A stretch of 64,000 nt of DNA. Source: Sphingosinicella sp. Its GTDB lineage: Bacteria > Pseudomonadota > Alphaproteobacteria > Sphingomonadales > Sphingomonadaceae. How positions within the stretch are numbered: the stretch's first letter is position 1; every line of letters begins with the position of its first letter. The notes beneath the pieces are model-generated. The model saw only the letters and a program-made list of their open reading frames with translations, was not told the origin of the DNA and ran no database searches. Below are positions 1-64,000 of this stretch, piece after piece. The stretch spans positions 81,087-145,086 of the forward strand of contig NZ_JACESP010000007.1 in the NCBI RefSeq assembly GCF_013911755.1, given 5' to 3'. A program made the translations under genes and the position numbers.

Positions 1-96
1 GCCGTTGCCGAGCGGTTGCCGCTCAAGGCCGGCGAGGGCGCACACAACGAGGCGTATCTGCGCACCAAGCGCGACCGCACCGGGCACATGCTGTGA
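1..96 (+). CDS. ribA: GTP cyclohydrolase II, C-terminal end (partial)
   Basis: Only the last 31 codons are present; the gene enters from the left edge. The tail contains NEAYLRTKRDRTGHML, which matches the usual C-terminus of RibA, the enzyme that opens GTP in the first step of riboflavin synthesis. The stop codon overlaps the GTG start of the next gene (GTGA), so the two are translationally coupled. The call rests on a short tail, so a RibBA fusion cannot be told apart from a stand-alone RibA. Confidence 0.7.
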   Translation, partial: AVAERLPLKAGEGAHNEAYLRTKRDRTGHML

Positions 97-596
97 ACGC
101 CGTCCGCGTCACCACCGCTGCGCGCACGCTGACCGCGTTCGGTGAGACCGTGCCATGCCTGATCGGCAAAGCGGGCGCGACGGACGCGGCGACGAAGCGC
201 GAAGGTGACGCCATGACGCCGCGCGGCACATACGCCATTCGCGCGTTGCTGGCGCGCCCCGACAAGCTCGCTGCGCCGAACACGCGGCTGCCGTGGCGCT
301 GGCTGCACCCCAGCGACGGTTGGTCCGACGATGTACGCGACCCCGCATACAACCGGCCGGTGCGGCATCCGCATCCGTTCTCGGCGGAGCACCTGTGGCG
401 TGAGGACGGGCTTTACGACCTCATCGTCGTCATCGGCCACAACGACTCGCCGCCGGTGCCGGGCATGGGCAGTGCGATCTTTCTACATTGCACGGCGGCG
501 AAGGACTTCACGCAGGGCTGCGTGGCAATTCCGCGCGAAACGCTGCTTGCGATCGTGGAGCGGCTTGCGCAGGGCGACGTGATCGAAATCGTCTGA
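93..596 (+). CDS. L,D-transpeptidase family (YkuD domain) protein
   Basis: A 167-residue protein with the YkuD catalytic signature: His132 in IFLHC and the nucleophile Cys143 in TQGCVAI, preceded by a TPRGTY segment typical of short L,D-transpeptidases. The family cross-links or trims peptidoglycan peptides through a cysteine acyl-enzyme. No signal peptide is visible with the GTG start that overlaps the ribA stop, so either export is by an unusual route or the true start differs. It is a small single-domain version without LysM or other wall-binding domains. Confidence 0.82.
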   Translation: MNAVRVTTAARTLTAFGETVPCLIGKAGATDAATKREGDAMTPRGTYAIRALLARPDKLAAPNTRLPWRWLHPSDGWSDDVRDPAYNRPVRHPHPFSAEHLWREDGLYDLIVVIGHNDSPPVPGMGSAIFLHCTAAKDFTQGCVAIPRETLLAIVERLAQGDVIEIV

Positions 597-605
597 GGCG
601 CTTGC

Positions 606-1652
606 CTACGAAAGATCCCGACGTTTCACACCGCTGAAGCCAAGGATGAAATCGGGGCCGAAGGCGCTCGACGGCGTGTGGAAACCAGGCGCGACCTCGC
701 CGCCGTGGACGCGGCGGGCAATCTCGACGGCAGTGAGTGCCGTGAGCGTGTAGCCTTCGGGGGTTTCGAGCTGGCTGACCGCGCGGTTTCCTTCGGCATC
801 CGCCGCGTGGCCGACGAGCACGCTGCGGCCCCGGCCGCGCGCCTCGGCATCGGGGCCGGGCGGCATCCGGTCTATCGCGCGGCCCGCAAGCCAGCGGCCC
901 GGCGCGCTGGCGATCAGTGCCCTGAGCAGGCGCGGCATCCCGAGCGCGCGTTCGAGCGGTGGGCTTGTTTCGAAGAAAACGCGGATGTCGGGGATGCCGG
1001 TGGAATGCCACGCGGTCGAGACATCGCCCCAGCTGACGCCGACGGTGGGTTTGAGGCCGCCCCCGAAATCGGCGGTGCCGCGCGGCACTTCGGAAAGCTC
1101 GACGATGACGCCTCCCTCCCGCACGCGCGTGCCCGCCGCCATGCCTTCCAGCATCGTGCGCGTCGTCCCCCGGCTCGCCTCGTTGAGGCCGCCGATGACG
1201 AGGTCGAGCGAGACCGCACCGGGCAGACGGCGCTTCAGGTGCGCAGCAAGGCAATCCGACGGCACGACGTCAAACCCCGCCCCGGAGAGCACGGTGATGC
1301 CCGCCGCTTTCGCCGCGGTATCGCGCGCGGCGAGTGCCTCGAACACGTCGATCTCGCCCGTGATGTCGATGTAATGCGCGCACGCCGCGAGGCAGGCCGC
1401 CAGCATCGGCGCCGACGTACGCGAGAACGGCCCGGCAAGATGGAGCACCGTGCCGATGCTCGAAAGTTCGCCAGAAACATCGCCGTTGAGATCGAAGACG
1501 CGCGACGGTAGCCCGGTTTCGGCGGCGAGCGCTTCGACCGCCTGACGATTGCGGCCTGCCAGAACCGGCTTCAATCCGCGTGCGAGCGCGCGTTCCACCA
1601 CCAGGCGGCCCGTGTAGCCGTTTGCACCGTAGATGAGGATGTCGCCGCCCAT
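606..1652 (-). CDS. Saccharopine dehydrogenase-like NAD(P)-binding oxidoreductase
   Basis: A 348-residue protein that begins GGDILIYGANGYTGRLV, a Rossmann dinucleotide-binding loop of the saccharopine dehydrogenase NADP-binding family (also described as trans-acting enoyl reductases). The rest, including SGAGFDVVPSDCLAA and the C-terminal LTALTAVEIARR, matches that family. The substrate cannot be inferred. The ATG chosen lies 10 bases after the stop of the yggS-like gene, in the same direction, so the two probably form an operon. A longer upstream reading would run into yggS. Confidence 0.8.
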   Translation of the reverse strand: MGGDILIYGANGYTGRLVVERALARGLKPVLAGRNRQAVEALAAETGLPSRVFDLNGDVSGELSSIGTVLHLAGPFSRTSAPMLAACLAACAHYIDITGEIDVFEALAARDTAAKAAGITVLSGAGFDVVPSDCLAAHLKRRLPGAVSLDLVIGGLNEASRGTTRTMLEGMAAGTRVREGGVIVELSEVPRGTADFGGGLKPTVGVSWGDVSTAWHSTGIPDIRVFFETSPPLERALGMPRLLRALIASAPGRWLAGRAIDRMPPGPDAEARGRGRSVLVGHAADAEGNRAVSQLETPEGYTLTALTAVEIARRVHGGEVAPGFHTPSSAFGPDFILGFSGVKRRDLS

Positions 1653-1662
1653 GTCGGGCAGA

Positions 1663-2325
1663 CTAATGCGTTTCGCGCGTTCCGAACAGCGCCGAACCGA
1701 CACGCACATGCGTGGCGCCAAGTTCCACGGCCGTTTCGAAATCCGAAGACATGCCCATGCTGAGCCCAGTGAGGCCGTGCTGCTGCGCAAGCTTGGCGAG
1801 AAGCGCGAAATAAGGAGCCGGCTCCTTATCGGCAGGCGGTACGCACATCAGCCCGGCGAGCGGGATGTCCGCTGCGCGCGCTTCCTCCAGAAGCGTGGGG
1901 AGACCGTCGATGGCGACGCCGCCCTTCTGTGCTTCGTCCCCAACGTTCACCTGAACGAAGCAGAGCACGCGGCGCCCGGACGCGGCCATCGCCTTCGCGA
2001 GCGCGGCGACGAGCGAAGGCCGGTCGAGCGAATGGATGACGTCAAACAATGCAACGGCCTCGGCTGCCTTGTTGGACTGGAGCTGACCGACGAGATGCAG
2101 TTCGACGCCCGGAAACGCATCGCGGAGCGCTGGCCACTTCGCCGCGGCTTCCTGCACGCGGTTCTCGCCGAAGACGCGCTGGCCTGCTTCGAGCAGGGGC
2201 CGGATATCCTCGGCACCGAAGGTCTTGGAGACGGCGACGAGCGTTACATCCGGTTTTCGGCCCGCGATCTTCGCGGCCTTTTCGATACGGGCATGAATGT
2301 CGGCGAGTGTCTCGGCAGCGGTCAT
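1663..2325 (-). CDS. YggS family pyridoxal phosphate homeostasis protein
   Basis: A 220-residue protein of the YggS/PLPBP family, a PLP-binding barrel that buffers vitamin B6 and keeps amino-acid pools balanced; no catalytic activity is established for the family. The PLP lysine lies in TLVAVSKTF, followed by FGENRVQEA, HLVGQLQSNK, and the C-terminal SMGMSSDFETA and VRVGSALFG phosphate-binding motifs. Length is normal. Its start faces the start of the thiE-like gene, so a divergent promoter must lie in the roughly 20 bases between them or inside the 5' ends. Confidence 0.92.
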   Translation of the reverse strand: MTAAETLADIHARIEKAAKIAGRKPDVTLVAVSKTFGAEDIRPLLEAGQRVFGENRVQEAAAKWPALRDAFPGVELHLVGQLQSNKAAEAVALFDVIHSLDRPSLVAALAKAMAASGRRVLCFVQVNVGDEAQKGGVAIDGLPTLLEEARAADIPLAGLMCVPPADKEPAPYFALLAKLAQQHGLTGLSMGMSSDFETAVELGATHVRVGSALFGTRETH

Positions 2326-2347
2326 GCGCTTCCCTATAGAGAGGGCG

Positions 2348-2893
2348 ATGCGACGCCGCCACTCTCGCCAGAAGCCGCTGCCTGAAACCTGGCTGTTCAC
2401 CGACCCCCGCATGGGGGAGGCGCTGTGGGACGCGATTCGCCGCCTGCCGCGCGGCAGCGGCATCGTGCTACGGCACTACGGCGCAGCCGATCGCGCGGGG
2501 GTTGCCCAGCGCGCGGCAAAGCTCGCGCGGCGATACGGGCACATGCTGGTGGTGGCCGGCAACGCCCGGCTCGCGCGAGCCGTGGGGGCGGCCGGCGTGC
2601 ATATGCCGGACGGCGGGCGGCCGACGCGTGACGTCATAACGGCAGCGTCACATGATCGTCCCGGGTTGGTGCGGGCGCAGCGCGCAGGCGCTAAGCTCGT
2701 ATTCCTCTCGCCCGTATTCCCAACCCGCTCGCATCCGGCTGCGCGGGCGCTCGGCGCGGTGCGGTTCGGGCTGACGGCACGTGGAGCGGGTATCGCCGTT
2801 GCAGCGCTCGGCGGCATGAACCGCAAGCGCTATGTGCGGATGCTTGCGCTGGGCGCGGAGGCTTGGGGCGCGATCGACGCCTGGAATAGCTGA
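2348..2893 (+). CDS. Thiamine phosphate synthase family protein (TenI/ThiE-like)
   Basis: A 181-residue TIM-barrel-type protein with the ThiE/TenI pattern: GAAGVHMPDG, then FLSPVFPTRSHP, then AVAALGGMN. ThiE joins the pyrimidine and thiazole halves of thiamine. It lacks parts of the long ThiE N-terminus and no other thi gene is near, so a TenI-like or diverged relative is possible. The ATG chosen follows a GAGAGGG ribosome-binding site; an in-frame upstream ATG would overlap the divergent yggS start. Confidence 0.75.
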   Translation: MRRRHSRQKPLPETWLFTDPRMGEALWDAIRRLPRGSGIVLRHYGAADRAGVAQRAAKLARRYGHMLVVAGNARLARAVGAAGVHMPDGGRPTRDVITAASHDRPGLVRAQRAGAKLVFLSPVFPTRSHPAARALGAVRFGLTARGAGIAVAALGGMNRKRYVRMLALGAEAWGAIDAWNS

Positions 2894-2937
2894 GGCTTAC
2901 CGTTGGCAGCCCAGACCGGGCGAAACCAGAGTCGATA

Positions 2938-3723
2938 CTAGAAGCTGAAGGACGTGCCCAGATAAACCGCGCCGGCTTCACCATCGGTGCCGAGGCGTTC
3001 GCCGCTACGCAGCAGGTAGCGGCCCGAGGGATCCGGCTCGGACATCTGATAGCGCACGCCGCCGATGACCGAGAGGCGCGGGTTCAGCGCATAGGCACCG
3101 CCGAGTTCGACCGTGTAGCGCTTGTCGAGACTGAGCGGGTTCACCCAGCCGTCGGCATCGCGTTCGGCATTCAGCTGAAGCGCGGTCTTCCAGCGGCTTC
3201 CGCGATAGGAGAGGCCAAGGTCGATGCCTTCGCGCTCGTCGCTGAGCACACTGGCGATCTTGCTGTAGCCGCCGGTGAGCGCGAAGCCACGGAGCGCCAC
3301 GGAAACGTCGAAGTTGTAAGCCGTCGCCGCTTCGGTTTCGGCCGGACGCGCGGTTTCCGGCGCGGCTGCGCGGACGACGCGCGATGTGACGCCGAGCGCC
3401 AGCGCCTTGTTATCACGGCTCTTGCCCGAGGGCGTGAAGCGGAACGTGCGTTCCTGCGAGGCACCAGCAACACCGGCACGGCGGGCGTTGTCGAGCATCG
3501 GCGGCGTGAAAGAACCGAGCGTTTCAGCTTTCAGCGGCGTCACCACACCGGCGGTCGTCGTGAGCTTGCGCTTGGTGTCCGAAAGCTTCGCGGCAGCGGC
3601 CTTGTCGGCGGCGACCTTCTCGATCGGCTTCTTCGAAGAGGCGGCGGCGGGAAGCGCGCACAGCATCAGGCCCGCGGAAACCGCGACCAGTGCTTTCGCT
3701 GCGTATGTCCCAACCTGATTCAT
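2938..3723 (-). CDS. Secreted protein, probable outer-membrane beta-barrel, unknown function
   Basis: A 261-residue protein with a clear signal peptide (lysine-poor start, hydrophobic stretch, ALPAAASS cleavage region). A lysine/alanine-rich linker of about 100 residues follows, then a C-terminal half of alternating short strands ending in SFSF. A terminal phenylalanine after a strand is the usual recognition signal for outer-membrane barrel insertion. I do not recognise the family. It sits alone, divergent from the leuS operon, so function cannot be read from neighbours. Confidence 0.6.
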   Translation of the reverse strand: MNQVGTYAAKALVAVSAGLMLCALPAAASSKKPIEKVAADKAAAAKLSDTKRKLTTTAGVVTPLKAETLGSFTPPMLDNARRAGVAGASQERTFRFTPSGKSRDNKALALGVTSRVVRAAAPETARPAETEAATAYNFDVSVALRGFALTGGYSKIASVLSDEREGIDLGLSYRGSRWKTALQLNAERDADGWVNPLSLDKRYTVELGGAYALNPRLSVIGGVRYQMSEPDPSGRYLLRSGERLGTDGEAGAVYLGTSFSF

Positions 3724-3946
3724 AACCCCCGTGCTTCTGTCGCGTCCCTGTGACAACTACGTGACAGAACTACAGTTTCCTCCGCACGAATCCGAGTCCG
3801 AATCGCTCGTTTGGCGGCGACCGACCGGGTTCGTTCGAACCTGTTGCAACATCTCAACAGCCAATGCAACGCGAAGAGGGGCTATGCGCCCCCGAAAGCG
3901 CTGCCTATAACGGCCGCCGAGCAAGCCTGATGGAGCGGAAATCCAC

Positions 3947-4381
3947 GTGAAGACGAGTGTACGCATTACGGGTCTGGCGATCGCGCTGGCCCTGCTCGCC
4001 GCCTGCGGGGGCAAGAAGGACGCGCCGCGCGCCGACCTTGCCGCCGCGACGACGACCACGATCGGCGTTAATTCTTACCTGTGGCGGGCAAGCCTTGAAA
4101 CACTGGCGTTCATGCCGATGGCGCAGGTCGATTCGAACGGCGGCGTCATCGTGACCGACTGGTACGCCAATCCGCAGGCCCCCGGCGAACGCGTGAAGGT
4201 GACCGTCTATATCCTCGACCGCGAGTTGCGCGCCGATGCGCTGCGCGTCGCCGCCGTCCGCCAGCAGCAGCAGGGCGGCAACTGGATCGACGCCCCGGTG
4301 CGCGCCGGCACCGTGCAGAAGCTCGAGGAAACCATCCTCGCCCGCGCCCGCGACATGCGCAGGGCCGTGTATCAAGGCTAA
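3947..4381 (+). CDS. DUF3576 domain lipoprotein
   Basis: A 144-residue protein with a lipoprotein signal (LLAAC, lipidated Cys20) and the DUF3576 body, including VNSYLWRASLETLAFMP and VTDWYANP. DUF3576 proteins are found widely in alphaproteobacteria just upstream of leuS, as here (6 bases before leuS). The function is not known; an envelope role is inferred from the lipobox. Translation starts at GTG; the ATG alternatives would lose the signal sequence. Confidence 0.85.
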   Translation: MKTSVRITGLAIALALLAACGGKKDAPRADLAAATTTTIGVNSYLWRASLETLAFMPMAQVDSNGGVIVTDWYANPQAPGERVKVTVYILDRELRADALRVAAVRQQQQGGNWIDAPVRAGTVQKLEETILARARDMRRAVYQG

Positions 4382-4387
4382 AGGCCG

Positions 4388-6883
4388 ATGACGCGATTCA
4401 ACCCCGCGGTCGCCGACGGCCGCTGGCAACGCATTTGGGACGAGCGCCAGGCCTTCGCGGCGGACAGCGCGTCTGAAAAGCCCAAGACCTTCGTGCTGGA
4501 GATGTTCCCCTATCCTTCGGGGCGTCTGCACATGGGGCACGTGCGCAATTACACGATGGGCGATGTGATCGCCCGGTTCCGCCGCGCGCGCGGTTTCGAG
4601 GTGCTGCACCCGATGGGCTGGGACGCCTTCGGAATGCCCGCCGAGAACGCCGCCTTCGAGAAAAAGACACACCCGGAAAGCTGGACGCGGCAGAACATCG
4701 CGGCGATGCGCGAGCAGTTCCGGAGCCTCGGCTTCGCGCTCGACTGGAGCCGCGAGTTCGCGACTTGCGACGCTGAGTATTACGGCCACGAACAAGCGCT
4801 GTTTCTGAAGATGTTCGAGGCGGGCCTCGTCTACCGCAAGGAAAGCTACGTCAACTGGGACCCGGTCGACATGACCGTGCTCGCCAACGAGCAGGTGATC
4901 GACGGCAAGGGCTGGCGCTCGGGCGCGCCCGTTGAGCGCCGCCTGCTGAGCCAGTGGTTCCTGAAGATCACGGCGTTTGCCGACGATCTGCTCGACGGGC
5001 TTTCGGGCCTTGATCAGTGGCCGGACAAAGTGCGGCTAATGCAGGAAAACTGGATCGGTCGCAGCCGGGGCCTGAAGTTCCGCTTCGCCATCGAAGGCCG
5101 CGATGATGGCCTTGACGTGTTCACGACGCGGCCCGACACGCTGTTCGGCGCGAGCTTTGCCGCCATCGCTGCCGACCATCCGCTCGCAGCCGAGCTTGCC
5201 GCAAATAATCCCGGGCTTGCCGCTTTCATCGCGGAGTGCCGCAAGACGGGCACGTCTGCGGAGGCGATCGAGACCGCCGAGAAGAAGGGCTACGACACGG
5301 GGCTCCGTGTCGTGCATCCGCTCGACCCGACCTGGACGCTGCCAATCTTCGCGGCGAACTTCGTGCTGATGGAATACGGGACCGGCGCCATTTTCGGCTG
5401 CCCGGCGCACGACCAGCGCGACCTTGATTTCGCGCGCAAGTATCAGCTGCCGGTAACGCGCGTCGTCGGCGATGCCGAGGAGCCGATCGGGGACGAGGCC
5501 TATGTCGGGCCGGGGCGTCTGGTGAACTCGGGCTTCCTCACCGGCATGGAGGTCGATGATGCCATTGCTGCCGTGATCGCACGTGCGGAGGCAGAGGGTT
5601 GGGGAGAGGGGACAACGCAGTTCCGCCTTCGCGACTGGGGCGTTTCGCGCCAGCGTTACTGGGGCACACCGATCCCGGTGATACACTGCGGGGACTGCGG
5701 CGTGGTGCCGGTGCCGGAGAACCAGCTGCCGGTACGCCTGCCTGCCGACGTGACCTTCGAGACGCCGGGCAATCCGCTGGAGCATCACCCGACGTGGAAG
5801 AACGCCGATTGTCCCAAGTGCGGTAAGCCGGCACGGCGCGAGACCGATACGCTTGATACGTTCGCGGATTCGAGCTGGTATTTCATCCGCTTCGCCAGCC
5901 AGCCCAAGGACAAGGCCTTCGACCGTGCCGAAGCCGAAAGCTGGCTGCCCGTCGACCAATATATCGGCGGTGTCGAGCACGCGATCCTTCACCTGCTCTA
6001 CGCGCGCTTCTGGACTCGGGCGCTGAAGGCGTGCGGGCTCATTGACCTTGAGGAGCCGTTCAAGCAGTTGTTCACGCAGGGAATGGTGACGCACGAGACG
6101 TACCGCGCCGCCGACGGCCGCTGGCTGTTGCCGAGCGAGGTCGAGCGGCGGGACGGCGATGTATTCGAAGTAGGCGGCGGGGCGGTGACTGTCGGCCGCG
6201 TCGAGAAGATGTCTAAATCGAAGAAGAACACGGTCGATCCCTCGCCGATCCTCGACCAGTACGGCGCCGATGCGGTGCGCTGGTTCGTCCTGTCGGATTC
6301 GCCGGCGGAGCGCGACCTGCAGTGGACCGAGGCTGGCATCGAAGGCGCGTGGCGCTTCGTGCAGCGCGTGTGGCGGCTGGTGAACGAAGTGAAGGATGAT
6401 GCGGGCGGTGAGGACGAGGCGCTGACGCGCGCTGCGCACATCGCCATCGACGGGATCACCGCGGACATCGAGGCGCTGCGCTTCAACAAGGCCGTCGCCA
6501 AGAGCTACGAACTTGCCGCCGCGATCGAGAAGGCCCCGGCGTCGTCGGCGCGCCGCCACGCCGTGAAAATGCTCGTGCAGCTGATCTCGCCCGCAATGCC
6601 GCACCTTGCCGAAGAGGCGTGGGAAGTGCTGGGCGAGGCGGGCCTTGCCGTGGACGCGGCGTGGCCGGAAGCCGACCCCGCGATGCTGGCGCAGGACACG
6701 GTGACGATCGCCATTCAGGTGAACGGCAAGCTGCGCGACGAAGTGGAAGCCGCGAAGGGCGCGACGCGCGAGGACATGGAAGCACTGGTCTTGACCCGCG
6801 AGAAGGTGCAGCGTGCGCTGGATGGCAAGACCCCGCGCAAGGTGATCGTGGTGCCCGACCGGCTCGTGAATATCGTCGCATGA
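4388..6883 (+). CDS. leuS: Leucyl-tRNA synthetase
   Basis: An 831-residue class I aminoacyl-tRNA synthetase that charges tRNA-Leu. The HIGH-type motif is HMGH at residues 48 to 51 and the KMSKS loop is at 607 to 611. The large editing insertion (about residues 220 to 410, with the threonine-rich [10 protein letters not shown] stretch) and a four-cysteine zinc-like segment are present. Length is normal. It lies between the DUF3576 lipoprotein and lptE; its stop overlaps the lptE start (ATGA), so the four genes down to holA look like one operon. Confidence 0.98.
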
Positions 6884-7368
6884 AACGCGCCGCTGCCCTG
6901 CTGCTCGTGCTGATGGCGGGCTGCGGACTGCAACCGGTCTATTCGGGCGGCAGCCAGGGGCCGGCCGCGACGATCCTCACGGGGATCGACGTGCCGGTGA
7001 TCCCGGAAAAATCGGGCTATCTGGTCCGGCAGGCGCTGCTCGACCGCCTGCCCGACGCGAGCGGCGAGCGCCGCTACAAGCTGATCGTGAAACTGGACGA
7101 CAGCATCAGCGGTTTCGGTGTGCGCGGCGACGATTCGATCTCGCGCGAGCGGCGCCAGCTGCGCGCGCGCTGGCAGCTGGTGGAAGACGCAAGCGGCGCC
7201 GTGCTGATCGATGCCGCCGCGCGGTCCGACGCGGGCATCGACATCGTGAGTTCCGAATATGCTGTTATCGCGGCGGAAAACGCCGCGCTCGAACGGCTTT
7301 CCGAAGAGATCGCCCAGCAGATCATCGCGCGCGTCGCGCTGTTCGCGCGCAGCGAAGCGACGCGGTGA
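6880..7368 (+). CDS. lptE: LPS assembly lipoprotein LptE
   Basis: A 162-residue lipoprotein with lipobox LMAGC (Cys15), followed by GLQPVYSGG, the usual LptE beginning. LptE plugs the LptD barrel that places lipopolysaccharide in the outer membrane. It overlaps the leuS stop by four bases and holA begins 8 bases after its stop. The order leuS-lptE-holA is common in proteobacteria and supports the call even though LptE sequences diverge strongly. Confidence 0.85.
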
Positions 7369-7375
7369 AGGCGGC

Positions 7376-8419
7376 GTGAAGGCCGCGGATCGCAAGGCGA
7401 TCGACGCGGCGCTGGCGCGCTTCGACCCCGCCACCCGGCTGGTTCTGCTCTACGGCCCCGACGAAGCGCAGGCGCGCGAGATCGCCGACCGGTTCACCGT
7501 GCTGCTCGCCCCGCCGGACGATCCGATGGGCCGCATCGATTTCGAGCCGACCGCGCTCGCGGCCGATCCCGCAAGGCTCGCCGATGAAGCCGCCGCAGTT
7601 TCGATGTTCGGCGACCGCCGCCTGATCCGCGTGGACGGCGCGGGCGACAATTGCAGCGCCGCGATCGAGGCGCTGCTGACGGCACCGGCCGCCGGCAATC
7701 CGGTGGTGATGGTGGGAACGGGCAGCCTGAAGGCGACGTCCGCGCTCATCAAGACCGCAGCCGCCTCCCCGCTTGCCATCGTCGCGCAGTGCTTCGTGCC
7801 CGATGGGCGCGAGGCGGTGGACATGGTGATCGATGCCTGCGCGCGGCACGGCCTGAAACCCTCTCGCGAGGCGGCGGACGCGCTGGCCGCCGGCTTCGGC
7901 GCCGAGCGCGGCGTGCTGGCCCGCGAACTCGAAAAGCTTGCGCTCTATCTCGATGCCGCGCCCGACCATGTGCGGGCACTCGAAATGGATACGCTCGCCG
8001 AACTCGGCGCGGCGATGGCCGAATCGGACTTCGACGCGCTCGTGAACGCGGTCGCCGACGGCAATTCCACCGAGGCCGAAGTGCAGGCGGCAAAGCTGGG
8101 CCGCAACGGCATCGTGGGCATTCCGCAACTGCGCGCGGTGGCGCGGCGGCTGACGCTGCTCGGCGAGCTGAGGCGCACGATCGATACGGGGCGCAGCGCG
8201 AAGGAAGCCGTGGAAGCGGCGCGGCCGCCGATTTTCTGGAAGGCGCGCGACCGCATCGCGCGGCAGGCATCGGCATGGAACACGCCGGCACTGCGCAGCG
8301 GGCTTTCGCGTCTTCTGGAAGCAGAGCGCCAGATCAAGTCTCCGGGTGCGGCAAGCCCCGAATTGCTGACATCACGCGCGCTACTGGCGGTTGCGCATCT
8401 GGCGCGGCGGCGGCGCTGA
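7376..8419 (+). CDS. holA: DNA polymerase III delta subunit
   Basis: A 347-residue clamp-loader delta subunit, which opens the sliding clamp. The start of the protein (VLLYGPDEAQAREIADRF) is the degenerate AAA+ domain without a working Walker A, as expected for HolA, and the C-terminal half is the collar domain. The GTG start is preceded by GAAGG in the lptE tail. It is the last gene of the leuS operon. Confidence 0.9.
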   Translation: MKAADRKAIDAALARFDPATRLVLLYGPDEAQAREIADRFTVLLAPPDDPMGRIDFEPTALAADPARLADEAAAVSMFGDRRLIRVDGAGDNCSAAIEALLTAPAAGNPVVMVGTGSLKATSALIKTAAASPLAIVAQCFVPDGREAVDMVIDACARHGLKPSREAADALAAGFGAERGVLARELEKLALYLDAAPDHVRALEMDTLAELGAAMAESDFDALVNAVADGNSTEAEVQAAKLGRNGIVGIPQLRAVARRLTLLGELRRTIDTGRSAKEAVEAARPPIFWKARDRIARQASAWNTPALRSGLSRLLEAERQIKSPGAASPELLTSRALLAVAHLARRRR

Positions 8420-8447
8420 ACCGCGCCTGGCTTTTCCGCACGATGCG

Positions 8448-8630
8448 CTAATGCCGCCCGGAAACGAAGGCGGCGAGCCGCACCAAGCCCCGATCGATCA
8501 CGGTCTGATCGAGCGGGCGCTCCAGCTCTTGCAGCAAATCCTGCAAATCCGTGCTCTTCAGTTCCGGGCATTGCGTTGGCGGAGGGGATATGCCCTTGCC
8601 CTGTCTGCTGCCGGTGTCCTTTTCGGCCAT
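8448..8630 (-). CDS. Small hypothetical protein
   Basis: A possible 60-residue protein ending DRGLVRLAAFVSGRH, convergent with holA. It is not similar to anything I recognise; the idea of a NepR-type anti-sigma factor was considered but the typical residues are absent. The ribosome-binding site is weak and the reading frame can be extended upstream to a GTG. Composition is compatible with coding (few rare residues, an amphipathic C-terminal helix), but this remains a weak call. Confidence 0.3.
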   Translation of the reverse strand: MAEKDTGSRQGKGISPPPTQCPELKSTDLQDLLQELERPLDQTVIDRGLVRLAAFVSGRH

Positions 8631-9089
8631 CTTGTTTTCCACCCGGTGTCCGCGATCCCCAACCAGGCGGATACGATGCACCGTTTTTCTTAATGTTCCC
8701 TCACGGCGGTTAACGCACGACGAGAGATTCGGGTCCACCCCGCCGCGCCCCTGCGCGCGACTGCGTTGCTAACGTGCATCATCCCCCCCTGCAGCGTCAA
8801 CGCCGGGCGCAAACGATAAGCCGCCCGGACCGGCGGGGGAGCACGGACCGGGCGGCGATGCAGGCCGGGGCACACGGGGGACTTGGCGCCGCGGCCCTTT
8901 CGGGCAACATTTGGAGCACTTTGTCTGCCGCGGGGACGGCCTCGTGCCCTTCTTTCAGCAGACCGCCCGGCGGGAACGGAGAGGAACCAGGGGAGGAACC
9001 GTTGGCTGATCAGTCTGCAGGCACAGGTCTAGCCCCGGAATCGTAAACGAGTCGTAAACGGCGCACGTATAAGTTGTATTGGGCGCTTA
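8631..9089. other. Gene-poor gap with one strong hairpin
   Basis: About 460 bases without a convincing gene. It contains a perfect 9-bp inverted repeat, GCCGCCCGG with CCGGGCGGC, at 8820 to 8828 and 8848 to 8856, with purine-rich sequence around it. I found no tRNA, tmRNA, RNase P or SRP RNA signature. A small RNA or leader is possible but nothing proves it. Confidence 0.4.
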
Positions 9090-9110
9090 AAAGTTGCGCC
9101 GGACGACTTT
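9090..9110 (-). terminator. Probable terminator of the small lipoprotein gene
   Basis: A 7-bp stem (AAAGTTG with CGACTTT, one G-T pair, 7-base loop) 15 bases beyond the lipoprotein stop. On the minus strand the stem is followed by TTTTAA, which fits an intrinsic terminator. Confidence 0.6.
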
Positions 9111-9124
9111 CCGTGGGGAACGAT

Positions 9125-9619
9125 CTAGCGCCGCAGCGCTGATCGAAGCCGGGAGAAGGCGTCGAGGTGACGCGCCCGATCGGCTTGTGCGGCCTCTCGC
9201 AGCGCCGCCCCTGATTCGGAGCCTGCGAGCGCTTCGGCGACCTCCGCGAACGGTGCCGCCGCCCGTTCGAGCCGGCTGAGCCGAAGCTCTGCCGCCGCCC
9301 ACGCGCTTTCGCCCGCACCAGCGCCGGCTGCAGCCGACACGGCGGTTTCGGCAGCCCTCAGCGCATCGGCCCACGCGCCCCGCGCCGCCGCAAGACGCGC
9401 TTCGAGCGCGGGAAGATCGGGCGCAGGGCTCGAGACCGCCGTCGGCGGCGCGGCAACGCAGGGACGGGCACCGACCGGCGCCGATTCGGCCGCGGGGCCG
9501 CAGGGGGCGTTCGGCGATCCCGGCACGCGCGCCAGCGATGGCCATTCGCCGCCACGGTTCGCGCAGGCGCCGAGCATCAGGGAAACGGCCAGAAAAGCCG
9601 GGAAAGCAAGGTATCGCAT
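9125..9619 (-). CDS. Alanine-rich lipoprotein, unknown function
   Basis: A 164-residue protein with a lipobox MLGAC (Cys19), then a proline/alanine-rich linker, then a C-terminal half (about residues 70 to 164) of heptad-like alanine, glutamate and arginine helices (ALEARLAAARGAW, LRLSRLERAA). It is predicted to be an outer- or inner-membrane-anchored coiled-coil. No family is recognised. It stands alone with its own terminator. Confidence 0.6.
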   Translation of the reverse strand: MRYLAFPAFLAVSLMLGACANRGGEWPSLARVPGSPNAPCGPAAESAPVGARPCVAAPPTAVSSPAPDLPALEARLAAARGAWADALRAAETAVSAAAGAGAGESAWAAAELRLSRLERAAAPFAEVAEALAGSESGAALREAAQADRARHLDAFSRLRSALRR

Positions 9620-9736
9620 CGCGGCGGGACGATAGAGGTGCCGCCCCTCAGCCGCAAGCGCGCGCAAACCACCACGCCAGTGCAAACACGGGCTTGAACA
9701 CGATGCCCGAGGCGACTATGAAGCGCCCTCCCGTGC

Positions 9737-9813
9737 GCGCCCGTAGCTCAGCTGGATAGAGCATCAGACTACGAATCTGAGGGTCGGACGTTCGAATCGT
9801 TCCGGGCGCGCCA
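9737..9813 (+). tRNA. tRNA-Arg (anticodon ACG)
   Basis: A complete cloverleaf of 77 bases: acceptor arms GCGCCCG and CGGGCGC, D stem GCTC/GAGC, anticodon stem TCAGA/TCTGA with loop CTACGAA (anticodon ACG, reads CGU and after deamination other CGN codons), T stem with one G-T pair and loop TTCGAAT. Discriminator G and CCA are encoded. No integrase gene is near it, so it is not in use as a visible island attachment site. Confidence 0.97.
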
Positions 9814-9827
9814 ATTTACTCTTTAGT

Positions 9828-9876
9828 CCCTCAGACGCCGGGCGGGTTTGTTTGCTGCCCCTCAAACGCCGGGCGG
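9828..9876 (+). repeat. Imperfect direct repeat after tRNA-Arg
   Basis: Two 18-base copies (CCCTCAGACGCCGGGCGG and CCCTCAAACGCCGGGCGG, one mismatch) start 31 bases apart. The second runs into a hairpin, GGCCGC-ATCC-GCGGCC, at 9875 to 9890. The surrounding 190 bases before the UPF0262 gene carry no gene. Confidence 0.6.
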
Positions 9877-10001
9877 CCGCATCCGCGGCCTTGGCTTCCT
9901 CGCATAAGCTCGGTCGGCCGGTCGGCCTTGCGAACCCTATCGGGTTCGGGGGCGCTGCTTTCTGACTATCGTGTCGGCGTTTGCCCCGATAAAGCAGCGG
10001 C

Positions 10002-10484
10002 ATGGGCGATTACCGCATTATCGATGTCCAGCTCGACGACCGCACGATCCTGTGGCGGAGCGCCGATATCGAGCAGGAGCGGCGCGTTGCCATCTTCGAT
10101 CTGCTTGAAGGCAACAGCTTCCGGCTCGTGACGGCGCGCGGCGCGCCGCACGAGGGGCCCTACCGGATTCGCCTGCGCGTGGAGGACGGGCGGCTCGCCA
10201 TCGACATCGCGGATAGCGACAGCGAGCACATCGAAACGATCGTGCTCGCGCTCTCTCCTTTCCGGCGCGTGATCCGCGAATATTTTGCGGTCTGCGAAAG
10301 CTATTACCAGGCGATCCGGCAATCGACGGCAAGCCAGATCGAAACCGTCGACATGGCACGGCGCGGCATCCACAACGCCGCCGCCGAAACGCTGATCGAG
10401 CGGCTGAGCGGCAAGATCGAAGTGGATTTCGATACGGCGCGGCGGCTATTCACGCTGATCTGCGTGCTGCACATCCGCGGCTAA
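10002..10484 (+). CDS. UPF0262 family protein
   Basis: A 160-residue protein that matches UPF0262 along its whole length (YRIIDVQLDD near the start, FRRVIREYFAVCESYY in the middle, VHDMARRG-like and CVLHIRG at the end). The family is restricted largely to alphaproteobacteria and has no known function. It usually follows hisD, which is absent here; instead dcd follows after 26 bases. Confidence 0.88.
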   Translation: MGDYRIIDVQLDDRTILWRSADIEQERRVAIFDLLEGNSFRLVTARGAPHEGPYRIRLRVEDGRLAIDIADSDSEHIETIVLALSPFRRVIREYFAVCESYYQAIRQSTASQIETVDMARRGIHNAAAETLIERLSGKIEVDFDTARRLFTLICVLHIRG

Positions 10485-10510
10485 TGGTCTTCTGAAAGGG
10501 ACAGGGTTTC

Positions 10511-11065
10511 ATGGCGGTGATGTCCGACAAATGGATTCGCGGGCAGGCGCTTGAGAACCGCATGATCGAACCGTTCGTGGACAGCCAGCGCCGCGAGGGC
10601 ACGATCAGCTTCGGCCTCTCGTCCTATGGCTATGACGCGCGCGTCGCCGACGAATTCAAGATCTTCACCAACGTCGATTCGGCGGTGGTCGACCCAAAGA
10701 ATTTCGATTCGAACAGCTTCGTCGATCGCAAGACCGACGTGTGCATCATCCCGCCCAACTCGTTCGCGCTCGCCCGCACCGTGGAGTATTTCCGCGTGCC
10801 GCGCGACGTGCTCGTCATCTGCCTCGGCAAATCCACCTACGCACGCTGCGGCATCATCGTGAACGTGACGCCGCTCGAGCCCGGCTGGGAGGGCCACGTG
10901 ACGCTGGAGTTTTCGAACACGACGCCGCTGCCCGCGCGCATCTATGCCAATGAAGGCGCGTGCCAGTTCCTGTTCCTGCAGGGCAACGAACCGTGCGAGA
11001 CGAGCTATGCCGATCGTGCGGGGAAATACATGGGCCAGCGCGGCGTGACGCTGCCCCGGCTCTAG
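10511..11065 (+). CDS. dcd: dCTP deaminase
   Basis: A 184-residue trimeric enzyme that converts dCTP to dUTP, feeding thymidylate synthesis. The active-site stretch [13 protein letters not shown] includes the catalytic glutamate, and [19 protein letters not shown] is the usual nucleotide-binding C-terminus. Length is normal. An AAAGGGACAGGG ribosome-binding region precedes the ATG. It is in line with UPF0262 upstream and rarD downstream. Confidence 0.96.
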
Positions 11066-11069
11066 GGCC

Positions 11070-11951
11070 GTGACCGAGGAACAGACGCGCCGGGGGCTTG
11101 CGGCGGGTGTCGGCGCCTTCCTGATCTGGGGCACGATGCCCCTCTACATTCACGTGTTCGTGGGTATCCCGGCGGCCGACGTGCTCGCGCACCGCGTGCT
11201 CTGGGCGTTCGTGCTGCTTGCCTTCGCCGTCGTGGTATTCAGGGGCTGGACTCGGCTGCGGATCGCGATGGCCGCGCCGCGCCTGATGCTGATGCTTGCC
11301 GCGAGCGGGGCGCTGATCGCGGTAAACTGGCTGATCTACACGTGGGCGGTGCTGAACGATCGGGCGCTTGACACGAGCCTCGGCTATTTCATGCAGCCGC
11401 TGCTCAACGTCGCGATCGGCGTGCTGCTGCTGAAGGAAGCGTTCCCGCTTTCCAAACGCATCGCTGTCGCGCTGGCGGCGATCGGCGTCGGTATCGTCAC
11501 CGTGGTGCACGGATCGCTGCCGTGGGTTTCGATCGGGCTCGCACTGTCGTTCGGGTTCTATGGTGTCATCCGAAAATTCACGGTCGTCGATCCGGTGACG
11601 GGGCTTGTCGTGGAAACGGGCTGGCTGGCCCCGGTCGCGGCCGGATGGCTGGCGATGGCGCCGCGCGACGTGTTCGGCCACGGCACGGCCATCGATATCG
11701 CGCTCATCGGCTCGGGGCTCATCACCATCATACCGCTCGGCCTCTTCGGCTATGCGGCGCGGCGGTTGCCGCTCTCGACGATCGGAATGCTTCAGTATCT
11801 GGGGCCTTCGCTGGTGTTTCTCGCCGCCGTCTTCATCCTTGGCGAACCGCTCGACATCGGCCGCCTTGCCGCCTTCGTCTGCATATGGGCCGGGCTCGTC
11901 GTCTTCTCGATCGGCGGCTTACGCGGCGCTGCAAATCCCGCTAGACCATAA
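11070..11951 (+). CDS. rarD: RarD/EamA family transporter
   Basis: A 293-residue inner-membrane protein with about ten hydrophobic segments in two EamA halves; the beginning ([17 protein letters not shown]) and NWLIYTWAV are typical of RarD. The substrate of RarD is not established. GTG start 4 bases after the dcd stop, so it is probably co-transcribed with dcd and perhaps murA. Confidence 0.88.
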
Positions 11952-11955
11952 CCCC

Positions 11956-13236
11956 ATGGACAAGATCATCATTCGCGGCGGAAGGCCGCTTTCCGGACGC
12001 ATCGCCATCTCGGGCGCGAAGAACGCCGCACTCACGCTGATGCCCGCGGCGATCCTCACCGAGGAACCGCTGACGCTGCGCAACCTGCCGCGCCTCGCCG
12101 ACGTCGACACGTTCGGCCACCTGCTGAACCAGCACGGCGTCTCGACGATGATCGAGGGCCACCGGCGCGGCGAATTCGGGCGCGTGATGACGATCAAGGC
12201 GGCGCGGCTCACCTCGACGCTCGCGCCCTACGACATCGTGCGCAAGATGCGCGCTTCGGTGCTCGTGCTCGGGCCGCTGCTCGCGCGCGCGGGCGAAGCC
12301 ACCGTGTCGCTCCCCGGCGGCTGCGCGATCGGCAACCGGCCGGTCGACCTGCACCTGAAAGCGATGGAATCACTCGGCGCCGAGATCGAAGTGACGTCAG
12401 GCTATGTGAAAGCGACGACCGCCAAGGGCCTTGTCGGCGGGCGCATCGACTTCCCGATCGTTTCGGTGGGCGCCACTGAAAACGCGCTGATGGCCGCCGC
12501 GCTCGCGAAGGGCGAGACGGTGATCGAGAACGCGGCGCGCGAACCCGAAATCGTCGACCTCGCGAACTGCCTCAACGCGATGGGCGCGAAGATCGAGGGG
12601 CACGGCACCTCAACAATCCGCGTGCAGGGCCGCACCAGCCTGCACGGCGCGACATATGCCGTGATGCCGGACCGGATCGAGGCGGGCAGCTATGCCTGCG
12701 CGGTCGGCACGGCAGGGGGTGAGGTGGAACTCGTGGGCGCCGATCTCGCCACGCTCGGCGTCGTGGCGGACCGGCTGCGCGATGCGGGGCTGGAGGTCAC
12801 CGCCACGGACGAGGGTGTCCGCGTGAAACGCAACGGGCCGATCCGCGCCATCGATATCGAAACGCAGCCGTTCCCCGGCTTCCCCACCGACATGCAGGCG
12901 CAGTTCATGGCGATGCTGGCGCTGGCGGAGGGCACCAGCCACCTGACCGAAACGATCTTCGAAAACCGCTACATGCACGTGCCCGAACTCGCGCGCATGG
13001 GGGCGGACATTCGCGTTTCGGGGCGCACCGCCGAAGTGCACGGCGTCGCGAAACTGACTGGCGCGCAGGTGATGGCGACCGACCTTCGCGCCTCGATGAG
13101 CCTCGTGCTCGCGGGCCTCGCGGCGGAGGGCGAGACGGTGGTGAACCGCATCTATCACCTCGACCGCGGCTACGAGCATCTGGAAGAAAAGCTCTCCGGC
13201 GCGGGCGCCGACATCGAGCGGGTTTCCAGTGACTGA
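11956..13236 (+). CDS. murA: UDP-N-acetylglucosamine 1-carboxyvinyltransferase
   Basis: A 426-residue enzyme catalysing the first committed step of peptidoglycan synthesis, adding enolpyruvate to UDP-GlcNAc. Lys22 in SGAKNAAL and the reactive Cys123 in [15 protein letters not shown], the fosfomycin target, are both present, so it is of the fosfomycin-sensitive type by this residue. Length is normal. It starts 4 bases after rarD and overlaps the DUF2948 gene by 8 bases. Confidence 0.97.
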
Positions 13237-13627
13237 GCGGCTGCGGCTGCTGGCGGCCGACGAGGCGGATCTCGAAACGATTTCCGCGCTGGTGCAGGAC
13301 GCCGCCGTGAAGCGCGGCGACATTGCCTATGATGCGAAGGCGCGGCGGCTCGTCATCATCGCCAACCGCTACCGCTGGGAAACGCGGCAGCCTTCACGCG
13401 TGCGCTGCGCGCTGCGTATCGATTCGCTCACCCGTCTCAAGCGGCGCAACTGGCCATCTTCCGATGCGGTGCTCGATCTGCTCGCGCTGCGCTGGGAAAA
13501 CGGCGGCATCGAGATCGATTTCGCGGGCGGGGCGGCACTGCGGGCGGATGCGGAATGCATCGATGTGGAGCTGCACGACCTGAGCGGTCCATGGGGCGCG
13601 AAGCGGACGCCGCGTCACCAGCTTTAG
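13229..13627 (+). CDS. DUF2948 family protein
   Basis: A 132-residue protein of the DUF2948 family ([21 protein letters not shown] at the start, [18 protein letters not shown] near the end). It regularly follows murA in alphaproteobacteria; function unknown. GTG start overlapping the end of murA. Its stop overlaps the convergent flippase gene by 4 bases. Confidence 0.87.
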
Positions 13628-15207
13628 CGCTCGGCGTCCTTGAGCAGCTTGTCGCGCCCGGCGAAGAGCAGCCGGTCTTCCTCCTCGAAACCGCGATACC
13701 AGAGCACGATCCCGTAAGTGGCAAGGATCGCCGGCAGGCCGAGCACGAGTTCCCAGTACGCGACCAGATAACGCTGCACGAGGATGCCGACGGCGAAGGC
13801 CGCACCGGCCGCAAGCAGCATCGGCCAGCGCCATCCGGAGACCGGCTCGCCGAGCGTGGCGCGCAGCAGCCGCGATTTGACGACGGTCGCGAACAGCCCC
13901 GACGCGAGGAGCGCTGCGGCGGGCGCGATGCCGTTCACGGCGGCGTTCGGCGTTTCAGCCGGGAACAGCACGCGGAACAGCGGAATGAAGGCGAGCGTGA
14001 GGCCCACCTGGACGCCGAGCGTCACCACCGACAGCATGAGGTTGCGGTGCCGCGCGGTGTAGACGAGGCAGGTTTCCGCGACCGCGCCCGTGACATAGGC
14101 GATTTCGGCGAGCAGCAGCAGGTTGAGGATCATCGTGCCGCTGCCGAAGCCTTCGCCGACAAGATCGAGCACGGCTTCGCCGGTCATGCCGAGCGACAGC
14201 GCGATGCCGATCTGCGCGGCGAGAATCCAGAAACCGACCTGGCGGAGATGCCCGGCGATGATGGCGTTGTTCGCCTGCTTGAGACCGTTTGTGATGACCG
14301 GCGCCAGAATCGGATCGAACGTCACCTTCAGCTTCTGCGGCAGCGTGACCACCTGCTGCGCGACATAATAGATGCCGAGCACGGCAGGCGTCGCGAACTG
14401 GCCGAGGATCAGCAGATCGATGCGGCGCGAGGCCCATTCGATGGCATCGGCGCCCGCGATCGGCAGGTTTTCCCGCATCATGCGGAACAGGCGGACGGGG
14501 TGCGGTCGCCAGCCATGCGGCAGGCCAAACAGGCGCACGCACGGTACGATCGATGCCAGGAACGCGGCGCCGAGCGATACGGCGTAGGCGATGATCATGG
14601 CGTCCGGCTTCCATTCCGGGATCATGGCGAGCGCGGCAGCCAGAATCGTGAGCACCCACGGCTCCACGATCGAGCGCGCCGTCACGGTGGCGCCGACGCG
14701 GTGTCGGTACGCGAGCGCGGCAAGCGCGACATCGGAACCGACAATGAAGATCGCGGTGAGCGGGAAGATGCGGTCGAGCCCCGAGATCTTGCTGTTCGGA
14801 AAGACGATCTGCGGCACCGCGATCATGATGAGCGCGCCGATCAAGGATAGCATCCACGCGAGCGCAAGCCCGTCGCCGACGACGTGACTTTCCGGCCGAT
14901 CGCCCTTGCTGAGTTCCTTGGCGAGGCCGCGCTTGAGGCCGATGGTGGCAAGCGCCGCCATCAACTCCACGATCATCGTGGCATAAGCGAAGCGGCCGAG
15001 CGCCTCCGCACCGTAGAGCTGCCCGGCGATGAACAGGAAGGGCAGGCGCGCCAGCAGCCGGAGCACGAATCCGAAGAAGTTCGTGCGCCCGCCCTTGGCG
15101 AGCGCCGCGGTATCCGCGTCGCGCGTCCCTTCTTCGGTCTTTTCGGTCAAACCCGGCGCACCGGGCGGTTCGTCCTCATGGCACCGCTTTAGAGGATCAC
15201 GCGCCAA
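13624..15207 (-). CDS. Polysaccharide/lipid-linked oligosaccharide flippase family protein
   Basis: A 527-residue inner-membrane protein with about 12 to 14 hydrophobic segments, of the Wzx/MATE-like polysaccharide export superfamily (RTNFFGFVLRLLARLPFLFI at the first segment, YGAEALGRFAYA after it). Such proteins flip undecaprenol-linked sugars. The first roughly 35 residues are charged and cytoplasmic, and the true start may be inside them. No glycosyltransferases are adjacent, so the substrate is unknown. It stands alone between murA-DUF2948 and the next hypothetical. Confidence 0.78.
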   Translation of the reverse strand: MARDPLKRCHEDEPPGAPGLTEKTEEGTRDADTAALAKGGRTNFFGFVLRLLARLPFLFIAGQLYGAEALGRFAYATMIVELMAALATIGLKRGLAKELSKGDRPESHVVGDGLALAWMLSLIGALIMIAVPQIVFPNSKISGLDRIFPLTAIFIVGSDVALAALAYRHRVGATVTARSIVEPWVLTILAAALAMIPEWKPDAMIIAYAVSLGAAFLASIVPCVRLFGLPHGWRPHPVRLFRMMRENLPIAGADAIEWASRRIDLLILGQFATPAVLGIYYVAQQVVTLPQKLKVTFDPILAPVITNGLKQANNAIIAGHLRQVGFWILAAQIGIALSLGMTGEAVLDLVGEGFGSGTMILNLLLLAEIAYVTGAVAETCLVYTARHRNLMLSVVTLGVQVGLTLAFIPLFRVLFPAETPNAAVNGIAPAAALLASGLFATVVKSRLLRATLGEPVSGWRWPMLLAAGAAFAVGILVQRYLVAYWELVLGLPAILATYGIVLWYRGFEEEDRLLFAGRDKLLKDAER

Positions 15208-15234
15208 AGTGTGAGTGGATTTGCGCTGCCCGCC

Positions 15235-15918
15235 TCAGCCCAGAATCGCCTCGGCGCGCTCGATGTCCATCATCGCGGCGGCCCGGCTTGCGTGAAATCC
15301 CGCGAACGCGACCTGCTTCATAAGCGGGCCTTCCGAAAGCAGCAGCGCGTCGCCGTAGACATCGAGCTGCCCCGCCGCCTGTTCGGCACGGCGCAGCAGC
15401 GGCTGCACGAGCACCGCCGCGGCAAGGCTGGTGCCCCCGCTCTCGCTGCGCGCGAACAGCCGCTCGAGCGCCAGCTTCACCGCGCGGCGTTCGGCGTTCG
15501 CCTCCACGATCATCTGCTCGTCCTCGGTGAGCACGGGGCCGGCGGGAACCGGCGGCGCAGCCGCAGCGACCGCGATGCGCGCGCGTTCGACCTGTGCCAG
15601 AAGATTGAGCGGCGGCCCCTTCGCTTCCGCAAACACATCGGCAGGCGGAAGATCGGCACCCGCAGAAAGATCCACGGGTTCGGTTTCCATGAGATCGGCG
15701 AGTTCGGCATCGATATCGAAGGCGGCGACCTGCGATATCCCGGTTTCCTTTCGAATTTCGCCCGCGACGCGTTCGACGATGAACGGCTGCATCGTAAGGA
15801 ATGTCAGCACGAACAGCGCCGCCGCTGCCGCGAGCAGCCCCGCCAATAGCCAGCGTTCCTGCCGGGCGAGCGTCGCGGCAGCCGGAACCGATGGCACGAT
15901 GATGACTTCCGGTTTCAT
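15235..15918 (-). CDS. Single-pass membrane protein, unknown function
   Basis: A 227-residue protein with a short cytoplasmic N-terminus, one membrane segment at about residues 24 to 42 (LLAGLLAAAAALFVLTFLT) and a periplasmic region rich in alanine, glutamate and proline with helical ends. No family is recognised. It lies upstream of the flippase in the same direction (27 bases), so the two may share a transcript, and it is divergent from the penicillin-binding protein across an AT-rich region. Confidence 0.6.
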   Translation of the reverse strand: MKPEVIIVPSVPAAATLARQERWLLAGLLAAAAALFVLTFLTMQPFIVERVAGEIRKETGISQVAAFDIDAELADLMETEPVDLSAGADLPPADVFAEAKGPPLNLLAQVERARIAVAAAAPPVPAGPVLTEDEQMIVEANAERRAVKLALERLFARSESGGTSLAAAVLVQPLLRRAEQAAGQLDVYGDALLLSEGPLMKQVAFAGFHASRAAAMMDIERAEAILG

Positions 15919-16045
15919 GAGCGACCGGGACAGTAATCGATCGCGCGAACATCATGGTGAATTATTTCATGATCGAACAGATTAAGTGATTGTTTACTTC
16001 CAAGTCCTGTGAATGCGAAATGAAACCGTTCCGCATCTGAAGTAA

Positions 16046-16061
16046 TTAACCAATTATTAAC
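16046..16061. promoter_or_regulatory. CtrA-type binding box
   Basis: An exact TTAA-N7-TTAAC site, the consensus of the alphaproteobacterial cell-cycle regulator CtrA, in an AT-rich stretch between the divergent membrane-protein gene and the penicillin-binding protein gene. It is the only full match I found in the window, in otherwise GC-rich DNA. Confidence 0.55.
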
Positions 16062-16204
16062 CTTGTCTACACCGTTGCTTCGAGCGCCGCGCGCTTCATG
16101 CTGGCGAAAGGTCGGTGCGGGCAGTCTCTTCGTCGAACGGGCCTTGTTGCCGCCGCGATTGGCGCATACACGGCGCACACGGGACGGTAACGGATACGCA
16201 CGCC

Positions 16205-18211
16205 TTGGGCCGATTTCTGAAATCAGCACTGAAAATTTCGCTCGCCTTCGGAACCCTCCTGCTCGTCATCCTGGCGGTCGCGGTGGGCATCCAGATGTCG
16301 TCGCTGCCTTCGTTCGACGACATGATGCGTTCGCCGAACGGCCAGTCCATCCGCGTGCTTTCGGCGGACGGCGCGGTACTCGTATCGGTCGGCCCGTCCT
16401 ACGGCCAATGGCTGACCTACGACGAGATTCCCGATGTGATGGTGGACGCGATGCTGGCGGTGGAAGACCGTCGCTTCCGCTGGCATCCCGGCATCGATCC
16501 GCTGGGCATCGCGCGCGCACTGTTCGTGAGCGCGAAAACCGGCGACCGGCTGAAGGCGACCTCCACGATCACGCAGCAGCTGGCGCGCAACATCTTCCTC
16601 AACAACAACCGCACGTGGACGCGCAAGGCGAAGGAAGGCCTGCTGGCGCTTGCCATCGAACGCAAGTTCTCGAAGGAGCAAATCCTCGAGCTGTACCTCA
16701 ACCGCGTCTATTTCGGCGGCGGCGCCTACGGCATCGACGCGGCAAGCCGTCGTTTCTACGGCCATAGCGCGCGCACGCTGAGCCTGCCCGAGGCGGCGAT
16801 CATCGCGGGCCTTGTGAAAGCGCCCTCGCGCTATGCACCTTCCTCCGATCCCGAACGCGCCCGCGCGCGCGCCGCGGTCGTGCTGTCGGTGATCGACGAA
16901 ATGAAGCCGCTGCCCGATCTCGCCGCCGCGCAGGCCGAGCTGAAAGAGATCACGTTTGCGCCGCAGGCCCGGCAGAACAACGTGCGCTACTTCACCGACT
17001 GGGTGATGTCGCAGCTCGATATCCTGACCGACGAGACGGTGGAGCCGCTCGTCGTGCGCACGACATTGTTGTCTTCGATGCAAAAAGCGGCAGAAGACGC
17101 CGTCCGCACGCAGACGCCCGCAGGGGCGCAGGGCGCACTCGTGGCGCTGTCGCACGACGGCGCGGTGCGCGCGATGGTGGGCGGCAAGGATTATGTCGAA
17201 TCGCTCTACAACCGCGCGACGATCGCCGAGCGGCAGCCCGGTTCGGCGTTCAAGCTGTTCGTCTATCTCGCCGCGATCGAGAGCGGCGTGCTGCCCGACG
17301 ATATCGTCGTCGACGAGCCCGTGCAGATCGGCGGCTGGAGCCCACGCAATTCGAACGGACGCTTCGCCGGCGAGATGACCGTGCGGCAGGCGTTCGCGCT
17401 GTCCGTCAACACGGTCGCGGTGCAGCTCGGCGCACGTGTCGGCTTCGATGCCGTCGCCGACATGGCGCGGCGCTTCGGCATCACGACACCCGTCAGCCGT
17501 CAGCCCGCGACGGCGCTTGGCGCCTCCACGGTCCGCCTGATCGACATGACCTCTGCCTATGCCGCCGTGGCGCGCGGCGGTATCGAGGTGCGGCCCTATG
17601 CCGTCACCACGATCGAAACCGGCCGCGGTCGCAAGCTTTACGAGCGCCAGGCGGAAAACCCGCGCGTGCTCGTCGCACCGTGGGTCGCCGCGAACATGAC
17701 CAACCTTCTGCAGGCGGCGGTCGAGACCGGCACCGGACGTCAGGCGCAGATCGGTCGTCCGCTCGCGGGCAAGACCGGCACGACCAGCTCCAACAAGGAC
17801 GGCTATTTCGTGGGTTTCACCGGCGATCTCACCGCCGGCGTCTGGATGGGCCGCGACGACAACAAGCGCGTCGGCGGGCTGCAGGGCGGTGTCGCACCTG
17901 CGCGGGCCTTCGCGGCGTTCATGCGCGTGGCGACCAAGGGGATGCCGGTCGTGGAGCTGAACAGCAACATCCAGCTCGACGATGCGCTGAGCGAGCCCGA
18001 TGCGGAGGTCTATGGCCTTGACGGCACCATCGCGGGCTATCCGGACGAATATTACCGCGGCGGGCCCGATTATCAGGGCGCGATCGAGGTGCCGGTGGAC
18101 GGCGAGGGCAATCCGCTGCCCCGCGAGCGCCGACAGGGAAGCCTCGACAATGCCTGGCTGGAAGAGGCCGCGCCGGCACCGGAACCCTCAGCGGCGCCCG
18201 ATCCAATGTAG
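16205..18211 (+). CDS. Class A penicillin-binding protein (transglycosylase/transpeptidase)
   Basis: A bifunctional peptidoglycan synthase of about 668 residues. One membrane anchor is followed by a GT51 glycosyltransferase domain (EDRRFRWHPGID with the catalytic Glu87, STITQQLARN) and a transpeptidase domain (SAFK at 347 to 350, SVN, KTGTTS at 523). It ends in a short proline/glutamate tail. The TTG start is chosen because the 30 codons upstream, back to a GTG at 16115, do not look like protein. It overlaps the convergent metalloprotease by 24 bases. A CtrA box upstream suggests cell-cycle control. Confidence 0.93.
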   Translation: MGRFLKSALKISLAFGTLLLVILAVAVGIQMSSLPSFDDMMRSPNGQSIRVLSADGAVLVSVGPSYGQWLTYDEIPDVMVDAMLAVEDRRFRWHPGIDPLGIARALFVSAKTGDRLKATSTITQQLARNIFLNNNRTWTRKAKEGLLALAIERKFSKEQILELYLNRVYFGGGAYGIDAASRRFYGHSARTLSLPEAAIIAGLVKAPSRYAPSSDPERARARAAVVLSVIDEMKPLPDLAAAQAELKEITFAPQARQNNVRYFTDWVMSQLDILTDETVEPLVVRTTLLSSMQKAAEDAVRTQTPAGAQGALVALSHDGAVRAMVGGKDYVESLYNRATIAERQPGSAFKLFVYLAAIESGVLPDDIVVDEPVQIGGWSPRNSNGRFAGEMTVRQAFALSVNTVAVQLGARVGFDAVADMARRFGITTPVSRQPATALGASTVRLIDMTSAYAAVARGGIEVRPYAVTTIETGRGRKLYERQAENPRVLVAPWVAANMTNLLQAAVETGTGRQAQIGRPLAGKTGTTSSNKDGYFVGFTGDLTAGVWMGRDDNKRVGGLQGGVAPARAFAAFMRVATKGMPVVELNSNIQLDDALSEPDAEVYGLDGTIAGYPDEYYRGGPDYQGAIEVPVDGEGNPLPRERRQGSLDNAWLEEAAPAPEPSAAPDPM

Positions 18212-18931
18212 CGCGGCGCCGTGCGTGGCGAGCCAGCGTGTCGCCTTGCGCGCGGTGGCGCCCGACAGGCGGCTGCACAGAGCGTGGAATTCCGGCCCGT
18301 GATTGTGATGGACGATGTGCGCCACCTCGTGCGCGGCGACGGCGCGGCGCACGAATTCCGGCGCCATCACGAGCCGCCAGCTGAACGCAAGCGCGCCTTG
18401 GCTGCTGCAGCTGCCCCAACGGCCGGTGGTGTCGCCGAGGCGGATCGGCGGCGGGGGCAAGCCGATCTCGGCGGCAAGCACGGCGCAATCCTCGGTGAGC
18501 AGCCGCAGCGCCTCGCGCCGCAGCCAGGTTTCCACGCGGCGCGGCAGCGCTTCGGCAGGACCGCCGATAAGCAGCAGCTCGCCCTCCAGCCGGGCGGTGC
18601 GCGGCAGATCGGCGAGCCATTCGATCCTGATCTCGGCATCGCCGCAGGGGATGGAGACCCCCGGCGCGAACGGGCGCGGCGCGGGCCATTTCCCGGTACA
18701 CGCCGCGATCCACGGCTTCTGCGTTTCGAGGAACGCGGCGGCGCGCCGATGCGAAACGCCGCTTGGCAGCGTGAGGCCGATGCAGCCGAGCGCGGCGTCG
18801 GCGCGAAGCGTCATGCGACGGGCACGCGGGCTGACGCGCACACGCAGCGGCACGGTGCGACCATCGACATCCAGCACGTCGGGAAGAACAGGTTTGCGCG
18901 AAAGCGTGCGCCGCAGGAACGCGAGGCTCAC
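18188..18931 (-). CDS. SprT/YgjP-like (DUF45) zinc metalloprotease
   Basis: A 247-residue protein of the YgjP-like family, with zinc motif HEVAHIVHHNHGPEFH and the preceding GRWGSCSSQGALAFSWRL typical of DUF45 proteins. Function in bacteria is poorly defined. The GTG start overlaps the stop of the YcgN-like gene by four bases (GTGA), so they are coupled. It runs into the 3' end of the convergent penicillin-binding protein gene. Confidence 0.85.
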   Translation of the reverse strand: MSLAFLRRTLSRKPVLPDVLDVDGRTVPLRVRVSPRARRMTLRADAALGCIGLTLPSGVSHRRAAAFLETQKPWIAACTGKWPAPRPFAPGVSIPCGDAEIRIEWLADLPRTARLEGELLLIGGPAEALPRRVETWLRREALRLLTEDCAVLAAEIGLPPPPIRLGDTTGRWGSCSSQGALAFSWRLVMAPEFVRRAVAAHEVAHIVHHNHGPEFHALCSRLSGATARKATRWLATHGAALHWIGRR

Positions 18932-19371
18932 AGTTCGCGGTCCAGCATATGGTGTTCGAGCGGGCCGGCCTCGTCCTCCGAAACCGTCCATCCGCTTACC
19001 GATTCGCCGGCACGCTTCACGCTTTCCGGGTCTCCCGTGATCAGCGGATGCCATTCGGGCAGCGGCTCGCCGCGTTCGAGCAGGCCGTAGGCGCACGTGG
19101 AAGGGAGCCAATCGATGCTGCGCAGCTTCGCCGGGGTCAGCCGCACGCAGTCCGGAATATGTGCGTGGCGGTTGCGATAATCCGAGCAACGCCCCGAGCG
19201 ACGATCGAGCAGGCGGCAGGCGACGTTGGTGGCGACGAGCTCGCCCGTATCCTCATCCTCCAGCTTGTGCAGGCAGCATTTGCCGCAGCCGTCGCAGAGC
19301 GCTTCCCACTCCGCGCGCGACATCTCCTCAAGCCGCTTCGTTTCCCAGTAGCGCGGCGTCAGCGCACCCAT
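18928..19371 (-). CDS. YcgN/UPF0260 family cysteine-cluster protein
   Basis: A 147-residue protein with conserved cysteines in LCDGCGKCCLHK and CRLLDRRSGRCSDY, and DCVRLTP further on, the UPF0260 cluster pattern thought to bind metal or an iron-sulfur cluster. WETKRLEEMSRAEWEALC confirms the N-terminus. Its 5' end overlaps the SCO1 gene by 13 bases, forming SCO1-ycgN-ygjP in one direction. Confidence 0.88.
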   Translation of the reverse strand: MGALTPRYWETKRLEEMSRAEWEALCDGCGKCCLHKLEDEDTGELVATNVACRLLDRRSGRCSDYRNRHAHIPDCVRLTPAKLRSIDWLPSTCAYGLLERGEPLPEWHPLITGDPESVKRAGESVSGWTVSEDEAGPLEHHMLDREL

Positions 19372-19991
19372 TTGGCGAGGCCTGCGGCGATCGCCGCCGC
19401 ATCGTCGGCACGCTCGAAATACATGACGGGCTTTCCGTCCGGGTCCATCAGATAGATGAACGCGCTGTGATCCATAAGGTAGTTCTGCGGATCGGTGCCC
19501 TCACCCTTCGCGGCATAGACGCGGTAGGCGCGCTTCGCGGTATCGATTTCCGCCTGCGTTCCCGTGAGGCCGATGAGACGCGGGTGGAACGCCGCCACGA
19601 AATCCTTGATCACGGCGGGCGTATCACGCGCCGGATCGACGGTGATGAACACCGGCTGCACGCGCGCACCGGCAGCGGGATTCGTCGTCTCGAAAGCCAT
19701 CAGGCCCTGCGCCATGCGCTGCACGTCCACCGGGCAGACATCCGGGCAGAAGCTGTAGCCGAAATAGACGAGGCGGTAGCTGCCCTTCAGGCTGTCGTTC
19801 GTGACGCGCTTGCCGTTCTGATCGGTGAGCGCGAAATCGCCGCCGATGGGCGCGCCGGCGAGCGGCGGCTCCTCGACCCCTTGCGCGGCGGGCTTCGGCG
19901 CGGCGAGCCAGATGAACGCGGCAACAAGCGCGACCGCCGCCGCGAGCAGCAGCGCGATGCGAAGAAAGGGGAGGCGACGCGGTTGTTTCAT
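19359..19991 (-). CDS. SCO1/SenC family copper chaperone
   Basis: A 210-residue membrane-anchored thioredoxin-fold protein with one N-terminal membrane segment and the copper ligands Cys82 and Cys86 (SFCPDVCPVD) plus His in DHSAFIYLMD. SCO1/SenC proteins deliver copper to the CuA centre of cytochrome oxidase. In Rhodobacter the homologue (senC/prrC) lies beside regA and divergent from regB, and here too it is divergent from the regB-regA cluster. Confidence 0.9.
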   Translation of the reverse strand: MKQPRRLPFLRIALLLAAAVALVAAFIWLAAPKPAAQGVEEPPLAGAPIGGDFALTDQNGKRVTNDSLKGSYRLVYFGYSFCPDVCPVDVQRMAQGLMAFETTNPAAGARVQPVFITVDPARDTPAVIKDFVAAFHPRLIGLTGTQAEIDTAKRAYRVYAAKGEGTDPQNYLMDHSAFIYLMDPDGKPVMYFERADDAAAIAAGLAKWVR

Positions 19992-20052
19992 ATTCAGCTT
20001 GTCCGGCCTATAGACCAGCTTTGCCCCCGGGGACAAATCGGATCCGTGCCAC

Positions 20053-20685
20053 ATGTCCAGCCTGCGTAATCTTGCCGCTTTTCTCATGACGTTCGCCGCG
20101 CTGTCGCTCGCCGCGCCCGCCGCCGCGCAATTTTCGGACCGCTACAATTTCTTCAAGGCGGTGAAAGAGGGCGACGTGCTGAAGGTGAAGTCGCTGATCG
20201 ACCAGCCGGGATCGACGCTGATCGACATGCGCGACAACGATTCGGGAGAGATGGCGCTGCACATGGTGACACGCCGCCGCGACGTGCCCTGGATGAACTT
20301 CCTGATCGCCAACGGCGCCAGCGTGAACGTGCGCGACAAGGACGGCAACACGCCGCTGCACACCGCCTCGCAGCTCGGCTTCATCGACGGTATCCAGACG
20401 CTCGTGCGCCGGAAGGCGGACGTGAACGCGGTGAACGGCCGGGGCGAGAGCCCGCTGATCGTCGCCGTGCAGCAGAGGAACGCGATGGTCGTGCGCGAGC
20501 TGCTGAACGCAGGCGCGAAACCCGATCTCGCCGACCATGTCGCCGGCATGTCCGCACGCGACTATGCCGAGCGCGACCGACGCGCCGCCGCGATCGTGCG
20601 CATGTTCAAGGACAACGACAACAAGGCGAAGGCTGACGAGGCGAAGCCGACGACCGTGCTGCCGCTGCCGAACCCGGGCAACTGA
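20053..20685 (+). CDS. Secreted ankyrin-repeat protein
   Basis: A 210-residue protein with a signal peptide (cleavage near AAPAAAQF) and three to four ankyrin repeats between about residues 40 and 165, best seen in DKDGNTPLHTASQLG and GRGESPLIVAVQQ. The C-terminus is lysine-rich. Periplasmic ankyrin proteins usually bind partners; the partner is unknown. It precedes regB by 11 bases in the same direction, which hints at co-expression with the redox regulators. Confidence 0.82.
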   Translation: MSSLRNLAAFLMTFAALSLAAPAAAQFSDRYNFFKAVKEGDVLKVKSLIDQPGSTLIDMRDNDSGEMALHMVTRRRDVPWMNFLIANGASVNVRDKDGNTPLHTASQLGFIDGIQTLVRRKADVNAVNGRGESPLIVAVQQRNAMVVRELLNAGAKPDLADHVAGMSARDYAERDRRAAAIVRMFKDNDNKAKADEAKPTTVLPLPNPGN

Positions 20686-20696
20686 CGGGCCGCGGC

Positions 20697-21986
20697 GTGC
20701 CGCAGCCGCAATCTCTCCAGCAGGCGCCGCTGCCGACGGCGCTCGGCACCGCAGGCGTTCGTGTCCGCACGCTCGTTACCATCCGCTGGATGGCGATCGC
20801 CGGGCAGTCGATCGCGTTCCTCGTCGTGCACCTGCTGCTCGGCTTCCAGGTGCCGCTTGCGGCGGCGGGCGCCGCGATCCTCGCCTCCGCACTGCTCAAC
20901 ATCGGGCTTTCGACGCTCTACGCGCCGACCGCGCGGCTTGTCGGCGTCGAGGCGCTGCTGCATCTCGCGTTCGATCTGCTGCAGCTCAGCGTGCTTCTGT
21001 ACCTGACCGGCGGCCTCGCCAACCCGTTCAGCGTGCTGCTCGTCGCGCCGGTGACGATTTCGGCGACGCTGCTCAGCGCGCGCGCCACGGTGGCGCTGAT
21101 CCTGATCGCGATGGCGATTCTGGGCGTGCTCTGGCAGTGGTCGCTGCCGCTGCCGTGGGCCGGGCCGCCGCCGGTGCTGCCGCCGATCTACGTGCTCGCG
21201 AGCCTCGTCGCGCTCGGCTTCACGGTCGTCTTCCTCGCCATCTATGTGCTGCGCGTCTCGCTCGACGCGCGGCGCTGGCAGCAGGCACTCGTCATTACGC
21301 AAGCGGTGCTGGAACGCGAGACGAAGATGTCGGCGCTCGGCGCGCTTGCTGCGGCATCGGCGCACGAACTCGGCGGGCCGCTCGGCACGATCAGCCTCGT
21401 CGCTCGCGACCTTGCCGAAACGCTGGGAGGCGACCCCGATTTCGGCGAGGACGTCGCGCTGCTCGATCGTGAAGCCAGGCGCTGCCGCGAGATCATGACC
21501 GACCTTGCGCGCCGGGCCGAAGTGGATGCGCCCTTCCCGCACGTGCCGCTGCGCGTGCTGCTGCACGAGGTGGTGCAGCCCTTCGAGGCGAGCGGCAAGT
21601 CCGTGGTCGTCGAGGCGCCCGCCACTGTGGTGGCGCGCACGCCCGAGCTGCTGCACGGGCTCGTCAACCTTGTCGACAACGCCGTTCGCCACGCGGCGCG
21701 CGAGGTTCGGATCGTGGCGATCGCCGACGCTGAAACCGTGACGCTGCAGATCATCGACGACGGCGCCGGGTTTCCGCCCGAGCTGCTGCCGCATCTCGGC
21801 GAGCCCTATCTCGGCCCGTCACGCTCGGCGCGCGGCGGCACCGGGCTTGGCATCTTCATTGCGACCACGCTGATCGAACGCACCGGCGGCGCGCTGACGT
21901 TCCGAAATGCCGCAGGGGGCGGAGCGGTAGTCGAAATCAACTGGCCGATCGCCTATATCGCGGCAGGAACGGAAGGACAGGCATGA
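20697..21986 (+). CDS. regB: RegB/PrrB-type redox sensor histidine kinase
   Basis: A 429-residue kinase with six membrane segments. It carries the quinone-binding heptapeptide GGLANPF (105 to 111), the phosphorylated His223 (SAHELGGPLGTI), a cysteine in the redox-sensing position (Cys263, RRCREIM), and the N and G boxes (LVNLVDNAVRHA, GGTGLGIFIA). RegB senses aerobic respiration through ubiquinone and that cysteine and phosphorylates RegA. The H-box has Gly where the best-known RegB has Thr. GTG start; overlaps regA by four bases. Confidence 0.92.
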   Translation: MPQPQSLQQAPLPTALGTAGVRVRTLVTIRWMAIAGQSIAFLVVHLLLGFQVPLAAAGAAILASALLNIGLSTLYAPTARLVGVEALLHLAFDLLQLSVLLYLTGGLANPFSVLLVAPVTISATLLSARATVALILIAMAILGVLWQWSLPLPWAGPPPVLPPIYVLASLVALGFTVVFLAIYVLRVSLDARRWQQALVITQAVLERETKMSALGALAAASAHELGGPLGTISLVARDLAETLGGDPDFGEDVALLDREARRCREIMTDLARRAEVDAPFPHVPLRVLLHEVVQPFEASGKSVVVEAPATVVARTPELLHGLVNLVDNAVRHAAREVRIVAIADAETVTLQIIDDGAGFPPELLPHLGEPYLGPSRSARGGTGLGIFIATTLIERTGGALTFRNAAGGGAVVEINWPIAYIAAGTEGQA

Positions 21987-22543
21987 CCACCGAAACCGAA
22001 ACCGGCGCTCCGCCCTCGGCTGATCGCACGCTGCTGCTCGTCGACGACGACAACGCCTTTCGCCAGCGGTTGGGCCTGACGCTCGAGCGCCGCGGTTACA
22101 CAGTCGCGGCCGCCGCGAGCGTTGCAGAGGCGCGCGGCATCGCGGCCGAACTGAAGCCGGCGTACGCCGTGCTCGACATGCGGCTTGGCGACGGCAACGG
22201 GCTCGACCTCGTCGCGGAGCTGCGGGCGCTCAGGCCCGGCATCCGCATCGTGATGCTGACCGGCTACGGCAACCTCGCCACCGCTGTCGCCGCGGTGAAG
22301 GCAGGCGCGGTCGATTATTTGCCCAAGCCCGCCGATCCCGATGCGATATTGAACGCGCTGCTCGCGCCCGGCGAGGCAAAGCCCGCGCCGCCCGAGGAGC
22401 CGATGTCCGCCGACCGCGTGAAGTGGGAGCATATCCAGCGCGTCTACGAGCTGTGCGACCGCAACGTTTCGGAAACCGCACGGCGGCTGAAGATGCACCG
22501 GCGCACGCTGCAGCGTATCCTCTCGAAACGCTCGCCGCGTTAA
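21983..22543 (+). CDS. regA: RegA/ActR/PrrA-type response regulator
   Basis: A 186-residue regulator with a receiver domain (acidic DDD at 21 to 23, phospho-acceptor Asp65 in VLDMRLGDGNG, Lys in YLPKPAD). A proline hinge leads to a Fis-type helix-turn-helix ending in VSETARRLKMHRRTLQRILS, nearly invariant among RegA proteins. It controls respiration, carbon and nitrogen genes in response to redox state. Overlaps regB (ATGA) and, by 4 bases, the convergent mmcB. Confidence 0.94.
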   Translation: MTTETETGAPPSADRTLLLVDDDNAFRQRLGLTLERRGYTVAAAASVAEARGIAAELKPAYAVLDMRLGDGNGLDLVAELRALRPGIRIVMLTGYGNLATAVAAVKAGAVDYLPKPADPDAILNALLAPGEAKPAPPEEPMSADRVKWEHIQRVYELCDRNVSETARRLKMHRRTLQRILSKRSPR

Positions 22544-23019
22544 GATAACTCCCCAAAAAACGGGTCTTCGGAGCGCTGGAAGCGGCTTGCCGCGAGCCGG
22601 CCGAAGCGCAGGATTTCCGTGCGTCGCCTTGCAGCAGGCAGCGGGCTTGCAGGGGCGTTGCGCAGAATCGCCGCGTCGAAGCGATCGGCAACAATCACAC
22701 CGCTGATTTCCGGCCGGAATGCAGGTTCATCGAGGATCGCAGCGGGAATGTGCGGCGGCACCGCCCAGAAGAAGCGGTCGCAGAAGTCGAGATAATCGGG
22801 CCACTTCATGTCGCCGCGCAGATCGGCGAGTGAGACCTTCACCTCGCAGATCACGATCTCGCCCTTCGCATCGATCGCATACACGTCGGCACGGCGGCCG
22901 TTGCGCAGCGGCACCTCGGCAAGCGCGGCAAGACCGAGATGATGGAACATGCGCGTGACCCCGCGCACGACGTCGCAGGCGACCATGGGCGATTCGGCGG
23001 AAAGGGCGGCAAGATTCAT
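22540..23019 (-). CDS. mmcB: MmcB family DNA repair protein
   Basis: A 159-residue protein of the MmcB family, with a PD-(D/E)xK-like core visible as RRADVYAIDAKGEIVICEVKVSLADLRGD. In Caulobacter MmcB is an SOS-controlled protein linked to mitomycin C resistance. No LexA box was identified by eye here. A GTG three codons upstream is an alternative start. Convergent with regA. Confidence 0.85.
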   Translation of the reverse strand: MNLAALSAESPMVACDVVRGVTRMFHHLGLAALAEVPLRNGRRADVYAIDAKGEIVICEVKVSLADLRGDMKWPDYLDFCDRFFWAVPPHIPAAILDEPAFRPEISGVIVADRFDAAILRNAPASPLPAARRRTEILRFGRLAASRFQRSEDPFFGELS

Positions 23020-23059
23020 CCGCCGCACTCTAGCAGAACAGGACGGGAACGAAAGTGGC

Positions 23060-23734
23060 CTAGCGGTAGAAGACGTGACCGCCGATGCGGCGCGTCTGTT
23101 CCTTCACGCGGCGCCAGCCGGGCTTCACGTAAGTTGCGTGGAAGAACGTCGCCTTGTCGGTCACGTCCTGCCACCCCTGACCTACGGCGATGATCGCGAT
23201 GGCTTCGGCGCGCTTCCATGCCGGGCCTTTGACGGCGGGAACATCGGGCTTGCCGTCGAAGGTGAAGGAGAATTGCCCATTCTGGTAGACCACGGCGCAG
23301 ATATCATCGGGCCAGCGCTCGTTCGCAGCGCGATTGAGGACGACCTGCGCGACGGCGAGCTGGCCTTCGAGCGATTCGCCGCGCGCCTCGTAGTAGATCG
23401 CGCTGGCGAGACAGCGCATATCATCCTCAAGTTCGCTGCGGTGCATGTCGGCGACATCACCGACGAGCGCCGCAAGATCGATGGGGGGCGCAGGTTCCTC
23501 GGAGATCGAGAGGCCGACGCGTGGCGTCTGGTCCACATCGAGTTCGCTTTCGAGGCGAACCGGCGAGAAGGGCAGGCCCTGCTGAACGGCGCTCGGCACA
23601 TTGAGCGCGATCGCGGTGGGTTCGAGATTGCTGACGATGTGATCGCCCGCCACCGGGGCGGCGCTCGGCCAGACCATCGCGATCATCGCCGCGCAAAACG
23701 CGACGAGGCTGATGCCCCGTATGGATTTCGACAT
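23060..23734 (-). CDS. Cell wall hydrolase, SleB-type
   Basis: A 224-residue exported protein with an N-terminal hydrophobic signal/anchor. Its C-terminal Hydrolase_2 (SleB-like) domain starts at LASAIYYEARGESLEGQLAVAQVVLNR, and the catalytic glutamate lies in YYEARGE. The family cleaves peptidoglycan glycan strands. The middle (residues 40 to 95) is a low-complexity linker. It is not a sporulation gene here; the fold is widespread in alphaproteobacteria. Confidence 0.87.
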   Translation of the reverse strand: MSKSIRGISLVAFCAAMIAMVWPSAAPVAGDHIVSNLEPTAIALNVPSAVQQGLPFSPVRLESELDVDQTPRVGLSISEEPAPPIDLAALVGDVADMHRSELEDDMRCLASAIYYEARGESLEGQLAVAQVVLNRAANERWPDDICAVVYQNGQFSFTFDGKPDVPAVKGPAWKRAEAIAIIAVGQGWQDVTDKATFFHATYVKPGWRRVKEQTRRIGGHVFYR

Positions 23735-23897
23735 GGAAGGGTCCGCTCGTTGTCCGGGGCTGCCCAAGGGGGCAAACGGGGCCGAAAATCAGGCCGCCAG
23801 CGCCGGGAGTTCAACATCAGCGCCAGCCCAGAAGGCTTGGCACATAATCATTTCGCGGTGCCGATTGCCTTCCGGACAGTCGAAAGTCAAGAAATTG

Positions 23898-24221
23898 TTA
23901 ATCTTTGTCGACAAAACGCCCTGGATTCTCGATATCCAGTTCGACGATCCACAGATCGGGATCGAATTTCCTGCGCTTTTCGAGCGCTTCTTGTGCAGCG
24001 GGATCACGCTCTTCGCGGTTTTCGAAGATCGGCTGCCACGAGACCTTGCCGTCTCCCATATTCACGCGGGAAAGCGCCGTTATCGTGCCGGAAGAATCGC
24101 GCAGGAGAAGCAGAACGGCGCCCGAATCAGGCTCGCCCTTGGCAAGGACGGTCGCGAATCCGCCCGCGGCCTCTACCCGGCGGCGAAGCGCGCCGACCCA
24201 AAAATCCGTCTTGATTCGCAT
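23898..24221 (-). CDS. DUF1491 family protein
   Basis: A 107-residue protein of DUF1491 (MRIKTDFWVGALRRRVEAAG at the start, GDGKVSWQPI in the middle, DPDLWIVELD at the end). Function unknown; the family is typical of alphaproteobacteria. It follows the PilZ gene after 8 bases in the same direction. Confidence 0.85.
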   Translation of the reverse strand: MRIKTDFWVGALRRRVEAAGGFATVLAKGEPDSGAVLLLLRDSSGTITALSRVNMGDGKVSWQPIFENREERDPAAQEALEKRRKFDPDLWIVELDIENPGRFVDKD

Positions 24222-24229
24222 CGCGCCGA

Positions 24230-24598
24230 TCAGGCGCTTGCAACGGCCGCGTGTCCAGGCTGATCGGGCTTGGCATCGAGCAGGCCGAGCATCCGCGCCT
24301 TGTCGCCCAGCCGCTGCAGCCCGCCCGAATCGCCATCGACGAAGACGAGACCCATCAGCCCCTGATCCGCCCACGCGACAAGGCACGGAAACGTGCCGTA
24401 TTTGGGGAGGAACAGGTGAAGCGCGGTGCCCTTCGCCAGCATCTGCTTGCAGGCGATGCGGGCACCGCTTGTCGAGATGTCGCGCACAATGCACCCGAAC
24501 TGCCGGTCGATCAGGCGCACCTCGCCCTTGAACACGACCTGACGGCGGCCCGCGAGACGCGCCGCCTTGCCTTCAGCCTGGGTGGTTTCGATGCTCAT
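24230..24598 (-). CDS. PilZ domain protein
   Basis: A 122-residue stand-alone PilZ-type protein. RLAGRRQVVF corresponds to the RxxxR segment and VRDISTSGARIAC to the DxSxxG segment that bind cyclic di-GMP in the family, so binding is plausible. No partner domain is attached. It overlaps the ptsN stop by four bases and sits in a ptsN-PilZ-DUF1491 run. Confidence 0.8.
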   Translation of the reverse strand: MSIETTQAEGKAARLAGRRQVVFKGEVRLIDRQFGCIVRDISTSGARIACKQMLAKGTALHLFLPKYGTFPCLVAWADQGLMGLVFVDGDSGGLQRLGDKARMLGLLDAKPDQPGHAAVASA

Positions 24599-25053
24599 GC
24601 TGCTTCGCTATGCCCGACTCCGCTTAAAAGCACGTAAAGAGCGTCACTGTTGTTGGTGCCGCGCAGCTTGTCGACAAGACGCCGATCCCGGAACATGCGG
24701 CTGATCTGCGCAAGCGCCTTCAAGTGATCTGCGCCCGCATCCTCGGGCGCGAGCAGCATGAACACGAGATCCACGGGTTGCCGATCGATCGCATCGAAAT
24801 CGATCGGCGGATCGAGCTTAGCGAACAGACCCTGCACGGACTTCAGTTCGGACAGCCGCGCGTGCGGCACGGCAACGCCCCCGCCGAGCCCGGTGGAGCC
24901 GAGTCGTTCGCGCTCGAGAAGCACCTCCATGATCCGCGCCTCGGGCACGTTCACGATGGGCGCGGCAAGCGCGGCGAGCTGCTGGAGCAGGGCCTTCTTG
25001 CTGCCGGCGCGGAGTCCGGTGTGGACCGTTCGCGGTGTGACGAGATCGAACAT
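24595..25053 (-). CDS. ptsN: Nitrogen PTS IIA component
   Basis: A 152-residue EIIA-Ntr protein with the phosphorylated His64 in GGVAVPHARL and RERLGSTGLGGG upstream. EIIA-Ntr is a regulatory phospho-carrier that adjusts potassium transport and nitrogen or carbon metabolism rather than sugar uptake. It follows the hpf gene by 51 bases, an arrangement shared with many proteobacteria, but rpoN is not next to it here. Confidence 0.94.
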   Translation of the reverse strand: MFDLVTPRTVHTGLRAGSKKALLQQLAALAAPIVNVPEARIMEVLLERERLGSTGLGGGVAVPHARLSELKSVQGLFAKLDPPIDFDAIDRQPVDLVFMLLAPEDAGADHLKALAQISRMFRDRRLVDKLRGTNNSDALYVLLSGVGHSEAA

Positions 25054-25104
25054 GGCTGAACTTATATCCCGGACCGTCTGGAAGGGCCGTTAACGCGCCG
25101 CCGC

Positions 25105-25689
25105 TCAGGCGGCGGGCGGTTCGACCCAACCGATGTGCCCGTCTTCGCGGCGGTACACCATGTTGTAGGCGCCCGTGCGGCTGTTGCGGAACATCAGCGC
25201 GCCGGTGTGCCGGAGATCAAGCATCATCACCGCGTCTGAAACGCTCGCATCGGGAATGTCGACGCGGGTTTCGGCGACGATGAGCGGGTTGTCGGCGCTC
25301 TCTCCAGCCTCTTCCACCTCGTCGTCGGCAGCACGCAGCACGCGGTATTCCGCGTCGAAAGCGACATCTTTCACGCCGTTGAGGCGGTGATGGTCTTCGA
25401 GCCTGCGCTTGTAGCGGCGCATCTGCTTGTCGATCTTTTCGGCCGCACCGTCGAACGCAAGCTGCGCGGTTTGCATTGCCCGGTCCGACGCCTTCAGCAC
25501 GAGACCCTGCGTCAGTTGCATCAGGATGTCGCACACGAATCCGGCATCATGGGGGCCCGGCTTGAGCGTCACGTTCGCGCCGGTGGCGCGCACGCCGTAT
25601 TTCTGCACCATCGCGCCCAGACTGGTTTCGATATGCGCTGTCAGCGAAGCGCCGACATCGATCTGCTGACCTGAAACGCGGATATCCAT
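25105..25689 (-). CDS. hpf: Ribosome hibernation promoting factor, long form
   Basis: A 194-residue protein with an N-terminal HPF/YfiA domain (DIRVSGQQIDVGASLTAHIE, KIDKQMRRYKRRLEDH) and the C-terminal long-form domain (ALMFRNSRTGAYNMVYRREDGHIGWVEPP), which pairs ribosomes into 100S dimers in stationary phase. AAAGGA lies before the ATG. Confidence 0.94.
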   Translation of the reverse strand: MDIRVSGQQIDVGASLTAHIETSLGAMVQKYGVRATGANVTLKPGPHDAGFVCDILMQLTQGLVLKASDRAMQTAQLAFDGAAEKIDKQMRRYKRRLEDHHRLNGVKDVAFDAEYRVLRAADDEVEEAGESADNPLIVAETRVDIPDASVSDAVMMLDLRHTGALMFRNSRTGAYNMVYRREDGHIGWVEPPAA

Positions 25690-25757
25690 TTCGGCCCATC
25701 CTTTCTTCTTGGCCTCGCCCGCCGGTTTGCGGGGCGATGACGGGTAACGTGTTACAG

Positions 25758-25777
25758 AACGCGCAGGGTTGCGCGTT
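25758..25777 (-). terminator. Hairpin downstream of dnaQ
   Basis: A perfect 8-bp stem (AACGCGCA with TGCGCGTT, loop GGGT) 16 bases after the dnaQ stop. There is no T run, so it may be a weak terminator or a Rho-dependent end, or act in the hpf leader. A second small inverted repeat (GTAAC-GT-GTTAC, 25744 to 25755) is next to it. Confidence 0.4.
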
Positions 25778-25792
25778 CGACCCCAACATGAC

Positions 25793-26479
25793 TCATCCTG
25801 CGCCAATCTGCTCCCACAGCGGATTTTTGAGCAGCCTGAGAAAGGCAGCGTGCCGCGCCAGCTCTTCAGGCGTCGCGGCGTGCGGGCGGGGCGCCACGTA
25901 GCTGCGTTCGACGCGGATCGCAACCGTTTCCTCGTGCACGGTTATCTGGCCAAGCGACATTCCGATCTGACGCCCGCCCATGAGCTCGACGTAAACGCGT
26001 GACAGCAGCTGCGCGTCAAGCAGCGCGCCATGCTTGTCGCGCGCGGTCAGATCGATGCTGAACCGGGCGCACAGCGCATCGAGCGAATGCTTCGCGCCGG
26101 GAAACTTCTTGCGCGCCATGACGAGCGTGTCGTCAACGCGTTCGATCGGAATCTGGTCGTGCCCGCAGTTGCGCAGTTCCCAGTTGAGGAAGCGGCGGTC
26201 GAACTCGGCATTGTGCGCAATCAGCCGCGCATCCCCGACGAACGCAATAAAATCGGCAGCGATCGCGGCAAAAGGAGGTTTGTCGGCAAGAAACCTGTCG
26301 GAAAGCCCGTGCACCGCCTCGGCCTCCGCGGGCATGGGCCGGCACGGATTTATGTACGCGTGGAACGTACGCCCCGTTTCGATACGGTCGACGAGTTCGA
26401 CGCAGCCGATCTCGCAGATGCGATGCCCGTCCGACGGGTCGAGACCGGTCGTCTCGGTGTCGAAGATGACCTCACGCAT
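25793..26479 (-). CDS. dnaQ: DNA polymerase III epsilon subunit (proofreading exonuclease)
   Basis: A 228-residue DEDD exonuclease: ExoI VIFDTETTGLDP (Asp7, Glu9), ExoII IAHNAEFDRRFL, ExoIII KHGALLDAQLL (HGALxD). It proofreads for the replicative polymerase. The C-terminal tail should bind the alpha subunit. The ATG start lies inside the 3' end of the coaE reading frame, which overlaps it by about 130 bases. Confidence 0.96.
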   Translation of the reverse strand: MREVIFDTETTGLDPSDGHRICEIGCVELVDRIETGRTFHAYINPCRPMPAEAEAVHGLSDRFLADKPPFAAIAADFIAFVGDARLIAHNAEFDRRFLNWELRNCGHDQIPIERVDDTLVMARKKFPGAKHSLDALCARFSIDLTARDKHGALLDAQLLSRVYVELMGGRQIGMSLGQITVHEETVAIRVERSYVAPRPHAATPEELARHAAFLRLLKNPLWEQIGAG

Positions 26480-27087
26480 GACTTGCAATATCGGACTCCA
26501 TGGCGCCGGAGACAAGAGACGAGATGACGGATTTCGGTGCGGGTTTCGCGCAGGCTTTGGCCCGTGTCGATCACGAAATCAGCGCGACGGCGCTTTTCCC
26601 TGTCGCGCATCTGAGTCGCTAGGATGGCGAGGAATTTTTCGCGGCTCATGCCCGGCCGCGCCAGCACGCGGCGGCGCTGCACATGCGCGGGCGCCGACAC
26701 CACAATGGTCGCGTCGACATGCGCATGACCGCCGCCTTCGAAAAGGAGCGGAATATCAAGCGCGACGATGGCGATACGGTTATGCCGCGCCGCTTCCAGA
26801 AACGCCATTTGCGCCTGCCGCACCATAGGATGCACGATCGCCTCGAGTCGGCGGCGCGCTTCGGCGTTGCCGAACACCGCGGCGCCGAGTTTCGGGCGGT
26901 CGACCCCCTTGGGGCCGGTCGTGCCCGGAAATGCTGCTTCGATCGGCGCGAGCGCCGCGCCGCCGGCGCCTTGCAACCGATGAACTTCGGCATCGGCATC
27001 GAACACCGGCACGCCCGCGCGCCGCAGCATCGACGCGACGGTCGACTTGCCCATGCCGATCGAGCCGGTGAGTCCGAGGATGATCAT
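26350..27087 (-). CDS. coaE: Dephospho-CoA kinase, with unusual C-terminal extension
   Basis: Catalyses the last step of coenzyme A synthesis. P-loop GLTGSIGMGKST at the start, DADAEVHRL, IVHPMVR and IPLLFEGGGH are normal CoaE motifs. The family is usually about 200 residues, but this frame runs to 245. The last 46 residues are serine/arginine-rich and lie over the start of dnaQ in another frame, so they are probably not a folded domain. Another frame would stop exactly at the dnaQ start, so a frameshift is possible. Overlaps aroE by four bases. Confidence 0.9.
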   Translation of the reverse strand: MIILGLTGSIGMGKSTVASMLRRAGVPVFDADAEVHRLQGAGGAALAPIEAAFPGTTGPKGVDRPKLGAAVFGNAEARRRLEAIVHPMVRQAQMAFLEAARHNRIAIVALDIPLLFEGGGHAHVDATIVVSAPAHVQRRRVLARPGMSREKFLAILATQMRDREKRRRADFVIDTGQSLRETRTEIRHLVSCLRRHGVRYCKSCVRSSSTPRRPVSTRRTGIASARSAASNSSTVSKRGVRSTRT

Positions 27088-27896
27088 TGCGTGAGCAGAG
27101 CCTTGAGTTCGTCCTCGCAGCCTTCGGGCGGGGCAGCGCCGAAGAACAGCGAAAACGCGATCGCGGCCTGGCCGACCAGCATTTCGAGCCCGTCCACGGT
27201 TTCGAGGCCCTGAGCCGCCGCTGCCTTCAGAAGCGCCGTTTCGCGCGGGCTGTAGACGATGTCGTAGACGACCGCATCGTCGGGGAGCGGCGAGAGGTCG
27301 AGATCGAGCGGCGGCTGGCCGGTCATGCCGAGCGCACTCGCGTTCACCAGCAGCGCGGCTTCGGGAAGCGGAGCGTCGAGCGGTTTCGCAGATCCCTTGA
27401 GGCCGAATGCGGCGAGCAGGCCCATCGCTTTCAAAGGGTTGCGGTTGAGCACGGTCACCGGGCCGACCTTCGCTTTCGACAAGGCAAAGAGGACAGCGCG
27501 CGCCGCACCGCCCGCGCCGACGACCGCAACCGGCCGGCCTTCGAGATCGAGGCCTGCGATCGGCGCGAAGAAGCCGCCGGCATCAGTGTTCGTCCCGAAC
27601 AAGGTGCCATCCTCGGCGCGCGCGATCGTGTTCATCGCGCCGATACTCGCGCGCACCCCGCCCGGGTCGGCAACATGATCCATCACCGCGATCTTGTGCG
27701 GAATCGTGACGTTGCAGCCGCGCCAGTCCGCATCGTCCCGGCGGCTTTCGATATAGGCGGCGAGGTCTTCGGCCTTCACGTGCGCGCGGCGGTAGTCCCC
27801 AGCAATGCCGAGCCGATCCAGCCAGAATTTATGAATGAGCGGCGACTTTGAATGGCTGATCGGATCGCCGATCACCTCGGCATAGGGCAGGGTCAT
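27084..27896 (-). CDS. aroE: Shikimate 5-dehydrogenase
   Basis: A 270-residue NADPH-dependent enzyme of aromatic amino acid synthesis, reducing 3-dehydroshikimate. The shikimate-binding segment (GDPISHSKSPLIHKFWLD), catalytic Lys in CNVTIPHK, and the NADP loop VVGAGGAARAVLFAL are all present. Four-base overlaps with maf before it and coaE after it show tight coupling. Confidence 0.96.
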   Translation of the reverse strand: MTLPYAEVIGDPISHSKSPLIHKFWLDRLGIAGDYRRAHVKAEDLAAYIESRRDDADWRGCNVTIPHKIAVMDHVADPGGVRASIGAMNTIARAEDGTLFGTNTDAGGFFAPIAGLDLEGRPVAVVGAGGAARAVLFALSKAKVGPVTVLNRNPLKAMGLLAAFGLKGSAKPLDAPLPEAALLVNASALGMTGQPPLDLDLSPLPDDAVVYDIVYSPRETALLKAAAAQGLETVDGLEMLVGQAAIAFSLFFGAAPPEGCEDELKALLTQ

Positions 27897-28492
27897 ATCG
27901 GCATCACGCTGCGGGTTCTGAGATAATCGAGCACGGGGAGGAGCGGCAGGCCACGGATGGTGAACTGGTCGCCATCGACGCGCGCGAACAGCTGCGCGCC
28001 GCGCCCCTCGATATGATAGCCGCCGACCGATCCCAGCAGGACATCGCCGCACGCGTCGAGATAGGCTTCAAGAAATGCGTCCGAAAAGTCCCGCATCGCG
28101 AGCCTGGCCACGCCGACGAACCGCCACACGGGGGTGCCGTTCTCCGCCACGACAGCTGCGGACACCAACCGGTGGGTGCGGCCGCGCAGCATCCGCAGCT
28201 GGCGGGCGATCGTTTCCCGGTCGGGCGCCTTGTCGATCATCGTGCCGTCATCGAGCGCGACAACCGAGTCGCTGCCGAGAACCAAGACGCCGGGCAGTTT
28301 GCGCGAGATTTTCACCGCCTTGGCCTCGGCGAGCGCATCCGCCACGCCGCGCGCGTCCGTGCCCTCGGCGGCAAGCGCACGCTTGAGTTCGGCCTCGTCG
28401 ACCATCGGCGCCAGCGCCTCGAACGGCACGCCCGCTGCCGTCAGCATCGCCTGCCGGGACGCGCTCGTCGATGCGAGAACGAGTGACGTCAT
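27893..28492 (-). CDS. maf: Maf family nucleotide pyrophosphatase
   Basis: A 199-residue Maf-like protein: LVLASTSASRQAMLTAAG at the start and VLGSDSVVALDDG around the catalytic aspartate. The family hydrolyses non-canonical or pyrimidine nucleoside triphosphates and has been linked to septum control. Overlaps ppsR and aroE by four bases each. Confidence 0.93.
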   Translation of the reverse strand: MTSLVLASTSASRQAMLTAAGVPFEALAPMVDEAELKRALAAEGTDARGVADALAEAKAVKISRKLPGVLVLGSDSVVALDDGTMIDKAPDRETIARQLRMLRGRTHRLVSAAVVAENGTPVWRFVGVARLAMRDFSDAFLEAYLDACGDVLLGSVGGYHIEGRGAQLFARVDGDQFTIRGLPLLPVLDYLRTRSVMPI

Positions 28493-29319
28493 GCCGCCGA
28501 GCCGTTGGCGCGCGCCTCGGCGCGTTCGTTGTAGAGGTTGATGATGGCGGCCGCCGACTCCTCGATCGAACGGCGTGACACATCGATCACCGGCCAGCTG
28601 TTGTCGGCGCAAAGCCGCCGCGCCGCCGCGACCTCCTTCGTCACTTCGTCCATATCGACGTACGATGTCTCTGGTGCCTGCGCGAGGCTGAGCAGCCGGT
28701 TGCGGCGTACCTGCACCAGCCGGTCGGGGTTGGTGGTGAGGCCGACGACCAGCGGCTTCGACAGGCGAAAAAGCTGATCGGGTGGGCGGCTCGTCGGCAC
28801 CAGCGGCAGGTTCGCGGTCTTGTAGCCACGGTTCGCAAGATAGATCGAGGTCGGCGTCTTCGAGGTGCGCGAGACGCCGATCAGCAGGATATCGGCCTCT
28901 TCCCAATTGTCGGCGCCCTGCCCGTCGTCGTGGTTCATCGTGTAGTCGATGGCGGCGACGCGGCGGAAATACGCCTCGTCCATCTGGTGCTGACGGCCGG
29001 GCCGGGCGGCCGCGCGCTGGCCGAGCACCGTCTGCAGGCCCTCGATCACGGGATCGAGCACACCCACAGCCGGCAAACCCATCGCGCGGCAGCGTGCCTC
29101 GAGGTGGCTGCGCATATCGGCGTTGACGAGTGTGAACAGCACGAGGCCGGGGCGGCTCGCGATATCCATCAGCACGCGGTCGAGGTGGCCCTTCGATCGA
29201 ACAAGCGGCCAGAAATGCTTGATCGTCTCGACGTCCTCGAACTGCGCGAGGCCGGCTTTCGCAACCGATTCAAGCGTTTCGCCGGTCGAATCGGAAACGA
29301 GATGCAAGTGCAGCCGCAT
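28489..29319 (-). CDS. ppsR: PEP synthase/PPDK regulatory protein (DUF299 kinase-phosphorylase)
   Basis: A 276-residue bifunctional enzyme that uses ADP to phosphorylate and phosphate to reactivate PEP synthase or pyruvate phosphate dikinase. The P-loop is GVSRTSKT (148 to 155); VSDSTGETLESVAKA opens the protein. Length is normal. It is the first gene left of the proposed origin and leads the ppsR-maf-aroE-coaE-dnaQ run, the same order found beside the Caulobacter origin. Confidence 0.95.
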   Translation of the reverse strand: MRLHLHLVSDSTGETLESVAKAGLAQFEDVETIKHFWPLVRSKGHLDRVLMDIASRPGLVLFTLVNADMRSHLEARCRAMGLPAVGVLDPVIEGLQTVLGQRAAARPGRQHQMDEAYFRRVAAIDYTMNHDDGQGADNWEEADILLIGVSRTSKTPTSIYLANRGYKTANLPLVPTSRPPDQLFRLSKPLVVGLTTNPDRLVQVRRNRLLSLAQAPETSYVDMDEVTKEVAAARRLCADNSWPVIDVSRRSIEESAAAIINLYNERAEARANGSAA

Positions 29320-29622
29320 GTATCGCCTCCTGCCGCGCGGTTGTGGATAAGCCCCCGGACGACTCGATTAAGGACTCACGGGATAACCGGCAAGCGGGTG
29401 GTCGTTCATCCTCCCGCCGGTCGGCAAGGGCAGATCATCCCCAGGTGGACAATCCGAAACGCGTCCTGTGAATTCGGTGGATAAGTCGAGCCCCGCGATG
29501 CAAACCCACGCGAGGCTTCATCCGGCTGCGTCATGCTTGCCTGTGGACTTCACAGGAAACCCCGTTATCCCCAGCCCAACAATCAACCAAATCCATTTCT
29601 ATATATTTATAAGAGAAGAGAT
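29320..29622. other. oriC: Proposed chromosomal replication origin (oriC)
   Basis: A gene-free gap between divergent ppsR and hemE. DnaA-box matches (consensus TTATCCACA): perfect at 29342 to 29350 (minus strand), one mismatch at 29476 to 29484 (minus) and 29565 to 29573 (plus). Two-mismatch sites start at 29378, 29435 and 29444. An AT-rich tract (about 29577 to 29622) lies next to hemE and could be the unwinding element. The position between hemE and a DUF299 gene is that of the Caulobacter origin, and genes diverge from it. Confidence 0.75.
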
Positions 29623-30645
29623 ATGGGGTTCCGGTCCTTGCTCGCAGTGCTGAACGGTGAACGACAGGCCGTGCCGCCCGTGTGGTTCATGCGTCAGGCG
29701 GGGCGCTATCTGCCCGAGTATCGCGCGCTTCGTGCCGAGAAGGGCGGCTTTCTGGCGCTCGTGTACGATAGCGACGCCGCCGCGGAAATCACACTGCAGC
29801 CGATCCGGCGCTTCGGCTTCGACGGCGCGATCCTGTTTTCGGATATCCTGATCGTACCGCACGCGATGGGCCAGACGCTGACGTTCACGGCAGGCGAAGG
29901 TCCACAGCTCGCGCCGCCGCTTGCGAATGCCCGCTTGGAGGATTTGAGCGCCGCGCCGCATCACCTCGATGCGATCTACGAGACGGTTCGCAAGGTTGCA
30001 GCCGCGCTTCCAGGCGAAACCACGTTTCTGGGCTTTGCAGGAGCGCCCTGGACGGTCGCGACCTACATGGTCGCGGGAGAGGGCAGCCGGGACCAGGCAG
30101 CGGCGCGCTTGATGGCCTACAAGGAGCCTAAGCGCTTCTCGGCGCTGATCGATGCGATCGTGGACGTCACCGTGGATTATCTCGCGGGCCAAGTCGCTGC
30201 GGGCGCTCATGCGGTGCAGATCTTCGACAGCTGGTCGGGCAGTCTCGCACCGGATGAATTCGATCGCTGGGTGATCGCGCCGACACGCGCGATCGTGGAG
30301 CGGCTGAAGGCGCGCGCGCCAGTTCCGATCATCGGTTTCCCCAAGGGCGCTGGCGGCAATCTGCCGCGCTATGCGCGCGAAACCGGTGTCGATGCCGTCG
30401 GGCTCGATGAAACCGTGGACCCGGTGTGGGCGGACGCGGTGCTGCCCAAAGGGCTGCCTGTGCAGGGCAATCTCGATCCGTTGCTGCTGCTTGCAGGCGG
30501 GGATGCGCTCCCCGCGGCCGTGCGCCGCATTCGCGAAGCCCTCGGCGCGCGCCCGCATGTGTTCAACCTCGGCCACGGCATCGACAAGGAAACGCCGATC
30601 GCGCATGTCGAGGCCGCGCTCGCCGCGATCCGGAAGCCGCTGTAG
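29623..30645 (+). CDS. hemE: Uroporphyrinogen decarboxylase
   Basis: A 340-residue enzyme that converts uroporphyrinogen III to coproporphyrinogen III in haem synthesis. PPVWFMRQAGRYLPEY and the later AVQIFDSWSG and HGI-type GHGIDKETP segments match the family, including the conserved arginines of the active site. AAGAGAAGAG gives a ribosome-binding site. First gene right of the proposed origin; hemJ starts at the very next base after the stop. Confidence 0.97.
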   Translation: MGFRSLLAVLNGERQAVPPVWFMRQAGRYLPEYRALRAEKGGFLALVYDSDAAAEITLQPIRRFGFDGAILFSDILIVPHAMGQTLTFTAGEGPQLAPPLANARLEDLSAAPHHLDAIYETVRKVAAALPGETTFLGFAGAPWTVATYMVAGEGSRDQAAARLMAYKEPKRFSALIDAIVDVTVDYLAGQVAAGAHAVQIFDSWSGSLAPDEFDRWVIAPTRAIVERLKARAPVPIIGFPKGAGGNLPRYARETGVDAVGLDETVDPVWADAVLPKGLPVQGNLDPLLLLAGGDALPAAVRRIREALGARPHVFNLGHGIDKETPIAHVEAALAAIRKPL

Positions 30646-31098
30646 ATGGAAAGCTGGGTCGGCTGGCTTGGAGCTGCACATCTCTGGGTGCGGGCCTTCC
30701 ACATCATTTTCGTGATCTTCTGGATGGCGGGCATGTTCATGCTGCCGCGCTATCTCGTTTACCAGCACCCCGCCCTGCCCGGTTCCCCGGAGGAGGCGCT
30801 GTGGACGACGCGCATCGCGCGGCTCCGCAAGATCATCGTCGGCCCTGCAATGGTGATGGTCTGGGCGCTCGGCCTTGCGCTCGCCTTCAATCTCGGCTTT
30901 GCGGGCAATGGCTGGCTGTGGGTGAAGCTCGCCATCGTGTTCCTGTTTTCGGGATTCCATGGCTGGATCGTCGGCGTTTCGAAGACGATGGCGCGGGGCG
31001 AACGCCCGGTGAGCGAACGCGGCCTTCGGATGCTGAACGAACTGCCGAGCCTCGTCGCGATCGTCGTGGTGCTGCTCGCGGTGCTCCGGCCTTTCTGA
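30646..31098 (+). CDS. hemJ: Protoporphyrinogen oxidase HemJ
   Basis: A 150-residue membrane protein with four segments, of the HemJ type (HIIFVIFWMAGMFMLPRYLVY with the conserved His, and the RxxNE-type LRMLNELPSL). HemJ oxidises protoporphyrinogen IX in bacteria lacking HemG/HemY. Directly following hemE, it gives two haem steps in one transcript. Confidence 0.92.
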   Translation: MESWVGWLGAAHLWVRAFHIIFVIFWMAGMFMLPRYLVYQHPALPGSPEEALWTTRIARLRKIIVGPAMVMVWALGLALAFNLGFAGNGWLWVKLAIVFLFSGFHGWIVGVSKTMARGERPVSERGLRMLNELPSLVAIVVVLLAVLRPF

Positions 31099-31105
31099 TC
31101 TGCTT

Positions 31106-31132
31106 GACTTCCGGGAAGGCGCTTCCTAAGTC
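31106..31132 (+). terminator. Two-tier hairpin between hemJ and rho
   Basis: GACTT, 3 bases, GGAAG, GCG, CTTCC, one base, AAGTC: two perfect 5-bp stems stacked in one interrupted hairpin, 8 bases after the hemJ stop. No T run follows. It may end the hem transcript, or belong to a rho leader, since rho is commonly self-regulated. Confidence 0.4.
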
Positions 31133-31236
31133 GGGGGTCAAGTCCTCGTTCTGAGGCGCCCGCGCAGGGCATTGTTTCGATTTCAGACGTATCCCCCCTG
31201 GCGCCGATACTTTCACGATTCACCGAAGGCCCCCCG

Positions 31237-32499
31237 ATGGTCATGCACCTTAAAGACCTCAAGAAAAAAACCCCCGCCGACCTCGTTGCCATGGCCGAAG
31301 AGCTTGGCGTCGAGGGCGCGTCCACGATGCGCAAGCAGGATCTGCTGTTCTCGATCCTGAAAGCGCTTGCCGACAACGATGAGCAGATCATGGGCGGCGG
31401 CACCATCGAGGTGCTCCCCGACGGTTTCGGCTTTCTGCGTTCACCCGAAGCGAACTATCTCGCCGGGCCGGACGACATCTACGTGTCGCCGAACCAGGTC
31501 CGGAAGTTCGGTCTGCGCACCGGAGACACGGTCGAAGGCGAGATTCGCGGCCCCAAGGACGGCGAACGTTATTTCGCCCTGACGAAGCTCTCGCTCATCA
31601 ACTTCGACGATCCCGAGCAGGTCCGCCACCGCGTCAATTTCGATAACCTGACGCCGCTCTATCCTGATGAGAAGCTGACGCTCGACACGCTCGACCCGAC
31701 GCTGAAGGACAAGTCGGCGCGCGTCATCGATATCATCGCGCCTCAGGGGAAGGGCCAGCGTGCGCTGATCGTCGCGCCGCCGCGCACGGGTAAAACCGTC
31801 CTCCTGCAGAACATCGCCAAGGCGATCACGGACAACCACCCCGAAGTGTTCCTGATCGTGCTGCTCATCGATGAGCGGCCCGAGGAAGTCACCGACATGC
31901 AGCGCAGCGTGAAGGGCGAGGTCGTCTCCTCGACCTTCGACGAGCCGGCGACGCGTCACGTGCAAGTCGCTGAAATGGTTATCGAAAAGGCGAAACGCCT
32001 TGTCGAGCACAAGAAGGATGTCGTCATCCTCCTCGATTCGATCACGCGTCTCGGCCGCGCCTACAACACGGTTGTGCCGTCGTCGGGCAAGGTGCTGACG
32101 GGCGGCGTTGATGCAAACGCCCTGCAGCGCCCCAAGCGTTTCTTCGGCGCCGCGCGCAACATCGAGGAGGGCGGTTCGCTCTCGATCATCGCCACGGCGC
32201 TTATCGACACCGGCAGCCGCATGGACGAGGTGATCTTCGAAGAGTTCAAGGGCACCGGCAACTCCGAGATCGTGCTCGACCGCAAGGTTGCAGACAAGCG
32301 CATCTTCCCGGCGATCGACGTGGGCAAGTCCGGCACCCGCAAGGAAGAGCTTCTGGTCGAGAGGGACAAGCTTTCGAAGATGTGGGTGTTGCGCCGTATC
32401 CTCATGCAGATGGGCACGATCGATGCCATGGAATTCCTGCTCGACAAGATGAAGGATTCCAAGACCAACGACGATTTCTTCGCGGCGATGAACCAGTAG
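31237..32499 (+). CDS. rho: Transcription termination factor Rho
   Basis: A 420-residue hexameric RNA helicase: N-terminal helix bundle, RNA-binding fold with GFGFLRS (63 to 69), Walker A PPRTGKT (181 to 187), Walker B VILLDS, and the [19 protein letters not shown] and [20 protein letters not shown] segments. Length is normal with no inserted domain. MHL two codons in is an alternative start. Confidence 0.98.
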
Positions 32500-32521
32500 G
32501 CCGAAGGAGCGTTTGGCCCCG

Positions 32522-33268
32522 ATGGATATCAGCCTTCTTTTCTCTGCGGCCGCGGCCGCCGGCGCGAGCAGCCTCGGAGGTCCGGCCGACATCTGGGCGG
32601 CCATCGTCCACGATTTCTCCAATATCGGCTCTCCGACGGCGCTTGCCGCCTTCACACAGGTCTTGCTGATCGACATCGTGCTCGCCGGCGACAACGCCAT
32701 CGTGGTGGGCGCGCTTGCAGCCGGTCTGCCGCCCGATCAGCGCCGCAAGGTGATCGCTATCGGAGTTCTGGCTGCGCTCGTGCTGCGCATCGCGTTCGCG
32801 CTTGTCGTCACGCAGCTCATGCAGATCGTCGGGCTCATCCTGGCGGGTGGGCTGCTCCTGCTGTGGGTCTCGTGGAAAATGTACCGCGAGCTTCACCCGG
32901 CGGGCACAAGCCAGTCTCCGGGATCTCCCGAGATTGCGGGCGACGAGGATTCCGGTATCCGTCCGGCGAAGAGCTTCATCGCTGCGGCCTGGGCCGTTGC
33001 GCTCGCGGACGTTTCGATGAGCCTCGACAACGTGCTCGCAGTGGCGGGCGCAGCGCGCGATCACCCGGGCATCCTGATCGTCGGCCTCGTCCTCTCCGTG
33101 GCGCTGATGGGCATCGCGGCGAACATCATCGCGAAATATATCGAGCGCTATCGGTGGATCGCCTACATCGGGCTTCTCGTGATCATCTATGTTGCGTTCA
33201 AGATGATCTACGAGGGCATCGTCGATCCCTCGGTCGGGGTAATGACGCTCAGTATGTTCGGCGGTTGA
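32522..33268 (+). CDS. TerC family membrane protein
   Basis: A 248-residue inner-membrane protein with about seven segments and two metal-type motifs: LIDIVLAGDNAIVVGALAAG and ADVSMSLDNVLAVAGAA. This pattern belongs to TerC/YjbE proteins; some TerC members export manganese or metallate secreted enzymes. The charged loop near residues 130 to 150 is cytoplasmic. TTG at 32513 is closer to the GGAG site and could be the true start. Confidence 0.88.
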   Translation: MDISLLFSAAAAAGASSLGGPADIWAAIVHDFSNIGSPTALAAFTQVLLIDIVLAGDNAIVVGALAAGLPPDQRRKVIAIGVLAALVLRIAFALVVTQLMQIVGLILAGGLLLLWVSWKMYRELHPAGTSQSPGSPEIAGDEDSGIRPAKSFIAAAWAVALADVSMSLDNVLAVAGAARDHPGILIVGLVLSVALMGIAANIIAKYIERYRWIAYIGLLVIIYVAFKMIYEGIVDPSVGVMTLSMFGG

Positions 33269-33270
33269 CT

Positions 33271-33285
33271 CCGGCCCTGGGCCGG
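33271..33285 (+). terminator. Hairpin after terC-like gene
   Basis: A perfect 7-bp inverted repeat CCGGCCC-T-GGGCCGG, 2 bases after the stop. In RNA it would form a 6-bp stem with a 3-base loop. No T run. Confidence 0.4.
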
Positions 33286-33444
33286 GACAGCATCGGCATC
33301 ATGGATATGCGCAGTCTTTCACGCCGCCTCTGCAGCGGGGGCCAGCTTCTGGCGGGCATCTAGCCCCGGACCCTGACGGCATGTCCCGACGGGTTCGGGG
33401 CAGTTCAGCCGCGTCCCCCCAATGCCGTCAGAAAGACCTGTTCC

Positions 33445-33840
33445 ATGACCGACGCCTCGCGTCCGCCGATTCACCTCATCGATTCCGAGGCCGAAAGGCT
33501 TGGAGATCTCGCTCTCGCCGCGGAAGCGCGCCTTCCCGAGGTCGCGGCACTTCTTCTCCGCGAGATTGAGCGCGCCGAAGTGCACGCTGTTGAAAGCCTC
33601 CCGCGGGGTGTCGTGTGCATGGGTGCGCGCGTTGATTTCATAGACGAGGGCAGTGGCGCGCGCCGCACGGTCGAACTCGTCTACCCGCCGGAAGCGGACA
33701 TGGCAGCGGGCAAGCTTTCAATCCTCTCGCACGTCGGCGCCGGTCTCATCGGGCTCGCCGAGGGCCAGACGATCCACTGGCCGGATCGGAGCGGGGCGGA
33801 GCGCGTGCTCCGGATTGCGACGGTTACGCCGGCAGCATGA
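33445..33840 (+). CDS. Rnk/GreA-type nucleoside diphosphate kinase regulator
   Basis: A 131-residue protein with a short N-terminal helical part and a GreA/GreB C-terminal domain (VCMGARVDFIDEGSGARRTVELVYPPEADMA, then ISILSHVGAGLIGL-like and WPDRSGAERVLRI). Rnk proteins lack the long coiled coil of GreA and bind RNA polymerase without rescuing it. The last 17 bases overlap the convergent quinone oxidoreductase. Confidence 0.82.
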   Translation: MTDASRPPIHLIDSEAERLGDLALAAEARLPEVAALLLREIERAEVHAVESLPRGVVCMGARVDFIDEGSGARRTVELVYPPEADMAAGKLSILSHVGAGLIGLAEGQTIHWPDRSGAERVLRIATVTPAA

Positions 33841-34795
33841 TCGTCGCGCCCGTGGTCTTGCGCGCCTCGAGGTCGCGGTGGACCTGCGCGGCGCCGGTGA
33901 GCGCATAGCGTTGGTGGATGTCGGCCTTAAGCCTGCCGGTGGCGAGCATTTCAAGGAACCGGGCTGATCCGGTGCGGAAGTCCTCGGGCGTGGCGTAATA
34001 GTGCGCGACCGTCGGGCGTGTGACGAAGAGCGAGCCTTTGGCGGCAAGAACGCCGAGGTCAATGCCTGTTACCGGTCCCGAGGCGTTGCCGAAGCTCACG
34101 AGGAGACCGCGCGTGCGGAGCGCCGATAGCGATACGTCCCACGTCGTCTTGCCGACGCCGTCGAACACCGCGTCGACTCCGGTGCCGCCCGTCATTTCCC
34201 GCGACGCGTTTGCGGCATCGCCGTAATCGCAAACGACATCGGCGCCCGCCGATCGGGCGAGCGCCTGCTTGTCGGCGGACCCTGCCGTGGCGACGACGCG
34301 GACGCCGATTGCCTTCAGCCACTGGACGAGCAGCAGCCCGACGCCGCCCGCCGCCGCGTGGACGAGCGCCGCGTCTCCGGCGTTCACGCGGGCGCAGCGC
34401 TCGACGAGATATTCGGTGGTTGCCGCCTTCAGCATCACGCCGGCGGCGTCCTCATCGGAAAGCGTATCCGGAAGCTTCAGCGCCAGCGCGGCCGGAATGT
34501 TGCGGTGGGTGGCATAGGCGCCGGGCTTTCCTGTGAAGTAGCCGACGCGGTCGCCAGGCGCAAAGCCGCTCACCCCTTCACCAACCGCTTCCACGACGCC
34601 TGCGGCTTCGATGCCGGGCGCTGCGGGGAGGCTGACCGGGTAGAGGCCGCTGCGGTGATAGGTATCGATGAAGTTGACCCCGATTGCCGTATGGCGCACC
34701 GCAAGTTCGCCGGCGCCGGGCGGGGCGGGCGTGAACTCCTGGCGCGCGAGCACCTCCGGCCCGCCGGTGTTCTGAAACGCCATTCGATACGCCAT
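33824..34795 (-). CDS. Quinone oxidoreductase, zinc-independent MDR family
   Basis: A 323-residue NADPH:quinone reductase of the medium-chain dehydrogenase superfamily (GVNFIDTYHRSGLYP, PGIEAAGVVEAVG, AAAGGVGLLLVQWLKAIG). The structural zinc cysteines of alcohol dehydrogenases are absent, as expected for Qor. An ATG with GAAGGAAA upstream is chosen over a GTG five codons earlier. It follows the acetyltransferase gene by 11 bases. Confidence 0.93.
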   Translation of the reverse strand: MAYRMAFQNTGGPEVLARQEFTPAPPGAGELAVRHTAIGVNFIDTYHRSGLYPVSLPAAPGIEAAGVVEAVGEGVSGFAPGDRVGYFTGKPGAYATHRNIPAALALKLPDTLSDEDAAGVMLKAATTEYLVERCARVNAGDAALVHAAAGGVGLLLVQWLKAIGVRVVATAGSADKQALARSAGADVVCDYGDAANASREMTGGTGVDAVFDGVGKTTWDVSLSALRTRGLLVSFGNASGPVTGIDLGVLAAKGSLFVTRPTVAHYYATPEDFRTGSARFLEMLATGRLKADIHQRYALTGAAQVHRDLEARKTTGATIMLPA

Positions 34796-34806
34796 CGGAC
34801 TTTCCT

Positions 34807-35307
34807 TCACAGTTGCTTCTGCATGAACACGAGCGTCAGCCAGCGATCGAACTTGCGCCCGACCTCGCGCAGCCGCCCGGCTTCCTCGAAGCCGAGTGCG
34901 CGGTGAAAGGCAAGGCTTCCGGTGTTTTCGGAATCAACTCCGCCGACGAGCGTGTGGAGTCCGCGGGCGCGCGCGAGATCGATGAGCGCTTCGAGAAGCT
35001 GCCGTCCATGGCCACGACCTCTATATGTGTTCGAAACATATACGGAATGTTCGACCGTGCCGGCGTAGGCCTGCCTGGCGCGAAAGGGGCCGAAGCTGCC
35101 GAAGCCCGCGATACCGCTCGCAACGTCCGCAACGAGGATCGGCCAGCCCTCCGCGAACTTGGCGGCGCGCCATTCGGCAACGCGCGCTGTGGTCCACGGC
35201 TCGTGGTCATACCACGCGGTCGTATTGAGGATCGCGTCATTGACGATGGCGAGGATGCCTTCGTCGTCATCGGCCCGTGCAGCTCGGATGAGGGCCGGAT
35301 CAGCCAC
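34807..35307 (-). CDS. GNAT family N-acetyltransferase (phosphinothricin acetyltransferase-like)
   Basis: A 166-residue GNAT enzyme with the acetyl-CoA loop RGRGHGRQLLEALI and a C-terminal GFEEAGRLREVGRKFDRWLTLVFMQ, the pattern of Pat/Bar-like acetyltransferases. The substrate is not deducible; detoxification of amino-acid analogues such as methionine sulfoximine is typical. A TTG four codons upstream is an alternative start. Confidence 0.88.
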   Translation of the reverse strand: MADPALIRAARADDDEGILAIVNDAILNTTAWYDHEPWTTARVAEWRAAKFAEGWPILVADVASGIAGFGSFGPFRARQAYAGTVEHSVYVSNTYRGRGHGRQLLEALIDLARARGLHTLVGGVDSENTGSLAFHRALGFEEAGRLREVGRKFDRWLTLVFMQKQL

Positions 35308-35503
35308 GGCTTTCGCCAAAGTTGCCGGCGCCGCGCAGTGTTTGGTTTTGGAGCGTCTCTGCCATGGGCCTGACCTTCGCGGTTTCGCTCAATTCTTGTG
35401 CTGTTGCGTCGTTTGCACGAAACGGGTTCCCACTTTTGCGCACGATGCTTTAGCGTCGCAAACCTATCCGCCATTGCGCGGCTTTCACAAGAGGACGGGC
35501 GCC

Positions 35504-35755
35504 ATGAAGGTGAATATCGAGATCGACTGCTCCCCGGAAGAAGCACGCGCGTTCATGGGGCTTCCCGATGTCCGCCCGCTGCACGACCTCTACATCGATC
35601 GTATGACTGGCCTGATGAAGGACGGCATCACCGCGGGCGATGTCGAGCGTTTGATGTCCAACTGGATGCCGAGCGCGGCGAGCGGGATCGGCGAGGTGCA
35701 GAAGGCGATGTGGAACGCGATGACCGGAGGTGGCGCGGGCGGCAAGAAGGACTAA
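35504..35755 (+). CDS. DUF6489 family protein
   Basis: An 83-residue acidic protein (MKVNIEIDCSPEEARAFMGL, then LMSNWMPSAASGIGEVQKAMW) ending in a glycine-lysine tail. DUF6489 is common in sphingomonads and related groups and has no known function. A GAGGACGGGC ribosome-binding region precedes the ATG. It sits alone before mnmE with an upstream divergent promoter shared with the acetyltransferase. Confidence 0.8.
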   Translation: MKVNIEIDCSPEEARAFMGLPDVRPLHDLYIDRMTGLMKDGITAGDVERLMSNWMPSAASGIGEVQKAMWNAMTGGGAGGKKD

Positions 35756-35781
35756 TGCCGACGCCATGACGTCATTTCTAA

Positions 35782-37077
35782 ATGATTGAAAAGAAAACGA
35801 TATTCTCTCTGTCGTCAGGGCGTCCGCCTGCCGGTGTCGCGGTTGTTCGTGTGTCCGGCCCGGCAGCGGGCGCGGCACTTCTGGCGCTCGGTGGGCGTAT
35901 GCCATCGCCGCGCCGTGCAACGCTTGTGCGTCTTCGGGACGCGGGCACGGCGATCGATGATGCACTGGTTCTGTGGTTTCCCGCACCTGCGAGCTTCACG
36001 GGGGAAGACGTTGCCGAGCTTCACGTTACGGGTGGGCCGGCGGTCGTTGCAGCATTGCTGCGCGCCTTGGGAACGATCGAGGGATTGCGTCCTGCTGAAC
36101 CCGGCGAATTCACGCGACGGGCATTCGACAACGGCAAGCTCGATCTGACCGAAGCCGAGGGTCTTGCCGATCTCATCGATGCAGAGACCGAGGCGCAACG
36201 GCGACAGGCGCTGCGGCAGGCATCGGGTGGTCTGCGGGCGCTCGCGACAGACTGGCATGACAGGCTGCTTTCCATTCTCGCGGAGACCGAAGCCTCGCTC
36301 GATTTCGGCGAAGACGAGGAGGACGTTAGCACGCGGCTCGTTGAAGGGAAGGCGCCGGAAATCATCGCGCTTGCCCGCGAGATTGATGGTCATCTCGGAC
36401 ACTATCGGTTTGCCGAACGGTTGCGGCGCGGGCTCACGATCGTCCTGCTCGGTGCGCCGAATGCCGGGAAGTCGAGTCTGATCAACGCGCTCGCCAGGCG
36501 CGAGGTCGCTATTGTCTCGCCGGAAGCGGGGACGACACGTGACCTTATCGAGGTGCAACTTGATCTCGGTGGTGTTGCTGCGACGCTCGTCGATACGGCG
36601 GGCCTTCGCGACGCGGAGGGCGCCATTGAAGCCGAGGGTGTTCGCCGCGCGCGTCAACGCGCGGACGAAGCCGACCTGGTCCTCTTTCTTGTGGGTCCGG
36701 ACGACCATAACGCGACGATTCCGCCCGATGCGGTAGAGGTCCAGTCCAAGGCGGATATTCGCTCCGACCCCGTGGGCGAACAGCTGCGCGTGTCAACGGT
36801 GACCGGAGAAGGGTTGGCGGCTCTGGAGGCGCTCCTCATTGAGCGGGCGGGTACGCTTGCCGGCGCAGGGCAAGATGCGCTTGTTACGAACGCGCGCCAG
36901 CGCGATGCGCTTGTCGAATGCCGGGATGCGATGGTCGCTGCTTCAGAGGAGAACGATCCCGTGCTGCGTGCCGAATCTTTGAGGGTGGCAATGCGCGCCC
37001 TGGGCCGGCTCACGGGCCGCGTTGGCGTCGAAGACATACTGGATATTGTGTTTGGACGCTTCTGCATTGGCAAATGA
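35782..37077 (+). CDS. mnmE: tRNA modification GTPase MnmE
   Basis: A 431-residue protein: N-terminal tetrahydrofolate-binding domain (PPAGVAVVRVSG), helical domain interrupted by a G domain with P-loop GAPNAGKS (224 to 231) and TAGLRD, and the C-terminal FCIGK with the essential cysteine. With MnmG it makes the 5-carboxymethylaminomethyl group on U34 of tRNAs. A perfect parS site begins at the base after the stop. Confidence 0.97.
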   Translation: MIEKKTIFSLSSGRPPAGVAVVRVSGPAAGAALLALGGRMPSPRRATLVRLRDAGTAIDDALVLWFPAPASFTGEDVAELHVTGGPAVVAALLRALGTIEGLRPAEPGEFTRRAFDNGKLDLTEAEGLADLIDAETEAQRRQALRQASGGLRALATDWHDRLLSILAETEASLDFGEDEEDVSTRLVEGKAPEIIALAREIDGHLGHYRFAERLRRGLTIVLLGAPNAGKSSLINALARREVAIVSPEAGTTRDLIEVQLDLGGVAATLVDTAGLRDAEGAIEAEGVRRARQRADEADLVLFLVGPDDHNATIPPDAVEVQSKADIRSDPVGEQLRVSTVTGEGLAALEALLIERAGTLAGAGQDALVTNARQRDALVECRDAMVAASEENDPVLRAESLRVAMRALGRLTGRVGVEDILDIVFGRFCIGK

Positions 37078-37093
37078 TGTTTCACGTGAAACA
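37078..37093. other. parS: parS site 1
   Basis: A perfect 16-bp TGTTTCACGTGAAACA, the bacterial chromosome ParB-binding consensus, in the gap between mnmE and mnmG, about 7.5 kb from the proposed origin. Confidence 0.95.
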
Positions 37094-37117
37094 TTTTACG
37101 TGGTTTTGAGCCCCCAA

Positions 37118-37133
37118 TGTTTCACGTGAAACA
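37118..37133. other. parS: parS site 2
   Basis: Second perfect TGTTTCACGTGAAACA, exactly 40 bases after site 1 in the same intergenic gap, 43 bases before mnmG. Confidence 0.95.
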
Positions 37134-37176
37134 CGACGTCGACACGAAGCGGCGATTCGGATAGTCCGTCCCCATC

Positions 37177-39024
37177 ATGGAACGATTCGACGTACTCGTT
37201 ATCGGAGCCGGCCACGCCGGTTGCGAGGCGGCGACTGCCGCCGCGCGTACCGGCGCGCGTACGCTACTCGTGACACCGGGTCGCGAAACGATCGGTGTGA
37301 TGTCCTGCAACCCGGCGATTGGCGGCCTCGGCAAGGGACATATCGTTCGCGAAATCGACGCCCTCGGTGGGGTCATGTCGGAGGCCGCGGACGCGGCGGC
37401 GATACAGTATCGGTTGCTTAATCGCCGCAAGGGGCCAGCGGTTCAAGGTCCCCGCGCGCAGGCCGATCGCAGGCTTTATCGCCACGCGATGCAACAGGCC
37501 ATCGGCACCCAGCAGGGACTCCAGGTTCTGGAAGCGCGCGTTGAGGATTTGCTCATCGACAAGGGCTGCGTGTCGGGCGTTGTGCTTTCTGACGGCGCGA
37601 CCGTCGCCGCGCGCACGGTCGTGCTCACGACTGGAACTTTCCTCGGGGGCGTCATCCACGTTGGAGGCGATGTGCGCGACGGCGGCCGGGTCGGCGAAGC
37701 ATCGTCGGTCGGGCTGGCCCTACGCCTTCGCGATCTGGGATTGCCGATGGGGCGCCTCAAGACGGGGACGCCGGCGCGCCTCGACGGCCGCACGATCGAC
37801 TGGACACGCGTTGATTGGCAGGAGGGCGACGACACACCTTCGTTCTTCGCGGCATCGACGCGTGCTGTGGCAAACCCGCAGCTCAGCTGTGGAATCACCC
37901 GGACGAACATCGCCACACACGATATCATCCGCGAGAACATTCAGAGCAGCGCCGTCTACAGTGGACGCATCGAGGGCACCGGACCGCGCTATTGCCCTTC
38001 GATCGAAGACAAGGTGATGCGCTTCGGTGACCGCGACGGTCACCAGGTCTTTCTGGAACCGGAAGGCCTCGACGACCCGCTCATCTACCCGAACGGCCTT
38101 TCCACCTCGCTGCCGGTGGGCGTGCAGCTGGCATTCCTGCGCACGCTCATCGGGTTGGAGCGGGTCGAGATCGCGCGGCCGGGTTATGCGATCGAGTATG
38201 ACTACATCGATCCGCGCGCGCTTTCGCGGACGCTCGAACTCCACGCGATCCCGGGGCTGTTCTTCGCGGGTCAGATCAACGGGACGACCGGGTACGAGGA
38301 GGCGGCGGGGCAGGGGCTTGTCGCGGGCCTGAATGCCGCGCGGTCGGCGCTCGGCCTGGAGCCGGCGGGCTTTGATCGCGCTGAATCGTATATCGGCGTG
38401 ATGATCGACGATCTCGTGACGCAGGGCGTGAGCGAGCCCTACCGAATGTTTACGTCCCGGGCGGAATATCGCTTGCACCTGCGGGCGGACAATGCCGATC
38501 AACGGCTATCTGAAAAGGCCGTCGCGCTCGGCTTGCTCGGTGGCGATCGGGCACGACGTTATCATGAGCGGACGGAGACGCTTGCGAAGGGGCGGGCACT
38601 TCTTGAGACGGCGCGCGCTTCCCCCGCGCAGCTGCAGCGCGCCGGCCTCGCAGTGCGCCAGGATGGTGTGGCGCGGTCGGCATTTGAATGGCTGCGCTTT
38701 CCCGATATTGCTTGGGATGACGCCGTAGCGCTCTGGCCGGAACTTTCCAGCATTGCGGAGGCACATGCCGAGCAACTGCACACCGACGCGCGCTACGCGG
38801 TCTATTTGGAACGCCAGTCCGATGAGATCGACGCCTTTCGCCGCGACGAGGCGCTGCGCCTGCCGTACGATCTCGACTATTCGGCAATCGGTGGCTTATC
38901 GAACGAGATGATCGATCGCCTGAAGCGCGCCCGACCCGACAGCCTCGGCGCCGCCGCGCGTGTCGCGGGCGTCACCCCTGCAGCTCTCACCGCACTCCTC
39001 CGGCATGTCAAACGCGCCGCCTGA
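37177..39024 (+). CDS. mnmG: tRNA uridine modification enzyme MnmG (GidA)
   Basis: A 615-residue FAD enzyme, partner of MnmE. FAD loop [12 protein letters not shown] (Gly10 on), [13 protein letters not shown], and ATGTEEAAGQG-type [13 protein letters not shown] are present. The C-terminal helical domain that contacts tRNA is full length. It overlaps rsmG by 20 bases. Confidence 0.97.
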
Positions 39025-39661
39025 AAACCCCGAGGAGCAGCGCGCATGGTTCGCGGCGACCTTCAATGTTTCACGTGAAACATTGGAGAAGCTCGACATC
39101 TATGCTGCGCTGCTCACCGAGTGGCAGGCAAAGTTCAACCTCGTCGGTCCGGCCACACTCCCGCACGTCTGGGTCCGTCATTTTGCCGATTCGGCACAGC
39201 TTCTCCAGCTCATCGCGCGCGAAGGGGCCGCACATCGCCCGACTTGGCTCGACATCGGAAGCGGCGCCGGCTTTGCCGGAATGGTCATTGCGCTGATGAC
39301 CGGTGATTCGGTCACGCTTGTCGATTCGATTCGCAAGAAGACGATCTTCCTTGAAACCGTACGCGCCGCGCTGGGATTGGAGCGAAACGTCAAGGTGTTG
39401 AATCAGCGTGTGGAATCGCTCGGTTCCGTAAAGTTCGATTATATCACCGCACGTGCGTGTGCGCCGCTCGCGAAGCTGTTTGACTGGGGCGAACCCTATG
39501 CTGCAAAGTCCTGCACATGGCTGTTGCTGAAAGGCGCGGCGGTTGAGGACGAGCTTGCGGAAGCCAGGCGCCGCTTCGTTTTCGAACATGAATTGATTCC
39601 CAGTCTTACCGATTCGCGGGGGCGGATCGTGCGGGCGCACAATGTACGGAGGCGTCGGTGA
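39005..39661 (+). CDS. rsmG: 16S rRNA (guanine-N7) methyltransferase RsmG (GidB)
   Basis: A 218-residue SAM-dependent enzyme that methylates G527 of 16S rRNA; loss gives low-level streptomycin resistance. SAM loop [12 protein letters not shown] (82 to 93) and [15 protein letters not shown] are clear. A parS site is embedded in its coding sequence near codon 22 without disturbing the frame. Stop overlaps the parA GTG. Confidence 0.95.
39067..39082. other. parS: parS site 3, inside rsmG
   Basis: Third perfect TGTTTCACGTGAAACA; the palindrome extends three bases further on each side. It encodes part of NVSRETL in RsmG. Confidence 0.95.
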
Positions 39662-40440
39662 TCAGAATCGCGGTGGCTAATCAGAAGGGCGGTGTCGGCA
39701 AGACGACCACTGCCATCAACGTCGCGACAGCGATCGCCGCAACCGGGCGGCGCGTGCTGATCGTTGACCTCGATCCCCAGGGCAACAGCTCAACGGGCGT
39801 CGGTGTCGATCAGAATACCCGTCACCGGACGAGCTACGATGTGCTGATCGGTGCGTGCAGCGCAGCGGATGCGGTCGTTCCCACCGCGATCCCGCGCCTG
39901 TCGCTGATCCCCTCGACGGTCGATCTGTCGGGTGCCGAGGTCGAACTCGTCGAGATGGAGGGGCGCATCCATCGTCTCGACAGCGCGCTGGCGGCGCCGG
40001 CGATGCAGGCTTACGACTACATCATCATCGATTGCCCGCCGTCGCTCGGCATCCTGACGATGAACGCAATGGTCGCCGCACAATCGCTGCTCGTGCCGCT
40101 GCAGTGCGAATTCTTCGCGCTCGAAGGCCTCAGCCAGCTTCTGAACACCGTCGAACGTGTGCGTGCAGGCTACAACCAGCGGCTCAACATCGTCGGCGTG
40201 GTGCTGACGATGTACGACAAGCGCAACCGCCTCTCCGAACAGGTTGCGGCTGACGTGCGTGCCGTGCTCGGCAAGATCGTGTTCGAGACGATCATTCCGC
40301 GCAACGTCCGCCTGTCGGAAGCGCCAAGCCACGGGCTTCCCGCGCTCGTCTACGATCATCGCTGCGCAGGCTCGGAAGCCTATATTGACCTCTCCCGCGA
40401 ACTTCTGGGGCGGACCGAGCCGCACGCTCGCGCCGCCTAA
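39658..40440 (+). CDS. parA: Chromosome partitioning ATPase ParA
   Basis: A 260-residue ParA/Soj ATPase with deviant Walker A KGGVGKTT (10 to 17), LDPQGNSSTG and the DCPPSLGILTMNA switch region. It moves ParB-parS complexes during origin segregation. GTG start overlapping rsmG (GTGA); parB follows after 20 bases. Confidence 0.97.
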   Translation: MIRIAVANQKGGVGKTTTAINVATAIAATGRRVLIVDLDPQGNSSTGVGVDQNTRHRTSYDVLIGACSAADAVVPTAIPRLSLIPSTVDLSGAEVELVEMEGRIHRLDSALAAPAMQAYDYIIIDCPPSLGILTMNAMVAAQSLLVPLQCEFFALEGLSQLLNTVERVRAGYNQRLNIVGVVLTMYDKRNRLSEQVAADVRAVLGKIVFETIIPRNVRLSEAPSHGLPALVYDHRCAGSEAYIDLSRELLGRTEPHARAA

Positions 40441-40460
40441 TCCTTTGAAAGCGTTCGACT

Positions 40461-41378
40461 ATGTCTCAGCCTAAGCGTCCCACCGGGCTCGGCCGCGGCC
40501 TGTCCGCCCTGCTCGAGGAAATGGGGAGCGCTGCCGTGCCGCCGCGCGCCGACGCCGGAGCCGCGCCCCCTGCGGTCCCGGCGGGCGACCCGGGTAGCAG
40601 CATGGGCGCGCAGATGCTGCCCATGGCTATGATCTCGCCGAACCCGAAGCAGCCGCGCCGTCGCTTCGACGAGACTGCGCAGGCCGAGCTCATTGCCTCA
40701 GTAAAGCGGCAGGGCTTGCTCCAGCCGATCCTCGTGCGCCCGGTGGACGGCGGCCGGTTCGAGATCGTGGCGGGCGAACGCCGCTGGCGTGCGGCGCAGG
40801 CCGCGCAGCTCCATGATGTGCCCGTGCTCGTCCGTCGCCTCACCGACGAAGAGGCGTTCGAGGTCGCACTCGTCGAGAACATCCAGCGCCAGGACCTGAA
40901 CGCGATCGAGGAAGCCGAAGGCTACAAGCGGCTGATCGAGGATTACGGCCATACGCAGGAAGACATCGCCCGCATCGTCGGCAAGTCGCGCAGCCATGTC
41001 GCGAATCTCGTGCGTCTGCTCGATCTCCCGGATGATGTGCGCGAGCTTCTGATCGACGGGCGGCTCACCATGGGCCATGCGCGCGCGTTGCTCACCGCGC
41101 CCGATCCTTCCGCGCTGGCGCGCGACGTCGTGCAGATGGGTTTGTCGGTCCGCGAGGTCGAGGCGCGGGCGAAGAAGCCGCGCGCGCCCCGCAAGGCCGC
41201 GCCGCGCGAAGCTGCCCGCAGCGCCGATCTCGAATCGCTGGAAGGCCAGCTCGCCGAGCAGCTGGGCCTGCGTGTGCGTCTTGAATATGATGGGGAAGGC
41301 GGAAAGCTGACGCTGTTCTACAGCGATCTCGATCAGCTCGACATGCTCTGCCAGCGGCTTTCGGGCGAACGCTTTTAA
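40461..41378 (+). CDS. parB: Chromosome partitioning protein ParB
   Basis: A 305-residue CTP-dependent clamp: N-terminal GLGRGLSALL that stimulates ParA, CTP-binding GERRWR (105 to 110) with ENIQRQDLNAIEEAEGY, helix-turn-helix (164 to 187, QEDIARIVGKSRSHVANLVRL) that reads parS, and the C-terminal dimer domain. The three parS sites lie in the same operon just upstream. Confidence 0.97.
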   Translation: MSQPKRPTGLGRGLSALLEEMGSAAVPPRADAGAAPPAVPAGDPGSSMGAQMLPMAMISPNPKQPRRRFDETAQAELIASVKRQGLLQPILVRPVDGGRFEIVAGERRWRAAQAAQLHDVPVLVRRLTDEEAFEVALVENIQRQDLNAIEEAEGYKRLIEDYGHTQEDIARIVGKSRSHVANLVRLLDLPDDVRELLIDGRLTMGHARALLTAPDPSALARDVVQMGLSVREVEARAKKPRAPRKAAPREAARSADLESLEGQLAEQLGLRVRLEYDGEGGKLTLFYSDLDQLDMLCQRLSGERF

Positions 41379-41394
41379 CGAACGCGTACCGTGA

Positions 41395-41430
41395 AAAGGG
41401 CCACGCGACGAGACAGCCGCGCAGCCCTTT
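41395..41430. terminator. Bidirectional terminator between parB and mscL
   Basis: Perfect arms AAAGGGC and GCCCTTT plus an inner CGCG pair, with A residues before and T residues after, placed between convergent genes. It fits intrinsic termination in both directions. Confidence 0.65.
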
Positions 41431-41447
41431 GCGTTTGACCGCGAAGA

Positions 41448-41870
41448 TTATTTCTTCAGCGAATCCCGAATCTCGCGAAGCAGCAGCACCTCTTCGCTCG
41501 GGCCGGCGGGCGCGTCTTCCTTCTTCGCGATCAGCTTGTTTGCCATGCGCACGAGCAGGAAGATGATGAATGCGAGGATCAGGAAATTGATCGCGGCCGT
41601 GATGAAAGCGCCGTAGCCGAGCATCGGCACGCCGGCCTCCTTGAGCGCGGCGTAGTCAGTCAGCGATCCGGCATAGCCTTCGGGCACGGCGCCGAGCCGG
41701 ATGAACAGGCTGGAGAAGTCCAGCCCGCCGAAGATCGCGCCGACCACGGGCATGATCACGTCCTGTGTCAGCGAGGTGACGATCGTTCCGAACGCGCCGC
41801 CGATGATGACCGCGACGGCGAGGTCGAGCACATTACCCTTTGCGATGAACGCCTTGAATTCATTCAACAT
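41448..41870 (-). CDS. mscL: Large-conductance mechanosensitive channel
   Basis: A 140-residue channel with two membrane helices. The first pore helix includes [19 protein letters not shown] and the second ends [20 protein letters not shown], with a C-terminal [13 protein letters not shown] bundle. It opens under hypo-osmotic shock. Convergent with parB. Confidence 0.96.
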
Positions 41871-41950
41871 TTTCAGTCCCCTTGCCGCTAGATCCCCATG
41901 GCCGCGTTGTGCTTCGCGAAAAACCGGTTCGTACCTTTCCGCACGACGCC

Positions 41951-42625
41951 CTAAATTTCAATCAGCTTGTCCGGCAATTCGTTGGGATTGCGCGCGTACG
42001 GGGGGAAATGCGCGGAAAGCACCGCGCCGCACAGTCCGATCGCCTTTATGAAACCGTCCGCGATCCTGCCGTCCCGAACCTCGGCGAGCAGCGCATCCAG
42101 CGCGTCGCCCCACACATCGTGCGCGACCTTGGCATAGATGCCCTCGTCGGCAACGATCTCGGCGGCGTGGTCTTCAAGTGACAGGAAGACGAGCACGCCG
42201 GTGCGGTCTTCGGTGACATGGATGCCGTGCGAGAGGAAGCTCTCGACCGCGGCGCGGTGCACGGCGCTCCGCTGCAGCGAGCGCGGCGTGAGCAGGCGCA
42301 GGACCGGGGGAATGCGCACGACGAGGAAGGTCGCCACGAAGAGAATCGCTGAAAGCGAGGCGTAGAGCGCGATGATGAGCCGCGGCGCGGGATGTCCACC
42401 GTCGCTCCAGCCGCCGCTCGTGAACCACAGCGGATCGGGAATGCCGAGCCAGAGCAGTGCCGGCGCCAGCACGATCGCGGCGAGCGCTGCCCATGCGAAG
42501 GGGACGGCGCGGTAATCGTCTGTGCGCTGGGTCACCACGCAGAAGATTTCGCCCGACGTGCTCCGTTCCGCTGACGTAATGGCGTCACTGATGCGGGCGT
42601 GTTCGTCGTCTGTCAGCCGCATCAC
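41951..42625 (-). CDS. TPM domain membrane protein (second of pair)
   Basis: A 224-residue protein with a TPM-type fold split by two membrane segments ([15 protein letters not shown] and [17 protein letters not shown]); SGEIFCVV before and [20 protein letters not shown] after them are the usual landmarks. No signal peptide. It overlaps the other TPM gene by four bases. The role of these proteins in bacteria is poorly known; plant TPM proteins act in photosystem II repair. Confidence 0.82.
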
Positions 42626-43377
42626 CAGCTCCCGCTTGCACCGCCGCCGCCGAAGCTGCCGCCGCCGCCCGAAAATCCGCCGCCACCGAAGCCCCCCGAT
42701 GATCCGCCGCCCCAGCCGCCGCCGCTGCCCGGTCCCCAGATGATGATGGGGCCGCCGCGCCCGCGTCGCCGCTTGCCGCCGAGAACGCCGCGCAGCATCC
42801 AGAACACGAACCAGATGATGAGGATGGTGGGGATAAGCCCGAGGCCGTGCCGGGTTTCCTCCTGCTCACTTTCCCGCGCCGCGATCAGGTTGGCGCGGGC
42901 GTCCTCTGGCGGCAGCGAAAGCTGGGCGATGATGGCATCGGCACCGGCAACGACGCCACCTTCCATGTCGCCATCGCGAAAACGCGGCACGATCTGCCGA
43001 TTGATGATCACGGAGGAGAGCGCGTCGGTCAGATAGCCTTCGAGGCCATAGCCGACCTCAATGCGCACCTTGCGCTCATTGGGTGCTACGAGCAGCAGCG
43101 CGCCATTATCTTCGTTTTTCCGGCCGAGCCCCCATTCGCGGCCGAGCCGGTAGCCATAGTCGGCGATGTCATAGCCCTGAAGGTCCGGAACCGTCGCGAC
43201 GACGAGCTGGCGCGTGGTCGTGTCTTCCAGCGTCTTCAGCTTTTCGGTGAGCGCGGCCTCTGTGGCCGGCGACAGCAGATCGGCAGCATCGACGACCCGG
43301 CCCGAAAGCTTTGGGAACTCCTGCGCCGCTGCCGGGAAAGCCAGCAGCAGCGCGGCAAGGCACGCCAGGCGGAACAT
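42622..43377 (-). CDS. Exported TPM domain protein with glycine-rich tail
   Basis: A 251-residue protein: signal peptide (AFPAAAQEFP), TPM domain (about residues 25 to 145, VVDAADLLSPATEAALTEKL, LLLVAPNERKVRIEVGYGLEG), one membrane helix near residue 190, and a tail of some 50 residues that is almost all glycine, serine and phenylalanine or tryptophan. It lies 2 bases after lemA, matching the widespread lemA-TPM arrangement. Confidence 0.88.
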   Translation of the reverse strand: MFRLACLAALLLAFPAAAQEFPKLSGRVVDAADLLSPATEAALTEKLKTLEDTTTRQLVVATVPDLQGYDIADYGYRLGREWGLGRKNEDNGALLLVAPNERKVRIEVGYGLEGYLTDALSSVIINRQIVPRFRDGDMEGGVVAGADAIIAQLSLPPEDARANLIAARESEQEETRHGLGLIPTILIIWFVFWMLRGVLGGKRRRGRGGPIIIWGPGSGGGWGGGSSGGFGGGGFSGGGGSFGGGGASGSW

Positions 43378-43379
43378 TC

Positions 43380-43961
43380 TTATTCGAACGATACGGTCGG
43401 CGCGGTTTCGGCTCCGGCGGTGGTGGCCTTGAACGGCGTGATCGGCTCGGCACCATAGATGAACTTCGCCGCGATCAGGCTCGGGAAGGTGCGGATCTCG
43501 GTGTTATAGGCCTGCACCGCCTGATTATAGTCGCGCCGCGCCACGGTGATGCGGTTCTCCGTGCCTTCGAGCTGCGATTGCAGCGCCAGAAAATTCTCGT
43601 TCGATTTCAGTTCCGGGTAGCGCTCGACGGTAACGAGCAGGCGAGAAAGCGCGCCCGAAAGCTGGTCCTGCGCGGCCTGGAAGCGGGCGACCGCGGCGGG
43701 ATCGGTGAGCTGGTCGGCGTTGATCGTCGTCTGCGTCGCGGAGGCGCGCGCCTGCGTCACCGCTTCGAGCACCTCGCGCTCCTGCGCGGCGAAGCCCTTC
43801 ACGGTGGCGACGAGATTCGGAATGAGGTCCGCGCGCCGCTGGTACTGGCTCTCCACTTCCGCCCACGAAGCCTTCACGGCCTCCTCGCGCGTCGGCACGG
43901 TATTGATGCCGCACGCCGCGAGCGTCAGCGCGGCGAGCAGTGGGAGCAGGAACTTGCGCAT
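43380..43961 (-). CDS. lemA: LemA family lipoprotein
   Basis: A 193-residue LemA protein: lipobox LAAC (Cys17), then the helical LemA body with QYQRRADLIPNLVATVKGFA and YPELKSNENFLALQSQLEGTENRI. LemA proteins are envelope helical bundles of unclear function. First gene of a lemA-TPM-TPM operon. Confidence 0.93.
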   Translation of the reverse strand: MRKFLLPLLAALTLAACGINTVPTREEAVKASWAEVESQYQRRADLIPNLVATVKGFAAQEREVLEAVTQARASATQTTINADQLTDPAAVARFQAAQDQLSGALSRLLVTVERYPELKSNENFLALQSQLEGTENRITVARRDYNQAVQAYNTEIRTFPSLIAAKFIYGAEPITPFKATTAGAETAPTVSFE

Positions 43962-44009
43962 TGGACGAACCCCTTCCGTATCAGTCAACTAATACAGGGC
44001 CCTTTTCGC

Positions 44010-45752
44010 TTATTCCGCCGCCATTAGCAACGGCTCCGCCTGCGGACCCCGCACGACGCGTCCGGGCCGCGCGCCCTGCACCGCACCGTTCCGGAACGTG
44101 ACGGCGCCGGACTTGATCGTCGCGGTATAGCCATCGGCCTTCTGGAGAAGCCGCTTGCCGCCCGCGGGCAGGTCGAACGCCAGCCACGGCTTGCCGAGCT
44201 TCAGCCGATCGAGATCGATGACGTTGACGTCGGCGAGATAACCGGGTGCAAGCAGGCCGCGGTCGGCGAGGCCATAGAGCAGCGCGGTGTCCCGGCACTG
44301 CCGCTTGATCGCGAGTTCGAGCGAAATGCGCCCGCGTGCGCGGCCTTTCACCCAGTGCGTGAGGAGGAAGGTGGGGGAGGCCGCGTCGCAGATCGTGCCG
44401 CAATGCGCGCCGCCATCCGACAGCGAGATGACCGTGTCGTCGCGCTCCAGCAGGCCCTTCACGAAGTCGAGGTTGCCGTCCACGTAGTTGAGGATCGGCA
44501 AATAGATGAAGCCGGTGCCATCGTCCTCCATCATGACGTCATAGGCGACCTCTGCGGGGGATTTTCCGTCCGCTTTCGCCAGCGCGGCGAGGCTGCGTTC
44601 GGGCGCGGGTTCGTAGTCCGGCTCCTCGCCGAGCGGAAACTGCATCGTCCAGCCCTGCGTCACCAGCATGAACAACGCTGCCGTGTCGGGGTGCGGCGGC
44701 GGCAGGTTCTCTTCGGCGAGCAGCTTCGCCCGGAAGGCGGGGTCGCGCAGCGTCGCGAGCTGTTCGGCCCACGGCTTCGCCGCGATCGCCTGCCACGATG
44801 GACGCATCAAGAACGGATGCACCGTGCCGCGCCACGCCATGAGCACGCCCGTGCCGCGCAGCGAGATCTGCGCGCGGATGTTGGCGCCGTCATCGTTGGC
44901 GGCCTTCGTCGCGGCCATCTGGTCGGTCCAGTGCATCGCCTTCAGCGGCGATTGCAGCATCGCAAAGGTCACCGGCATTGCGGTCTCCTTCGACAGGCGC
45001 TTCATCCAGTCGAACTCGTTCCACTCGGGCATCAGGTCGGAAGCCATTTCAAAGACGCCATGGCCGACGCGGCCCATCGCGCGGCCGATGCCGATCAGCT
45101 CCTCGGCGGTCGCGGTGGTTCCGGGTACCAGCACGCCGTCCACCGACTTGTGGATGACGGTGCGCGAGGTCGAGAAGCCGAGCGCGCCGGCACGAAGGCC
45201 CTCCTCGACGATCCGGGACATCGCCTCGATCTCGTCCGTCGTGGGTGCTTCGTTCGCTGCGCCACGCTCGCCCATCACATAGGCGCGCACCGCGCCGTGC
45301 GGTACGTGGCAGGCGACGTCGATGGTGCGTGGCAAGGCCTCGAGCGCGCCGAGATACTCGGGGAAGCTCTCCCAGTTCCAGGTCATGCCCTCGGCAAGTG
45401 CGGTGCCGGGAATGTCCTCGACGCCCTCCATCAGGCCGATCAGCCATTGGTGCCGATCAGGGCGCGCTGGCGCGAAGCCGACGCCGCAATTGCCCATGAT
45501 CACCGTCGTCACGCCGTGCCACGCGGACGGCGCCATGACGTCATCCCACGTTGCCTGCCCGTCGTAGTGCGTGTGGATATCGACGAAGCCGGGCGTCACG
45601 ATCTGGCCTGCCGCGTCGATCTCCTCGCGGCCCGCTTCGTTCACGGTGCCGACCGCGCTGATGCGGCCGTTGTCGATGGCGATGTCGCCGGTGAACGGCG
45701 CGCCGCCGCTGCCATCGACGATGGTTCCGCCGCGGATCACGATGTCGTGCAT
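44010..45752 (-). CDS. N-acyl-D-amino-acid deacylase-like amidohydrolase
   Basis: A 580-residue metal-dependent hydrolase. The metal motif HTHYDGQ follows [21 protein letters not shown] contains a later active-site aspartate. Sequence and length resemble D-aminoacylases and related enzymes acting on N-acylated or cyclic amides. It stands alone, so the substrate is unknown. A GGGAGG ribosome-binding site precedes the ATG. Confidence 0.85.
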
Positions 45753-45843
45753 ATGCACCTCCCTCAAGGTTCCCGCTCAGTTTCCGCAGGGTTGTCCGCC
45801 CCCGTCAAGCTGACGATAATGGCCGGAACAGGGGAGGATGGAC

Positions 45844-47046
45844 ATGATGCGCAAGGCATTGCTGGCGTTTCTGCTGATTTCAACATCGCCCGCCTGGGCG
45901 AAGACGATTGCGGTCGCGCCCGGCGAAAACGATCAGGAGGCGCTGCAAACCGCGCTTATCGAGGCGCAGCCGGGCGACGTGATCCAGCTTGCGGCCGGCA
46001 CCTACAGACTCACGAATGGCCTGTCGCTTGATGTCGACAATGTCACCGTGCGCGGCGCCGGGCCGGGTGCGAGCGTGCTCAGCTTCAAGGGCCAGACGGG
46101 GGCGGGAGAGGGGCTGCTCGTCACGTCGGACCGCGTTCTGCTCACCGGCTTCGCCGTCGAGGACACCAAGGGCGACGGCATCAAGGCGAAGGGCGTCGAC
46201 CGCATCACGATGGATAATCTGCGGATCGTCTGGACGCGCGGGCCGCACAAGGACAACGGCGCCTACGGCCTCTACCCGGTCGAGGCCACGAACGTCCTGG
46301 TGCAGAACTCCGAAGTCGTCGCCTGCTCGGACGCGGGCGTCTACGTCGGCCAGTCCGAGAATATCATCGTCCGCAACAACCGCGTCAGCTTCAACGTCGC
46401 GGGCATCGAGATCGAGAACTCGAAGCACGCCGACGTCTACGGCAACCTCGCGCATCACAACACGGGCGGCATCCTCGTGTTCGATCTGCCGAACCTGCCG
46501 AAGATGGGCGGGCATTCCACGCGCATCTTCTCGAACACGGTCGTCGACAACGACACGCCGAACTTCGCCCCGCCCGGCAACATCGTCGCGGAGGTGCCGC
46601 AGGGGCTCGGCATCATGGTGATGGCGAACGAGAACGTCGAGGTGTCGGGCAACCGCATCGAGGGCAACCGAACGGCGGCGGTAATGGTCGTCTCCTACGT
46701 GCGACCGTTCGAGGACGCGAGCTACAATCCGCTGGCGCGAAACGTGCGCATCTTCGGAAATACGCTCGGCAAGAACGGCTGGGACCCCAAATTCCCCGGC
46801 GGTGCCGAACTCGCCGCAGCGCTCGGCGGCGGCCTGCCGCCAGTGATGTGGGACGGCGTCACACGCTTCGGGGACAAGCCGGATGACAGCACGACGACGC
46901 CCGCGAGCGACGTGCCGATGGTCTCGCTTGGCCTCGCCGTCGCCGGAACGCCGCCCACGAAGGCGCAACCCGCGCCCGTCGCGCCGGCTGGCGCTTCCGC
47001 AACGCTCGCCGCCGTAGTGCTCCCCGCCGATCAGCCGATGCCGTGA
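45844..47046 (+). CDS. Secreted parallel beta-helix repeat protein (TIGR03805-like)
   Basis: A 400-residue exported protein: signal peptide (STSPAWAK), then right-handed beta-helix turns from about residue 35 to 310, seen as repeated VxVxxN patterns (NVLVQNSEVVACSDAGVYVG, NIIVRNNRVSFNVAGIEIEN). The tail is proline/alanine-rich. It matches the beta-helix family found paired with a cytochrome-like family (TIGR03805 with TIGR03806); no function is known for the pair. GGGGAGG six bases upstream supports this ATG over the one at 45838. It overlaps the next gene. Confidence 0.85.
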   Translation: MMRKALLAFLLISTSPAWAKTIAVAPGENDQEALQTALIEAQPGDVIQLAAGTYRLTNGLSLDVDNVTVRGAGPGASVLSFKGQTGAGEGLLVTSDRVLLTGFAVEDTKGDGIKAKGVDRITMDNLRIVWTRGPHKDNGAYGLYPVEATNVLVQNSEVVACSDAGVYVGQSENIIVRNNRVSFNVAGIEIENSKHADVYGNLAHHNTGGILVFDLPNLPKMGGHSTRIFSNTVVDNDTPNFAPPGNIVAEVPQGLGIMVMANENVEVSGNRIEGNRTAAVMVVSYVRPFEDASYNPLARNVRIFGNTLGKNGWDPKFPGGAELAAALGGGLPPVMWDGVTRFGDKPDDSTTTPASDVPMVSLGLAVAGTPPTKAQPAPVAPAGASATLAAVVLPADQPMP

Positions 47047-48062
47047 TGCCGCGCGCCGCCGCCCTGCTCGCGGCCGCGCTGCTGGTCGCCTCCGCCGCGC
47101 CGTCAGCGGTGAATGATGCGGTCCTCGCAGGTGCGGCGGCGCCTGCGACGCTCGCCGAAACCGGCCTGTTCCTCGATGATGGTGCTGCGCGCCCGAACGC
47201 CCGCGTCGTCCGCTATGGCCTCGCAACGCCCCTGTTCTCCGATCATGCGGATAAGGCGCGTTTCCTCTATGTGCCGGAGGGCAAGACGGCGCGCTACGCG
47301 GGCGAGGGCCTGCTCGATATCCCTGTCGGCAGCGTTCTCATCAAGCATTTTGGTTTCGCGCGCGCGGACGGCAGTCTCGATCTCATCGAAACACGGCTGC
47401 TCGTGCATCAGGCGGATGGATGGAAGGCGTGGCCCTATGTGTGGAACGCCGACGACAGCGCCGCGACGCTGAAGCGCGCCGGCGCCCGTGTCGCGGTGAC
47501 GGGGCATGACGGCGCGGGAAAGCCCCTCGCGCTCGATTGGCAGGTGCCCAACGTCAACCAGTGCAAGGGCTGTCATGCCGCGGGTGATGCGCTGGTGCCG
47601 ATCGGCCCCAAGGCGCGGAACCTCAACCATGATTTCCAGGGCGAGAACAATCTCGCGCGCCTCTCGCGCCTCGGCCTTGTCTCCGGCGTCCCCGAAAACG
47701 CGCCGCGCCTGCCCGATTGGAAGGACGCAAACGAAAGCCTCGAATACCGCGCCCGCGCGTATCTCGACGTCAACTGCGGCCACTGCCACAAGCCCGATGG
47801 TCCCGCGTCGAACTCCGGCCTGTTCCTCACATGGGAGACGCCGTCCGGCCCGAACATCGGCATCGGCAAGGGGCCGGTCGCGGCGGGGCGCGGTTCGGGC
47901 GGCCGCATGGTCTCGATCGATCCCGGGCACCCCGACCGCTCGATCCTCACCTACCGGATGGAATCGACCGAACCCGGCGTCATGATGCCCGAACTCGGCC
48001 GCACGCAGCCAGACGAAACGGGCACGGCGCTGGTGCGCGCCTGGATCACCGCCATGCGGTGA
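47046..48062 (+). CDS. Diheme cytochrome c-like protein (TIGR03806/SO2930-like)
   Basis: A 338-residue exported protein with a signal peptide and two CXXCH haem sites: CKGCH (173 to 177) and CGHCH (244 to 248). Distal ligand candidates include Met residues in VMMPELGR. The body (PLFSDHADKARFLYVPEG, NLNHDFQGENNLARL) matches the uncharacterised family that accompanies the beta-helix protein. Its ATG overlaps the stop of that gene (TGATG). Periplasmic redox work on a polymer or organic substrate is a reasonable guess only. Confidence 0.85.
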   Translation: MPRAAALLAAALLVASAAPSAVNDAVLAGAAAPATLAETGLFLDDGAARPNARVVRYGLATPLFSDHADKARFLYVPEGKTARYAGEGLLDIPVGSVLIKHFGFARADGSLDLIETRLLVHQADGWKAWPYVWNADDSAATLKRAGARVAVTGHDGAGKPLALDWQVPNVNQCKGCHAAGDALVPIGPKARNLNHDFQGENNLARLSRLGLVSGVPENAPRLPDWKDANESLEYRARAYLDVNCGHCHKPDGPASNSGLFLTWETPSGPNIGIGKGPVAAGRGSGGRMVSIDPGHPDRSILTYRMESTEPGVMMPELGRTQPDETGTALVRAWITAMR

Positions 48063-48165
48063 ACCGCCTTCCGGGCAGCTCGAACTGGTGTATCCTGCTG
48101 CAATGCCGAGGCTTTTCGAATCGCAGTGGCTCATGCATTTTCTGGTAAACTTGTCGCCAGGCTCA

Positions 48166-48810
48166 ATGCGCCCCATAGCGTATGCCGTCGTCGCGGCAGC
48201 GTTCGGTATCTTGGTGGCGATGAATGCGCGTGCGGCGGATTGGCCGCGTGGCTCATGGCGCGAGACATGCGCGAGCAGCGTGATTGAGGGCAATAGATTA
48301 AGCGCTAACTGCCCCGACAGTACCGGCAAAATGGTTCGCTCTGCGATATGGCTTTCTGGATGTGCAAGTTTTGGCAATCGAAATGGCCATCTCTATTGCG
48401 AGAGATTTGATTCCGGCGTTGTCAGCGCCAATTGGCAGGGCTCATTTCGCAAATCGTGCCGAGACGTTTCGATTGACCGACGCGGCAATCTGAAAAGCAC
48501 GTGCAGGATATCGAACCACGGCTGGAGACGATCCGAACTTCGATCCACTGATTGCTTATCAAGGATTGCGGAAAACCGTGAGGGTGTTCTCACATGTGTC
48601 GGTAGGCCCGGCGCCTTTCTGTTCGATGGTGTTTGGGAGGGGCCTTACCTGATGGCGTGTCGAGATATATCGAGGCGATCCCACACAATTGAAGCTACCT
48701 GCCCAAGTCTTACCGGAGACTGGCAACGCTCGCGTATTGATTCTTCTAAATGTACCATCCCCGAATCTTTTATCGTAGTGGGCCGCAACGGACGACTCGC
48801 TTGCGAGTAG
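48166..48810 (+). CDS. Secreted protein with three cyanovirin-N-like repeats
   Basis: A 214-residue protein with signal peptide (residues 1 to 23) and three repeats at about 29 to 79, 92 to 145 and 156 to 214. Each carries four cysteines (35, 49, 66, 78; 98, 113, 130, 144; 165, 179, 196, 213) and the CVNH pattern: G-S-W/F near a Cys, a Leu/Ile two to four residues before Cys two, Ser and hydrophobics before Cys three, and N-x-x-G-x-L before Cys four. CVNH domains bind mannose-rich glycans in some members. Its base composition is clearly less GC-rich than its neighbours, suggesting transfer. The family call is by pattern only. Confidence 0.6.
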   Translation: MRPIAYAVVAAAFGILVAMNARAADWPRGSWRETCASSVIEGNRLSANCPDSTGKMVRSAIWLSGCASFGNRNGHLYCERFDSGVVSANWQGSFRKSCRDVSIDRRGNLKSTCRISNHGWRRSELRSTDCLSRIAENREGVLTCVGRPGAFLFDGVWEGPYLMACRDISRRSHTIEATCPSLTGDWQRSRIDSSKCTIPESFIVVGRNGRLACE

Positions 48811-49398
48811 CTAAAGCCCCATCAGGCTCAGCACTTCCTTGCGGCTGCGTTCATCCTCGCGGAACACGCCCATCATGCGGCTTGTCGTCATGGTGACGCC
48901 CGGCGTGTTGACGCCGCGTGCGGACATGCAGGCGTGCGCCGCCTCGATCACGACGGCGACGCCGCGTGGCTGCAGATGTTCCCAGATACAGTCGGCGACC
49001 TCGGCGGTCAGGCGCTCCTGCACCTGAAGGCGTGAGGCAAACCCCTTGAGGACGCGCGCGAGCTTCGAGATGCCGACGACACGGTCGCCCGGCAGATAGG
49101 CGATGTGCGCCTTGCCGATGATCGGCGCCATGTGGTGCTCGCAGTGCGATTGAAACGCGATGTCGCGCAGAAGCACGATCTCGTCGTAGCCGCCGACTTC
49201 CTCGAAGGTGCGCGAAAGGTGAAGCGCAGGATCCTCGGCATAGCCGCGGAAATACTCGCGGTAGGCGCGCGCGACGCGACCGGGCGTGTCGGCGAGTCCT
49301 TCGCGCGCGGGGTCGTCTCCGGCCCATTCGATCAGACGGCGGACGGCGCCGAGCACGTCTTGCGGGATGCCGTTGTCGCGGTCGTTGGATGCGGTCAT
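48811..49398 (-). CDS. folE: GTP cyclohydrolase I
   Basis: A 195-residue type I enzyme opening GTP for folate synthesis. Zinc ligands are in [20 protein letters not shown] and [24 protein letters not shown] is the usual core. Length is normal. It ends directly against the 3' end of the cyanovirin-like gene, without any spacer. Confidence 0.97.
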
Positions 49399-49445
49399 GG
49401 CTCTCCCCTAACCACCGACGGACGCCTGCCGCAAGTCCCGAGCCT

Positions 49446-49946
49446 CTAAAGCAGCGTCAGCGCGGCGAGCAGCCGGACGTCGATCATCACGCCTGCACGG
49501 CGCTTTTCGGCGATGAAATGCGGCAATGTTCGAAGCGGAACGCAGTGAACGGTGATGTTCTCGCCCTCGACGCCGCCGCCCGCGCCGACCCGAACGAGCC
49601 CCGTCGCGCGTACCAGTGTGAAGTGCTCGCTTGTCATGCCCGGAGAGGAGGTGAACACGCCGAGGTCTTCCAGCGTTTCGGCACGGAAGCCGGTTTCTTC
49701 CTCAAGTTCGCGGCGCGCGGCGGTCAGCACGTCCTCGGGGCCGTCGTCGCCGACAAGTCCGGCGGGCAGTTCGAGGCACGATGCGCCGAGCGGCACGCGG
49801 TACTGCTCGACAAGCACGATCTCCGCGGCGCCCGTAACGGCGAGAATGACGGCGGCGCCCATGCCGCCGGGGCGGCGCACATACTCCCAGTCGTTTTCGA
49901 CGACGGCTTCGAGGAAGCGGCCTTTCCAGACGGTCTTGTCGGTCAC
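49446..49946 (-). CDS. Nudix hydrolase, ADP-ribose pyrophosphatase-like
   Basis: A 166-residue Nudix enzyme with the box EDVLTAARRELEEETGF, preceded by LELPAGLVGDD and followed by SPGMTSEHF, all typical of ADP-ribose pyrophosphatases. It would hydrolyse ADP-ribose or similar nucleotide sugars. GTG start; longer upstream frames read through the terminator of the csgG gene. Confidence 0.9.
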   Translation of the reverse strand: MTDKTVWKGRFLEAVVENDWEYVRRPGGMGAAVILAVTGAAEIVLVEQYRVPLGASCLELPAGLVGDDGPEDVLTAARRELEEETGFRAETLEDLGVFTSSPGMTSEHFTLVRATGLVRVGAGGGVEGENITVHCVPLRTLPHFIAEKRRAGVMIDVRLLAALTLL

Positions 49947-49962
49947 GCGTGGTCTTTCAGGC

Positions 49963-49995
49963 AAAGAAAAAGGGCGGCGCCCTGCGGTGCCGCCC
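49963..49995 (-). terminator. Intrinsic terminator after the CsgG-family gene
   Basis: A 10-bp GC stem (GGGCGGCGCC with GGTGCCGCCC, one G-T pair, loop CTGC) followed on the minus strand by TTTTTCTTT, 19 bases after the stop. The clearest intrinsic terminator in the window. Confidence 0.85.
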
Positions 49996-50014
49996 CCTTC
50001 CGGTGTTCTCAGGC

Positions 50015-50788
50015 TTACTGCGCGACCGGCGCAGCGGCGCTCGGGTCCACGGGCAGGCCACCGAGCTGCGTCACGAGCTGCTTGTAGGCGTCGAGATAGG
50101 CGAGCGTGATGACCTGGCCGATCTCGGTGTTCGAATAGCCGCCGCCGCCGGCGCCGCCGAAGCCGCCCCACCAGCCGCCGCCGCCACCGGCCGCCCAGCT
50201 CAAATCCTTCTTGCGGAAATAGCCTTCGGTCAGGCGCTCCTGCTCGGTGGTGCGCGCGTTCACCAGCGTCAGCATGACATTGGCTTCCTTGCTCTTGGTC
50301 GAAAGTCCGCCCGCGATCATACCGAGCGTGCGGCTACCCAGAAGACCGCCCGCGATCGCGCCGATGCCGCCGCCGCCCGAGTTCTCGTTCTTCGAAACGA
50401 GATCGGGGACGATGAAATAATCAGCGGCCTTCACCTGGCGCTTTCCGATATTCGAATTCGCCTGCAGTTCGCCGGAATCGGCGAGCGCGCGCTCGATGTT
50501 GCGGCTGGCGAGGCCCTTGCCGCGATCGACGAGGCCGAAGCAGCCGGATTTCATCACGAACAGCTTGATGATCGCTTCCGGGCTGCCGAGGCCGAGCTGC
50601 TGCCACCAGTTGGTGTCGGGCTCGACGATGGAAACCGTGCCCAGCCGCTTCTGGCAGACCGGGATTTCCTGCATACTTTTCGTCTGCGCCTTGCGCGCGG
50701 AGGACTGGGATTGCGCGGATGCCGTGCCTGAAGCGACGGCCATGGCGGCCACGGCAACGCCGAAGCCAAGTGTTTTCAGGATCTTCAT
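50015..50788 (-). CDS. CsgG/HfaB family envelope protein
   Basis: A 257-residue exported protein with a signal peptide cut near GTASAQ. The CsgG-type core is visible as FGLVDRGKGLASRNIERALADSGEL, KAADYFIVPDLV, and a glycine-rich loop followed by NVMLTLVNARTTEQERLTEGYF. CsgG proteins form outer-membrane secretion pores or fold-related assemblies. No lipobox is visible and no curli or holdfast genes are near, so it may be one of the many CsgG-fold proteins outside curli systems. Confidence 0.8.
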   Translation of the reverse strand: MKILKTLGFGVAVAAMAVASGTASAQSQSSARKAQTKSMQEIPVCQKRLGTVSIVEPDTNWWQQLGLGSPEAIIKLFVMKSGCFGLVDRGKGLASRNIERALADSGELQANSNIGKRQVKAADYFIVPDLVSKNENSGGGGIGAIAGGLLGSRTLGMIAGGLSTKSKEANVMLTLVNARTTEQERLTEGYFRKKDLSWAAGGGGGWWGGFGGAGGGGYSNTEIGQVITLAYLDAYKQLVTQLGGLPVDPSAAAPVAQ

Positions 50789-50934
50789 AAACTTCCCCAT
50801 GTTCAAATGTGCTGGTTAGCGAAACCCCTGTCACCGTTTCCGGCGCCGCCCGCAGCCGGAGCGTATATTGCCGGACTTGGGCGGTCCCGGCAATCGTTCC
50901 CGGATAGTCCGCACACGTTATGATTCGGTTGCAA

Positions 50935-52884
50935 CTACCGGTTCCTGCGTCCCGCGATCAGGCTGTCGACCACGGACGGATCGGCAAGCGTCGTCGTGTC
51001 GCCGAGCGATCCGAAGTCGTTTTCGGCGATCTTGCGAAGGATACGCCGCATGATCTTGCCTGAGCGTGTCTTGGGCAGCGCGGGGGTGAAATGGATCTGG
51101 TCCGGCGTCGCGATCGGCCCGATCTCGCGCCGCACCTCCGCCTTCAGCTCGGCTTCGAGCGCGGCGTCGCCCTCCACGCCCGCGATCGGCGTCACGTAGC
51201 AGTAGATGCCCTGGCCCTTGATGTCGTGCGGGTAGCCGACGACCGCGGCTTCGGCGACCTTGGGGTGGCCGACGAGCGCCGATTCCACTTCCGCAGTGCC
51301 GAGCCTGTGGCCGGAGACATTGAGCACATCGTCGACGCGGCCGGTGATCCACCAATAGCCGTCTTCGTCATGGCGCGAACCGTCGCCCGTGAAGTATAGG
51401 CCCTTGTACGCGGAAAAATAAGTTTCGGCGAAGCGCTGGTGATCGCCGTAAAGCGTGCGCGCCTGTCCTGGCCACGAGCGTTTGAGCACGAGGTTGCCCG
51501 AGGCGGGGCCTTCGATGAACTTGCCGTCCGCATCGACCAGCGCGGGTTCAATGCCGAAAAACGGCTTGGTCGCACTGCCCGGCTTGGTCGGGATCGCGCC
51601 CGGCAGCGGCGAAATCAGCACGCCGCCGGTTTCCGTCTGCCACCATGTGTCGATGATCGGCAGCCGCTCCTTGCCCGCCACGCGGTGATACCAGAGCCAC
51701 GCCTCGGGATTGATCGGCTCGCCGACGGTGCCGAGCAGGCGCAGCGAGGAGAGGTCGTGTTTCAGCACAGGTGCGTCGCCCTCGCGCATCAACGCGCGGA
51801 GTGCGGTCGGCGCCGTGTAGAAGGTGGCGGGCCGGTGCTTTTCGATCACCGCCCAGAAGCGGCTCACATCCGGATAGTTGGGGACGCCCTCGAACATCAG
51901 CGTCGAGGCGCCGTTCGCAAGCGGGCCGTAGATGATGTAGCTGTGCCCCGTCACCCAGCCCACGTCGGCGGTGCACCAGTGCAGCGCGCCCTCGTCGCGC
52001 CAGTCGAACACGTATTTGAAGGTGAGTGTCGTCCATACGAGATAGCCGCCCGTGGTGTGCAGCACACCCTTCGGCTTTCCGGTGGAGCCGGAGGTGTAGA
52101 GGATGAACAGCGGGTCTTCGGCGTTCATCGGCTCGGCCGGGCAGTCGGCGGAGACGGTTTCGCGCTTTTCGTGCCACCAGCTGTCGCGTTCGTGCGTCAT
52201 CGGCACGTCAGCGCCGGTATGGCGCACGACGAGTACGCCTTTGACGTCATGCCAAGCGTGGCAGATCGCGTCGTCGATCGTCTGCTTCAGTGCGATCGTC
52301 TTGCCGCCGCGTCGGCCTTCGTCCGCCGTGATGATGAAGTCGCTTTTCGCATCGTCAATACGCCCGGCGACGGCTTCCGCAGAAAATCCTGCAAAAACAA
52401 CGCTGTGCACCGCGCCGATGCGCGCGCACGCCAGCATGGCGACGGCGGCTTCGGGGATCATCGGCAGATAGATCGTCACGCGGTCGCCCTTCTGGACGCC
52501 CATCGCCTTCAGCGCATTCGCGAACCGGCAGACCTCCGCATGAAGCTCGGCATAGGTGAGCGTAACGGACGCAGCGTTCGGGTCGTCTGCCTCCCAAACG
52601 ATCGCCGGCTGGTCCGCACGCGCCGGCAGGTGCCGGTCGACGCAGTTGACGCACGCATTCAGCATGCCGTCCTCGAACCATTTTATGTCGACCGGCGCGT
52701 AAGACCAGTTGCCCATCACGCCCGGCGCCTTGATCCAGTCGACGATCCCGATCTGCTCGCGCCAGAAACCGTCCGGATCCTCGAGCGACCGCCGGTACAT
52801 CGCCTCGTAGGTTTCGGCGTCGCAGATCGTCCGCGCGGCGGTATGCGCGGGAACGGGGTACGTCGCGGTCGCGGCGTCGCTCAT
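50935..52884 (-). CDS. acs: Acetyl-CoA synthetase
   Basis: A 649-residue AMP-forming enzyme activating acetate. The phosphate loop [20 protein letters not shown] and the C-terminal [17 protein letters not shown] with the regulatory lysine (reversible acetylation site) are all in place. Normal length. Monocistronic by appearance. Confidence 0.97.
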
Positions 52885-52927
52885 TGGTCAAACTCTCCCC
52901 AGGACATTTCGCGGCGCTTTGGCCGCA

Positions 52928-53290
52928 CTACCACAGATACGTATTCGGATCGGGCATCGGCTCGTGGCGCTGCGCTTTCGCGATCGAAATGACGGCGCGC
53001 ACGACGAGCCAGATCGAGATCAGCGGAAACAGGAAACCGGCCAGCCCGAACGTGAGGAGTGTCACAGCCCCCAACGCGATCACGCAAACCACCGTCATCC
53101 AGAAGCCTCGGATATGATACGCGAAATGACTCTCCTCCCACGGTGCGTTGCCCGGCTCGCCCCGCCACACGTAGGCGAGGATCGCGCCGATAAGCGTCGG
53201 CACGCCCGAGACGGCGCCGACGAGGATCAGCAGCGCGACGATGGTCGGCCGGTTGAGATCGAAACCCTGTGTTTCCGGTCTGCTCGGCAT
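52928..53290 (-). CDS. DUF4870-like membrane protein
   Basis: A 120-residue protein with three membrane segments and the pattern RPTIVALLILVGAVSG, then SHFAYHIRGFWMTVV, then FGLAGFLFPLISIWLVVRAV. It matches the small DUF4870/Tic20-like membrane family, function unknown. It ends 43 bases before the acs start in the same direction. Confidence 0.75.
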   Translation of the reverse strand: MPSRPETQGFDLNRPTIVALLILVGAVSGVPTLIGAILAYVWRGEPGNAPWEESHFAYHIRGFWMTVVCVIALGAVTLLTFGLAGFLFPLISIWLVVRAVISIAKAQRHEPMPDPNTYLW

Positions 53291-53393
53291 AGTCCAGCCT
53301 CCACTGTTTTCGGGCGGCAATTCTGGCGCGCGGCGGAGCATTCCGCAAGGATGGGCTTTCGCAGGCCCACGCGGCGCGCTAGCGTCTGCCGCC

Positions 53394-54668
53394 GTGGGCA
53401 TCCCTCTTCTCGCTGCGCGCCGTTTCGGGCCGCTGTTCGCCACCCAGTTCCTGGGCGCGTTCAACGACAATTTCTACAAGACGGCGATGCTGTTCCTCAT
53501 CACCTACACGCTGCTTGCGGGCGACACGGCGGCATCGGCGCAGATCGTCACGGTGGCGGCGGGTGTGTTCATCCTGCCGTTCGTGCTGTTCTCGGCCATG
53601 GCGGGGCAGATCGCCGACAGTATCGACAAGGCGCGGCTCGTCCGCATCATCAAGGCGGCCGAGATCGGCATCATGCTTGTCGGCGCGGCGGCGCTGACTC
53701 TGGGCTCGATGCCGCTGATGATGCTGGTGCTGTTCGCAATGGGGCTGCACTCCACCTTCTTCGGGCCGATCAAGTACGCGATCCTGCCGCAGCATCTCGC
53801 ACCGAAGGAATTGCTCACGGGCACGGGCCTTGTCGAGGCCGGCACGTTCATCGCCATTCTTACCGGACAGGTCGCCGGCGGCCTCCTCGCGCCTCAGGTT
53901 TCGGCATGGGCGATCGTCGGGGTCGCCGGGCTCGGCTATCTCACCGGGCGGCAGGTGCCCGCAGCACCGCCAGCCGGACGTGCGCGCGTCGAATGGAATA
54001 TTGTCGCAAGTTCGCTCCGCATCACGCGCGAGGTCACGCGCGATCCGCAGCTTGGCCGCGCCGTGCTCGCGGTCTCGTGGTTCTGGTCAGTCGGGGCGGT
54101 ATTCACCAGCTTGTTCGTGCCGCTGGTGAAGGGCGATCTCGGCGGCGCGGAAACCGTGGCGACGCTCTTTCTCACCATTTTTTCGATCGGCGTCGCAACC
54201 GGATCGCTGGTGGTCGCACGCCTCCTGAAAGGTGCGATTTCCGTTCGCTATGCCCCTGCATCCGCCGTGCTCATGACGGCGTTCATCGCCGATCTCTATT
54301 TCGCGATCCGCGCGTTCGACGTGCCGCACGCCGAATTGATCGGCGTGGGTGAATTCCTCACCGATCCGGGAAGCTGGCGCATCGTGCTCGATCTCTTCGG
54401 GCTTTCCGTCGCGGCGGGCGCGTTCATCGTGCCGCTCTATGCGCTGCTGCAAACCGCGAGCGATCCTTCGGCGCGGGCGCGGACCATCGCGGCGAACAAC
54501 ATCATCAACTCGGGCTTCATGGTGGCCGCCGCGCTCGGTTCGGGCGTGCTGCTGAAGGCCGGGCTCGATGTACCGCAGATCCTTCTCGCCGTCGGGCTCG
54601 CCAATCTGCTGATCGTGATACCCTGCCTCGGGATTCACCGCATCCAGCGCGCGCTCGGCACCGCCTGA
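53394..54668 (+). CDS. MFS transporter, LplT/Aas-like
   Basis: A 424-residue major facilitator with about 12 segments. TQFLGAFNDNFYKTAM at the start and FFGPIKYAILPQHLAPKELLTG are the signature of lysophospholipid flippases of the LplT/Aas group. No acyltransferase domain is fused, so the usual Aas partner would be elsewhere. GTG start; the frame can extend upstream into the DUF4870 promoter. Confidence 0.85.
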   Translation: MGIPLLAARRFGPLFATQFLGAFNDNFYKTAMLFLITYTLLAGDTAASAQIVTVAAGVFILPFVLFSAMAGQIADSIDKARLVRIIKAAEIGIMLVGAAALTLGSMPLMMLVLFAMGLHSTFFGPIKYAILPQHLAPKELLTGTGLVEAGTFIAILTGQVAGGLLAPQVSAWAIVGVAGLGYLTGRQVPAAPPAGRARVEWNIVASSLRITREVTRDPQLGRAVLAVSWFWSVGAVFTSLFVPLVKGDLGGAETVATLFLTIFSIGVATGSLVVARLLKGAISVRYAPASAVLMTAFIADLYFAIRAFDVPHAELIGVGEFLTDPGSWRIVLDLFGLSVAAGAFIVPLYALLQTASDPSARARTIAANNIINSGFMVAAALGSGVLLKAGLDVPQILLAVGLANLLIVIPCLGIHRIQRALGTA

Positions 54669-54689
54669 AAAGTTGCGCGGCGCAACTTT
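54669..54689. terminator. Bidirectional terminator between the MFS gene and argB
   Basis: A 21-base perfect inverted repeat (AAAGTTGCGC, G, GCGCAACTTT) that fills the entire space between two convergent stop codons. A-rich and T-rich ends serve each direction. Confidence 0.75.
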
Positions 54690-55592
54690 CTAAGCGCGAA
54701 CGAGCGTTCCAACGCCCTTGCGCGTGAAGATTTCAAGGAGCAGCGCGTGTGGCACGCGCCCGTCGAGGATCACCGCGGCCTCGACCCCGCCGGTGACGGC
54801 GGAGAGGCAGGTCTCGAGCTTCGGGATCATCCCGCCCGAAATCGTGCCGTCCGCGATCAGTTCCATGATGCGCGCGGGCGTGAGATCGGTGAGCAGCGAC
54901 TTGTCCTTGGCGAGCACGCCGGGAACGTCGGTCAGCAGCATCAGCCGCGCCGCGCCGACGGCGCCCGCGATCGCGCCGGCCATCGTGTCGGCGTTGATGT
55001 TGTAAGTATGGCCCTCAGCATCCTCGGCGATTGGTGCGATGACCGGAATCACGTCGGAACGCGTCATCAGATCGAGGATCTTGGCGTTCACCGCCACGGG
55101 CTCTCCGACGAAGCCGAGATCGACGACGCGTTCGATCGCGCTGTCGGGATCGCGCGCCGTCCGAGTCAGCTTGCGCGCCGTCACAAGGCGTGCGTCCTTG
55201 CCGGAAATGCCGACGGCGGTGCCGCCTGCGCGGCCGATCCAGCTCACGAGATCCTTGTTGATGGCGCCTGCCAGCACCATTTCCGCGACCTCTGCGGTCG
55301 CGGCGTCGGTGACGCGCAGCCCGTCGACGAACTCCGATTTGATGCCGAGCCGTCCGAGCATGTTGCCGATCTGTGGCCCGCCACCGTGCACGACGATCGG
55401 GTTGATGCCGATCGCCTTCAGCAGCACAACGTCCTCCGCGAAATCGATCGCGCGTTCGGGATCGCCCATCGCGTGGCCACCGTATTTCACCACGAAGGTC
55501 TGGCCGACGTATTTCTGGATGAAGGGCAGCGCCTCGGTCAGCGTTTCGGCCTTGGCGAGCATGGCCGGATCGGGCGTATGGTCGACAGACAT
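54690..55592 (-). CDS. argB: N-acetylglutamate kinase
   Basis: A 300-residue kinase of arginine synthesis. Phosphate-binding Lys in [11 protein letters not shown] and [13 protein letters not shown], and the DVPGVL and GGMIPKLE segments are typical. The N-terminal helix present in arginine-inhibited hexameric enzymes (about residues 8 to 30) is there, so feedback inhibition is plausible. Monocistronic. Confidence 0.97.
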
Positions 55593-55772
55593 TCGGCAGG
55601 GCTCCTCAGTAATCGTGCGCCGCTATAAAGGCTCGGTGCAAAAGGGGAAGAGAAGATGATGGGCGCTCGCCCCGGCCGATTGCGAACGACCTCCGCGTGT
55701 CGCTCGCGGGGTGATATCTCGTAACATGCTGTTTTTATTGACGTGAATAACAAAGGGGGTCAGAGTTTCAGC

Positions 55773-56726
55773 ATGAGCCGCGACCACAATCACCCGCATA
55801 CGGGCCACGGGCATGGCCACAGCCATGGCCATTCACACGGCGGACATTCGCACGCGCCGACCGTGAGCGCGGGCAACGAGCGCCGCGTCGGTTTCGCTGC
55901 GCTGCTCACGGGCGGCTTCATGATCGCCGAGGTGGCGGGCGGGATCGTTTCCGGCTCGCTGGCGCTGCTGGCCGACGCGGGCCACATGCTCACCGATTTC
56001 GCGGCGCTCGCGCTCGCCTGGTTCGCCTTCCGGCTGGCACGGCGGCCGGCGGACTGGCGGCGAACGTTCGGCTTCGACCGCTTCTCGGTGCTCGTTGCCT
56101 TCGTGAACGGGCTGAGCCTGTTCGCAATTGCCGCGGTCATCATCTGGGAAGCCGTGCAGCGCCTCCAGAACCCGCCCCCTATCGCGGCACCGACGATGCT
56201 GGGCGTCGCGGTCGCCGGTCTCATCGTGAACATTTTTGCCTTCTGGCTACTGTTCGGCGCGGATCGCGGAAACCTCAATGTGCGCGGCGCGCTCGCGCAC
56301 GTGGCCGGCGATCTTCTCGGATCGGTCGGTACCATCACCGCCGCGATCGTCATCCTGTACACCGGATGGACCGCTGCCGACCCGCTGCTTTCGGTGTTCG
56401 TGGCGCTGATCATCCTCAGAAGCGCATGGGCCGTGACACGGGATGCCGCACATATCCTGCTCGAAGGCGCGCCGGCTGGGCTGGAGGCGGACACGGTCGT
56501 TGCCGATCTGTCGGCGAACATCGATGGGGTGGAGAGCATCCATCACGTCCACGTCTGGTCTATCAGCGAAGAGCGGCCGATGGCGACGCTGCACGCGCGC
56601 ATCCGCCCGGATGCCTCCTCGGCGCTGGTGAAAAAGGCCATTCGCGAACGGCTGCAATCGCGTTTCCATGTCGATCACGCCACCGTCGAGATCGAGGACG
56701 GCGATCACGCGCCGATCTGTCGCTAG
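55773..56726 (+). CDS. Cation diffusion facilitator (zinc exporter type)
   Basis: A 317-residue CDF transporter with a histidine-rich N-terminus (about 12 His in the first 27 residues), six membrane segments, and the metal sites in LADAGHMLTDF and HVAGDLLGSV. The cytoplasmic domain ends in HVDHATVEIED. Typical of CzcD/ZitB zinc exporters. A GTG ten codons upstream is an alternative start. Its stop overlaps the convergent transporter by four bases. Confidence 0.93.
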   Translation: MSRDHNHPHTGHGHGHSHGHSHGGHSHAPTVSAGNERRVGFAALLTGGFMIAEVAGGIVSGSLALLADAGHMLTDFAALALAWFAFRLARRPADWRRTFGFDRFSVLVAFVNGLSLFAIAAVIIWEAVQRLQNPPPIAAPTMLGVAVAGLIVNIFAFWLLFGADRGNLNVRGALAHVAGDLLGSVGTITAAIVILYTGWTAADPLLSVFVALIILRSAWAVTRDAAHILLEGAPAGLEADTVVADLSANIDGVESIHHVHVWSISEERPMATLHARIRPDASSALVKKAIRERLQSRFHVDHATVEIEDGDHAPICR

Positions 56727-57355
56727 CGCGAATCGAGTTTCCGGCCGATCGCAACGAAGCCGTGGATCAACGGCGGTACCAGAACGACTGAAAGCACCAC
56801 CTTCGTCAGCATCTGGCCGATCATCAGATCGAGAATCGGGAACACGCCGTAGAAGGCGAGCGTGATGAAGATCAGCGTGTCGACGATCTGCGAGAGGATG
56901 CTCGCGAGCGCGCCGCGCAGCCACAGCAGCCCGCCTTCACGGCGCATCAGGCTGAAAAGGCCGACATTCAGAAGCTGCGAGATGCCGTAGGCGACGATCC
57001 CGGCGCCCATCAGGCGCGGGCTCTGCGCCAGCACGAGCTGGAAACCGGCCAGCCGCTCCGAATCCATTTCCGGCGAAGCGGGCAAGGCGAGCACGGTGAG
57101 GATCAGCAGCATCGACACGATCAGCGGCACGAAACCCAGCACCACCAGTCGGTTCGCAGTCTCGCGGCCATGAAGCTCGGCAACCGCGCTTGACAGCACG
57201 ACGAGAAGCAGGAACGCGAAGATGCCCGCCTCCACCGCGAGCGGCCCCAGCGCGACCTGCTTGTTGCCGAGGATTCCGGCGATGCAGGTCATACCGCCGT
57301 AAAGGATCGAGAACGCGAAAAGCGAGCGGGATATTGGCGGCGTGGCGGTCGGCAT
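56723..57355 (-). CDS. Queuosine precursor transporter (YhhQ/VUT family)
   Basis: A 210-residue membrane protein with six segments; AGILGNKQVALG, SSAVAELHGRETANRLV and SQIVDTLIFITLAF match the YhhQ/QPTR family that imports preQ0 or preQ1 for queuosine-modified tRNA. No preQ1 riboswitch is recognisable upstream; a 14-bp palindrome lies in the shared promoter with nupC. Confidence 0.87.
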   Translation of the reverse strand: MPTATPPISRSLFAFSILYGGMTCIAGILGNKQVALGPLAVEAGIFAFLLLVVLSSAVAELHGRETANRLVVLGFVPLIVSMLLILTVLALPASPEMDSERLAGFQLVLAQSPRLMGAGIVAYGISQLLNVGLFSLMRREGGLLWLRGALASILSQIVDTLIFITLAFYGVFPILDLMIGQMLTKVVLSVVLVPPLIHGFVAIGRKLDSR

Positions 57356-57390
57356 CGCGCACGTTGCTAACGGCTTTTCGCTGTCTGAGA

Positions 57391-57404
57391 AAGCTATATA
57401 GCTT
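57391..57404. promoter_or_regulatory. 14-bp perfect palindrome in divergent promoter
   Basis: AAGCTATATAGCTT, a perfect palindrome in the 82-base gap between the divergent queuosine-precursor transporter and nupC. It is AT-rich in GC-rich surroundings and may be an operator or a -10 region on both strands. A short hairpin (CGCTC-GT-GAGCG, 57407 to 57418) follows in the nupC leader. Confidence 0.45.
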
Positions 57405-57437
57405 GGCGCTCGTGAGCGGACATTTGCCGGGGGAACA

Positions 57438-58670
57438 ATGCGCATACTGATCGGTCTTGGCGGTATTGCGCTCATCCTCGCCATCGCTGTTCTGTTGTCC
57501 TCAGATCGCCGCGCCATTCGCCTGCGTGTGGTCGGCGCGGCCTTCGCGCTTCAGGCCGGAATTGCCGTGCTGGTGCTTTATGTTCCGGCGGGGCGCCGGG
57601 CACTTGCCTGGCTGTCGGCGGGTGTCGGGGAACTGCTCGGCTACGCGCGCGCAGGCTCCGAATTCCTGTTCGGAAGGCTGCTCGGCGATCCGCTCGGACA
57701 GAGCTTCGCGTTTCAGGCGCTGCCGACGATCATCTTCTTCGCCGCGCTCATCGCCATTCTCTATCACCTCGGCGTGATGCAGCTTGTCATCCGATGGATC
57801 GGCGGTGGGCTCGAAAAGATCACCGGTATCAGCAAGGTCGAATCGCTCTGTGCGGCGTCCAATATCTTCGTCGGCCAGAGCGAATCGCCGCTCGTGATTC
57901 GTCCCTATCTGGCGGGTCTCAGCCCCGCGCAGCTTTTCGCGGTGATGTCGTCCGGCATGGCGGGGGTGGCGGGCACGATCCTCGCCGCCTATGCGTCGAT
58001 GGGTATCAGCATCGACTATCTGCTCGCGGCAAGCTTCATGGCCGCGCCGGGCGGCATATTGATGGCGAAACTCATCATGCCCGATGATCCTGCCGATCTC
58101 GCGCGTACGCGGGGCGAGGTCGTGGAGATATCGGACCATGACGAGGAAAAGCCCGCGAACATCATCATGGCCGCGGCGCAGGGCGCGCAGACCGGCGTGA
58201 AGCTGGCGGTGGCCGTCGGCGCGATGGTGCTGGCGTTTGTGGCGCTGGTCGCGCTCGCGAACGGGCTGCTTTCAGGCGTCGGGGCCTGGTTCGGGCTTGA
58301 GGGCCTCACCTTCCAGCAACTCATCGGTCACGTCTTCGCGCCCATCATGTACCTGCTCGGCGTGCCGTGGGACGAGGCGGGGATCGCGGGCGGCCTCTTC
58401 GGCACCAAGGTCGTTCTCAACGAGTTCGTCGCCTATATCGATCTCAGCGCGCAGCAGGCGGCGCTGTCCCCCGCCACAGTGGCGATCGTTACCTTCGCGC
58501 TCTGCGGTTTCGCGAACTTCAGCTCGATCGCGATCCAGATGGCGGTGACGGGCAGTCTCGCGCCCAGCCAGCGCCCAATGATCGCGAAACTCGGCATTAA
58601 GGCGCTCGTCGCGGGCAGTCTTGCCAATTTGATGAGCGCAGCCCTCGCGGGGCTGCTGCTGTCCGCCTAG
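57438..58670 (+). CDS. nupC: NupC family nucleoside transporter
   Basis: A 410-residue concentrative nucleoside transporter with about ten segments. The nucleoside- and sodium-site motifs are visible in [15 protein letters not shown] and [16 protein letters not shown], and the C-terminal [15 protein letters not shown] fits. It imports nucleosides with Na+ or H+. A GGGGG ribosome-binding site precedes the ATG. Overlaps hbd (convergent) by four bases. Confidence 0.93.
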
Positions 58671-59530
58671 CGGGTGGGAACCGGCGTCTCGCCCGAATAG
58701 TCGTAAAAGCCCTTGCCGGACTTGCGGCCATACCAGCCGGCCTCGACATATTTCACCAGCAGCGGCGCCGGGCGATACTTGGGATCGCCGGTCGCTTCCT
58801 GCATCACGTGCATGACGCTGAGCAGCGTATCGAGGCCGACGAAATCGGCGAGCGTCAACGGGCCCATCGGATGATTGGCGCCGAGGCGCATTCCCTGATC
58901 GATATCGACCACAGAGCCGACACCTTCGCCGAGCGCGAAGATCGCCTCATTGAGCATCGGGCAGAGCACGCGGTTGACGATGAATGCCGGACTGTCGAGC
59001 GCTTCCACGGTCGTCTTGCCGATCGCCTTGCAGAACGCGTGCATCGCCTCCGTGGTGGCGTCCGACGTCGCGAGGCCACGGATGATCTCCACGAGCTTCA
59101 TCACCGGCACGGGATTGAAGAAGTGCAGGCCCACGAAGCGGTCGGGGCGATCGGTCGCCGCTGCGAGCCGCGTGATCGAGATCGACGAAGTGTTGGAGGC
59201 AAGGAGCGCGGAGTTCTTCAGGGCGAGGCCCTTGAAGATCGCCTTCTTGACCGCCTCGTTTTCCGTTGCCGCCTCGATAACGAGGTCGCAGTCGGAAAAG
59301 GCAGCAGGATCGGTTGTGAGGCGGATGCGCGCGAGCGTCGCCTCCACTTCGTCCACTTGCATCGTGCCCTTGGCAACGGCGCGGCCGAGATTTTTCTCGA
59401 TCACGGCCTTGCCCGCTTCCGCGCGCGCGAGTTCCACATCCGAAAGAATGACGTCGAACCCGGCGAGCGCGGAGACGTGCGCGATGCCGTTGCCCATCAG
59501 GCCCGAGCCGATGACCCCAATCGTCTTCAT
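58667..59530 (-). CDS. 3-hydroxybutyryl-CoA dehydrogenase
   Basis: A 287-residue NAD-dependent enzyme: dinucleotide loop [14 protein letters not shown], catalytic [17 protein letters not shown] with the active His, and [15 protein letters not shown]. It oxidises or forms 3-hydroxyacyl-CoA in butyrate, PHB or fatty-acid routes. Three bases after etfA, which points to an acyl-CoA oxidation or respiratory electron context. Confidence 0.95.
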
Positions 59531-59533
59531 GGC

Positions 59534-60463
59534 CTAGAGCTTCTGCGTGAGTTCGGGAACAATGGTGAACAAGTCCCCGACGAGGCCGAGATCCGCGACC
59601 TGGAAGATCGGGGCGTCCTCGTCCTTATTGATGGCGACGATGATCTTCGAGTCCTTCATGCCCGCGAGGTGCTGGATGGCGCCCGAGATGCCGATCGCGA
59701 CGTAAAGCTCCGGCGCGACGATCTTACCGGTCTGTCCCACCTGATAATCGTTCGGCACGTAGCCTGCATCGACGGCGGCGCGCGATGCGCCCACCGCCGC
59801 ACCGAGTTTGTCGGCGAGCGGGAAGATGGTCTGTTGGAACGTGTCGCTGTCCTTCAGCGCGCGGCCGCCCGACACGATGATCTTGGCGGAGGTGAGTTCC
59901 GGGCGCTCGAGCTTCGCGATCTCGGCACCGACGAAGCTCGAAAGACCCGCGTCGCCGCTGCCCGACACGGCCTCGATGCTCGCCGAGCCGCCGTCACCGG
60001 CCTTCTCGAAGGCGGTGCCGCGAACGGTAATGACCTTCTTGGCGTCGCCCGACTGCACAGTGGCAATCGCGTTGCCCGCATAGATCGGCCGTTCGAACGT
60101 GCTGGCGTCGACGATGCCCGTGATCTCGGAGATCTGCTGCGTGTCGAGCTTCGCGGCGACACGCGGCGCGATATTCTTGGCCGATGTCGTGGCGGGCGCG
60201 ACGAGCGCGTCGTAGTTCGCCATCAGGCCTTCGATCAGCGGCGCGACGTTCTCGGAAAGGCCGTTGGCGTAGGCCGCATCGTCGGCGAGCAGCACTTTGG
60301 AAACGCCAGCGATTTTCGCAGCGGCATCGGCAGCCCCTTGCGCGCCCTGGCCCGCGACGAGCACATGCACGTCGCCGCCGAGCTTGCCGGCAGCCGTCAC
60401 GGCGACGCGGGTCGCGTCCTTGATCGAGGCATTGTCGTGTTCAGCGAGGACGAGGACGCTCAT
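59534..60463 (-). CDS. etfA: Electron transfer flavoprotein alpha subunit
   Basis: A 309-residue FAD-binding subunit. The C-terminal FAD signature ([20 protein letters not shown], then [21 protein letters not shown]) is clear. It accepts electrons from acyl-CoA dehydrogenases and passes them to ETF-quinone oxidoreductase. Overlaps etfB by four bases. Confidence 0.97.
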
Positions 60464-61209
60464 GCGATCGCTCCCATTTCCTTGAGTTTGCCGATGAGTG
60501 CGTCGACCGAATCGACCTTGATGCCAGCCTGCCGCTTCGGCGGCTCGCTGACCTTCAGCGTCTTCAGGCGCGGCGTGACATCGACGCCGTAGTCGTCGGG
60601 CGTCTTCGTGTCGATCGGCTTGGACTTCGCCTTCATGATGTTTGGCAGCGACGCATAGCGCGGCTCGTTCAAACGAAGATCGGTGGTGATGATCGCCGGG
60701 GCCTTCAGGCTAAGCGTCTCGAGGCCGCCATCGACCTCGCGTGTCACGTTCACCTTGTCGCCCGCGATCTCGACCTTGGAGGCGAAGGTGCCCTGCGCCC
60801 AGCCGAGTAGCGCGGCGAGCATCTGGCCGGTCTGGTTGGCGTCGTCGTCGATCGCCTGTTTGCCGAGGATGACGAGACCGGGGCCTTCGGCTTCCGCGAT
60901 CTTCGCGAGTATCTTGGCAACCGCGAGCGGCTCGGTGGAAACGTCGGTGGTGACGAGAATGCCGCGGTCGGCGCCCATCGCGAGCGCGGTGCGGAGCGTC
61001 TCCTGGCACTGCTGAACGCCGATGGAAACCACGACGATCTCGGTCGCCGCGCCCTTTTCCTTCAGGCGGATCGCCTCCTCCACGGCAATCTCGTCGAAGG
61101 GATTCATGCTCATTTTGACGTTGGCAAGCTCGACGCCCGACTGGTCGGACTTCACGCGCGCCTTGACGTTGTAGTCAATCACCCGCTTCACGGGCACTAG
61201 GATTTTCAT
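60460..61209 (-). CDS. etfB: Electron transfer flavoprotein beta subunit
   Basis: A 249-residue AMP-binding partner of EtfA ([49 protein letters not shown]). GGAGG six bases before the ATG sets the start. First gene of etfB-etfA-hbd. Confidence 0.97.
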
Positions 61210-61373
61210 CGGCATCCTCCGGAAAGCTGGCCGGCCTCTGGGAACCGGATCGCGCGACGACCTGCGTCAACAGGGCGTGTGTGTCAACGGCCAAGGCGCG
61301 CAACTCACCGTTTGACGTGAAGAATTCGCGTGCCAGAATGGTGCAACTCTAAAAAGAAGCAGTCGGGGTCGTC

Positions 61374-63377
61374 GTGAACAGGGAGACATCGCCAAGCGGC
61401 GATGGCGCGCATTTGCGTTTGCAGCTCTTGGGAGAGGTGCGGTTCAGCGTGGGCGGCGTGGACGTCACGCCGCGCTCCAAGCGCGCGCGCGCTCTCGTTG
61501 CCTATCTCGCGCTCTCAAGAGGGTACACGGCCACGCGTGCACGGCTTGCAGACCTTTTCTGGGGCGATCGCGGCGAAGTGCAGGCACGCGGCAGCCTTCG
61601 CCAATGTCTGCTGGAGGTGCGCAGCGCTGCGGCGCAAACCGGCGTCGATATCCTCTCTTCAGACCGTGAAAGCGTTTCGCTGATAGATGGCTGGACGAGC
61701 GATATCGCGGACATCGAAGCAGCGGTCGCAGGGTCACCGGCGAACATCGCCGATGCGATCGAGGCTGCAGGGCGCGAACAATTGCTCGGCGGGCTGTTCG
61801 TCAGTGACGAGTATGACGAATGGCTCACCCTCGCGCGTGCAGATTTCGATGCGCGGCTGGCGGACGCCGCGCGGCGCGGTCTCGCGGGTGCCATTGAAAC
61901 AGGCGACACCGAATCGGCGCGCCGCATTGCCGATCACTATCTGCTGCGCGACCCGGGCGACGAAGAGGTGACGGTCCTTGCCATGCGCGCCGATGCGATG
62001 CGCGGGGCGGCCCCGATCGCCCACCGGCGTTTCCAGAAGCTGCGCGACTATCTCGCCGCCGAGCTGGGCACGGTGCCCGGCGCCGCTGCGCTCGACGCGC
62101 TTGCTGCTGTCGCCAGTGCGCCGGTGGCCGAGCCGGTTGCGCCGGCGGCGCCTGCACTCCCTGTGCTTCCCGCACACGACGGACCTCCGCTGCTGCTGGT
62201 ATGTCCGTTTGTCGAAACGGGTTTTGCAAGCAATCTGATGCACCTGGCAGAAGGCGTGCGCGACGAGGTTCTATCGGGCCTCTCCCGCTTCAAAGATCTG
62301 CGCGTGCTGGTCGAAGACCGCATGCCGTCATCGGATGAAGTGCCGATGTTCGGCGCGGGAACCATCGCCTACGCGCTCACCGCAACGCTCCGGCAATCGG
62401 GGACGCACATGCGGGTGACGCCCGTGCTGACGCGGCTGTCGGATCGCTCAGTTGTCTGGTCGAATCCCGTATCGATCGAGGTCGGGGACCTTCAGGAAGC
62501 GATCGACGCAATGGTGGACCGGATCATCGGGGCCGTGACGCCGCGTGTCGAGCGCGATGCCGTGCCGCGTGCGCAGCCGAGCGCCGTCTACGACCGTTAT
62601 CTCGTTGCCCGACACCGCGCCCGTACGGCATCGACCCTCGCGGAAGCCAAAGAGGCCGCTACGCTACTTGAGGGTGTGATTGCGGACGCACCTGAGCTGG
62701 CCGTCGCCTATCCGCATCTTATTCGGCTCTACAATACGAACTATTTCTACAAGGTCGCGGGTGTGGACCCCTCGCCGAACCGCGTCCGTGCCTTTGAGCT
62801 CGCGAAGACATCCCTGTCGCTCGATCGGGGCCACATTCACGGTTATACGGTGATGGGCTGGTGCCAGCTCTGGCGCGGCGGATGGGATGCCGCGCGTGCG
62901 CACTTCGAAAAGGCGGTGGAGCTCAACCCCTATCATTCGGAACGCATCAAAGAGGCCGCATTCGGGCTCATCTTCCTTGGCGAACACGCGAAAGGCGGCG
63001 ACTATCTGCAGCGCTGCCTCGATCTCGATCCGCTGCCCAACGACAATTTTTTCGAAGACCTGGGCTTCCTCAAGCTGATGCAGCGGAAGCCGGATGAAGC
63101 GGTCGCTTATTTCGATCTGATCGTAGAGCCGACGCTCTTCGCCGATCTGTACGGCGTGCTGGCGAGCAGCGCCGTCGGGCATCCCGCTGGCCCGGCGATG
63201 GCGGCGGCGTGGCGTCAGCGGATCGCAGCGCTCTGGTCGCCTGATGTGCCGATGACGGACGGCAACATGGTCTCGTGGCTGCACGCGCACCTGCCCTTCC
63301 GCAAGCCCGAGCACTGGTCACTATTCTCGTCCTATCTCAATCCCGTGCTCAGGAACGCTCATCCCGAAGCCGCTTGA
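61374..63377 (+). CDS. SARP/BTAD-type transcriptional regulator with TPR region
   Basis: A 667-residue protein: winged-helix DNA-binding domain (about residues 13 to 108), bacterial transcriptional activation domain (115 to 235), a middle domain (about 270 to 395, LLVCPFVETGF and LTATLRQSG, like the N-part of adenylate-cyclase-linked TPR regulators) and TPR-like helices (about 420 to 620, GWDAARAHFEKAVELNPYHSER). SARP proteins often switch on specialised metabolism. GTG start. It overlaps the convergent TfuA-like gene by 29 bases. Confidence 0.85.
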   Translation: MNRETSPSGDGAHLRLQLLGEVRFSVGGVDVTPRSKRARALVAYLALSRGYTATRARLADLFWGDRGEVQARGSLRQCLLEVRSAAAQTGVDILSSDRESVSLIDGWTSDIADIEAAVAGSPANIADAIEAAGREQLLGGLFVSDEYDEWLTLARADFDARLADAARRGLAGAIETGDTESARRIADHYLLRDPGDEEVTVLAMRADAMRGAAPIAHRRFQKLRDYLAAELGTVPGAAALDALAAVASAPVAEPVAPAAPALPVLPAHDGPPLLLVCPFVETGFASNLMHLAEGVRDEVLSGLSRFKDLRVLVEDRMPSSDEVPMFGAGTIAYALTATLRQSGTHMRVTPVLTRLSDRSVVWSNPVSIEVGDLQEAIDAMVDRIIGAVTPRVERDAVPRAQPSAVYDRYLVARHRARTASTLAEAKEAATLLEGVIADAPELAVAYPHLIRLYNTNYFYKVAGVDPSPNRVRAFELAKTSLSLDRGHIHGYTVMGWCQLWRGGWDAARAHFEKAVELNPYHSERIKEAAFGLIFLGEHAKGGDYLQRCLDLDPLPNDNFFEDLGFLKLMQRKPDEAVAYFDLIVEPTLFADLYGVLASSAVGHPAGPAMAAAWRQRIAALWSPDVPMTDGNMVSWLHAHLPFRKPEHWSLFSSYLNPVLRNAHPEAA

Positions 63378-64000
63378 GGAACAGCGTTTCGGGTGGCGGT
63401 GGGCGGCGGTGCGGTGTGAATGGCGCGGCGAGCGCGGCATCGATCGCCTGCCGTGCGTCGTGCGCCTTTCGCGAGACGAAGCCGGATGGGAGCCACGCCG
63501 CGAGCCCCGCGGCACGATCGGGCAACAAACGCGCGGCGGCAGACAGCAGCGCCGGCATCGTGCGGTCCTTGAAGAAGATCGTGTGCGACGCGGCGCGCAG
63601 GAGTCGGGCTTCGTCTTTTGTCAGCAGGCGGGTGCGAAGCGCCGCGGCGAGGGTCGCGCGCACATCGATCTGTGCCAGGGAGAGCGCCCGGTGGCCGAAC
63701 GCGGCCGGCGCATGTGCCACTGCGACCTCGTCGTCCCCGATGATGCGCCCGGCGGCATAGGCGTGCGCGATGGCGCCTTCGGGTCGCATCCCGAAGCGGT
63801 GAAGCTCGGCGGCGCGGAGCGCGCCGAGGCTGGCGGCGCCCCAGACGTCGAAGCCTTCGGCGAGGAGCACGAGGATCTCCTTGTGCCAGGGCGCCCTCGC
63901 CGCTTCGAAGATGCCGTCGATCAGCAGCACGCGGTGCGGCGGCTGTTTGGCGAGCGCGAGCAGGTCTCCGGCGGTGGCGGGGGGGAAGTATATGATGTTG
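63349..64000 (-). CDS. TfuA-like protein (partial, 5' end outside the window)
   Basis: The frame stays open to the right edge, so at least 216 residues are present and the start is missing. LLIDGIFEAARAPWHKEILVLLAEG, VWGAASLGALRAAEL and EVAVAHAPA are landmarks of the TfuA-like core domain. TfuA proteins work with YcaO enzymes, for example in thioamide formation on peptides and in trifolitoxin production. A YcaO gene would be expected upstream, beyond the window. Confidence 0.85.
   Translation of the reverse strand, partial: NIIYFPPATAGDLLALAKQPPHRVLLIDGIFEAARAPWHKEILVLLAEGFDVWGAASLGALRAAELHRFGMRPEGAIAHAYAAGRIIGDDEVAVAHAPAAFGHRALSLAQIDVRATLAAALRTRLLTKDEARLLRAASHTIFFKDRTMPALLSAAARLLPDRAAGLAAWLPSGFVSRKAHDARQAIDAALAAPFTPHRRPPPPETLFLKRLRDERS

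Follow-up and report, generated by a model that had tools for sequence, protein, structure and literature searches.

Replication origins of the hemE-ppsR type are found in many Alphaproteobacteria. An oriC close to hemE has already been published for Sphingomonadaceae/Sphingopyxis, and because hemE-linked origins are in print for this family (PMC4741004), the location of the origin described here is not new. The published oriC resembles ours in its gene neighbourhood, in several conserved DnaA boxes and in a putative DUE (PMC4741004). Cori of Caulobacter crescentus, between hemE and CC0001, likewise has these flanking genes, along with DnaA boxes and an AT-rich region (PMC1914354, PMC3973325). 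With respect to methylation, an earlier model called for the origin to be fully methylated (PMC2217572), loss of CcrM in Caulobacter left initiation control intact (PMC3973325), and ori2, a repABC origin of Agrobacterium, over-initiates on CcrM depletion (PMC11514494). Among the methylated motifs measured in Sphingomonas sp. AAP5, GANTC was the most abundant (PMC8067484).

In the 64,000-nucleotide stretch of Sphingosinicella sp. DNA analysed here (the window), the corresponding intergenic gap occupies 303 bases (29320..29622, no strand assigned). It is bounded on the left by ppsR (28489..29319, minus strand; DUF299/COG1806, kinase-pyrophosphorylase; PF03618, E 3.3e-94) and on the right by hemE (29623..30645, plus strand; uroporphyrinogen decarboxylase; PF01208, E 1.5e-110), and these domain matches confirm both flanking genes named in the initial annotation. 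We conclude that the gap is very probably the chromosomal replication origin (oriC), of the hemE-ppsR type. The same placement had been proposed in the initial annotation, and it is supported by DnaA boxes, an AT-rich tract, conservation, parS sites and the GC skew of a complete family relative (G015). The host genome comprises 3.63 Mb in 48 contigs, and the closest named hemE loci, at no more than 72% identity, belong to Sphingomonadales. With genes in the window called by ORF length and codon composition, gene-like ORFs point left between 22540 and 29319 and right from hemE up to 33840, and beyond this point directions mix; the reversal of gene orientation first reported at the gap therefore holds locally (22540-33840) but not further to the right.

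The AT-rich tract (29582..29622, no strand), a candidate duplex unwinding element, abuts the hemE start codon, on the side of the gap where it had been placed from the start. Its AT content of 83% over 30 bases is the maximum for any 30 bases in the window, where only two places reach 80%. This position makes the suggested overlap between the hemE promoter and the unwinding element plausible, although the gap (29320-29622) has no match to the sigma-70 consensus promoter, with 0.2 expected by chance. Since the gap is common to two divergent genes, it could alternatively be mainly a ppsR/hemE regulatory region, in which boxes and GANTC motifs belong to promoters under DnaA and GcrA/CcrM control, with the origin located elsewhere; in Caulobacter, GcrA and CcrM act on promoters (PMC3973325, PMC8116508). 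For the reasons given below, we regard this alternative as very unlikely.

The gap contains one perfect and two single-mismatch DnaA boxes, exactly as first noted. Box 1 (TTATCCACA, 29342..29350, minus strand) is perfect, and the central box (TTATCCACC, 29476..29484, minus strand) and the box adjoining the AT tract (TTATCCCCA, 29565..29573, plus strand) each carry one mismatch; in all three, 9 of 9 bases are the same in the five genus members compared. From 29342 to 29573 the boxes spread over 232 bases, matching the earlier figure of about 230. Weak DnaA-like boxes with two mismatches were found at 29435..29443 (TCATCCCCA, plus strand, 9 of 9 bases the same in the genus), 29444..29452 (TTGTCCACC, minus strand, 8 of 9) and 29467..29475 (GAATTCACA, minus strand), the last immediately before the central box. 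The original count of three weaker boxes is about right, the two-mismatch matches numbering four, of which that at 29604 (minus strand) is AT-tract sequence only.

Over the whole window, 10 boxes were seen and 8.9 expected, which is no excess; three of the 10 fall inside the 303-base gap, with a probability of about 1e-5 (Poisson, gap named in advance). The number of boxes alone is not decisive, because about 0.4 chance triples are expected somewhere among the 497 one-mismatch boxes of the whole host genome. Conservation and context, not box number, decide the case. Places were available for 100 of the 497 boxes, and the scan for rival clusters covered the window's own contig (contig 46) and a sample of the complete sister genome, G004 (1.185 Mb, 26%). 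This gap is the sole box triple within 300 bases in contig 46, and in the G004 sample at least three one-mismatch boxes within 303 bases occur only here, which argues against a regulatory region with the origin elsewhere.

Origins beside dnaA are common in many bacteria, and the initial annotation had named this region among those where an equal or greater box density would count against the ppsR-hemE gap. No such density was found in contig 46 or in the 1.185 Mb of G004, and the 3.5-kb dnaA loci of three genus members (G001, G002 and G004) have one one-mismatch box each. In the host, dnaA is on another contig (contig 19), with its upstream region cut off by the contig end; in G004, dnaA lies 721 kb from hemE, away from the skew break. 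An origin next to dnaA is thus extremely improbable. A rival origin near uvrC was also rejected, as one of its boxes is in coding sequence whose conservation is expected in any case, and the other is isolated. These two perfect DnaA boxes are exactly 727 bases apart in four genus members (L091, L295, L296 and L297; 4610 and 5337 in L091; 49609 and 50336 in host contig 6). The intergenic member of the pair lies in a conserved block with TTGTCCCC, the other in conserved coding sequence, and in G004 the pair maps at 3.19 Mb, not far from 3.27 Mb, where the skew places the terminus.

Conservation of the gap was assessed in an alignment of the window with four other genus members (L094-L097; L098, with half of hemE only and no motif match, was left out). 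Across these five members, 44 of 45 bases are kept in the five boxes with conservation values above, compared with 207 of 303 for the whole gap. An inverted repeat read from the sequence, with CCTGTG arms around GACTT (CCTGTGGACTTCACAGG, 29540..29556, no strand), is situated inside a long conserved block that continues into TTATCCCCA and on to the border of the AT tract, and has one variable base among the five members. More broadly, of 80 named relatives, 74 have ppsR running divergently from hemE, at distances of 292-488 bases measured from a motif near the ppsR start; the remaining 6 loci were dropped when ppsR was not found by the motif. Within these 74 loci, the density of TTATNCACA in the gap is 146 times that of the remaining sequence, and 40 of the 74 gaps contain it.

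Partition sites point to the same place. Searched with up to 2 mismatches, the host genome has three parS sites, at 37078..37093 (TGTTTCACGTGAAACA; contig 46, 118164-118179), 37118..37133 and 39067..39082 (no strand), all of them 7.5-9.5 kb from the gap and beside mnmG, parA and parB. The last two genes correspond to a parA-like ATPase (39658..40440, plus strand; PF13614, E 2.8e-62) and parB (40461..41378, plus strand; PF17762, E 2e-33; PF02195, E 3e-33). That host parS sites occur only near this gap again speaks against the regulatory-region alternative. In genus members G001, G002 and G004, three parS sites apiece lie at 7-10 kb from hemE, and a single one of these nine carries one mismatch. 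The family member G130 carries a pair within 8 kb of hemE, of which one is mismatched. In G015, by contrast with the other relatives searched, no match to parS emerged at up to 1 mismatch, and its partition site may be an altered one.

The initial annotation had proposed the skew minimum as a check, and the outcome differed between genomes. Skew in the window and in its own contig was flat and uninformative. In G015 (one contig, 3.38 Mb), sampled in 40 even stretches (24%), the cumulative GC-skew minimum falls between the stretches with midpoints at 2.135 and 2.220 Mb, and the start of the gap is at about 2.2085 Mb; the minimum therefore brackets the gap within the sampling step. The two arms differ with p 2e-4, the bootstrap range is -237 to +441 kb, and 1 of 200 shuffles fits as well. 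A turn of the skew at the gap is a further argument against an origin elsewhere with the gap serving gene regulation. In G004 (one contig, 4.53 Mb), sampled in 60 stretches (26%) that were denser near hemE, the arms on either side of the gap have opposite GC skew (p 8e-6 for a terminus at 3.3 Mb and 2e-5 for one placed opposite), and none of 300 shuffles fits as well as the observed break. The best break is displaced, however, lying at about 1.40 Mb, some 150 kb off (74-198 kb right of the gap, bootstrap 5-95%). AT-skew fits were not significant in either genome, being reached by 40 of 300 shuffles in G004 and 25 of 200 in G015. The G004 chromosome (contig 1) also carries 24 scattered, equal-score matches to the DnaA ATPase model; their copy number points to the helper gene of an IS21-type insertion sequence as the likely identity. 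Rearrangement between these copies could explain the displaced break.

We turn to GANTC, the CcrM-type methylation site. The window gap has two, both GACTC and without strand: at 29361..29365, all 5 bases are the same in five genus members, and at 29373..29377 the sole change in the genus is at the N position (GAGTC in one member). Two sites in 303 bases are not significant alone, because the window average is already 2.03 per kb. Both adjoin box 1, away from the positions kept by two main groups of relatives. A third GANTC, next to the central box, is present in the other four genus members, which read GAATC where the window reads GAATT (29467-29475); the window consequently has one methylation site fewer. 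The host genome encodes both CcrM (match to the solved CcrM, E 3.3e-161) and GcrA (E 1.9e-42).

Among the 74 relatives, every gap contains GANTC, with 345 sites in 26,174 bases (13.2 per kb) versus 97 (sd 9.7) in shuffled gaps. Other intergenic DNA from the same loci, delimited by our own gene calls, has 2.5 GANTC per kb (165 regions), and the 35 divergent regions among them have only 1.6. A divergent promoter region would thus not be expected to resemble these gaps in GANTC density, although GANTC sites at or in the AT tract beside hemE (24 of 74 aligned rows, at one column) are in keeping with a regulatory role. Of 16 palindromes of this form, GANTC is the most enriched (5.3-fold), but TANTA is close (4.6-fold), so the enrichment ratio by itself is not special; TANTA enrichment fits the AT tract. 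After L075-L079 were set aside, 69 gaps remained in the aligned set, and thinning these to 40 with hemE proteins less than 80% identical gave 14.1 GANTC per kb, with all 40 positive. The gaps of L008, L011, L059 and L067 hold 11 or 12 GANTC each in about 300-340 bases. In a wider sample of the class, 123 genomes were matched and 90 loci given, of which 33 were lost because the hemE motif failed to match; 11 of the remaining 57 were without ppsR within 1.3 kb. The 46 members with a hemE-ppsR pair, including the host (L165) and members of its family (L163 and L167), have 6.2 GANTC per kb in the gap versus 1.5 outside, and 41 of the 46 gaps are positive.

The positions of these sites are also constrained. 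Counted without alignment, a GANTC is found 36-38 bases before TGTTGGC in 33 of 34 gaps, with A (18) or C (15) as the middle base, and 18-19 bases after TTGAC/TTGAA in 19 of 20 further gaps, with T (12) or G (7) in the middle; 15 of the 69 gaps fit neither group. On the hemE tree, the middle base has changed at least 7, at least 11 and at least 7 times at three aligned GANTC sites (43, 36 and 24 rows, respectively). The four fixed bases are unchanged in the tree count because rows were selected for having the site, a bias that the alignment-free count avoids. The middle base is invariant at a fourth aligned site (column 470, 22 rows), which counts against the methylation reading. Two finer patterns were rejected. 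Helical phasing of the sites, with offsets near -37, -28, -19 and -9 from TGTTGGC, was not significant in a period test (20 thinned gaps; best period 9.75, reached by 25 of 300 random sets). When two GANTC positions were paired as an inverted repeat, the middle bases matched in 8 of the 12 gaps having both (6 GACTC/GAGTC, 2 GAATC/GATTC), too few to be retained. A fixed GANTC arrangement in Sphingomonadales origins is not described in the titles and abstract openings searched, subscription journals being outside the scope of the search.

CtrA (TTAA-N7-TTAA) and IHF (WATCAN5WTR) sites were sought with the consensus rules used for Wolbachia/Rickettsia origins (PMC1914354). The window gap contains no CtrA consensus, strict or loose, and no IHF consensus. 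A strict CtrA site occurs in 1 of the 74 relatives' gaps (L051), CtrA-like sites with at most one A-to-T change in 3 of 69 Sphingomonadales gaps (4 counts on both strands; shuffles 1.3, sd 1.1), and IHF sites in 5 of 69. In the wider class sample, strict CtrA sites were present in 6 of 57 loci within 400 bases before hemE; as they are rare there too, their absence is not peculiar to Sphingomonadales in that sample. Knocking out CtrA in Sphingomonas melonis impaired neither growth nor viability (PMC8116508).

Taken as an origin, the gap suggests the following sequence of events. DnaA would bind the strong box nearest ppsR, the central box and the one adjoining the AT tract, and would fill the weaker boxes in between. 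The AT-rich tract beside hemE would melt, with forks leaving in both directions, and ParB on the parS sites 7.5-9.5 kb away would segregate the new origins. Much less certain is that once-per-cycle control may come partly from the methylation state of the conserved GANTC sites. Methylation could supply part of this control because CtrA sites are missing, CcrM and GcrA being encoded. In its fullest form, which we put forward tentatively and consider unlikely, origin firing in Sphingomonadales would be licensed by CcrM methylation: the fixed GANTC beside the central box would be read when hemimethylated, by a SeqA-like logic without SeqA. The reader might be GcrA or some other protein, with once-per-cycle control as the outcome, and the genus of the window would be a lineage in which the sites moved next to the ppsR-side box. 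No such reader protein is known here.

Within an origin, the GANTC sites could equally be a device of the hemE and ppsR promoters, with GcrA acting on methylated GANTC and no part in firing, and we put the chances of this at about even. GcrA binds methylated GANTC and works at promoters (PMC8116508), and Caulobacter without CcrM kept normal initiation control (PMC3973325). On the other hand, in both main groups the most constant GANTC is in the middle of the gap, its spacing to other origin motifs being fixed, and other intergenic regions have no similar enrichment. Both observations are compatible with a promoter device; a promoter role for the sites is more likely than gating of firing by methylation, which is possible.

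With the origin of a draft genome placed, its replichores and gene dosage can be worked out. Less expected than the location is that related origins hold methylation sites at fixed positions. GANTC goes unmentioned in the description of the Sphingomonadaceae/Sphingopyxis oriC, as far as the published text consulted extends (PMC4741004). In GANTC-rich repABC origins, CcrM sites are likewise present at an alphaproteobacterial origin (PMC6090056, PMC11514494). The repABC replicons are driven by RepC and do not have a chromosomal origin of the DnaA/hemE type. Escherichia coli oriC, with Dam GATC and SeqA, also has clustered adenine-methylation sites (PMC2865523); methylase and motif differ, and the window gap has only two GANTC. 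In Cori, several GANTC motifs are reported, as in this type of gap (PMC3973325). Five CtrA sites and one IHF site lie in Cori (PMC1914354); searched with the same consensus, the window gap shows neither kind. Most Sphingomonadales origins are without Caulobacter-type CtrA sites, yet their GANTC motifs are under visible constraint. For CcrM control of initiation, the answer in Caulobacter, whose origin has CtrA sites, was negative (PMC3973325); origins of Sphingomonadales reopen the question in a setting without them.
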